DNA of 34,772 nucleotides from Alphaproteobacteria bacterium (GTDB lineage Bacteria > Pseudomonadota > Alphaproteobacteria > Reyranellales > Reyranellaceae). A program made the position numbers and the translations under genes. This document shows positions 1 through 34,772 of this stretch, piece after piece. The notes below the pieces were generated by a model that was given only the letters and a program-made list of their open reading frames with translations, was not told the origin of the DNA and ran no database searches. The stretch lies in the NCBI GenBank assembly GCA_016870115.1, contig VGCH01000029.1, positions 1-34,772 on the forward strand, written 5' to 3'. Every line of letters begins with the position of its first letter. The first letter of the stretch is position 1.

Positions 1-63
1 AAGTGATAGACAAGAATGATAGACTAGTCAATAACATATTGATTAATATAGATAAGTTACACA
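1..63. mobile_element. AT-rich edge of a putative integrated element
   Basis: These 63 bases are only about 25% G+C (16 of 63), against about two thirds in the rest of the window. They end exactly where recognisable tRNA sequence begins. They contain a perfect 6-bp inverted repeat with a 3-nt spacer (TCAATA-ACA-TATTGA, 28-42), which could be a recombinase or protein binding site. No gene can be supported here. I infer that this is the terminal sequence of an island or prophage inserted in the tRNA gene, whose body lies left of the window. Confidence 0.5.
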
Positions 64-108
64 CTCATAACCTGAAGGTCGTAGGTTCAAATCCTGCCCC
101 CGCAACCA
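64..108 (+). tRNA. 3' half of initiator tRNA-fMet(CAU), truncated; probable att site
   Basis: The sequence gives the anticodon loop CTCATAA (64-70, anticodon CAT at 66-68), the 3' anticodon strand CCTGA (71-75), the T arm (81-97, GTAGG / CCTGC around TTCAAAT), the 3' acceptor strand CCCCGCA (98-104), A73 and an encoded CCA (106-108). The acceptor strand ending in A and followed by ACCA fits the unpaired 1-72 position of bacterial initiator tRNA. The 5' half is missing: ACACA at 59-63 cannot pair with CCTGA where TCAGG would be expected. Tyrosine recombinases commonly use the anticodon-loop-to-CCA segment as attB, leaving such 3' duplicates at one end of the insert. As it stands this cannot fold into a tRNA, so an intact copy should exist elsewhere. 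Confidence 0.8.
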
Positions 109-111
109 ATC

Positions 112-137
112 AAGCCGCCCTCAGGGGCGGCTTTTTT
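112..137 (+). terminator. Rho-independent terminator after tRNA-fMet fragment
   Basis: There is a nine-base-pair stem (112-120 with 125-133), AAGCCGCCC pairing with GGGCGGCTT, closed by the four-base loop TCAG. A run of six T begins within the 3' arm (132-137). It sits three bases after the CCA end of the tRNA fragment, as expected for a tRNA transcript terminator. It would also shield the downstream genes from transcription coming out of the putative insert. Confidence 0.9.
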
Positions 138-166
138 GTTGTCCGCGTCGCCGGCCGGCGCTGTTG

Positions 167-172
167 TATAGT
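167..172 (+). promoter_or_regulatory. Possible -10 element (TATAGT)
   Basis: TATAGT matches five of six bases of the sigma-70 -10 consensus and lies 22 bp before the GTG start of the first gene. No well-spaced -35 box is visible: the best candidate, TTGTCC at 139-144, is 22 bp away, which is too long. This is weak evidence only. Confidence 0.25.
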
Positions 173-193
173 CCGCGCACCAGGGGAGATGCC

Positions 194-982
194 GTGCAGG
201 ACGCCAAGATTCTCGGCCGCCGCGAAGGCGCCGTGGCCCATGTCGTTTTCAACAATCCAGCCAAGCTCAATGCCGTCTCGCTCGATATGTGGGACGGGTT
301 CGTCGCGCTCCTGCGCGAGTTCGAGGCGGATCCTGCGGTGCGCTGCCTCGTCGTCAGCGGTGCCGGTGGCAAGGCCTTTGTCTCGGGCGCCGACATCTCG
401 AAGTTCGAGAGCGAGCGTGCCAATGCCGAGGCGCAAGCCCGCTATGACGAGATCTCGCGGGAGGGCTACGAGACGCTCTACGACTTTTCCAAGCCGACGA
501 TCGCCAAGGTGACCGGATACTGCATTGGCGGCGGCATGAACCTCGCCGCCTGTTGCGACATGCGCTTCTGCAACGAAGGCGCGCGTTTCGGCGTCCCGGC
601 GGCGCGGCTGGGGCTGGGATACGGTTTTCTCCGCATTGAGCGCCTCTCGCGAATCGTGGGCCTGCCGCGCGCGATGGAGTTTCTGTTTACCGCGCGGCAG
701 TACTCCGCGCGCGAGGCGTTCGAGATGGGCCTGGTGAACGCGGTCGCGCCCGACGCCGAGCTCGATGCGCTGGTCGCGCGCACGACGGACGCGATCACCG
801 AGAACGCGCCGCTCACGATTTCGCTCGCCAAGGCCGCCGCGCGCGAGATCGCCAAGCCGGAGTCGCAGCGGGACCTCAAGCGCCTCGACGCCATGGTCGA
901 GGCCTGCTTCGACAGCGCCGACTACCAGGAAGGCCGCCGCGCCTTCATGGAAAAGCGAAAGCCGGTGTTCCGGGGGCGCTGA
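194..982 (+). CDS. Enoyl-CoA hydratase/isomerase (crotonase) family protein lacking both catalytic glutamates
   Basis: This 262-residue crotonase-fold protein presumably acts on an acyl-CoA thioester in the cytoplasm. The GTG start is chosen because AGGGGAG (182-188) lies five bases upstream; an in-frame TTG at 164 has no such site. The first oxyanion-hole loop is AFVSGADISKF (about residues 61-71) and the second is IGGGMNLA (111-118). The two glutamates that activate water in classical hydratases (Glu144 and Glu164 of the rat enzyme) align with Asn116 and Ala136, so hydratase activity is doubtful. An isomerase, thioesterase or other crotonase role is possible. It heads an operon with two acyl-CoA dehydrogenases (20-bp gap), which places it in a beta-oxidation-like pathway for an unknown substrate. 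Family assignment is firm; the reaction is open. Confidence 0.85.
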   Translation: MQDAKILGRREGAVAHVVFNNPAKLNAVSLDMWDGFVALLREFEADPAVRCLVVSGAGGKAFVSGADISKFESERANAEAQARYDEISREGYETLYDFSKPTIAKVTGYCIGGGMNLAACCDMRFCNEGARFGVPAARLGLGYGFLRIERLSRIVGLPRAMEFLFTARQYSAREAFEMGLVNAVAPDAELDALVARTTDAITENAPLTISLAKAAAREIAKPESQRDLKRLDAMVEACFDSADYQEGRRAFMEKRKPVFRGR

Positions 983-1002
983 CGGTTTCGGGGAGTCGAG
1001 AG

Positions 1003-2124
1003 ATGCGCTTCAGTTTCACCGCCGAACAGGACGAGTTTCGCGCCACCCTGCGGCGCGCTTTTGCTGCGCGGTCGCCGACCACCGAAGTACGGCGGCTAAT
1101 GGCGACCGAGGCGGGCTACGAGCGCGATGCCTGGGACCGGCTCAACAGCGAGCTTGGCCTTACCGCCGTCGCCATTCCGGAAGCCTATGGTGGCGCGGGG
1201 TTTGGGGCGGGCGAGCTTTGCATCGTGCTCGAGGAAATGGGCCGCAGCCTGCTCTGCGCGCCCTACTTCGCGACGGCCGCGATGGCGGCCACGGTCATCC
1301 AGAAGGCGGGCACCGAGGCCGAGAAGCGGGAACTCCTGCCGATGCTTGCGTCCGGCAAATCGACGGCGACGCTGGCCTATACAGGCGCCGGACCCTCCCT
1401 TGAGGCCGTGGGTGCGGGCGTCGTGGCGACTAGATCGGGCACCGGCTGGCGCCTCAGCGGCGCCGTCAGTCCCGTGCTGGATGGGCTCACCGCCGACCTC
1501 CTTGTTGTCGCGGCGTCAGGCGCCGTTGGAGCCGGGCTCTCGCTGTTCACGATCCAGGGCAAACCCGCGGGCCTCACGCGTCAGCCGCTTCGCACGATGG
1601 ACGAGACCCGCAAGTTCGCGCGGCTCGTCCTCGACCGGGTGGAGGCGCGACCGCTGGGCGAGATCGGTGGCGCAGGCGAGGCCGTTGCCGCGACGCTGCG
1701 CGAACTCTACGCCTACCTCGCCAACGAGATGGTCGGCGGCGCGGAGCGTCTGCGCGAGGATGCGCTGGCATATGTGAAGATGCGCATGCAATTCGGCCGG
1801 TCGATCGCCTCCTTCCAGGCGACCAAACACAAGGCCGCCGATATGCTGGTCGATGTTGAGCTCGCCAAGTCGGCGGCCTACTGCGCCGCCGCGGCGATCG
1901 ACGAGGCCGATCCCGAGGCGCCGGCGCTGGCATCGCTCGCCAAGGCCGCGGCCTGCGACGCCTATCTCCAGACCGCGATCCACGCCGTCCAAATGCATGG
2001 CGGCATCGGGTTCACCTGGGACAACGACACTCATCTCTGGTTCAAGCGCGCGAAGTCGAGCGAGGTGCTGTTCGGCGACGCCAACGCGCACCGCGAGCTG
2101 CTCGTGAGGCAGTGGAAAGCGTAG
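1003..2124 (+). CDS. Acyl-CoA dehydrogenase family protein (first of a pair)
   Basis: This 373-residue flavoprotein should catalyse, or support, alpha,beta-dehydrogenation of an acyl-CoA, passing electrons to ETF. The N-terminal helical domain (about 1-115) includes IPEAYGGAGFG (about 59-69), a beta domain follows, and the C-terminal domain carries RMQFGRSIASFQATKH and MHGGIGFTWDNDTHLW. In medium-chain enzymes the loop after GG-x-GF carries the catalytic Glu; here the aligned residue is Asp. The start is an ATG with GGGGAG (990-995) upstream. The stop lies nine bases before the next gene, another acyl-CoA dehydrogenase. Such adjacent divergent paralogues often form mixed alpha2beta2 enzymes (FadE28-FadE29 of mycobacteria are the known example). 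A heteromer is inferred from this adjacency, not shown. Confidence 0.88.
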   Translation: MRFSFTAEQDEFRATLRRAFAARSPTTEVRRLMATEAGYERDAWDRLNSELGLTAVAIPEAYGGAGFGAGELCIVLEEMGRSLLCAPYFATAAMAATVIQKAGTEAEKRELLPMLASGKSTATLAYTGAGPSLEAVGAGVVATRSGTGWRLSGAVSPVLDGLTADLLVVAASGAVGAGLSLFTIQGKPAGLTRQPLRTMDETRKFARLVLDRVEARPLGEIGGAGEAVAATLRELYAYLANEMVGGAERLREDALAYVKMRMQFGRSIASFQATKHKAADMLVDVELAKSAAYCAAAAIDEADPEAPALASLAKAAACDAYLQTAIHAVQMHGGIGFTWDNDTHLWFKRAKSSEVLFGDANAHRELLVRQWKA

Positions 2125-2133
2125 GGGGCGATC

Positions 2134-3393
2134 ATGACCGAACCGACCGAAGCCTCCGTTCGCGCCGAAGTGCGCGCTTGGCTCGAAGCCAACTGGAACC
2201 CCGACCTTGGCCTGGTGGAGTGGCGCGAACGGCTTTGCGACGCCGGCTGGGCGGCGGCACACTGGCCCAAGCGCTGGTACGGCCGCGATTTGCCGGTGAA
2301 GTTCAACGCCGCGATCGACGAGGAGTTCGCCCGTATCGGCGCCATCACCGCGGCCCGCGCCGGCATCCGAACGCTCGCGGCGCTCACGATCCTCGCCCAC
2401 GGCACGGACTTCCACAAAGAGAAGTTCCTGAAGCGGATCCTGACCGGCGAGGACACTTGGTGCCAGCTCTTCAGTGAACCCGGCTCCGGCTCCGACATGG
2501 CGGGAGCGGTGACCCGCGCCGACCGGCGCGGCAATCGCTGGGTGGTAAACGGCCAAAAGGTCTGGACCACATCGGCGCACAAGGCGAACTGGGGTCTCCT
2601 GCTGGCGCGCGTCGACTGGGACTCCGCCAAGCACAAGGGGCTTGGCTACTTCATCCTGGACATGAAGCAGCCCGGTGTTCAGGTCCATCCGTTGCGGCAG
2701 ATGAACCACCACGCCTCGTTCAACCAGGTGTTCATGACTGACGCCATGGTTGAGCCCGAACTGATGCTGGGCGAGCCCGGCGAAGGCTGGAAGATCGCGA
2801 CCACGACACTGATGAACGAGCGGCGCAACGCCGATGGCCTGCGATCCACCGCCTCGAGCGCCCCGCGCGAGGGTCGCATCTACGACGAGGAGCGCGCCGA
2901 GATCGCCACGACCATGGCGCCTTACACCTGGTACCCGCAGCGCGCCGGGCGCACCGACCTGGTCATGAGCCGGGTGCGCGAGACCGGGAAGCTCGACGAT
3001 CCCGTGATCCGCCAGGAGATCGGTCGGTTGCTGGTGCTGTCTAAGTCTGCCGAGTGGACGGCGCTGCGCGCCCGCGCTGCGCTGGCGCAGGGCAAGGCAC
3101 CTGGCCCGGAGGGCTCGCTTGGCAAGCTGGTCGCAAGCCACGTCGCGCGCCAGGCGGCGCGCGTGCATACCTACCTCTCCGGCACGGACGCCCTGTTGAG
3201 CGGTGCGGACGGCGCGATGGACGGGCTGATCGCGGAAATCCTGGTTTCGGTGCCTGCGGTCTCGATCGCGGGGGGCACCGACGAGATCCAGCGCAACATC
3301 ATCGCCGAACGTGTGCTCGGGATGCCGCGGGAGCCGTCGGTCGACACCGCCAAGCCCTTCCGCGATGTGCCGCGCAATCTCGCCGCGACGTAG
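2134..3393 (+). CDS. Acyl-CoA dehydrogenase (second of a pair)
   Basis: This 419-residue acyl-CoA dehydrogenase follows directly on its partner, with an AGGGGG ribosome site overlapping the previous stop. It has the flavin/substrate loop SEPGSGSDMAGAVTRA, the beta-domain motif VVNGQKVWTTSA and the C-terminal FAD-contact sequence GGTDEIQRNIIAERVLG. Glu229 in TLMNERR aligns with the catalytic base position used by isovaleryl- and long-chain acyl-CoA dehydrogenases, so this subunit probably carries the active base. With the preceding crotonase and dehydrogenase it forms a three-gene operon for oxidising a side chain or branched acyl-CoA. The substrate cannot be read from sequence. No ETF or thiolase gene is adjacent. 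Confidence 0.9.
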   Translation: MTEPTEASVRAEVRAWLEANWNPDLGLVEWRERLCDAGWAAAHWPKRWYGRDLPVKFNAAIDEEFARIGAITAARAGIRTLAALTILAHGTDFHKEKFLKRILTGEDTWCQLFSEPGSGSDMAGAVTRADRRGNRWVVNGQKVWTTSAHKANWGLLLARVDWDSAKHKGLGYFILDMKQPGVQVHPLRQMNHHASFNQVFMTDAMVEPELMLGEPGEGWKIATTTLMNERRNADGLRSTASSAPREGRIYDEERAEIATTMAPYTWYPQRAGRTDLVMSRVRETGKLDDPVIRQEIGRLLVLSKSAEWTALRARAALAQGKAPGPEGSLGKLVASHVARQAARVHTYLSGTDALLSGADGAMDGLIAEILVSVPAVSIAGGTDEIQRNIIAERVLGMPREPSVDTAKPFRDVPRNLAAT

Positions 3394-3457
3394 TCCGGCG
3401 CGGCCGGCAAGTGCCACCGGCTCGACAGCACTTGGGGCCGTTACCTCCGATCTGAGG

Positions 3458-4054
3458 TCAGCTGAAATCCCGCGCGCTGCGGGCGATCACCGCGAAGCGG
3501 TCCGAAAGCTCAACCAGAGCCACGTCGTTCACGGTTGCCGCCGGCACGGCGCCACCGCGTCCGTCGGGCAGATCGCGGGTAGCGCAGGCCGCGGCGTCCA
3601 CCGTCACGCGGTAGCCGAAATCGATGGCCGCCCGCGCCGTCGAACTCAGGCACATATGCGTCATGAAGCCCGCAAAGAGGACATCCTTGCGTCCGGTCGC
3701 CTTCAGCCGTGCGTCAAGGTCGGTCCCGGCGAACGAGTTGGGCAACCCCTTCTCGATCACCGTCTCGCCCGGACGCGGCGTGAGTTCCTTCACGATCTGG
3801 CCGCGCTCGGCGTCCCGATCGAACAGACTGCCTGCGCGACCTTTGTGCGCGACATGGATCACCGGCGCGCCGGCCTCACGCGCGCGCGCCAGCAAGTCGG
3901 CGGCGTCGGCGATCGCCGCCCGCGCGCCGCTTACCGCGACGGGGCCGGAGAGGTACTCGTTCTGGATATCGATCAGTACCAGTGTCGCCTGAGAGAGCTT
4001 CGGCGGCGTGAGGTCAGCCCCGGCCATCTGCAGCAGGGTCTTGGCATCGGTCAT
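3458..4054 (-). CDS. Isochorismatase-like cysteine hydrolase
   Basis: This 198-residue member of the isochorismatase/nicotinamidase superfamily is a cytoplasmic amidase or related hydrolase. The triad is visible: Asp29 in LVLIDIQNEY, Lys102 in VIEKGLPNSF and Cys135 in GFMTHMCLSSTARAA. The length is normal for the family. It is transcribed towards the acyl-CoA dehydrogenase operon and lies 122 bp downstream of the amidohydrolase gene on the same strand. The intervening 4055-4176 holds only a small hairpin (GAAAC-CTCAC-GTTTC, 4149-4163) without a T run. Hydrolase members of this family act on amides such as nicotinamide, N-carbamoylsarcosine, ureidoacrylate or biuret. Ureide genes occur at the far end of the window, but nothing local fixes the substrate. 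Confidence 0.88.
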   Translation of the reverse strand: MTDAKTLLQMAGADLTPPKLSQATLVLIDIQNEYLSGPVAVSGARAAIADAADLLARAREAGAPVIHVAHKGRAGSLFDRDAERGQIVKELTPRPGETVIEKGLPNSFAGTDLDARLKATGRKDVLFAGFMTHMCLSSTARAAIDFGYRVTVDAAACATRDLPDGRGGAVPAATVNDVALVELSDRFAVIARSARDFS

Positions 4055-4176
4055 GTCGGAAGGTCCTACCAGCGGTGGTTGCGTACCAGCCGATCAACCA
4101 TATCCGGCGAGGACCGTCACTCTTCAAAAACGCACACCTGACGACGTTGAAACCTCACGTTTCCGTGACGGCGGCC

Positions 4177-5373
4177 TCAGGCGGCCGTGGCCAGATCCGG
4201 GCGGCGCAAATCGGGGGCGAGCCCTTCACCCATAAGGTCGATGAAGTTCTCGGCATAGAAGCGCGACCGCGCTGACGCATCGATGCGCGCGGCGTCGAGC
4301 GACGCGTCGAATCGTTTCAGCGGGTTGCGTCCACCCTCGACATGCGGATAGTCGGACGAGAACAGGCAGACTTCGGGCCCGGAGTTGGCGACGATCCAGC
4401 CCGCATCCTCGTGAGGATAGGGCGTCACACGAATCTGGCGGCGGACGAACTCGGAGGGCTTGAGCGAAAGTTTCTGCAGCCGCTCCTCGTTCTTGCGGAA
4501 CGCGTCGGCGGCCGAGTCCATGTTGCGCATCCATCCGGGCACCCACGATGCTCCCTGCTCGATCACCCCGATCCGAAGTCGCGGGAAGCGATCCAGCACA
4601 CGATCCACGATCAGCGCGGTCAGCGTCTTCATCGGCGGATACGCGATCGCCATGTAGTCGATCGACTTGAAATTGTCGTCGCCGCCGTGGAAGTCGGGCA
4701 CCGGGGGCAGTCCGTTCTCGAAGTAAGCGTCTTCCAGGAGCTTGCCGCCCCCGCCGACATGCAACACCACCGGCAGGCCGGCCTCTTCGGCCTGCGCCCA
4801 TAGCGGATCGAACCCGATATGGCTCGGTGAATGGCGGTCGGGACAGCGGGATGGGATCAACAGCGCCTTGGCCCCGGTGGCGATCGCCTCACCCGCGGCC
4901 CGCGCCGTGCGCTCGAAATCGATCAGCGGCACATAGCCGGTCGCCAGGAGCCGCCGGTCGGCGGCACAGAAATCGACCATGTGCCGGGTGTGGGCGCGGG
5001 CGACAGCGTAGGCGAGTTCGACATCCGCACCGCCCTCCAGCACTGTTGAGTAGTTGAGCAGCGCCGTGGTGAACATGAGCTGGCTGGCGAACCCCATCAG
5101 GTCGATGGAGCGCGGCCGGTCCTCGCGCCGGAAGGCGCCCAGCGCATCCCAGTTCTTGCGCAGCATCACCTGGCTCTCGTCGATGCCCGCGCTGCCCGCG
5201 GCGTGCCGTTCCGGATTGTCGAGCACGCCATGAAAGCCCTCGCGGCGAGGGAACAGCACCCTGTCGTTCACGGTCTGGCGATGGCGCGACTCAAGATAGC
5301 TTTCGAGAAAGCCCGGCACTTCCATGATGTGCGCGTCGGCATCGTGGATCAGGCGACCGCTGGCGTAGGGCAT
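4177..5373 (-). CDS. Amidohydrolase-2 family metal-dependent hydrolase/decarboxylase
   Basis: This TIM-barrel protein belongs to the family that contains ACMSD, gamma-resorcylate and 5-carboxyvanillate decarboxylases. I chose the ATG at 5373 (398 residues) because GGAG lies six bases upstream and the protein then begins MPYASGRLIHDADAHIME, a family-like N-terminus. A TTG at 5427 would add 18 residues. The metal-site motif is DADAHIME (D13, H15, E18), so the second His of the ACMSD-type H-x-H is replaced. VVLHVGGGG and LFSSDYPHVEGG supply the usual later His and Asp. The decarboxylase members act on aromatic or meta-cleavage carboxylates. The divergent hydratase at 5469 fits meta-cleavage chemistry, but the substrate is inferred only from neighbours. 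Confidence 0.82.
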   Translation of the reverse strand: MPYASGRLIHDADAHIMEVPGFLESYLESRHRQTVNDRVLFPRREGFHGVLDNPERHAAGSAGIDESQVMLRKNWDALGAFRREDRPRSIDLMGFASQLMFTTALLNYSTVLEGGADVELAYAVARAHTRHMVDFCAADRRLLATGYVPLIDFERTARAAGEAIATGAKALLIPSRCPDRHSPSHIGFDPLWAQAEEAGLPVVLHVGGGGKLLEDAYFENGLPPVPDFHGGDDNFKSIDYMAIAYPPMKTLTALIVDRVLDRFPRLRIGVIEQGASWVPGWMRNMDSAADAFRKNEERLQKLSLKPSEFVRRQIRVTPYPHEDAGWIVANSGPEVCLFSSDYPHVEGGRNPLKRFDASLDAARIDASARSRFYAENFIDLMGEGLAPDLRRPDLATAA

Positions 5374-5468
5374 CTGGGGCTCCGGAATAACCGGTGGCAG
5401 CTTAAGGTCCGGATCGAGGGGCCGCAAACGACGTGGACAGGCCCTCCGTCACCGGTCAAGTAGCTGGC

Positions 5469-6215
5469 ATGACCCAGGACGACATCGCCTATGCCGCGCG
5501 CACGCTGATCGAGGCTCGCCGGTCCGGCGCTCAGGTGTCGCCACCTTTCGCGCTGCCGGATCGCGCGGCGGTGTTCGCGATCCAGGACGAGGTTGCCCGA
5601 CTGTCGGGCGGCATCGGTGGCTGGAAGGTCGGCGCCAGCGGGCGGGGCGCGGAGCCCAATCCGGCACCGCTCTTGGCTGGGACGGTGCGGCGGTCGCCCG
5701 CCGCCTTCGACGGTCGCACGCTGCACATGATCGGGATCGAGATCGAGATCGCGTTCCGGGTGGGTCACGACGTTCCGTCGCGGACGACGCCAGTTCCGAC
5801 CGAGGAAGCGTTGAAGGGGATCGACGCGGCGTTTGTGGCGATGGAGGTTTGTGACACCCGCATCGCAAACTACCGCAACGCCCACCCTAGCTGGCTCCTC
5901 GCCGACAATCAGTCCAATCACGCGCTTATCCTGGGAACGCCGCTGACGCGTTGGCGCGATATCGAGTGGGACGGATTGACCGTGCGGCTGGAGATCGACG
6001 GTGCGCTGCACACCGAACGGCGCGGCGGCTTTGCGGCCGGAGACCCGCTTTGGCTGGTCGGTTGGATGATTGATCACGCCGCCCGGCACCGTGGCGGCGT
6101 TCGCGCGGGATCGATCGTTACGACGGGGTCCTGGATCGGGTTGCCATTCTTCCCGCCGGGCGTTCAGGCCCGGGGCACTTTCGACGGGCTGGGCGAGGTC
6201 GAGGCGCGGTTCTAG
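5469..6215 (+). CDS. 2-keto-4-pentenoate hydratase-like protein (FAH superfamily)
   Basis: This 248-residue protein resembles the 2-oxopent-4-enoate hydratase/4-oxalocrotonate decarboxylase branch of the fumarylacetoacetase fold. Characteristic segments are GGWKVGASGRG and the acidic metal-binding strand IGIEIEIAFRVG near the middle. The family hydrates 2-hydroxypenta-2,4-dienoates made by meta ring cleavage, using Mg2+ or Mn2+. I prefer the ATG at 5469 over a GTG at 5433, since homologues begin near this point; neither has a strong ribosome site. It is divergent from the amidohydrolase and overlaps the stop of the following convergent crotonase by four bases (shared CTAG at 6212-6215). No ring-cleavage dioxygenase or aldolase is nearby, so a full pathway is not visible. 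Confidence 0.85.
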   Translation: MTQDDIAYAARTLIEARRSGAQVSPPFALPDRAAVFAIQDEVARLSGGIGGWKVGASGRGAEPNPAPLLAGTVRRSPAAFDGRTLHMIGIEIEIAFRVGHDVPSRTTPVPTEEALKGIDAAFVAMEVCDTRIANYRNAHPSWLLADNQSNHALILGTPLTRWRDIEWDGLTVRLEIDGALHTERRGGFAAGDPLWLVGWMIDHAARHRGGVRAGSIVTTGSWIGLPFFPPGVQARGTFDGLGEVEARF

Positions 6216-6991
6216 GCTCCCTTCCACACAGGTGCTCGTTTGCCGAGAAAGGCGTCCATCCCTTCCCGGAAATCGGCGCTGCCGTAGGTTCGGCGGATCA
6301 GATCGTCGATGCCCGAGGCGGCATCGCCAGCCTGCAAACGGCGCAACGCCTCCTTGGTGACGGCGAGTGTGATCGGTGCGTGACCGGCGACCTCCTCTCC
6401 GAGCCGCTGCGCGCGCGACCAAAGCGCGGCGGGGTCGGTCAGCACTTCGCCCACCAATCCGATGTCCCGGGCGGTCGGTCCGTCCACCAGCGTCGCCAGG
6501 AAAATCATTTCCTTGGTCCGCTGAGGGCCGACCAGCGCCGCTAGTCGTGTGTAGTTGGACATCGACAGGCAGTTGCCGAGCGTTCGGGCGATGGGAAAGC
6601 CGAAACGCGCGTTCGGTGCGGCCAGCCTGAGGTCGCACACGGCCGCGATCGCGGCGCCACCACCGGTGCAGGCGCCGGCGATCGCCGCGATCGTGGGGAT
6701 CGGGCATCGCTCGATCGTATCGAGGATCCTGTCCATCTTGCGCTCGTAGGCAATGCCGTCCTCGCCGCTGCGAAAATCGCGGAACTGGGCGATGTCGGTG
6801 CCGGCCGCGAAGGCCTGTTCGCCGGCGCCGCGGATGACCAGCGCGCCGACCTCGCGACTCGCGGCCAGCCGATCGCACAGCGCCGCCAGGCCCTCATACA
6901 TGCCGAACGTGAGGGCGTTGCGTTGAGCGGGGCGGTTGAACGTCGCCCAGCCGACCCGGCCCTTCACCTCGAAGATCAGATCGTCTGCCAT
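6212..6991 (-). CDS. Enoyl-CoA hydratase/isomerase family protein, atypical active site
   Basis: This is a second crotonase-fold protein (259 residues). The ATG at 6991 is used because GGGAG lies eight bases before it; the open frame reaches back to 7108 but that part overlaps the next gene. The oxyanion-hole segments are AFAAGTDIAQF (about 60-70) and TGGGAAIAAVCD (109-120). The catalytic Glu pair of hydratases is replaced by Ala114 and Ile134, as in the other crotonase of this window but with different residues. It is divergent from the carbonic anhydrase gene (85-bp gap). Acyl-CoA binding is expected from the fold; hydratase chemistry is not. A CoA-ester isomerase or a CaiD-like protein are alternatives I cannot separate. 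Confidence 0.85.
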   Translation of the reverse strand: MADDLIFEVKGRVGWATFNRPAQRNALTFGMYEGLAALCDRLAASREVGALVIRGAGEQAFAAGTDIAQFRDFRSGEDGIAYERKMDRILDTIERCPIPTIAAIAGACTGGGAAIAAVCDLRLAAPNARFGFPIARTLGNCLSMSNYTRLAALVGPQRTKEMIFLATLVDGPTARDIGLVGEVLTDPAALWSRAQRLGEEVAGHAPITLAVTKEALRRLQAGDAASGIDDLIRRTYGSADFREGMDAFLGKRAPVWKGA

Positions 6992-7076
6992 TGTGCCGCT
7001 CCCGCGAAGCCGTTTGTGTCGCAGGCGATCATCGGCTATGCGGCGCACGACGTCGACCGTCCACCTGAGGGGATCC

Positions 7077-7817
7077 ATGCCGCTGCGTCGCCTTCTCAAG
7101 GGCTTCAACGATTTCCGTCTGGGCTATTTCGCTGAGCACCAGGATTTGTTCGAACGGCTGTCGCGCGATGGCCAGGCACCCAAGATCCTGCTCGTCGGGT
7201 GCGCCGATGCCCGTGTCGATCCGGGGATCGTGACGCAAACCCGGCCCGGTGAGCTCTTTACAGTCCGCAATGTCGCGGCCCTGGTCCCGCCGGCGCAGTA
7301 CCCTCCGGACATGCGCCATCACGGGACGTCGGCGGCCATCGAGTTCGCCGTTCGGGCGCTCGGAGTTGAGCATGTCGTTGTGCTCGGACACGCGCTGTGT
7401 GGCGGTATTCGCTCGCTCGTGGACGGCAAAGAGAGCGTGTACGCCGACTACGACTACCTCGCGAGCTGGACCGCGATCGCGCAGGGAGTTCGGGATCGCG
7501 TCGTCGCCGAGCTGCCGGGTCGACCCGCCGACGAGATCGCGCGTGCGGTCGAGCAGGCATCGGTGCTGAACAGCGTCACGAACCTGATGAGTTTCCGTTG
7601 GCTGGCCGAGCGCGTGGAGGCGGGCACGCTGGTCCTGCACGCTTGGTGGTTCAACATGACCGAAGGCTCACTCTACGCGTTCGATCCCGCGCAGGGTCGA
7701 TTCTCGCAGGTCCGCGGTGTTGAGTTGGTGCCTGCCATGCAGGCGGGTTCGCCGCTGTCGGCCGTGCGGCCGGAGCGGCTGGTCGAGACCCTGGCCGGCA
7801 AACCGCCAGCCTTCTAA
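7077..7817 (+). CDS. Beta-class carbonic anhydrase
   Basis: This 246-residue zinc enzyme interconverts CO2 and bicarbonate in the cytoplasm. The zinc ligands are clear: Cys42 in VGCADARVDP, with Asp44 and Arg46 as the conserved dyad, then His105 and Cys108 in LGHALCGG. NVAALVPP and GTSAAIEFAVRALGV are also family-typical. The ATG at 7077 follows GAGGGGA (7067-7073); the longer frame from 6936 overlaps the divergent gene and is not used. It faces the aminotransferase gene tail to tail with only two bases between the stops. It may supply bicarbonate for carboxylations or capture CO2 from decarboxylases; nothing in the sequence ties it to a neighbour. Confidence 0.93.
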   Translation: MPLRRLLKGFNDFRLGYFAEHQDLFERLSRDGQAPKILLVGCADARVDPGIVTQTRPGELFTVRNVAALVPPAQYPPDMRHHGTSAAIEFAVRALGVEHVVVLGHALCGGIRSLVDGKESVYADYDYLASWTAIAQGVRDRVVAELPGRPADEIARAVEQASVLNSVTNLMSFRWLAERVEAGTLVLHAWWFNMTEGSLYAFDPAQGRFSQVRGVELVPAMQAGSPLSAVRPERLVETLAGKPPAF

Positions 7818-7819
7818 CG

Positions 7820-8998
7820 TCAGACCGCGAGCGAGGCGATCGCCGCGTCGACGCCACCAGGCGCAAAAGGCACGGACGCGGTCTTCATCGCGAGTTCCAC
7901 GGTGGCCAGCGCGCCGAGCAGCATCGGTTCGTTCAAGTCGCCCAGATGTCCGATACGGAACGCCTTGCCCATCAGCGGGCCGAGCCCACCGCCCAAAGAC
8001 AGGTTGTAGCGGTCGATCGCGACCTTGCGCAGCGGATCGGAGCTTTGGCCGGCGGGCATCTGGATGGCTGTCACCGAGTTGGAGTAGCGATCGGCATTGA
8101 GGCAGAGCAGTTGCGGGCCGGTGCCATCGGCGCCCCAGGCACGCACCGCCGCGCGGGTCGCCTCGCCGAGCCGTGCGTGGCGGGCGAACACGGCGTCCAA
8201 GCCTTCTTCCTCGATCAGGCGCAGAGACTCTTGAAGACCGAAGAACATATGCACCGGCGCCGTGCCGATGAAGCGCTGCGGCTTGCGCGCGGTCATCAGG
8301 TGCCAGTTCCAGTAGTGCTTGGGCAGTTTTGCAGTCCGCGCGATCTCCATCGCCTTGTCGCTGACGCCGGTGAAGCCCACCCCGGTTGGCAGCATCAGAC
8401 CCTTCTGACTGCCGCCCACCGCGACGTCGACGCCCCAGGCGTCCATGCGAAAATCCATACTGCCCAGCGACGAGATCGTGTCGGCCAACAGCAGTGCCGG
8501 GTGCCGGGTCTCGTCGAGCGCGCGCCGTACTTCGGTTAGCGGCAGCACCATGCCGGTGGCGGTCTCGTTGTGGACGGTCAGCACGGCCTTGAACTCGTGC
8601 GCCTTGTCGGCGGCCAACCGCTCGCGCAGTCGGGCCATGTCGGCGCCCTGGCGCCAGTCCGCCGGCAGGGTCTCCACGACCAGCCCCATGTGCTGCGCCA
8701 TCTCGGTCCAGCTCACGGAGAAGTAGCCGGACTCGACAATCAGGACCTTGTCGCCCGGCGAGAAGAGGTTGGCGAGCGACGCTTCCCACGAGCCGTGGCC
8801 TGTCGAGGAGTAGAAGAACAGGTGCGCATCGGTCTTGAGGAGGCGCTTCACGCCGGCATGGCAGGCGTGCTGGATCGCGAGGAATTCCTCCGACATGAAG
8901 TCCAGCACCGGCCGGTCCATGGCCCGGAGCACCCGGTCCGGGATGTTGGTGGGGCCCGGATTCATGAAGAACTGGCGGCCGCGCGGCTTGGCGTTCAC
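7820..8998 (-). CDS. Class V pyridoxal-phosphate aminotransferase (alanine/serine-glyoxylate type)
   Basis: This 392-residue fold-type-I PLP enzyme is close to alanine-glyoxylate and serine-glyoxylate aminotransferases. It shows FMNPGPTNIP at the N-terminus, the phosphate loop YSSTGHGSWEASL (about 63-75), VHNETATG (142-149), the cofactor Asp173 in LLADTISSLGS and the Schiff-base Lys199 in VGGSQKGLMLPTG. The GTG start at 8998 follows AGGGGAGAG by eight bases; the frame continues upstream but would cross the divergent gene. Relatives transfer an amino group from Ala, Ser, Asp or taurine to glyoxylate or pyruvate. It is divergent, across 103 bp, from a class III aminotransferase, so two amino-transfer enzymes may share control. 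Confidence 0.9.
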   Translation of the reverse strand: MNAKPRGRQFFMNPGPTNIPDRVLRAMDRPVLDFMSEEFLAIQHACHAGVKRLLKTDAHLFFYSSTGHGSWEASLANLFSPGDKVLIVESGYFSVSWTEMAQHMGLVVETLPADWRQGADMARLRERLAADKAHEFKAVLTVHNETATGMVLPLTEVRRALDETRHPALLLADTISSLGSMDFRMDAWGVDVAVGGSQKGLMLPTGVGFTGVSDKAMEIARTAKLPKHYWNWHLMTARKPQRFIGTAPVHMFFGLQESLRLIEEEGLDAVFARHARLGEATRAAVRAWGADGTGPQLLCLNADRYSNSVTAIQMPAGQSSDPLRKVAIDRYNLSLGGGLGPLMGKAFRIGHLGDLNEPMLLGALATVELAMKTASVPFAPGGVDAAIASLAV

Positions 8999-9038
8999 GG
9001 TGGCGTCTCTCCCCTCGAACGAAGGGCCGGACCATAGG

Positions 9039-9058
9039 GCGCCGCCCCTTGGCGGCGC
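9039..9058. repeat. Perfect 8-bp inverted repeat between divergent aminotransferase genes
   Basis: GCGCCGCC and GGCGGCGC form a perfect stem around the tetraloop CCTT, in the 103-bp spacer between starts at 8998 and 9102. No T run follows in either direction, so it is not a standard terminator. It could be an operator or a 5'-leader structure shared by the two divergent genes. Function unknown. Confidence 0.5.
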
Positions 9059-9101
9059 AACAGAGGCCTGCGATGCTCGCTCATTAGGAAAGCGAGGGCT
9101 C

Positions 9102-10487
9102 ATGGACGGCGGACCCACCAACTCCACGATCGTGGCAGACTATCGTCAGCGGACCCCGCGATCGGAGGCATTGTTCGAGCGCGCCCGCCGGGTCCTGCCA
9201 AGCGGGATCACCCATGACGCGCGTTACCTTGACCCCTACTCGATCCATGTCGCGCGCGCGCAAGGATCTCGCAAGTGGGACGTCGATGGCCATGAGTATG
9301 TGGACTATTTTGGCGGTCACGGCGCCATGCTGCTCGGGCACTCGCATCCGGCGGTGATCGAGGCCGTTCAGCGCCAGATGTCGCTCGGCACACACTACGG
9401 CTCCAGCCACGAGCTCGAGGTGCGCTGGGCGGAGTTGGTGTGCGAGCTGATTCCCTGTGCCGAGAAGGTGCGCTTCACGTCGTCGGGCACCGAGGCTTCG
9501 CATATGGCGCTGCGCCTCGCGCGCGCGCATACCGGGCGGGACAAGGCCGTGCGTTTCATCGGCCATTTCCATGGCTGGCACGATCAGGTCGCAGCCGCCG
9601 CGACCTCGCACTACGACGGCAGTCTGCCGCCCGGTGTGCCGCAGGGGACCGCCGACCTCTCGATCCTGATGCCTGCCGACGATCCGGCGCCCACAGTGAA
9701 GCTTCTGGAGGAGCGCGACGATATTGCGGCGGTGATCTTCGAGCCGTCGGGCGCCTCCTGGGGGCAGGTCCCGCTGCCACCCGGCTTCATCCAGGCGCTG
9801 CGCGACGCTACCGCGCGGCGGGGCGTGGTGCTGATCTTCGATGAGGTGATCACGGGCTTTCGCTGGTCCAGCGGCGGCGCTCAGAAGGCGCTCGGGATCA
9901 CGCCAGACATGTGCATCCTCGCTAAGATCGTGGCGGGCGGGCTGCCAGGAGGAGCGGTGGCCGGCAAGCGCGAGATCCTGGACCGGATCGACTTTGCGGC
10001 CTCCGCTGCCGCCAAGCGCGACAAGGTCGCCCATCCCGGGACCTACAACGCCAACCCGTTGTCGGCCGCCGCCGCTGTGACGGCGTTGACGCTGCTGCGC
10101 GATGAGGACCTTGCGGAGAAGGCCAACCGGACGGCGAGCGAGTTGCGTGCGGCGTTGCGCCAGGTGCTGGTTGAAGAGGGCGTGCCCTGGGGCCTCTATG
10201 GCGCGTCGTCGACCTTCCTGATCTACCCCAACCCAGGTGGCGAGGCGCTCGATCCCGCGTCCTTTGACCCGCTGCGATTGGGTTTCGCCAAACTGAAGGC
10301 GCAGCGCTCGGGCCCACTGAGCGGCAAGATCCGCATGGGGCTGATGTCGCATGGCGTCGACATCATGGGCGCACCCGGCGGCTTCGTGTCGGCCACTCAC
10401 GGCACGGCCGAGATCGATCACACCGCGGAGGCACTGCGCCGGACGGTACGCGCCCTGCGGGCCGAGCGGGAGATCAAGGCCGCGTGA
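9102..10487 (+). CDS. Class III aminotransferase, glutamate-1-semialdehyde aminomutase-like
   Basis: This 461-residue class III PLP enzyme resembles HemL: DYFGGHGAMLLGHSHPAV (about 68-85), TSSGTEASHMALRLARAHTG (126-145), IFDEVITGFR (245-254) with cofactor Asp247, and Lys275 in ILAKIVAGGLPGGA as the Schiff-base lysine. It is longer than typical HemL (about 430), and its setting is catabolic rather than haem-related. An aspartate-aminotransferase-family enzyme acting on a beta- or omega-amino acid is therefore more likely than tetrapyrrole synthesis. The ATG at 9102 follows AGGAAAGCGAGGG (9086-9098). Its stop overlaps the next start (GTGA, 10484-10487), showing translational coupling to the lactonase gene. 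The true amino donor and acceptor are unknown. Confidence 0.88.
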   Translation: MDGGPTNSTIVADYRQRTPRSEALFERARRVLPSGITHDARYLDPYSIHVARAQGSRKWDVDGHEYVDYFGGHGAMLLGHSHPAVIEAVQRQMSLGTHYGSSHELEVRWAELVCELIPCAEKVRFTSSGTEASHMALRLARAHTGRDKAVRFIGHFHGWHDQVAAAATSHYDGSLPPGVPQGTADLSILMPADDPAPTVKLLEERDDIAAVIFEPSGASWGQVPLPPGFIQALRDATARRGVVLIFDEVITGFRWSSGGAQKALGITPDMCILAKIVAGGLPGGAVAGKREILDRIDFAASAAAKRDKVAHPGTYNANPLSAAAAVTALTLLRDEDLAEKANRTASELRAALRQVLVEEGVPWGLYGASSTFLIYPNPGGEALDPASFDPLRLGFAKLKAQRSGPLSGKIRMGLMSHGVDIMGAPGGFVSATHGTAEIDHTAEALRRTVRALRAEREIKAA

Positions 10488-11416
10488 CCGTGAGCATGTA
10501 TCCGCCGCCTCGGCCGGTGCCGGCGGCCGAGTTCACGCGCCTGCCGGACCGTTTCCGCAAACCACGCCGAACCGCGTGGGGCGATGTGAATGCGGGCGGC
10601 ATGGAGCTCGATTCGTTTCTGGAGGGTCCGAGCTTCGATCGTGCGGGCAACCTCTGGGTCACCGATATCCCATTCGGTCGCGTTTTTCGCATCGACCCCG
10701 CCGGCGACTGGACGCTGGTGGCCGAGTATGACGGTTGGCCGAACGGGCTGAAGATCCACAAGGACGGCGGCATCTTCATCACCGACTACAAGCGCGGCGT
10801 GATGCGGCTCGATGCGGCGACCGGCGCGGTGACGCCCGTGCTGGAGACGTGGAAGTCCGAAGGCTTCAAGGGCGTGAACGATCTCTTCTTCGCGGCGAAC
10901 GGCGACCTCTACTTCACCGACCAGGGCCAGACCGGCCTGCACGATCCGACAGGACGCGTGTTCCGGCTCGACACACAGGGGCGGCTCACGCTGCTGCTCG
11001 ACACGGTGCCCAGCCCGAATGGACTGGTGATGAACCGCACCGAACACATTCTCTTCGTCGCCGTCACGCGCGGGAATGCGGTCTGGCGTCTGCCGCTGAT
11101 GGCGGATGGCACGGCCAGCAAGGTTGGCCTGTTCATCCAGATGAGCGGCGGCGGCGGCGGGCCCGACGGCATGGCGTTGGACGAGTCCGGTGGGCTTGTC
11201 GTCGCCCATGTCGGCACGACGGCCTGGCGGTTCGACGCGTTGGGACGGCCGACCCATTTCGTCGACGCTGGCGACGATATCTTCTGCACCAATGTCGCGT
11301 TCGCCGGCAGCGAGCTGCATGTCGTGGTGTCGCGTCCCGGCGCGCGCTACCCGTCCGGCAGCATTCTCAAGGCCACAATGCCGGTGGCCGGAAAGGCGAT
11401 GTATTCCCATGCCTGA
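10484..11416 (+). CDS. SMP-30/gluconolactonase/LRE-family lactonase
   Basis: This 310-residue six-bladed beta-propeller should hydrolyse a lactone using one divalent metal. Probable metal ligands are Glu47 in FLEGPSF, Asn179 in PSPNGL and Asp228 in GPDGMAL, with Asn132 in GVNDLFF lining the site. Repeated blade strands such as GNLWVTDIPFGRVFRID and GDLYFTDQG are evident. No signal peptide is seen, so it is probably cytoplasmic. The GTG start lies inside the preceding stop (GTGA); GTG at 10490 and ATG at 10496 are alternatives. It ends eight bases inside the next gene. Sitting between an aminotransferase and a C-C lyase, it probably opens a lactone intermediate. The substrate is not evident. 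Confidence 0.88.
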   Translation: MTVSMYPPPRPVPAAEFTRLPDRFRKPRRTAWGDVNAGGMELDSFLEGPSFDRAGNLWVTDIPFGRVFRIDPAGDWTLVAEYDGWPNGLKIHKDGGIFITDYKRGVMRLDAATGAVTPVLETWKSEGFKGVNDLFFAANGDLYFTDQGQTGLHDPTGRVFRLDTQGRLTLLLDTVPSPNGLVMNRTEHILFVAVTRGNAVWRLPLMADGTASKVGLFIQMSGGGGGPDGMALDESGGLVVAHVGTTAWRFDALGRPTHFVDAGDDIFCTNVAFAGSELHVVVSRPGARYPSGSILKATMPVAGKAMYSHA

Positions 11417-12311
11417 TGCGGCCTATCCCACCGGCTTGCGCACGGCCGCCGGGCGGCACCGCGCGTTGCGTGAACGGCTCGCCCGGCCGGACATCCTGTT
11501 GGCGCCCGGCGCCTACGACTGCATCACCGCACGGCTTGTCGAGGTGGCCGGCTTTGACGCCCTCTACATCACCGGGTCCGGCGTCTCGATGAGCGCGCTG
11601 GGCGCCCCGGACATGGGGGCGCTGAGCTTCGGCGAGATTCTGGATCGGGTCAGGCGGATCTGCGACTCCGTCGCGATCCCGGTGATCGCCGACGCCGACA
11701 CAGGCTATGGCGGTCCGCTGAACGTCATCCGGACGATCCGGGAGTTCGAGCGCGCCGGCGTGAGCGCGATCCAGATCGAGGACCAGGAATGGCCGAAGAA
11801 GTGCGGGCACGAACCCGGGCGGCGGCTGGTGCCCTTGGCCGAAATGGTCGCGCGCATCGCGGCGGCGGTGGATGCACGGGTCGATGCCGATGTGATGATC
11901 GTGGCGCGGACGGATGCGGTGGCAATCGAGGGGTTCGAGCAGGCGATGACCCGCGCGCACGCCTATCGCCGCGCGGGCGCCGACGTGATCTTCGTCGAAG
12001 CGCCGCAGTCGGAAGCGGACATGGCGAAGGTCCCGCCCGCATTCGATGTCCCCTGCCTCGCCAACATGGTCGAAGGCGGTCGCACGCCGCTCCTGTCCGC
12101 GGACCGCTTGCAGGCGCTGGGCTTCCGGCTCGCGATTTATCCCAACTCGCTCACCCGCCTGTTCGCGCGGGTCGGCCAGGACCTTCTCGCATCGCTCAAG
12201 GCGAGCGGCGGAACGTCGGCAATGTCGAACCAGATGCTGGACCACGGCCAGCTCTGGACGCTGTTCGAGAACGAGCGCTGGCAGGCGCTGGAGAAGCGTT
12301 TCCAGGCCTGA
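11409..12311 (+). CDS. Isocitrate lyase/PEP mutase superfamily lyase
   Basis: This 300-residue TIM-barrel protein belongs to the PEP mutase/isocitrate lyase superfamily, close to methylisocitrate, dimethylmalate and oxaloacetate-cleaving members. Signature segments are LLAPGAYDCITARL (about 30-43), the Mg-binding IADADTGYGG (93-102) with Asp95 and Asp97, and WPKKCGH (128-134) with Cys132, the acid residue of lyases; phosphonate mutases lack this cysteine motif. It therefore probably cleaves a C-C bond in a 2-hydroxy or 2-oxo dicarboxylate. The ATG at 11409 overlaps the lactonase end by eight bases, making the third member of a coupled operon. The gene ends three bases from the convergent RidA-like stop. 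The exact substrate is unknown. Confidence 0.88.
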   Translation: MPDAAYPTGLRTAAGRHRALRERLARPDILLAPGAYDCITARLVEVAGFDALYITGSGVSMSALGAPDMGALSFGEILDRVRRICDSVAIPVIADADTGYGGPLNVIRTIREFERAGVSAIQIEDQEWPKKCGHEPGRRLVPLAEMVARIAAAVDARVDADVMIVARTDAVAIEGFEQAMTRAHAYRRAGADVIFVEAPQSEADMAKVPPAFDVPCLANMVEGGRTPLLSADRLQALGFRLAIYPNSLTRLFARVGQDLLASLKASGGTSAMSNQMLDHGQLWTLFENERWQALEKRFQA

Positions 12312-12314
12312 CGA

Positions 12315-12716
12315 TCAGCGACGCCCTTTGCCGATGTGGGCGATCGCCTCGATTTCGACCAGGATCTCGGGGACCGCCAACGCGCGAACTTCAACAAGCG
12401 TTGAGGCCGGGAAGTCGCCGGAGAAGAACTCCCGCCGGGCGGCCCAGACCTTGGTGTTGTTGCGGATGTCCGTCACAAACACGGTGATCTTGACGACGTC
12501 GGACATGGCTCCGCCAGCCGCCTCGATCAGACCCTTCATCTTTCCAAAGATGATGCGGGCCTGAGCGTACTCGTCCTGATCCTTCAACGCCGACCCATCG
12601 CCGGCTCGTGCGGTGAGGCCCGACACGTAAGCCACACCGTCCACCAGAAGGCAGTTCGACCAAAGCTCGGGCGGTGGCTCCGGCGCCGCGGGGGAGAGGA
12701 TCCGTCGAATGGTCAT
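12315..12716 (-). CDS. RidA/YjgF/YER057c/UK114 family protein without the signature arginine
   Basis: This 133-residue Rid-fold protein is of normal length for the family. Classic RidA hydrolyses reactive enamine/imine intermediates of PLP enzymes using an Arg in P-A-R-S/T; here that segment reads FPASTLVEVRAL, so the Arg position is Ser. That puts it outside the archetypal RidA subgroup, and the deaminase activity should not be assumed. EIEAIAHIG near the end carries the usual C-terminal Glu motif. Its ATG lies ten bases after the stop of the Bug-type binding protein on the same strand, forming a two-gene operon. Pathway-specific Rid proteins are known in catabolic clusters, which is the role I infer here. 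Confidence 0.85.
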   Translation of the reverse strand: MTIRRILSPAAPEPPPELWSNCLLVDGVAYVSGLTARAGDGSALKDQDEYAQARIIFGKMKGLIEAAGGAMSDVVKITVFVTDIRNNTKVWAARREFFSGDFPASTLVEVRALAVPEILVEIEAIAHIGKGRR

Positions 12717-12726
12717 GCGCCGTGCC

Positions 12727-13695
12727 TCAGTCGGGTTTGGCGCCGGACGCCTTGACCACGGGATCCCACTTGTCGATCTCGGCCTTCACAAAGAGGCCGA
12801 ACTCCTGCGGCGTCATCGTGCTCGCCTCCGCGCCCATGTCGGCCCAGCGCTTCACGACGTCGGGGTGCTTCAGAACCTCCTGCATTTCGCGCGCAAGGCG
12901 TTCGACAATGGGGGCCGGCACCTTGCCGGGCACCGAGATCCCGAACCAGGAGTACGAAATGAGGTCGGGGTAGCCCGACTCCTTCATTGTCGGAATGTCG
13001 GGAAAGGCGGGGTTGCGTTCGTCGCCGCTTACCGCAAGCGCGCGCACCTTGCCCGCGCGGATATGGGGCGCCGCCGACGGCAGGGAGTCGAACATCGACG
13101 GCGTGTTGCCTGCGATCGTGTCCTGCATCGCGGGTCCGGCGCCGCGATAGGGGACGTGGATCATGTTGACCTTGGCGAGCTGCTGCAGGCGCACCCCCAA
13201 CAGGTGATTGCTCGAACCGGCGCCCGAGGTCGCGAAGGCGAGCTTGCCTGGATTGGCGCGGGCATGGTCCACGTACTCCGCGAAACTCTTTGCCGCGAAG
13301 TTCGGATGCACGACCAGGACGCTCGGGTTGCGCGAGGCCAGCGTGACGTGGATGAAATCGGCCATCGGATCGAAGTCGCCCCCGCCATAGAGCGTGGGCG
13401 AAATCGAGAGGCCGGAGATCACCGACATCAGGAGCGTGTATCCGTCGGGGGCGGCCTTGGCGACCTGCTGCGTGCCGATCATCGCGCCCTTGCCCGGCCG
13501 ATTCTCGATCACGATGTTCTGGCCGAGCCGTTGCCCGAGATACTCGCCGATGACCCGTCCGATCACGTCGGTCGAGCCGCCCGGCGCGTAGGGCACCACG
13601 AGCTTGATCGGCTTGTTGGGCCACGCCTGGGCGTGGGCCGGCAGTGCCGCAAGAAGCGGTGCGGCGACGACGAGGCGGCGGGAAAGGCGGGTCAT
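12727..13695 (-). CDS. Bug-family (TctC-like) periplasmic solute-binding protein
   Basis: This 322-residue periplasmic receptor starts with a clear signal peptide (RLSRR, then a hydrophobic run, cleaved after about AHAQA, residue 24). It then follows the Bug/tripartite tricarboxylate receptor pattern: WPNKPIKLVVPYAPGGSTDV, RPGKGAMIGTQQVAKAAPDG, HVPYRGAGPAMQDTIAG. Such proteins bind carboxylates, nicotinate-type acids or amino acids. No TctA/TctB membrane partners are adjacent; orphan receptors are common in bacteria with expanded Bug families. GAGGA lies two bases before the ATG, a rather tight spacing. It is divergent, across 36 bp, from the acyl-CoA synthetase gene, hinting that the imported acid may be activated to a CoA thioester. 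Confidence 0.92.
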   Translation of the reverse strand: MTRLSRRLVVAAPLLAALPAHAQAWPNKPIKLVVPYAPGGSTDVIGRVIGEYLGQRLGQNIVIENRPGKGAMIGTQQVAKAAPDGYTLLMSVISGLSISPTLYGGGDFDPMADFIHVTLASRNPSVLVVHPNFAAKSFAEYVDHARANPGKLAFATSGAGSSNHLLGVRLQQLAKVNMIHVPYRGAGPAMQDTIAGNTPSMFDSLPSAAPHIRAGKVRALAVSGDERNPAFPDIPTMKESGYPDLISYSWFGISVPGKVPAPIVERLAREMQEVLKHPDVVKRWADMGAEASTMTPQEFGLFVKAEIDKWDPVVKASGAKPD

Positions 13696-13731
13696 GGTCC
13701 TCGGGTACTCGCGTGTGGTAAGGCGCGGATC

Positions 13732-15813
13732 ATGTCCCTGTTCGAGGCCCTGTTTCAACCGCGCCGTATCGCGTTGATCGGAGCGTCCGCCGACCCTGCC
13801 AAGACGACCTCGCGCCCGCAGCGGTTTCTCGCGAGACACGGCTTTGGCGGGGAAATCCTGCCGGTCAATCCGGGCCGCGATGAGGTTCTGGGCGTGCGGG
13901 CCTGGCGCGATCTCGCGCAGGTGCCCGGCGAGATCGACCATGCCTATATCCTCTTGAATGGCGCCGACGCGGTCGCCGCCCTCGAGGCCTGTGGGCGGCG
14001 GGGCGTGCGTGTGGCCTCGATCCTGGCCGGAGGGTTCGCCGACGCCGGTGCGGCCGGCGCGACGCTGCAGGATGCGCTCTCCCGGATCGTGCGCGAGACC
14101 GGTATTCGTCTCGTCGGACCGAACAGTATCGGAACTGTCAGTACCGATCCGCCCATGGCGCTTACCGCCAACGCCGCCTTCGCGGTGGATCGCCTGAGAC
14201 AAGGCCGCTGGGCTGTGGTGAGTCAGAGCGGGAGTCTCATTGGCGCGCTGCTCTCGCGTGCCGACGCGCGCGGGATCGGTTTTTCGCGGCTGATCTCGGT
14301 CGGCAACGAGGTCGACCTTGCCGTCGGCAAAGTCGCGGATCTGCTGGTGGACGATCCGAAGAGCGACGCGATCCTTCTGTTTCTTGAAACCTTGCGCGAT
14401 CCGGAGCGTCTGGCGCAGGCGGCGCGGCGGGCGCACGCCGCCGGCAAGCCCGTCGTGGCCTACAAGCTCGGCCGCTCCGCCGTCGGCCAGGAGCTTGCGC
14501 GGTCGCACACCGGGGCGATCGCGGGTTCCGATGCGACCTTCGACGCGTTCTGTCGCCGCCACGGGATCGCCCGCGTGTCGATGTTCGAATCGCTGATCGA
14601 CGTCCCGGCGTTGCTGGTCGGTCGACCGCCGGCCCGCGGCAAGCGCGTTGCCGTCGCGACGACAACGGGCGGCGGGGCTGCGATGGTTGTCGACAACATG
14701 GCGCTGGCGGGGCTCGAGATCGCGATGCCGCCGGACGAGCTTGTCGCATGGCTGAAGCCGCGCGGTATCGCGGCCGGCCATGGCCCGCTGATCGATCTGA
14801 CCCTCGCCGGCGCAAAGCCCGAGATCGTGTCAGGCACGATCGAGCGCCTGCTCGCCGACCCGGCGAACGATGCCGTGCTCTTCGTGGTCGGCTCCTCGGC
14901 GCAGTTCAATCCCGAGCTGGCGGTCGAGCCGCTGGTGCGATTCGCGCAGGCCGACAAGCCCTTCGCCGTGGCGCTGACACCCGCCGCGGAGAAGTCGCTG
15001 GCCCTGCTGACGGCGGCGGGCGTGCCCGCGTTTCGTCATCCGGAGTCCTGCGCCGAGGCGATCGCGCTCTGCCTGACGCGCCCCGTCCCGCGTGCGTTGC
15101 TCCAAGCGGTCACGGCGCCGGCAGGTACGTCGGATGCGCTGGCCGCGGGCCGGGTGAACGGCTTCGACGAGCGGCGGGCCGCCGATCTCTTCGCCGCGCT
15201 CGGTGTCCCGATGGCGAAGTCGCTCGCGGTGCCCGATGCCAAGCGCATTGCCGCCGCGGTAAGTGAGGTGGGCGCCCCCGTCGCGCTCAAGATCCTGTCC
15301 GCCGACATTCCCCACAAGACAGAGGCCGGGGGCGTGGCGCTCGGCTTGCCGGACGGCGCCACCGCGTCGGTGGCGGCGCGCGAAATGGAGCGACGCGTGC
15401 GCGCGCATTCGCCCGGCGCGAAGCTGGACGGCTTTCTTGTCCAGCGCATGGAGCGAGGACTTGCCGAGGCGATCCTGGGGTACCGGCGCGATCCGCTGGT
15501 GGGACCGACAGTGACACTCGGTCTGGGCGGTGTGCTGGCCGAGATCTACAAGGACGCATCTACTCGACTGGCGCCGGTGGACGAAGCCGAAGCGCTGGAG
15601 ATGATCGAAGAGGTCCGCGGATTGGCAACGATCCGAGGATACCGAAACCTGCCAAAGGGCGATGTCGCAGCGCTCGCCCGCACCATCGCGGCGTTCTCGC
15701 GCCTCGCCGATCCTGTGTTGGCTTCTGTGACCGAGGCTGAAATCAATCCGCTGCTGGTGAAGCGTGACGGCGAGGGCGTCGTCGCGGTCGACGGACTGGT
15801 CCTTGTCGGCTGA
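13732..15813 (+). CDS. Fused NDP-forming acyl-CoA synthetase (acetate-CoA ligase, ADP-forming, type)
   Basis: This 693-residue protein joins the alpha and beta parts of an NDP-forming acyl-CoA synthetase. The CoA-binding Rossmann domain comes first (about 5-130, IALIGASADPAK). The succinyl-CoA-ligase-like domains follow, with VVSQSGSLIGAL and the phospho-His candidate His259 in RSHTGAIAGSD. A C-terminal ATP-grasp domain (about 475-690) contains ALKILSADIPHKTEAGG. It should interconvert an acid, ATP and CoA with acyl-CoA, ADP and phosphate through a phosphohistidine. The frame is open much further upstream but crosses the divergent binding-protein gene, so the ATG at 13732 is used. Members include acetyl-, citrate-related, pimeloyl- and feruloyl-CoA synthetases. 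Substrate unknown; the Bug receptor next door suggests an imported carboxylate. Confidence 0.9.
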   Translation: MSLFEALFQPRRIALIGASADPAKTTSRPQRFLARHGFGGEILPVNPGRDEVLGVRAWRDLAQVPGEIDHAYILLNGADAVAALEACGRRGVRVASILAGGFADAGAAGATLQDALSRIVRETGIRLVGPNSIGTVSTDPPMALTANAAFAVDRLRQGRWAVVSQSGSLIGALLSRADARGIGFSRLISVGNEVDLAVGKVADLLVDDPKSDAILLFLETLRDPERLAQAARRAHAAGKPVVAYKLGRSAVGQELARSHTGAIAGSDATFDAFCRRHGIARVSMFESLIDVPALLVGRPPARGKRVAVATTTGGGAAMVVDNMALAGLEIAMPPDELVAWLKPRGIAAGHGPLIDLTLAGAKPEIVSGTIERLLADPANDAVLFVVGSSAQFNPELAVEPLVRFAQADKPFAVALTPAAEKSLALLTAAGVPAFRHPESCAEAIALCLTRPVPRALLQAVTAPAGTSDALAAGRVNGFDERRAADLFAALGVPMAKSLAVPDAKRIAAAVSEVGAPVALKILSADIPHKTEAGGVALGLPDGATASVAAREMERRVRAHSPGAKLDGFLVQRMERGLAEAILGYRRDPLVGPTVTLGLGGVLAEIYKDASTRLAPVDEAEALEMIEEVRGLATIRGYRNLPKGDVAALARTIAAFSRLADPVLASVTEAEINPLLVKRDGEGVVAVDGLVLVG

Positions 15814-15816
15814 GTG

Positions 15817-16575
15817 TCAGGCGCGGCGCGTCCGCGCGGCGTCGAAGAGCTGGCTGAAATCGTCCAGCACGAAGTATCCGGTCTGCAGCTTGTCGATCTC
15901 GTAGGGGCGCGCCATGGCTTCCGTCGCGTCGAACGGCAGGTGCGCGACGCCGGCGCCGCCGATCGCGTGGCGTGTCTCGCGCGCCGAGGACAGGATACCG
16001 GCGCCATAGGCCTTGAGGCCGGCGCGTATGCGGATCAGGCCGAACTCGACGGTGAACCAGTAGAGACGCGCGAGGCGGGCGATATCGGCGCCCGCTTCCA
16101 GGCCGCGCCGGCCGAACTCCTGCATGCAATCCGCGAACACCGGATTGGAAAGGAGCGGCACATGCCCGAAGAAGTCGTGGAAGAGATCGGGCTCGACCAG
16201 ATAGTCCATCTCGGCTCGCGTGCGCATCCAGACCGTGACGGGGAAGCGGCGCTCCGCCAGGTGGCCGTAGAAGGCGGCATCGGGGATCAGGCCGGGGACC
16301 GCGACCAGTCGCCAGCCGGTCAGCGGCTCCAGCCGGGCGCTCGCGGCATCGAAGTCGGGCACGGTGTCTTGCAGGTTGAGCGCATCCAGCCCGGCGATGA
16401 ACTCCGCGCAGGCGTGGCGGCGAACGGCGTCGCTCTGGCGCGCCACGAGCGCGCGCCACACCGCGTGGTCTTCGGCGCTGTAGAGATTGGGGCGCTGGGT
16501 GACGGTCCAATCGGCACCCATCGCGGCGTAGTCGCCCCGCAGGGTCTCGACGGGCAAGAGGGCTGGCGAATTCAT
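15817..16575 (-). CDS. phhA: Phenylalanine 4-monooxygenase
   Basis: This 252-residue monomer-type bacterial phenylalanine hydroxylase lacks the eukaryotic regulatory domain. It converts phenylalanine to tyrosine with O2 and a tetrahydropterin. The non-haem iron triad is visible: His133 and His138 in FHDFFGHVPLL, and Glu177 in WFTVEFGLI. TGWRLVAVPGLIPD is the conserved pterin-side segment, and the C-terminus has YEIDKLQTGYFVLDDFSQLF. The ATG at 16575 is the first start after the regulatory spacer. It is divergent from an Lrp/AsnC gene across 111 bp, with a long inverted repeat between them, so it is probably controlled by that regulator. The usual partner PhhB (pterin dehydratase) and tyrosine catabolic genes are not in the window. 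Confidence 0.95.
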   Translation of the reverse strand: MNSPALLPVETLRGDYAAMGADWTVTQRPNLYSAEDHAVWRALVARQSDAVRRHACAEFIAGLDALNLQDTVPDFDAASARLEPLTGWRLVAVPGLIPDAAFYGHLAERRFPVTVWMRTRAEMDYLVEPDLFHDFFGHVPLLSNPVFADCMQEFGRRGLEAGADIARLARLYWFTVEFGLIRIRAGLKAYGAGILSSARETRHAIGGAGVAHLPFDATEAMARPYEIDKLQTGYFVLDDFSQLFDAARTRRA

Positions 16576-16643
16576 GACACGACTATGCGTGAGGAGGCGT
16601 GAGGGAATCCCTGCGAACTGCGACAAGCCCGCGGCGCGCTTTG

Positions 16644-16685
16644 GTGATATCATCCAACGAATAAGATTCTGTTGGAGAATATCAC
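16644..16685. promoter_or_regulatory. Long inverted repeat, probable operator of the Lrp/AsnC regulator
   Basis: The left arm GTGATATCATCCAAC (16644-16658) and the right arm 16671-16685 are inverted copies matching at 13 of 15 positions, separated by 12 bp. The spacer contains a nested GAAT-AAG-ATTC repeat (16659-16669). The right arm covers the GGAGA ribosome site of the regulator and ends one base before its ATG at 16687. This arrangement suits autorepression by a dimeric or octameric Lrp/AsnC protein plus control of the divergent phhA gene. It is inferred from symmetry and position. Confidence 0.7.
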
Positions 16686-16686
16686 T

Positions 16687-17178
16687 ATGCTTGACCTTGA
16701 TGACATCGACAAACGCATTCTCCGCACCCTTCAATCGGAGGGCCGGTTGCCGATGGTCGACCTCGCCGCGCGCGTCGGCCTATCGCCCACGCCGTGCCAG
16801 AGACGGGTCAAGCGACTGGAGGAGACGGGCGCGATCGAACGGTATGCGGCGCTGCTCTCGCCAGCGGTCACCGGGCGGTCAACGCAGGCTCTCGTTCAGG
16901 TGACGCTCGATGACCATTCGGAACGCACCGTCGCGGCCTTCGCGGCGGCGATCCGGGCGCGCCCCGAGGTGGCGGCCTGCTACGCTGTGACCGGCGACAT
17001 GGACTTTCTCCTGCATGTCATGGTCGCCGACCTCGCGGCCTTCAGCGACTTCGCCATGAATGCGCTGTTGCGGATGCCGGGCGTCCGCGGGACGCGCTCG
17101 TCCTTCATCATGCAGGCGGTCAAGAACGACCTCGCCTGGGCGCCCACGCCTCAGGCGTCGCCCAGGACCCGGCGATAG
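16687..17178 (+). CDS. Lrp/AsnC family transcriptional regulator (phhA-linked)
   Basis: This 163-residue regulator has an N-terminal winged helix-turn-helix (LDDIDKRILRTLQSEGRLPM, then LAARVGLSPTPCQRRVKRLE, about residues 3-45) and a C-terminal RAM ligand-binding domain (about 65-150, with YAVTGDMDFLLHVMVADLAAF). The ATG at 16687 follows GGAGA by eight bases; a TTG at 16672 lies inside the operator and is unlikely. Divergence from phenylalanine hydroxylase suggests it senses phenylalanine or tyrosine and controls phhA and itself; this is inference. Its 3' end overlaps the convergent dehydratase gene by 28 bases. It resembles the other Lrp/AsnC protein of this window (27583) in the DNA-recognition helix. 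Confidence 0.9.
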   Translation: MLDLDDIDKRILRTLQSEGRLPMVDLAARVGLSPTPCQRRVKRLEETGAIERYAALLSPAVTGRSTQALVQVTLDDHSERTVAAFAAAIRARPEVAACYAVTGDMDFLLHVMVADLAAFSDFAMNALLRMPGVRGTRSSFIMQAVKNDLAWAPTPQASPRTRR

Positions 17179-18119
17179 ACCGTCCGGTCGATGTTGCCGC
17201 CGGTGACGATCAGTCCGACGCGTCGGCCGCGCTGACGGTCGCGCTCGCGCAGGAGGGCGGCGAGCGGCGCGGCACCGGCACCCTCGACCAGCTGGTGAGT
17301 GTCTTCGTGCAGGGCGCGGGTGGCGGCCATCACCTCCGCGTCGTCCACTTCGACGATTCGCGCGACGCCACGCCGGATCATTGCCAGCGCGTCCGGATCG
17401 GGCGTTCGAACGGCCATGCCGTCGGCCATGGTGTCGGCGCTGTTGGTGGCGATCGGCCGTCCCGCCGCGAATGACAGCGCGTAGGCCGCCGCATGGGCGG
17501 ATACAACGCCTACCACCTCGGTGCTGAGACCGAGCGCATCGCGCACCGAAAGGACGCCGCAGATGCCCGAGCCGAGACCGATCGGAACATAGATGGTGTC
17601 GAGGGGTGGGGCGGCGCGCAGGAACTCGAGCGCGTAGGTCGCCACGCCAGTCACCAGATCGCGATGGAAGGACGGCACCATCTCAAGCCCGCGCGTGGCC
17701 GCGATCCGGCGGGCCTCGTCGCGGGCGGCGTCGAAATCATGCCCCGCTTCAATCAGCTCCGCGCCGAAGGCACGCATCGCCGCGTTCTTCTCGACCGAGT
17801 TGCCGTGCGGCACCACGATTGTCGCGCCGATTCCGGCCCGGGTCGCGGCGAAGGCGAGGCTCTGGCCGTGATTGCCGCGCGTGGCGCTCGCGACGCCCTG
17901 AACCTCGGGTCGCTCGCGGCGCAGGCGGTCCATATAGACGAGGCCGCCGCGGATCTTGAAGGCGCCGGCCGGCGTGTGGTTCTCGTGCTTCAGCCAGACT
18001 TCGCATCCCGCACGCGTCGCCAACAGCGGCCAAGCATATTGTGCCGTCGGTGGCATGTGGCGATGCACCAGGGCGGCCGCCGCCTCGATCTCCGTCAGTC
18101 CGGGTTGTTCGGGTGCCAT
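17151..18119 (-). CDS. Threonine/serine dehydratase-like PLP enzyme
   Basis: This 322-residue fold-type-II PLP enzyme has the catalytic-domain features of threonine/serine dehydratases. These are WLKHENHTPAGAFKIRGG with Schiff-base Lys55, SATRGNHGQSLAFAATRAG, the phosphate-binding loop region VPIGLGSGICG, and a C-terminal VGLIVTGGNIDRTVY. It lacks the ACT-like regulatory domain of biosynthetic IlvA, so it is of the catabolic size class. Expected products are 2-oxobutyrate (from threonine) or pyruvate (from serine) plus ammonia; hydroxyectoine-type EutB dehydratases are close relatives and remain possible. The ATG at 18119 is divergent from an M20 amidohydrolase with only 36 bp between starts. 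No clear ribosome site is seen before this ATG. Confidence 0.87.
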   Translation of the reverse strand: MAPEQPGLTEIEAAAALVHRHMPPTAQYAWPLLATRAGCEVWLKHENHTPAGAFKIRGGLVYMDRLRRERPEVQGVASATRGNHGQSLAFAATRAGIGATIVVPHGNSVEKNAAMRAFGAELIEAGHDFDAARDEARRIAATRGLEMVPSFHRDLVTGVATYALEFLRAAPPLDTIYVPIGLGSGICGVLSVRDALGLSTEVVGVVSAHAAAYALSFAAGRPIATNSADTMADGMAVRTPDPDALAMIRRGVARIVEVDDAEVMAATRALHEDTHQLVEGAGAAPLAALLRERDRQRGRRVGLIVTGGNIDRTVYRRVLGDA

Positions 18120-18155
18120 GCGCGGCTTTATACAGGATCGCGATAGGGAGGTCCC

Positions 18156-19328
18156 ATGCGCGTTCATCCGCGCTCGCTCGACATCCAGGGCGAGATCGCC
18201 GCGATCCGCCGAGATATCCACGCGCATCCCGAGCTTGCGTTCGAGGAGCACCGCACGTCCGATATCGTGGCCGAGCGGCTGACGGCGTGGGGGCTGGAAG
18301 TGACACGCGGCCTCGGCGGGACGGGCGTCGTGGGAACGCTGCGCAAAGGCAATTCCGTGCGCTCCATCGGCCTACGCGCGGACATGGACGCGCTCCCGAT
18401 GGACGAGCACAACGAATTCGAGCACCGCTCGCGCAACGCCGGCCGCACGCACGCCTGCGGCCATGACGGCCACACCGCGATGCTGCTCGGCGCCGCCAAG
18501 ATCATGAGCGAGACGCGCAATTTCGAGGGCGCGGTCCATTTCATTTTCCAGCCGGCAGAGGAGGGCAAGGGCGGCGCCCGGGCGATGATCGCCGACGGGC
18601 TGTTCGAGAAATTCCCCTGCGATGCCGTCTTCGCCATCCACAACAAGCCGGGCGTGCCGCTCGGCCATATCGTTACCAAGGCGGGCCCGCTCTTGGCCGC
18701 TGCAGATCGCTGGGACATCAAGGTGACGGGCCGCGGCGGTCACGCCGCCCACCCGCACCTTGCCGCGGACCCCGTGGTCGCCGCGTCGAGCATCGTGATG
18801 TCGCTGCAGACCATCGTGGCGCGCAATGTTGATCCGTTGCAGGCCGGCGTCGTCACGGTCGGATTCATGAAGGGAGGGTCGGCCTACAACGTGATCCCGC
18901 CCGACATGCAGATCGGCGGCACCACGCGCACGACCAGCCCGCACAATCGCGAACTGGTAGAGCGCCGCATTCGCGAGATTTGCGAGGGCGCCGCTGTGAT
19001 GTATGGCGTGAAGGTCGATCTCGAGTATCGCCGAGGCTATCCGCCGACCATCAACGATCCGGCGCGGGCGCGCTTCGCCTTCGAGTCGGCGGCCGAGGTC
19101 TGCGGCCCCGGTGCTGCAAGGGACGACGCGGCTCCAAGCATGGGCGCGGAGGACTTTTCCTACATGCTGGAGTGCGTGCCCGGCGCCATGGTCTGGTTGG
19201 GAAACGGTCCGAGCGACGACGGCTGCCTGCTGCACAACCCCCGCTACGACTTCAACGACCACGCGATCCCGTTCGGCGTGAGCTTCTTCGTACGCACCGT
19301 CGAGCGCCACCTCGCGCCCCAGGGCTGA
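18156..19328 (+). CDS. M20D family amidohydrolase (hippurate hydrolase/N-acyl amino acid type)
   Basis: This 390-residue metallo-amidohydrolase of the M20D group cleaves N-acyl or N-aroyl amino acids, indole conjugates or similar amides. It shows RRDIHAHPELAFEE, LRADMDALPM (73-82), the metal motif THACGHDGH (98-106; Cys101, His103), the catalytic FQPAEEGKGG (131-140; Glu135/136), GRGGHAAHPH in the lid domain, and LHNPRYDFND near the end. AGGGAGGT (18145-18152) precedes the ATG. It is divergent from the PLP dehydratase, an arrangement in which one enzyme releases a free amino acid and the other deaminates it. That coupling is inferred from gene order. Confidence 0.92.
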   Translation: MRVHPRSLDIQGEIAAIRRDIHAHPELAFEEHRTSDIVAERLTAWGLEVTRGLGGTGVVGTLRKGNSVRSIGLRADMDALPMDEHNEFEHRSRNAGRTHACGHDGHTAMLLGAAKIMSETRNFEGAVHFIFQPAEEGKGGARAMIADGLFEKFPCDAVFAIHNKPGVPLGHIVTKAGPLLAAADRWDIKVTGRGGHAAHPHLAADPVVAASSIVMSLQTIVARNVDPLQAGVVTVGFMKGGSAYNVIPPDMQIGGTTRTTSPHNRELVERRIREICEGAAVMYGVKVDLEYRRGYPPTINDPARARFAFESAAEVCGPGAARDDAAPSMGAEDFSYMLECVPGAMVWLGNGPSDDGCLLHNPRYDFNDHAIPFGVSFFVRTVERHLAPQG

Positions 19329-19335
19329 TCGGCCG

Positions 19336-21165
19336 ATGGAGTTTTTCCGAGTCTACGGCCGCGTCATTGGTCAGCTGCGGGACGAGCGGGCGCTCGCGAT
19401 CTGGCTCGCCGTCGCCAACGTCGCGGTGGCGGCGTTGCAGTTCTACGAGCCAGTGCTGTTCGGCAAGGTCGTGGACCTTCTGACCACGTCGAAGGGGCGG
19501 CCGGCAGAGGAACTTTGGGCGGATGCCGTCGCTCTGTTGGCGCTCTGGGCCGCGATCGGGCTCGGCGGGATCATCGCCAACATGGTGGTTTCCCTGCAGG
19601 CAGATCGCATGGCGCACCGGCGTCGGCTGGGCGCAATGGCCCGCTACTTCGAGCATGTGCTGGTGCTGCCGTTCGCTTTTCACAATTCGCAGCATTCCGG
19701 CCGGCTGATGAAGGTCATGCTGAGCGGTGTCGACAACCTATTCGGTATCTGGCTCTCGTTCTTTCGCGAGAACCTTGCGACCTTCGTCGCGCTGTTCGTG
19801 ATGCTGCCGCTGTCGCTGTTCATGAACTGGCGCATGGGTCTGTTGCTGATCGTGCTGATCGTGTTCTTCGCCATATCCAACGCCTGGATCGTCAGCCGCA
19901 CGGATCGCCTGCAGGCTAAAGTCGAGGAGCACCACAGCGAGCTTGCCAGCCACGCCGGCGATGCGTTGGGCAACGTGGCGCTGATCCAGAGCTACGTGCG
20001 CCTGCGCGCCGAGGCTGGAGAACTTCATCGCATCATCGGCCAGGTCCTCTCCGCGCAGTTCCCGGTCCTGAACTGGTGGGCGCTGCTATCTGTGCTGACG
20101 CGCGCCGCCTCGACCGTGACAGTGATCCTGATCTTCGTGATGGGAACCTGGCTCCATACCAGGGGCGAGGCGAGCGTCGGCGAGATCGTGAGCTTCATGG
20201 GTTTCGCCACGATGCTGATTGGGCGCATGGAGCAGGCCTCGGGGTTCGTTAGCCGGGTATTCTTCCAGATGCCGGTGTTAGCGGAGTTTTTCCGCGTGCT
20301 GGACACGCAGTCGACGGTGAAGGAGCGCGCCGATGCTCGCGATGTCGGCCGCGTGCGGGGCGAGGTCGAGTTCGACAACGTCAGCTTCTCCTACGACGGC
20401 AAGCGTCCGGCGCTGGTCGATTTCAACTTGCGCATCCCGGCCGGCACCAAGGTGGCGCTGGTCGGCCCGACCGGCGCCGGCAAGAGTACGACGCTCTCGC
20501 TGCTGCACCGCATGTGGGATCCGCAATCCGGCACGATCCGGATCGACGGCATCGACCATCGTGAGATTCGCCTCGATTCGCTCCGCCGCAACATCGGTGT
20601 GGTGTTCCAGGAAAGCGCGATGTTCTACCGCTCGATCGGCGAGAATCTGCGGATCGGCAAGCCGGATGCGACGCAGGCGGAGATGGAGGCCGCCGCCCGC
20701 CTCGCCGAGGCGCACGACTTCATCGCGCTGCAGCCCGAGGGCTACGCGACGATGGTCGGCGAGCGAGGCGCCACCCTGTCTGGCGGCGAACGCCAACGCC
20801 TGTCGATCGCGCGCGCCCTGCTTAAGGACCCGCCGATCCTGATTCTCGACGAGGCCACCAGCGCGCTGGATTCCGTGACCGAGGCCAGGATCCAAAGCGC
20901 GCTCAAGACACTGATGAAGGGCCGCACCACGCTGGTGATCGCCCACCGCCTCTCCACGATCCGCGACGCCGATCTGGTGGTGGTTTTCGAACGGGGGCGG
21001 GTGGTGGAGAGCGGCCCTTACGCCGAATTGGTCGCGCGCGGCGGCGCCTTCGCGCGCCTGGTCGCCACCCAGCAGACTGGCACGGAATCTGCCTCATCTT
21101 GGCGGGCAAAAGGCGGGGAAAAAGGGGTGGCCGCCCCTTGGCGCCGCGCCGCCGTCCGCCTATGA
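19336..21165 (+). CDS. ABC exporter, cyclic beta-glucan (NdvA/ChvA) type, fused membrane and ATPase domains
   Basis: This 609-residue half-transporter has six predicted membrane segments within about 20-290 and a C-terminal ATPase. The ATPase shows Walker A at 377-385 (GPTGAGKST), signature LSGGERQ from 481, Walker B at 502-506 (LILDE) and the H-loop in VIAHRLSTI. Recognisable similarity to rhizobial NdvA/ChvA extends through the membrane domain (FFRVYGRV, EPVLFGKVVDLL, QFPVLNWWALLSVLTRAAST, VGEIVSFMGFATMLIGRMEQ). This points to export of cyclic beta-glucan or a related polymer to the periplasm. The glucan synthase (NdvB/ChvB) is not nearby. About 25 arginine/alanine-rich residues at the C-terminus look non-conserved. 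It begins eight bases after the preceding amidohydrolase, probably fortuitously. Confidence 0.85.
   Translation: MEFFRVYGRVIGQLRDERALAIWLAVANVAVAALQFYEPVLFGKVVDLLTTSKGRPAEELWADAVALLALWAAIGLGGIIANMVVSLQADRMAHRRRLGAMARYFEHVLVLPFAFHNSQHSGRLMKVMLSGVDNLFGIWLSFFRENLATFVALFVMLPLSLFMNWRMGLLLIVLIVFFAISNAWIVSRTDRLQAKVEEHHSELASHAGDALGNVALIQSYVRLRAEAGELHRIIGQVLSAQFPVLNWWALLSVLTRAASTVTVILIFVMGTWLHTRGEASVGEIVSFMGFATMLIGRMEQASGFVSRVFFQMPVLAEFFRVLDTQSTVKERADARDVGRVRGEVEFDNVSFSYDGKRPALVDFNLRIPAGTKVALVGPTGAGKSTTLSLLHRMWDPQSGTIRIDGIDHREIRLDSLRRNIGVVFQESAMFYRSIGENLRIGKPDATQAEMEAAARLAEAHDFIALQPEGYATMVGERGATLSGGERQRLSIARALLKDPPILILDEATSALDSVTEARIQSALKTLMKGRTTLVIAHRLSTIRDADLVVVFERGRVVESGPYAELVARGGAFARLVATQQTGTESASSWRAKGGEKGVAAPWRRAAVRL
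21122..21139. repeat. GC-rich hairpin at the 3' end of the exporter gene
   Basis: AAGGGG and CCCCTT pair, extended by a T-G wobble, around the tetraloop GGCC. It lies inside the last codons of the ABC exporter, 53 bp before the next ATG, and has no T run. It may attenuate read-through or mark an mRNA processing point between the exporter and the importer operon. Weak evidence. Confidence 0.35.
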
Positions 21166-21191
21166 GTCGGCCACTGATGGGGAGGTTTCGA

Positions 21192-22205
21192 ATGCTCAAT
21201 GCCAAGTCTCTGCTGAGCGGTGCCGCCGCCGCGCTGCTCGCGCTGGCCGCCGTGCCCGCCAATGCCCAGACCGCGATCAAGTTCACGCTGGACTGGGTGT
21301 TCCAGGGGCCAACCTCGCCCTTCCTGGTGGCTCTGGAGAAGGGCTACTACAAGGCCGAGGGTCTCGACGTAACGATGGACCCGGGCCAGGGCTCGGCCGG
21401 TGCCGTGCAGCGCGTCGCGACCGGCGCCTATCAGATCGGCTTCGCCGACGTGAACGCCCTGATCGAGCATAATGCCAAGAATCCAGGGAAGGAGATCCTC
21501 TCGGTCTTCATGGCGTACGACTTCCCGCCCTTCGGTGTCTATGCGCTCAAGAAGAGCGGCATCAAGGGTCCTAAGGACCTCGAGGGCAAGAAGCTCGGCG
21601 CCCCGGTCTTCGATGCCTCGTTCCGGCTGTTCCCGGCCTTCGCCAAGAAGAACGGCATCGGCAAGTGGGAGCATGTGAACCTGACCCCGCAGCTGCGCGA
21701 GCAGAGCCTGGTGCAGGGATCGGTCGACTTCATCTCGGGTCACTATTTCTCGTCGATGCTCGACCTCAAGGCGCGCGGCGTCGCGTTCGACGATGTCGTG
21801 GCCATGCGCTACAGCGACTTCGGCATGGACGTGTATGGCAACGGCATCATCGTCTCGCCGGAGCTGGCGCAGAACGAGAAGGCCGTGCGCGGCTTCATCG
21901 CCGCCACCGTGAAGGGCTGGAAGGACGTGATCGCCGACAACAAGGTCGGCATCGCGGCCGCCAAGAAGCGCGATCCGCTGATCAATGAGGCGCTGGAGAC
22001 CGAGCGCCTGCAGCTGTCCCTGCAGACCAACATCTTCACCCCGTACGTGAAGGCCAACGGCATGGGCGATATCGACCCGGCGCGCTTCGCCCGGTCGGTC
22101 AAGGACGTCGCCGAGGCTTTCGGCCTGCCGACGGCGCCGGACCCTGCAAAGGTGTTCACCAACAAGTACCTGCCGCCCAAGGCCGACCGCATGGTGGTCA
22201 GGTAG
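21192..22205 (+). CDS. ABC transporter substrate-binding protein, NMT1/THI5-like (SsuA/TauA fold)
   Basis: This 337-residue periplasmic receptor has an N-terminal signal peptide (MLNAK, then an Ala/Leu-rich core, cleaved near PANAQ, about residue 26). The mature part begins IKFTLDWVFQGPTSPFLVAL and continues KGYYKAEGLDVTM, the NMT1/SsuA pattern. GGGGAGGT (21179-21186) gives a strong ribosome site for the ATG at 21192. It is the first gene of a complete receptor-ATPase-permease operon. The family imports sulfonates, nitrate, pyrimidine precursors, riboflavin, aromatic acids and others. No riboswitch-like leader is evident in the 26 bp upstream, so the substrate is open. Confidence 0.9.
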   Translation: MLNAKSLLSGAAAALLALAAVPANAQTAIKFTLDWVFQGPTSPFLVALEKGYYKAEGLDVTMDPGQGSAGAVQRVATGAYQIGFADVNALIEHNAKNPGKEILSVFMAYDFPPFGVYALKKSGIKGPKDLEGKKLGAPVFDASFRLFPAFAKKNGIGKWEHVNLTPQLREQSLVQGSVDFISGHYFSSMLDLKARGVAFDDVVAMRYSDFGMDVYGNGIIVSPELAQNEKAVRGFIAATVKGWKDVIADNKVGIAAAKKRDPLINEALETERLQLSLQTNIFTPYVKANGMGDIDPARFARSVKDVAEAFGLPTAPDPAKVFTNKYLPPKADRMVVR

Positions 22206-22221
22206 GCGACGGTACCGCGCG

Positions 22222-23004
22222 ATGGCGTTCGTCGATCTTCAGGGCGTCAGCCTGACCTATCGCCTGGGTCGTGAAACGACCCTGGCGCTGGCGGACGCGA
22301 CGTTCGGGATCGAGAAGGGTGAGTTCATCGCCGTTGTCGGGCCGTCCGGCTGCGGCAAGTCGACCATCATGAAGCTGGTCACCGGACTGCTGCCAGCGTC
22401 CGGTGGTGAGGTGCGGGTCGACGGCAAGAAGGTGACGGGCCCGATCAAGGGCGTCGGGATGGCCTTCCAGAATCCGACGCTGATGCCCTGGCGCACCACC
22501 ATGGACAACATCCTGTTGCCCATGGAGGTGGTGGAACCGCACAAGCGCCGCTTCCGGCAGAACCGGGCGGAGTATGTCGAGCGCGGCATGCGGCTTCTCA
22601 AGACCGTGGGTCTCGCCGACTTCGCCGACAAGTATCCCTGGCAGCTCTCGGGCGGCATGCAACAGCGGTCGAACCTCTGCCGGGCGCTCATTCACGAGCC
22701 GGAATTGCTCATGCTCGACGAGCCGTTCGGCGCGCTTGACGCCTTCACCCGCGAGGAACTGTGGGGCGTGATGCAGGCGCTCTGGATGGAGAAGCGATTC
22801 ACCGGCGTTCTGGTGACCCACGATCTGCGCGAGGCGGCTTTCCTCGCCGACACGGTCTATGTGATGAGCCGGCGACCGGGACGGATCGTGTTGGCGAAGA
22901 AAATCGATATCCCGCGCCCCCGAACGCTCGCTACCACCTTCGAACCGCACTTCGTGGAGCTCGTGCACGAGCTGCGCGACCGCATCCACCAGGAGCACGC
23001 CTGA
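22222..23004 (+). CDS. ABC transporter ATP-binding protein, SsuB/TauB/NrtD type
   Basis: This 260-residue cytoplasmic ATPase of an importer has Walker A GPSGCGKST, the Q-loop sequence FQNPTLMPWRTTMDNI typical of the nitrate/sulfonate/taurine subfamily, signature LSGGMQQR, Walker B LLMLDEPFGALD and the H-loop in VTHDLREAAFLAD. It starts 16 bp after the binding-protein gene, and its TGA shares one base with the permease ATG (23002-23006), so the three genes are co-translated. It energises uptake of the ligand bound by the preceding receptor. Confidence 0.94.
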   Translation: MAFVDLQGVSLTYRLGRETTLALADATFGIEKGEFIAVVGPSGCGKSTIMKLVTGLLPASGGEVRVDGKKVTGPIKGVGMAFQNPTLMPWRTTMDNILLPMEVVEPHKRRFRQNRAEYVERGMRLLKTVGLADFADKYPWQLSGGMQQRSNLCRALIHEPELLMLDEPFGALDAFTREELWGVMQALWMEKRFTGVLVTHDLREAAFLADTVYVMSRRPGRIVLAKKIDIPRPRTLATTFEPHFVELVHELRDRIHQEHA

Positions 23005-23780
23005 TGACGGAGCTGCAGCGCGAGTCCCTGCGGCACGCCATGCCCTGGCTGGTCATGGCGGGTCTGCTGCTGGTCTGGGAGATCGCGTGCATCGCGACCG
23101 GCGTGCAGGAGATCATCCTGCCCCGGCCGTCCCAGATCTTTTCGGTGATGATCGACCGGTGGGATGTGCTGCTGCGCTTCTGCCTCGACACGCTGTGGAC
23201 CACGGTGATCGGCTTCGCGCTCGCGATCGCCGGCGGCCTTGTGCTGGGCCTGGCCATTGGCGCCTCGCCCTTCGTCTATTCCGGCCTCTATCCGCTCCTG
23301 ATCGCCTTTAACGCGATCCCGAAGGTCGCGATCGTGCCGATCCTCATGATCTGGCTCGGCGTTGGCGCCGCGCCGGCGATCATCACGGCCTTCGTCATCA
23401 GTTTCTTTCCCATTGTGGTGAACGTCGCCACCGGTCTTGCGACCATCGAGCCCGAGATGCGCGATGTGCTGCGCAGCCTCGGCGCTACGCGGACCGAGAT
23501 CCTGACCAAGGTCGGTATTCCGCGCGCGATGCCCTACCTGTTCGCCAGCCTCAAGGTCGCGATCACGCTCGCTTTCATCGGCTCGGTGATCTCGGAGACC
23601 GTGGGCGGCAATCGCGGCATCGGCTTCCTGATGCTGTCGGCCGGGGCGCGCAACGACGCGCCGATCACCTTCGCAGGCCTGTTCGCCATCGCGATCATGG
23701 GCGTGTTGATGTACGCGCTCTGCGCGATGGTCGAGAAGCGGATGACTCGCTGGGCGTTCCGTGGCGAGCTGGTGACCTGA
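23004..23780 (+). CDS. ABC transporter permease, SsuC/TauC type
   Basis: This 258-residue inner-membrane protein is expected to have six transmembrane segments. The EAA loop that contacts the ATPase reads MRDVLRSLGATRTEILTKVGIPRAMPY in the second half of the protein, and ISETVGGNRGIGFLM is subfamily-typical. Its ATG overlaps the ATPase stop by one base. The end is three bases from the convergent MFS gene stop, so there is no room for an intergenic terminator. Together with the two upstream genes it forms a complete importer. Confidence 0.93.
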   Translation: MTELQRESLRHAMPWLVMAGLLLVWEIACIATGVQEIILPRPSQIFSVMIDRWDVLLRFCLDTLWTTVIGFALAIAGGLVLGLAIGASPFVYSGLYPLLIAFNAIPKVAIVPILMIWLGVGAAPAIITAFVISFFPIVVNVATGLATIEPEMRDVLRSLGATRTEILTKVGIPRAMPYLFASLKVAITLAFIGSVISETVGGNRGIGFLMLSAGARNDAPITFAGLFAIAIMGVLMYALCAMVEKRMTRWAFRGELVT

Positions 23781-23783
23781 GCC

Positions 23784-24983
23784 TCAGCGCGCGGCCCGCG
23801 CGAGCGCCAGCATCGCGGCCAGCGCCAGCACCGAGGCGATCAGAACCGCGATGAATGCGCCGACGGCGCCCCAGCGCTCCAGCACGGCCGCGAGGATGAC
23901 CGGCGCCATAGCTGACACGATGCCTTGGGGGAGCGCGAGGCGACCCATGTAACGGCCGAGTTCCGCGCGTCCGAAGAGGGCGAGCGGCAAGGTCGCTCGG
24001 ATCACGGCCTTCATGCCGTTGGCCACGCCATAGGCCGCGATGCAAAGAAGCGCCGGCACGATGGTGTCGCCGAACGCCAGCCCGACTGCCAGACCGAACG
24101 GCAGCACGGCGGCGGCTCCGACCGCCGACGCCATCACCGAGTAGCGATGCCCGATGAAGACTTCGGCGAGGCGTACCGTCACCTGCGCCGGTCCGACCAT
24201 CGCGGCGATGGCGAGTGCCTGAGCCGGCGGATGGCCAAGTCCGCGGAACATCTCGATCATGTGCACGACCATGCCGGTAAAGACGAACATGCCGAGCGCC
24301 AGAGCGGTCGAGAGCAGCAGGTAGGCCACCCGGCGCTTCTCCGGCGGCAGGCCCGCGCCGCCAATCTCGCCGGGGCCCACCACCAGCGGCGCCGGCGCTC
24401 CGCGCGGCAAGACCGTAAGGTGGATCGGCAGACAGATCACGATGTGGAGCGCCGCGAAGACCAACAGCGTGTCGCGCCAGCCGAACTCGGCGTCGAGCAA
24501 GCCGGCCACCGGCCAGAACACTGTGGAGGCCAGTCCGCCGATCACCGCCAGGAGTGCTATGGCCTGACGCGCGTATCGCCCCGCGATCTGGGCCAGCGCG
24601 ACACTCGAGGGGACTCCCACCGTCATGGCGAAGGCGAGTCCCAGGGCGGCCCAGCACGCGAAGTAGGCCGCGGCCCCGTTCGCGAACGAAAGTGTCGCGA
24701 GACCTCCTGCGGTCGCGACCGAGCCCAGCGCCATCATGCCGCGTGCGCCGTTCCGGTCGAGCCAGCGACCGATCGCAGGCGAGGCGAGCGCGCTCACGGC
24801 GAACAGGACGGTAATACCGGCATAGACGAGTTCGCTGGCGAGGCCGAGCTCCTCGCGGATCGGCCGACCAAGCACGCTCGGCATGAGGAACGTCGTGCCC
24901 CAGCCGATGATCTGGGTAATGCCGAGCCCCAGCGTTGCGCGGCCGGTCGGGCCCGTGATCTCGGCTCGCGCGGGAAATGCCAT
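23784..24983 (-). CDS. Major facilitator superfamily transporter
   Basis: This 399-residue membrane protein has about twelve hydrophobic segments in two halves separated by a polar loop (about 190-215, rich in Pro, Gly and charged residues). The cytoplasmic loop SPAIGRWLDRNGARGM (about 68-83) corresponds to the G-x-L-x-D-R-x-G motif A between helices 2 and 3. The N-terminal ITQIIGWGTTFLMPSVLG is common in a family of MFS proteins near catabolic genes, often labelled nitrate/organic-acid or monocarboxylate permeases. The substrate cannot be assigned. It lies 155 bp downstream of the AceE-like gene on the same strand; that spacer shows no terminator and only scattered weak repeats. Confidence 0.88.
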   Translation of the reverse strand: MAFPARAEITGPTGRATLGLGITQIIGWGTTFLMPSVLGRPIREELGLASELVYAGITVLFAVSALASPAIGRWLDRNGARGMMALGSVATAGGLATLSFANGAAAYFACWAALGLAFAMTVGVPSSVALAQIAGRYARQAIALLAVIGGLASTVFWPVAGLLDAEFGWRDTLLVFAALHIVICLPIHLTVLPRGAPAPLVVGPGEIGGAGLPPEKRRVAYLLLSTALALGMFVFTGMVVHMIEMFRGLGHPPAQALAIAAMVGPAQVTVRLAEVFIGHRYSVMASAVGAAAVLPFGLAVGLAFGDTIVPALLCIAAYGVANGMKAVIRATLPLALFGRAELGRYMGRLALPQGIVSAMAPVILAAVLERWGAVGAFIAVLIASVLALAAMLALARAAR

Positions 24984-25138
24984 CGCTCGCGCATAGAGCG
25001 TTTTCGGCTCGGATGGAACCGCTCACGCGGGGCTGCCTAAACGGACGCTCGCTATTGGCAGTGGCCCGCTCGTCGGCCGTCCGATACGGATGACTCCAAC
25101 CGGATCGGAAACGCTTTGGCTCCGCCAGCCGCGCCGGG

Positions 25139-27484
25139 TCAGCCGATGGCGCGGGCCGCGGCGTCCAGGATGGCGGCGCTGTCGAGGCCCATCGAACGGT
25201 AGAGGTCGGGAATGTCGCCGGACTGGCCAAAGCCCTCGATGCCGAGCGGCACGACGCGCTGGCCACGCACCGAGCCCAGCCAAGACAGCGCCAGCGGGTG
25301 GCCATCCAAGGCCGTCACCAGACGAGCATCGCGGCCAAGTGGGGCCAACAGCCGCTCGACGTGACTGACCTCAGCCGGTGCCGTGCGACCAACGGTGCGG
25401 CCACGCGCGGCGAGTGCTGCGCGCCACTCCGTGTGCAGCCGGTCGGGTGAGGTCAGGACGAGCAAGCCCGCGCCTGCGAAGTCGCGCTGCAGGGATTTGT
25501 GCGCCTCGATGGCTTCGGGGACCAGTGCGCCCATCGCCACGATCACCATCTCGCAGCCGGCTTCCGGGGCCGCGTACCAGTAGCCGCCGGAGACAATCTG
25601 CGACGCGGTGTCGGCGTCGAGTGCGCGATCGGGCTGTGCGATCTGGCGCGTGGTGAGGCGCAGGTAGATCGAGCCGCCATCGGGGCGCTGCATGAAATCG
25701 AACCCATGCCGCATGAGGATCGCCAGCTCGTCGACAAAAGCTGGTTCGTAGGAAACGAGACCGGGCTGGCCCATGCCGATCAGCGGGGTGTGCACGCTCT
25801 GATGCGCGCCACCCTCAGGCGCGAGCGTGACCCCGGACGGGGTCGCCACGACCATGAACCGGGCGCCCTGGTAGCAGGCATAGTTCAGCGCATCGAGGCC
25901 GCGCGCGATGAAGGGATCGTAGAGCGTGCCGATCGGCAGAAGGCGCGCGCCGAACAGCTCGTGGCCGAGCCCGAGCGCGGCGAGCTGGAGGAAGAGGTTG
26001 TTCTCGGCGATGCCGAGTTCGAGGTGCTGGCCGCGCGGCGTCTTCTTCCAGAGCTGCGCGCTCACCACCTTCAGCTCGCGGAACACATCTTCAGCCTCGG
26101 TGTGCGCCCACAGGCCACGCCGGTTCACCCAGGCGCCGAGGTTGGTGGACACGGTGACGTCGGGCGACGTCGTGACGATGCGTCGCGCGAGCTCACCATC
26201 CGCCGTGGCGATTCCGCTCAGGATCTTGCCGAACCCTTCCTGCGTGCTCGCCTTGCGATCGGTCGGACGTGGCAGCGATTCCGGAACGGGGATCACGGGC
26301 GCGGTCGTGCGCCTGCGACCCTGCACGTTGAGCGGCGCGGCCGCCACGAAAGCGGCCAGTTGCGCGGGATCGCCGCGCAGGCCCTCGAACTTCTCCCACT
26401 CGCGGCCCGGTGCGATGCCGAGCGACTTCGCGAAGCCGGCCAGCTGGTCCGGCGTCATGAGGCCCGAGTGATTGTCCTTGTGGCCCGCGAAGGGCAGGCC
26501 CTGACCCTTGATTGTGTAGGCGATGAAGCAGGTGGGCGTGTCGTCGGTGACACCCTCGAAGGCGTCGAGTACCGCCTGCATGTCGTGGCCGGCCAGATTG
26601 GTCATCAGCCGGTGCAAGGCGTCGTCGTCGTTCATGTCGAGGATGCGACGGATGCCGGGGTACTGGTTGAGATCGCGCACCAGCGCCTCACGCCAGCCCG
26701 CGCCGCCCTTGTACACCAGCGCCGAGTACAGCGAGTTCGGGCAGGCGTCGATCCAGTCGCGCAGGTGCGTGCCGTCCGGCCCGGCGAACGCCGCCTCGAG
26801 CAGCTTGCCGTACTTCAGCGTCACGACGCGCCAGCCCACCAACTCGAACATCTCGGCGACGCGGCCGAAAAGCCGGTCGTTGACCACGCCGTCCAGACTC
26901 TGGCGATTGTAGTCGATCACCCACCAGAGATTTCGCACGTCGTGCTTCCAGCCCTCGAGCAGGGCCTCGAAGACGTTCCCCTCGTCCAGCTCGGCGTCGC
27001 CCACGAGGGCGACCATGCGGCCGGTCGATCGACCTTCGGGGCCAAGCCCCTTCAGGCGGACATAGTCCTGCACGATGGACGAGAAGAGCGTCATCGCGAC
27101 ACCCAGCCCCACCGAGCCGGTCGAGAAGTCGACGTCGTCGACGTCCTTGGTGCGCGAGGGGTAGGACTGCGCGCCGCCCAGCGCGCGGAACTTTTCGAGT
27201 TTCTCTCGCGTCTGGTTTCCGAACAGGTACTGGATCGCGTGGAACACCGGCGAGGCGTGCGGCTTCACCGCCACGCGATCCTCGGGCCTCAGGACCGAAA
27301 AGTAGAGAGCGGTCATCACCGTGGCGAGCGACGCGCACGATGCCTGGTGGCCGCCCACCTTGAGCCCATCGCGGTTGGGCCGAAGGTGATTGGCGTGATG
27401 GATCGTCCAGGCGCTGAGCCACAGCACCTTGCGTTCGAGTTCACTCAGCAGCCGGAGCCGCTCGACGGGGGCCAAGGTGGTCAT
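25139..27484 (-). CDS. AceE/MdeB-like 2-oxoacid dehydrogenase E1 (transketolase-fold)
   Basis: This 781-residue thiamine-diphosphate enzyme is built like the homodimeric pyruvate dehydrogenase E1 (AceE), though about 100 residues shorter than the 887-residue E. coli protein. HHANHLRPNRDGLKVGGHQAS and KPHASPVFHAIQYLFGNQT match the N-terminal domain. The TPP/Mg motif runs from VGDAELDEGNVFEALLEGW to IDYNRQSLDG. The middle transketolase-like domain has ELGIAENNLFLQLAALGL, with the Glu expected to activate the cofactor. AGGAGAGG precedes the ATG. It is divergent from an Lrp/AsnC gene, the same order as mdeB and mdeR in Pseudomonas putida, where MdeB oxidises 2-oxobutyrate. No E2/E3 or methionine gamma-lyase gene is adjacent. 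A plain transketolase is the less likely reading. Confidence 0.82.
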   Translation of the reverse strand: MTTLAPVERLRLLSELERKVLWLSAWTIHHANHLRPNRDGLKVGGHQASCASLATVMTALYFSVLRPEDRVAVKPHASPVFHAIQYLFGNQTREKLEKFRALGGAQSYPSRTKDVDDVDFSTGSVGLGVAMTLFSSIVQDYVRLKGLGPEGRSTGRMVALVGDAELDEGNVFEALLEGWKHDVRNLWWVIDYNRQSLDGVVNDRLFGRVAEMFELVGWRVVTLKYGKLLEAAFAGPDGTHLRDWIDACPNSLYSALVYKGGAGWREALVRDLNQYPGIRRILDMNDDDALHRLMTNLAGHDMQAVLDAFEGVTDDTPTCFIAYTIKGQGLPFAGHKDNHSGLMTPDQLAGFAKSLGIAPGREWEKFEGLRGDPAQLAAFVAAAPLNVQGRRRTTAPVIPVPESLPRPTDRKASTQEGFGKILSGIATADGELARRIVTTSPDVTVSTNLGAWVNRRGLWAHTEAEDVFRELKVVSAQLWKKTPRGQHLELGIAENNLFLQLAALGLGHELFGARLLPIGTLYDPFIARGLDALNYACYQGARFMVVATPSGVTLAPEGGAHQSVHTPLIGMGQPGLVSYEPAFVDELAILMRHGFDFMQRPDGGSIYLRLTTRQIAQPDRALDADTASQIVSGGYWYAAPEAGCEMVIVAMGALVPEAIEAHKSLQRDFAGAGLLVLTSPDRLHTEWRAALAARGRTVGRTAPAEVSHVERLLAPLGRDARLVTALDGHPLALSWLGSVRGQRVVPLGIEGFGQSGDIPDLYRSMGLDSAAILDAAARAIG

Positions 27485-27582
27485 GGCCTCTCCTACGCCG
27501 GATCGTCAGGAAGGTCCTTGCGTTTGCATCGCCGAACGCGCTGTATAGGGTAGAATTCACCTGTAAGGACGGAATTGACGCA
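27485..27582. promoter_or_regulatory. Divergent promoter/operator region between E1 and Lrp genes
   Basis: This 98-bp spacer must hold both promoters. Visible elements are a GCGTT...AACGC inverted repeat (27520-27524 and 27535-27539) and a TAGAAT box (27551-27556, five of six matches to the -10 consensus) about 27 bp before the regulator ATG. GAATT also occurs twice, 19 bp apart (27553 and 27572). Nothing here matches the phhA-side operator at 16644-16685, so the two Lrp/AsnC proteins probably recognise different sites. Confidence 0.4.
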
Positions 27583-28104
27583 ATGATCAACCTAGATGTC
27601 GTCGATCGTCGCATTCTGGAGACGCTCCAGAAAGAGGGCCGGCTCAGCAACGCCGACCTGGCCGACAAGGTCGGCCTCTCCCCGTCGCCGTGCTGGCGGC
27701 GCGTGAAGGCGTTGGAGGAGGCGGGCGTGATCCGGGGCTATGGCGCGCACATCGACGCCAAGGCGGTCGGGCTGCCGATCAACGTCTTCGTGAGCGTCTC
27801 GCTCTCCACGCAGGTGGAGAAGGCGCTCCAGGCCTTCGAGCGTGCGGCCGCGGCGCGGCCCGAGGTGATGGAGTGCTACCTGATGACGGGCGACAGCGAC
27901 TATCTCCTGCGTGTCGTCGTGCCGGACCTCGAAGCCTACGAGCGCTTCGTCATGGACTTCACCAAGATCCCAGGCATCGCCCAGATCCGAAGTTCGTTCG
28001 CGCTTCGACCGGTGAAGCAGGGGGCCGCCTTGCCGTTGGGCGTCGCGCCTCAGTCGAGGTCGATCGCCCCCCGCAGGACCGGCACGCACGCCCCGCCGAT
28101 GTAG
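27583..28104 (+). CDS. Lrp/AsnC family transcriptional regulator (MdeR-like position)
   Basis: This 173-residue regulator has a winged helix-turn-helix (LDVVDRRILETLQKEGRLSN, then LADKVGLSPSPCWRRVKALEE, about 3-48) and a RAM domain (about 68-150, with YLMTGDSDYLLRVVVPDLEAY). It is divergent from the AceE/MdeB-like gene, copying the mdeR-mdeB arrangement in which the Lrp-type MdeR activates methionine catabolic genes. That role is inferred from order alone. The 3' end overlaps the convergent PhzF-like gene by 55 bases; the extra C-terminal tail, rich in Pro and Arg, lies in that overlap. Only a distant purine stretch (AAGGAC, 27565-27570) precedes the ATG. Confidence 0.9.
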   Translation: MINLDVVDRRILETLQKEGRLSNADLADKVGLSPSPCWRRVKALEEAGVIRGYGAHIDAKAVGLPINVFVSVSLSTQVEKALQAFERAAAARPEVMECYLMTGDSDYLLRVVVPDLEAYERFVMDFTKIPGIAQIRSSFALRPVKQGAALPLGVAPQSRSIAPRRTGTHAPPM

Positions 28105-28958
28105 GTCGCCGTCACGTGGCCGGCGGTTTTGTCGGCGCGAGCCAACATCAGGCTGGGTCGACCCATATCCACGCCCTGCCCCAGCCGCAGCTCAAGGCGG
28201 AGATCGCGCGCCGGCTCGGCTTGCGCCAGCAGACCGGCCAACGCGACGTTGGCGGACCCTGTCGCCGGGTCCTCGGCGATGCCGTGCATCGGCGCGAACA
28301 TGCGCGTCTGGATCTCTGCGCCCGCCTCCTCGCCACGGACCCAAAGGTGAATGCCGGTGGCGTGCTCGCGCGGGATGTCCCGCGCGAAGACGTCGGCCCG
28401 GGGCGTCGCGGCGCGCAAGGCGTCGCGGGACTCGAGCTCGGCGAAGATGAAGGGGGTGCCGCAGGACGCAATGCAGGGCGCGTGGGCGGATCGCGCGATC
28501 CACTCCAGCCCGAGCCCGCAGGCCGCCGCGACCAGCTCGGGAGACACGTCTCCGCCAAGCGAGAGCGCCGCGGGCGCCCGCAAACGCGCACCCACCACCA
28601 CGCCGTCCCGGCGTTGAAGCTCCATCGGCACCAGCCCGGCCGTCTCCTCGAAGATCAGACGGTCGCCCGTGACTGCGCGTCCGAAAACCCGGTCCCGCCG
28701 TGCGAGCACAAAGGCAGTCCCGACATTGGGGTGCCCGGCGAACGGCAACTCGGCCCGCGGGGTGAATATCCGTACCCGGGCAGTATGCGCGGGGCTCTCA
28801 GGCGGCAGAACGAACGTCGTCTCGGCGAGATTGAATTCGGCCGCGATCGCCTGCATCTGGTCGGTCGAGAGGCCGCGCGCATCGGTGATCACGGCAAGCG
28901 GATTGCCGCCGAAGCGTCGGTCGGTGAATACATCGACGGTCTCGAAATCCAGCTGCAC
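28050..28958 (-). CDS. PhzF-family isomerase-like protein
   Basis: This 302-residue diaminopimelate-epimerase-fold protein belongs to the PhzF/YddE group. The N-terminus is typical ([20 protein letters not shown]), the catalytic Glu46 lies in FNLAETTFV, His76 in [15 protein letters not shown], and [14 protein letters not shown] is the second-half motif. PhzF itself isomerises a phenazine precursor, but no other phenazine genes are present, and most family members have unknown substrates. The GTG at 28958 is chosen because the aligned homologous sequence begins there; the ribosome site is weak. Its 3' end is antisense to the tail of the Lrp-type regulator (55 bases). Confidence 0.9.
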
Positions 28959-28976
28959 AGCTCGTTCTTTCGCGCG

Positions 28977-28993
28977 GAGGGGGCTTCCCCCTC
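28977..28993. repeat. Perfect 7-bp hairpin in a divergent promoter spacer
   Basis: GAGGGGG and CCCCCTC pair perfectly around a CTT loop, in the 60-bp spacer between the PhzF-like start (28958) and the acyl-CoA ligase start (29019). With starts on both sides and no T run it is unlikely to be a terminator. It may be an operator or 5'-leader structure. Function unknown. Confidence 0.4.
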
Positions 28994-29018
28994 TAGCACG
29001 GCACGCTAAGCTGGCCGC

Positions 29019-30692
29019 ATGAGCAATCCTGCGACCGCGCCTGCGCTTTCCTACGATCACGGTACCTCACCCCGGACGCTGATCGGCGAGACCATCGGCG
29101 CGTTCTTCGACCGGCAGGTCGAAGCCTTCCGCGACCGCGAAGCGCTGGTGGTGCGCCAACAGAACATTCGCTGGAGTTGGGGAGAGCTCGCACGCCGCAT
29201 CGACGATCTGGCGAGCGGCCTGCTGTCGCTCGGACTCAATCCGGGCGATCGCGTCGGCATGTGGTCGCCCAACAATGCCGAATGGACGTTGACCCAGTTC
29301 GCCACCGCCAAGGCCGGTCTCGTCCTCGTGAACATCAACCCGGCCTACCGGCGCTCGGAGTTCGAGTATGCCGTGAACAAGGTCGGCTGCCGCGCCGTCG
29401 TGCTCGCGCCGGCGCTCAAGACCTCGAACTACATCGAGATCGTCGAGGAGCTGAAGGCCGCGGGCAAGCTCCCCAGACTTGAGCACGCGATCCGGCTGGG
29501 TGCCGAGCGCACGCCCGGCATGCTCAATTTCGACGACATCGCGTGCGGCGGTTCAAACGCCGATCGCCAGCGTCTCGCCGAGATCGGGCCGGGCCTCCAG
29601 TTCGACGATCCGATCAACATCCAGTTCACGTCGGGCACCACGGGTTTCCCCAAGGGCGCCACGCTCACGCACCACAACATCCTGAACAACGGCTACTTCG
29701 TGGGCGAGGGGCTGAAGCTCACGCCCGACGACCGGCTTTGTATCCCGGTGCCGCTCTATCATTGCTTCGGCATGGTGATGGGCAATCTCGGGTGCCTCAC
29801 GCATGGCGCCACCATGATCTATCCGTCGGAGGCGTTCGATCCACTGGCCACACTGCAGGCGCTGCACGACGAGAAGTGCACGGCGCTCTACGGCGTGCCA
29901 ACCATGTTCATCGCCCAGCTCGATCATCCGCGCTTCGCCGAGTTCAACCTGGGATCACTGCGCACCGGCATCATGGCGGGCTCGCCCTGTCCGATCGAGG
30001 TGATGAAGCGTGTGCAGGAACGTATGAACATGCACGAGGTCACCATCGCCTATGGCATGACCGAGACGTCGCCGGTCTCCACCCAATGCGCCACCGACGA
30101 TCCGCTGGAGCTGCGGGTTTCAACCGTCGGCCGCGTCCTGCCGCATATCGAGATCAAGATCGTCGATGCCGAGGGGCGCATCGTGCCACGCGGTGCGACC
30201 GGCGAGTTCTGCACCCGCGGCTACTCGGTGATGCGCGGCTATTGGGACGATGCCGCGAAGACCGGCGAGGCGATCGACGCCGGTGGCTGGATGCATACCG
30301 GCGATCTCGCGACCATGGATGACAACGGCTACGTCAACATCGTGGGCCGCCTAAAGGACATGGTGATCCGGGGGGGCGAGAACGTCTATCCGCGCGAAAT
30401 CGAGGAGTTCCTGTATCGCCATCCCAAGGTACAGGACGTGCAGGTGATTGGCGTGCCCGACAAGCGTTTCGGCGAGGAGGTCTGCGCCTGGATCAAGCTG
30501 CGGGATGGCGAGGCCGCGACCGCGGAGGAGATCCGCGCGTTCTGCCAGGGTCAGATCGCGCACTACAAGATTCCACGCTACATCGAGTTCGTGACGGAGT
30601 TCCCGATGACCATCACCGGAAAGATCCAGAAGTTTGTCATGCGCGAGCAAACCATGGCCAAGCTCGGCCTCACTGCTGACAAGACGGCCTGA
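29019..30692 (+). CDS. AMP-forming acyl-CoA synthetase (fatty-acid/medium-chain type)
   Basis: This 557-residue adenylate-forming ligase activates a carboxylic acid with ATP, then forms the CoA thioester. Its motifs appear in order: the P-loop [18 protein letters not shown] (about 204-221), [11 protein letters not shown] in the middle, [22 protein letters not shown], the hinge [14 protein letters not shown], and the C-terminal catalytic lysine in [12 protein letters not shown]. The N-terminal TIGAFFDRQ-like segment and the length fit the FadD/medium-chain acyl-CoA synthetase group commonly found in alphaproteobacterial beta-oxidation. Its stop is two bases before a VOC gene, so they are probably co-transcribed. 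Acyl-CoA dehydrogenases and crotonases at the left of the window could use its product, but they are 26 kb away. Confidence 0.92.
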
Positions 30693-30694
30693 CC

Positions 30695-31111
30695 ATGACC
30701 ACTCCCTATCCCGTCTCGCAGCTGGTGGTGTTCCTCTACGCCAGCGACACCGCGCGGAGCTGGCACTTCTACGGCGAGCTTCTGGGTCTCGAGCTGACGC
30801 TCGATCAGGGCGCCTGCCGCATCTACCGGGTCGGAGGCAAGGAGGGCTTCTTGGGCGTGTGCCAGGCGCGGGCTGAACAGAAGCCGCCGCCGCCCGATCG
30901 CGCGCCGCGCGGCGTCGTGTTGACGCTGGTGACGCCGGATGTCGACGGGCTGTACGCGACCCTGAAGGCGCGGGGCGTGCCGTTCGACACCGCGCCCGCG
31001 TTCAGCGAGCGGTTCAACGTCTATAGCTGCTTCTTCCGCGACCCCGATGGCTACCTGCTTGAGCTGCAGGAGTTCCGCTCGCCGGCCTGGCCCAAGCCGC
31101 GGCCAGCCTGA
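30695..31111 (+). CDS. VOC (glyoxalase/bleomycin resistance/dioxygenase) superfamily protein
   Basis: This 138-residue protein has the paired beta-alpha-beta-beta-beta modules of the VOC fold. SQLVVFLYASDTARSWHFYGELLGLEL opens the first module and GVVLTLVTPDVDGLYATLKARGV the second, ending in CFFRDPDGYLLELQEF, whose final Glu is a usual metal ligand. The ATG is two bases after the acyl-CoA ligase stop. Family members include glyoxalase I, methylmalonyl-CoA epimerase and antibiotic-binding proteins. An epimerase-like role beside an acyl-CoA ligase is conceivable, but the sequence alone does not support naming it. Confidence 0.87.
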   Translation: MTTPYPVSQLVVFLYASDTARSWHFYGELLGLELTLDQGACRIYRVGGKEGFLGVCQARAEQKPPPPDRAPRGVVLTLVTPDVDGLYATLKARGVPFDTAPAFSERFNVYSCFFRDPDGYLLELQEFRSPAWPKPRPA

Positions 31112-31127
31112 CGTCGGGACGCGCCGA

Positions 31128-31877
31128 TCACGCCGGCCGGTTCGCCTTGAGGAAGGTCCGGATGTGCCGGACCGCGAGCGGAATCTTGTCGGGCGTGTCC
31201 TTCCACGGATAGAGCGAGACCTCCGCGTTAGGTGCCAGCATCACCTGCTCCATCGCGACCTCGATCGGGTGCGGCGGGATGTCGTCGGGCAGAATCAGCA
31301 GCGGCTTTGTGCAGCCGCGCACAAAATCCCGATCGACGGTGAAGACGAAATCGGCGGGCGAGAGGTACATCTTGCGCAGGAACGCCTCGACCTGGGGGAC
31401 GGTCACATCCGGCCGACGCTTGAGGAGCGCCTCCGCCCAGTTGCCGCGATTGTTGTCGTAGAATTGCGTCGGCATCGATGTGCGGTGCCCCGAGGGTTGC
31501 GCCAGCACGGCGGCCACGACGCGATCCGGCGCGCGCCGGATCAGGTTCCAGATGAAGGGACCGCCGATGCAATAGCCCAGCACCATGAACCGCCCGATCC
31601 CGAGGTGATCCATCAGCGCGAGGTGGTCGTCCGTATAGGCGTCCCAGGGCCGATCGGGCTCCAGCGGTCCGGTCGACTGCCCGTCCTTGCCGTTGCGCAA
31701 ATCCGCGGCGACGCACCGATACTCGTCGCTGAAGACCTTCAGCGCGTTGAACGGGTGTGTGGTGTCCAGTCCCGCGACCGTTGAGTTCAGCCCGCCGCCC
31801 GGAATCACCATCAGCGGAAAGCCACTGCCCATCTCGCTGTAGTGCAGGCGGACAGGTCCTTTCTCCATGAACGGCAT
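31128..31877 (-). CDS. Alpha/beta hydrolase with cysteine in the nucleophile elbow
   Basis: This 249-residue alpha/beta hydrolase starts at an ATG preceded by GAGGA. The oxyanion region is MVIPGGGLNST (about 23-33) and the nucleophile elbow is VLGYCIGGPF, putting Cys103 where serine is usual, as in dienelactone hydrolase. VAADLRNGKDGQSTGPLE is typical of this subgroup. The usual C-terminal catalytic His in a G-x-G-H setting is not evident; the corresponding stretch reads YPWKDTPDKIPLAVRHIRTFL. The catalytic machinery may therefore be altered. It lies 87 bp downstream of the M20 gene on the same strand, with a possible terminator between. Substrate unknown. Confidence 0.85.
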   Translation of the reverse strand: MPFMEKGPVRLHYSEMGSGFPLMVIPGGGLNSTVAGLDTTHPFNALKVFSDEYRCVAADLRNGKDGQSTGPLEPDRPWDAYTDDHLALMDHLGIGRFMVLGYCIGGPFIWNLIRRAPDRVVAAVLAQPSGHRTSMPTQFYDNNRGNWAEALLKRRPDVTVPQVEAFLRKMYLSPADFVFTVDRDFVRGCTKPLLILPDDIPPHPIEVAMEQVMLAPNAEVSLYPWKDTPDKIPLAVRHIRTFLKANRPA

Positions 31878-31932
31878 GCGGTCCTCGCGCGGTGTGGGCT
31901 TCGTCGTCGGTGTCTAGACCATGGTCGTGCCA

Positions 31933-31954
31933 ATCCGGCTGCTCCCGGCCGGAT
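31933..31954 (-). terminator. Possible hairpin terminator after the M20 gene
   Basis: ATCCGGC and GCCGGAT pair perfectly around an eight-base loop, beginning ten bases after the M20 stop when read on the minus strand. Only TTGG follows, so there is no proper T tract. It may be a weak or factor-assisted terminator. Confidence 0.35.
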
Positions 31955-31964
31955 GGGGAGAACT

Positions 31965-33119
31965 CTAGGCCATCAGGCGCTCGATGACCTCCAGCTGAAT
32001 TCGCGCCGCCTCGACCATTTGGTCGATCGGCAAACTCTCGTTGGCGGCGTGGCCCTGTGCGCCGGAGCCGGGGCCGAAATTGAGGATCTCGATGCCGTCA
32101 TCGGCGTAGTAGCGCCCGTCGCTGACGCCTGTGGCGTTCAGGAGGGCAACCTTGCGGTCGGCCTGTGCCCTGACCGCGGCCTCGAAGGCGGCGATCGTGG
32201 GCCCGTTCTCGGGGGCGAAGAAGCCGTTGGTGCCGGTCAGGAACTCGACCGTGTAGGTTCCGCGAGGCTCGCCGACGCCATCCACGACTCGCTTCAGTTC
32301 GGTGAACGCTGCCTTCACCTTCTCGGTCGGCAGCAAGCGGCGGTCGATCTCGACTGTACAGGCCGAGGGCACCACGTTGGTGTTGTGCCCACCATGGAAC
32401 ATCCCGACATTCACCGTCGATCGCATCGCGCCCTTGACGCGCTTGGGCAGCGTCTTGTCGTAGTGGGCTTGCAGGGCTCCCACCAGCCGCATCATGCGCA
32501 GGATGGCGTTGTCGCCGGCCGACGGATTGCCGGCATGTGCCGCGCGGCCGCGCGTCGTCAGCCTCGCCCACATCACGCCGCGCTCGGCGACAATCAGGTT
32601 GTTCTCGGTCTGCGCGCCCAGGATCAGCGCATCCGGTTGCACGCGACCGCTCTTGCGCAGGAAGGCCATGCCGTCGGGACCGAGGTTCTCCTCATCGGCG
32701 ACGAAGGTGAACAGAAGCTCGCCCCGCTTCGGCAGTCCGCGCCTGGCCAGCTCCTCGGCGAGCCAGATCTGGACCGCCATGCTGCCCTTGCAGTTGCCGG
32801 CCCCTAGCCCGAACACCTTGCCGCCCTTCACGACGGCCTTGAACGGATCGGTCTTCCAATTCGCGCGTTCGCCCACGCCCACTGTGTCGACATGCGCGTT
32901 GAAGGCGATCACCGGCCCGCGTCCCTTGCCCTTGCGACGCGCGACGACGTTGTCGACCTTGGGAGTCTTGGCGACGGTCTCGACCTTGTAGCCCGCCTTG
33001 CGCAGCCGTCGGGCTGCATAGGCGCAAATCTCGACGCTGGTGCCCGGCGGATAGGGCGAGGGCAGCGCGATGAGGTCGGAGAGGATGGACACCAGCTCGG
33101 TGCCGAGGGACTTCGACAT
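31965..33119 (-). CDS. M20 family metallo-hydrolase (ArgE/DapE/CPG2-like) with altered bridging ligand
   Basis: This 384-residue M20 amidohydrolase or deacylase has FNAHVDTVGVG (His76, Asp78), the catalytic Glu pair in VADEENLGPDG (143-144), and a dimerisation domain around GRAAHAGNPSAGDNAI. The family's metal-bridging Asp, usually in G-R-G-x-x-D-M-K-G, is replaced by Asn109 in LGAGNCKGSMAV, so a normal dinuclear site is uncertain. The ATG at 33119 follows TGGAAA by eight bases. It starts 16 bp after the upstream carbamoylase-like gene, forming a two-gene operon of related hydrolases. Substrates may be N-acyl or N-carbamoyl amino acids; the ureide context is suggestive only. Confidence 0.85.
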   Translation of the reverse strand: MSKSLGTELVSILSDLIALPSPYPPGTSVEICAYAARRLRKAGYKVETVAKTPKVDNVVARRKGKGRGPVIAFNAHVDTVGVGERANWKTDPFKAVVKGGKVFGLGAGNCKGSMAVQIWLAEELARRGLPKRGELLFTFVADEENLGPDGMAFLRKSGRVQPDALILGAQTENNLIVAERGVMWARLTTRGRAAHAGNPSAGDNAILRMMRLVGALQAHYDKTLPKRVKGAMRSTVNVGMFHGGHNTNVVPSACTVEIDRRLLPTEKVKAAFTELKRVVDGVGEPRGTYTVEFLTGTNGFFAPENGPTIAAFEAAVRAQADRKVALLNATGVSDGRYYADDGIEILNFGPGSGAQGHAANESLPIDQMVEAARIQLEVIERLMA

Positions 33120-33135
33120 TCTTTGTTTCCAGAGT

Positions 33136-34386
33136 TCAGCGGTTGGCAAGATGCGCCAGCACCTCGACCAGCACGCGCGTGCCGGCGGCGAGGTCCGCGG
33201 GCGCGGCGTTCTCGATCTCGTTGTGGCTGATGCCGCGCTCACACGGCACGAAGATCATGCCGGTGGGGCAGAGCCGCGCGATGTGCATCGCGTCATGACC
33301 CGCGCCGGATGGCATGTCCATGTTGGACAGCTGAAGCTTGGCCGCTGTGCCGCGCACGAGGTCGATCACCGTCGGATCGAACGCCGTCGGCGCCACTGCG
33401 ACAATGCGCCGGATCACGGCGGTACAGGGCGCGGCATGGCCGGCCACGATCGCGCCCAGCTCGCGCTCCGCGCGATCCAGCGTCTCGTCCGACGGATGGC
33501 GCATGTCGATGGTGAAGCTCGTGCGGCCCGGAACCGTGTTGGGCGATCCCGGACCGACCTCGACACGTCCGATGGTGAAGCGCAGCGTGTCATCGGCGTC
33601 GGTCGTCGCCGCATACATGGCCGCCGCGATACGCGTCGCGGCGGCGAAGCAGTCCTTGCGGGCCGCGCGCGGCGTGGTGCCCGCATGCGCCTCCTCGCCT
33701 TCGATTTCGACGATGTAGCGTCGGCTTCCCTGAATCCCAGTCACCACCCCGATGGTCCGCCGCTCGTTCTCCAGTCGCGGGCCCTGCTCGATGTGCGCCT
33801 CGACATAGCCCGCCAGCCCGAACCCGCAGCCGGAGCGAGCCGGTGCCGGCGCCGCACGCAGCGTCTCGGCGAGCGCATCGCCCAGCGCCACGCCCTTCCA
33901 GTCTTTCACCTGCAGCATGTCGGCGAGCGGATACTGGCCGGCGAACACGCCTGAGCCCATCGCGCCGGGCTGGAAGCGCGAGCCCTCCTCATTGGTCCAG
34001 GCGACGGCCTCGATCGGCCGGCGCGTGGTGATGCCGGCATCTTCCAGCGCCTCCAGCGCCTCGAACGCCGCGAGCACGCCATACATGCCGTCGAACCGGC
34101 CGCCGGTTGGTTGGCTGTCCATGTGCGAGCCGCTCAAGACCGGGCTGGCGGTCGGATCGCTGCCGGCGCGCCGCACGAAGAGATTGCCGATCGAGTCGGT
34201 CGAAACCGAGAAGCCGCGCCGTTGCGCCCAGCCCGCGAGAAGGTTCCGCGCCGCCGCGTCTTCCGCCGACAGCGCCTGACGGTTGACGCCGCCGCGGGGC
34301 GTGGCGCCCGTTCGCGCCATCTCGACATGCCGTTGCCAGAGACGGTCCTGATCAACCGCCCGTGCCGCCGCTCCGGTCTCTGCCAT
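33136..34386 (-). CDS. Zn-dependent amidohydrolase, allantoate amidohydrolase/N-carbamoyl-amino acid hydrolase type
   Basis: This 416-residue M20-like enzyme is of the allantoate amidohydrolase/HyuC group. It has SGSHMDSQPTGGRFDGMYGV (85-104; His88 and Asp99 are metal ligands), WTNEEGSRFQPGAMGS (130-145; Glu133/134), VEAHIEQGP with a further metal His, and PSGAGHDAMHIA, with a GISHNEIE tail motif. AGGAG lies nine bases before the ATG. It is divergent (71 bp) from the beginning of a PuuE-type allantoinase gene. That makes allantoate the favoured substrate: allantoinase opens the ring and this enzyme would remove the ureido group. N-carbamoyl amino acids or beta-ureidopropionate are alternatives. 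The downstream M20 gene is co-oriented, 16 bp away. Confidence 0.9.
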   Translation of the reverse strand: MAETGAAARAVDQDRLWQRHVEMARTGATPRGGVNRQALSAEDAAARNLLAGWAQRRGFSVSTDSIGNLFVRRAGSDPTASPVLSGSHMDSQPTGGRFDGMYGVLAAFEALEALEDAGITTRRPIEAVAWTNEEGSRFQPGAMGSGVFAGQYPLADMLQVKDWKGVALGDALAETLRAAPAPARSGCGFGLAGYVEAHIEQGPRLENERRTIGVVTGIQGSRRYIVEIEGEEAHAGTTPRAARKDCFAAATRIAAAMYAATTDADDTLRFTIGRVEVGPGSPNTVPGRTSFTIDMRHPSDETLDRAERELGAIVAGHAAPCTAVIRRIVAVAPTAFDPTVIDLVRGTAAKLQLSNMDMPSGAGHDAMHIARLCPTGMIFVPCERGISHNEIENAAPADLAAGTRVLVEVLAHLANR

Positions 34387-34457
34387 GTTCCGTATCTCCT
34401 CGGGGGCGTTGTAGCGGCGGCCCGGGTGGGCTTCAATCAGCCAGGGAGACTAGGCGC

Positions 34458-34772
34458 ATGCACAATCATCTCGACCGCGACCTCATTGGCTATGGCCCGA
34501 ACCCGCCCGACGCGCAGTGGCCTGGCGGCGCCCGGCTCGCCATCAGCTTTGTGCTGAACTACGAGGAGGGGGGCGAGAACACCGTCCTGAACGGGGACGC
34601 GGGGTCGGAGACCTATCTCACCGAGACGCCCGGCGGCACGGCTCTGGTCGGTCAGAGGGACCTGAGCACTGAGTCAATCTATGAGTACGGCGCACGCGCG
34701 GGGTTTTGGCGCATTCTGCGCCTGTTCCAGGATCGCGGCATGCACTTCACCTCATGGGCCGTCGCTCGGGCG
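34458..34772 (+). CDS. PuuE-type allantoinase/polysaccharide deacetylase family protein, 5' part
   Basis: An open frame of 105 codons runs from the ATG at 34458 to the window edge without a stop, so the gene is truncated here. The translation begins MHNHLDRDLIGYGPNPPDA and continues with GGARLAISFVLNYEEGGENT and ESIYEYGARAGFWRILRLF, the conserved N-terminus of PuuE allantoinases. These are metal-independent and unrelated to the amidohydrolase-type allantoinase. PuuE hydrolyses allantoin to allantoate. It is divergent from the allantoate-amidohydrolase-like gene, which supports a purine/ureide degradation role. The catalytic NodB-domain residues lie beyond the window. Related cyclic-imide or chitin deacetylase-like functions cannot be excluded. 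Confidence 0.85.
   Translation, partial: MHNHLDRDLIGYGPNPPDAQWPGGARLAISFVLNYEEGGENTVLNGDAGSETYLTETPGGTALVGQRDLSTESIYEYGARAGFWRILRLFQDRGMHFTSWAVARA

Follow-up and report, generated by a model that had tools for sequence, protein, structure and literature searches.

What placed the 3' half of an initiator tRNA gene directly against AT-rich DNA at the very start of a contig? The window analysed here, 34,772 nucleotides long, is contig C29, taken from its base 1, of a partly masked draft genome (59 contigs, 3.56 Mb) of an alphaproteobacterium of the family Reyranellaceae (G000). Positions 64-108 carry the tRNA from the anticodon loop to CCA (CTCATAA...CCGCAACCA); the G+C content is 25% in the 63 bases before them and 64-71% per kb to the right of the fragment. 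As ARAGORN called no tRNA anywhere in the window, 64-108 represents a half gene, and because the window begins at contig base 1, the upstream DNA is absent from C29. An earlier note, made from the letters alone, had described a half tRNA-fMet fused to AT-rich DNA, a perfect short palindrome near the junction, an intact terminator at 112-137 and GC-rich chromosome to the right, and our measurements bear out this description: the palindrome (TCAATA-ACA-TATTGA, 28-42) is a perfect inverted repeat with 6-bp arms, and bases 106-145 fold into a stable hairpin of -20.7 kcal/mol (z -4.9), which 0 of 200 shuffled sequences equalled. Taken together with the evidence presented below, window positions 1-109 are very probably the attR of an integrative element that entered the sole tRNA-fMet gene found in the assembly. 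The features of this reading are as follows.

1-63, no strand: right end of the integrated element (element side of attR), low in G+C; the same stretch lies beside a tRNA-fMet 3' half on contig C83 of the G007 genome
4-24, forward: two direct TGATAGAC repeats at 4-11 and 17-24 with a spacing of 13 bp, by sequence motif probable arm-type sites of an integrase
32-44, reverse: IHF-like site AATCAATATGTTA, overlapping the 28-42 palindrome; exact fit to the IHF consensus WATCARNNNNTTR
64-109, forward: attachment core, the displaced initiator tRNA 3' half (64-108 through CCA, plus one base); 46-bp identity to contig C27
64-81, forward: probable crossover interval CTCATAACCTGAAGGTCG, of which 64-70 is the 7-nt anticodon loop; 18 bp common to the attL and attR cores of G007
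112-137, forward: original host terminator of the tRNA gene, a hairpin; the most similar one seen stands behind an intact tRNA-fMet (L111, G017)
194-982, forward: host gene for an enoyl-CoA hydratase/isomerase, start codon uncertain (PF00378, E 3.2e-55)
GTGATAGACACTGATAGACAAG: left-end repeat of the element

The two junctions and their reconstruction

The core (64-109) was identical over 46 of 46 bp to C27:35529-35574 of the same genome, with an E value (2.2e-17) that excludes chance. This was the sole other core match at E<=0.001 in the genome as searched, in which C59 was wholly and the C27 rRNA operon partly masked, so that additional copies may lie in these masked parts. The C27 copy belongs to an intact tRNA-Met(cat) (C27:35497-35573) located directly behind the 23S and 5S rRNA genes, and the last 1,564 bases of C27, just past this tRNA, have 50% G+C (48-52% per 500-base window); the second 45-base copy that the earlier note expected in an intact tRNA-fMet was thus found, identical and with low-G+C DNA directly after it. 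Reading the split tRNA as an intron-containing gene is not supported, the intact copy being free of introns and the sequence upstream of 64 containing no 5' half. When the host flanks were joined in silico, ARAGORN called a tRNA-Met(cat) of 77 bases, followed by the terminator of the window. An element-borne terminator, a 14-pair hairpin of -24.9 kcal/mol (z -5.0), lies at L033:10577-10609, in a 12-kb stretch of C27. The arrangement that defines a tRNA-targeted integrative element in the Islander sense was therefore found here on two separate contigs: an intact tRNA at one end and an identical 3' fragment at the other, element DNA 3' of the intact copy and 5' of the fragment, and an uninterrupted site restored on joining the flanks. 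The inner sides of both contigs are element-like, and the contigs are unjoined in the assembly; we infer that C27 and C29 flank one and the same insertion. Furthermore, TGATAGAC occurs four times in the window and the C27 stretch (window 4 and 17; L033:10638 and 10648, the latter pair with a spacing of 10 bp), all within the element ends, and TGATAGACAAGA occurs twice genome-wide, once at each element end, against 0 occurrences of the reversed-pattern control.

The middle of the element was sought in both ends of all 59 contigs, with small contigs covered whole and the others over up to 20 kb. Besides the right end of C27, the contig ends below 56% G+C were those of C16, C46, C49 and C52; the terminal 20-mers of the right end of C27 and the left end of C29 had no match in any other contig end of G000 (C59 masked). 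No integrase was found on the assembled parts of the element (1.56 kb and 63 bp). Five PF00589 genes were found in G000, none of them on C27 or C29, and the four frames read (C4, C5, C19 and C46) have 65-73% G+C. The one PF00239 gene, on C56 (65% G+C), matched its profile only from position 29; it is a large serine recombinase frame, seemingly without an N-terminus (C56:2092-3462; L076). As the assembly contains no PF03237 terminase, the only terminase family searched, the phage nature of the element is unproven. Separately, another tRNA 3' half is fused to AT-rich DNA at its anticodon-loop side on C46 (about 440-485; L066); it is likely a second attachment-site junction in G000, and no intact partner was present in the stretches of G000 fetched.

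Next, relatives were examined for the same gene and for an empty site. Among 18 tRNA-fMet places chosen from a longer match list, 13 were intact, 3 were 3' halves and 2 were cut at a contig edge. The three halves (G035, G032 and G026) join other DNA at the same base as here, and several of the intact genes are followed by terminators resembling window 112-137, the best of them in G017. The enoyl-CoA hydratase gene has DNA homologues in 32 of 36 same-family genomes (77-84% identity); scanning of 19 relative loci revealed no tRNA in its flanks of roughly 1.5 kb. The empty site is accordingly a reconstruction rather than a syntenic uninterrupted relative, and the comparison of related genomes proposed by the earlier note yielded no such relative at these 19 loci.

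To locate further copies of the element, its left end was compared with 61 genomes, G000 included. The only long match besides G000 itself was in G007, a metagenome-assembled genome (MAG) of the same family and another genus (91% identity over 278 bp); the next-best match, in G036 (E 6e-4), covered the terminator. In G007 the left end likewise stands directly behind an intact tRNA-fMet, and the end of its contig C83 carries TGATAGAC, TGGTAGAC, the same palindrome and the IHF-like site, fused to a tRNA-fMet 3' half, with host DNA beyond it that differs from that of G000. In the GTDB collection, the left-end pattern was present in two contigs, namely VGCZ01000064.1 (contig C64 of G007; Alphaproteobacteria bacterium MAG, isolate K_DeepCast_35m_m2_067) and a Clostridia contig (L292), whose 8 kb contain no tRNA-fMet core and which was rejected as a chance match; no IMG/VR contig carried the pattern. 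Since the G000 and G007 elements diverge past 278 bp, their ends are common and their cargo is variable. The attL and attR cores of G007 share exactly the 18 bp CTCATAACCTGAAGGTCG, followed by T-stem differences that leave both versions still able to pair. Because the two copies diverge after these 18 bp, the crossover probably falls within CTCATAACCTGAAGGTCG, which opens with the anticodon loop; mutation of one G007 copy after integration would also yield such a difference and is less likely. The insertion at the anticodon loop proposed by the earlier note in this way probably maps to the anticodon-loop/3'-stem segment.

Two explanations dispense with a mobile element or with the junction itself. 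Unequal recombination between rRNA-tRNA copies might have truncated the tRNA-fMet on C29, a rearrangement to which the position of the intact tRNA directly behind rRNA genes and the absence of a tRNA beside the right-hand gene of the window in the scanned relatives would both be suited. However, both junctions bear low-G+C ends with common TGATAGAC motifs, the pair of ends is found again in another genus among other neighbours, and the break lies at the anticodon loop, as in the three fMet halves of relatives, all of which makes such a rearrangement highly improbable. That the 63-bp AT-rich stub is an assembly or binning chimera is, in our estimate, less credible still: the draft assembly is broken on both sides and G007 is itself a MAG, yet the stub-core junction was independently reproduced in G007 and TGATAGAC pairs occur at both element ends.

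We therefore return to the integrated element. A circular attP in which the core joins window 1-63 to the left end would recombine with attB, the strands being exchanged in or next to the anticodon loop. The 3' half and the terminator of the gene would then come from the element, the latter being the hairpin of C27 described above, so that the essential tRNA stays expressed, and the original 3' half and terminator of the host would be displaced to the far end, which is now the window. Such a mechanism belongs to a known kind, and the element itself was seen here only in G000 and the G007 MAG. One of its ends is delimited to the base and its attP is predicted, making it recoverable and testable, and the exchange of the 3' half and terminator of the only initiator tRNA gene found marks a fragile insertion place.

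Architecture of the reconstructed attP and the probable type of recombinase

The reconstructed attP comprises, in order, a repeat pair, an IHF-like site, the core, the terminator and a second repeat pair. By sequence, this resembles the layout of lambda/P4-type attP sites, with two TGATAGAC copies on each side and IHF-like sites at window 32-44 and L033:10772. Within the window, TGATAGAC occurs twice, both times in 4-24, against 0.22 expected, and 3 of 100 shuffles reach two copies; the IHF consensus WATCARNNNNTTR has two matches against 0.20 expected, the other at 8738 in host DNA, and 278 of 20,000 shuffled stubs matched it by chance. The distances to the core were then compared with those in relatives. 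The left-end TGATAGAC pair begins 108 and 118 bp right of the core start; in G036, G032 and G026, pairs of a different motif, GTGGAAGCA, stand 109-121 bp to the right of the core start, and in G035 and G001 such pairs stand 140 and 151 bp to the left of the core. The G035 pair is adjoined by an integrase N-terminus with a P4-type Arm-DNA-bind_3 domain, and G001 has a tyrosine-integrase-like match (35% identity) in which the matched stretch contains a stop. The GTGGAAGCA pairs, which keep fixed distances to the tRNA-fMet core at the relative loci L285, L289, L290, L110 and L287, probably serve P4-type integrases as arm sites. The G032 core with its right-hand pair has DUF2924 and a serine recombinase on its left, and the left flank of G026 is the same (the recombinase itself was read in G032 only); adjoining a serine-recombinase element, the GTGGAAGCA pairs of G032 and G026 are no proof of a tyrosine enzyme.

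On this architecture, we consider it likely that a lambda/P4-type tyrosine integrase moves the element, its gene being expected in the unassembled middle. The earlier note had named a tyrosine recombinase; the arm-type repeats, the IHF-like site and some of the relatives side with it, and a serine-like open reading frame (ORF) start in G007, together with a serine recombinase by the core in two relatives, speak against it. Under the opposing account, the element and site are the same, a gene just inside the right end encodes a serine-family integrase, and a directionality factor or accessory protein makes use of the TGATAGAC repeats. At the right end of G007, an ATG lies 99 bp from the core and points away from it, reading M-K-K-A-A-I-Y-A and then CG (Arg whatever the third base); in IMG/VR this N-terminal pattern occurs in a single contig, which codes for a PF00239 resolvase, and serine recombinase genes adjoin tRNA-fMet halves in other alphaproteobacterial sequences. 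Against this, the reading frame amounts to its first nine codons, in G007 and not in G000, and the PF00239 profile had no match in G007 and only the C56 gene in G000. Furthermore, the IHF-like sites fit a tyrosine intasome, as do the repeat pairs that relatives carry at the left-hand distance, and passages of a study of Sinorhizobium meliloti report tyrosine integrases for 88 tRNA-integrated sequences, one of which is also serine-recombinase-like (PMC11476347). A serine enzyme for this element is thus conceivable but unlikely. We hold as slightly more doubtful the fuller proposal that the fMet anticodon loop is a landing site of two unrelated recombinase superfamilies, that this element is moved by a serine enzyme and that the MKKAAIYAR gene is its integrase.

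The association of serine recombinases with this tRNA was surveyed in its own right. The exact 45-bp core occurs in IMG/VR in seven stretches on six contigs. Its neighbours are tyrosine integrases in L103 and L105 and, in L107 (with DUF2924), L109 and, as a fragment, L105, large serine recombinases; no integrase was assigned in L106 and L108. The serine recombinase frames of L109 and L105 run into the tRNA on the opposite strand and finish there with the C-terminus VAGAGFEPTTFRL, the stop codon lying in the anticodon loop. A comparison of the L109 recombinase with 385 genomes of the class gave 37 matches in 30 genomes, and at 12 of the 30 loci (L308, L309, L311, L313, L316, L319, L320, L322, L324, L331, L332 and L333) the recombinase ends antisense in a 45-nt tRNA-fMet 3' half (89-98% identity) at the same base; ARAGORN called an intact tRNA-Met in 5 of these 12. 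At a further 15 loci the recombinase has no such end in a tRNA; at one of them, L330, the tRNA-fMet is intact and the recombinase next to it is divided between two frames. By positions set by hand, the recombinase end was also observed in the anticodon loop of another tRNA-Met (L318) and of a tRNA-Glu (L328), and in the T arm of a tRNA-Thr (L315).

In G413 (C1:4917248-4969689; L344-L347), two fMet cores lie 42.6 kb apart with one serine recombinase, and their surroundings contain two matches to tyrosine integrases (27-28% identity) and two partial matches to serine recombinases. Against a use of this tRNA by the serine elements, a second core for them was absent from 80 kb of G198, from 60 kb of G300 and from the 60 kb below the lower G413 core; in G409, another tRNA-like copy stands 30 kb away. 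Judged from where these genes end, large serine recombinases probably do use tRNA-fMet. Passages of the Islander paper describe only tyrosine recombinases as known to target tRNA and tmRNA genes (PMC4383910), and passages of a 2011 study of Dehalococcoides describe, at ssrA, a serine recombinase whose gene contains the repeat (PMC3146451); the side finding accordingly extends a known exception and establishes no new principle. Among the titles and abstract openings listed from the PMC literature, none described large serine recombinases in tRNA-fMet. If true, the serine-recombinase exception would reach tRNA genes across Alphaproteobacteria and provide new integrases with a predictable site.

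Cargo beside attL

A frame of 218 aa (L033:11030-11686) lies next to attL and reads toward it. It matched phrog_168 (E 8e-47) and, in the PDB, T4 gp44 (3u5z; E 3e-22), with residues 13-213 aligned to residues 13-218 of gp44 and about the last 100 residues missing; its identity to four phage homologues was 36, 37, 36 and 33%. The Walker A, Walker B and SR motifs are present, and the predicted product is a T4-gp44-like clamp-loader ATPase without its C-terminal third. An alignment search of IMG/VR gave at least 588 relatives, of which 80 were kept (32-38% identical), all with at least 305 residues from the start of the match, and the distant homologues (<60% identity) comprised 2325 phage records and 1 plasmid record, an archaeal replication factor C. 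A single-protein scan of IMG/VR found no relative of the clamp loader or of the adjoining ORF, the 385 class genomes returned only self for both (E<=1e-12 and E<=1e-6, respectively), and the 1.56-kb left end had no DNA match in phage or plasmid collections. The second ORF, behind the clamp loader, runs off the end of C27; it had no phage match, no Pfam or PHROG match at E<=0.001 (best PHROG, E 0.24) and no PADLOC match at 0.1. A defence role for the shortened clamp loader was rejected, the PADLOC matches being weak (IetA, E 0.0016 at best). T4-like phages are virulent, and a T4-type replication gene inside an integrated element is odd; it is the only T4-type gene seen on the incomplete element, and one clamp-loader gene is insufficient for calling a T4-like prophage.

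Comparison with known systems

The cargo gene shares an alignable region and motifs with T4 gp44 (phrog_168; PDB 3u5z), from which it differs by the absence of about 100 C-terminal residues and by its position in an integrated element. Regarding the site, the Roseobacter phages CRP-212 and CRP-235 (L303 and L304) contain unannotated stretches resembling the tRNA-fMet 3' half (95% over 42 and 89% over 46 bases, respectively); an annotated integrase gene lies 1.3 and 1.5 kb away, and the stretches are possible attP sites by sequence. Those are phage genomes, whereas the left end described here is without a phage DNA match. The DsiB islands at ssrA of Dehalococcoides, in which a serine recombinase gene embeds the repeat of the RNA gene, bear on the serine alternative and the side finding only, and their target is the T loop of tmRNA, in contrast to the anticodon loop of a tRNA here (passages of PMC3146451). 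Closer in kind are the P4-type (Arm-DNA-bind_3) elements at tRNA-fMet within the same family (G035 and probably G001), where the core starts at the same base, CTCATAACC, and paired 9-bp repeats stand near it; they differ in their repeat motif, GTGGAAGCA, and have no long DNA match to this left end.

The nearest general model is given by the Islander islands with an anticodon site ('A') and tyrosine integrases, which likewise have an intact tRNA at one end and a 3' fragment at the other, with the gene restored; according to passages of the Islander paper (PMC4383910), a 3' fragment is present in 3760 islands and the site is centred on the anticodon in 2083. What distinguishes the present element from them is its target, the only initiator tRNA found in G000, and the terminator, which is supplied by the element.
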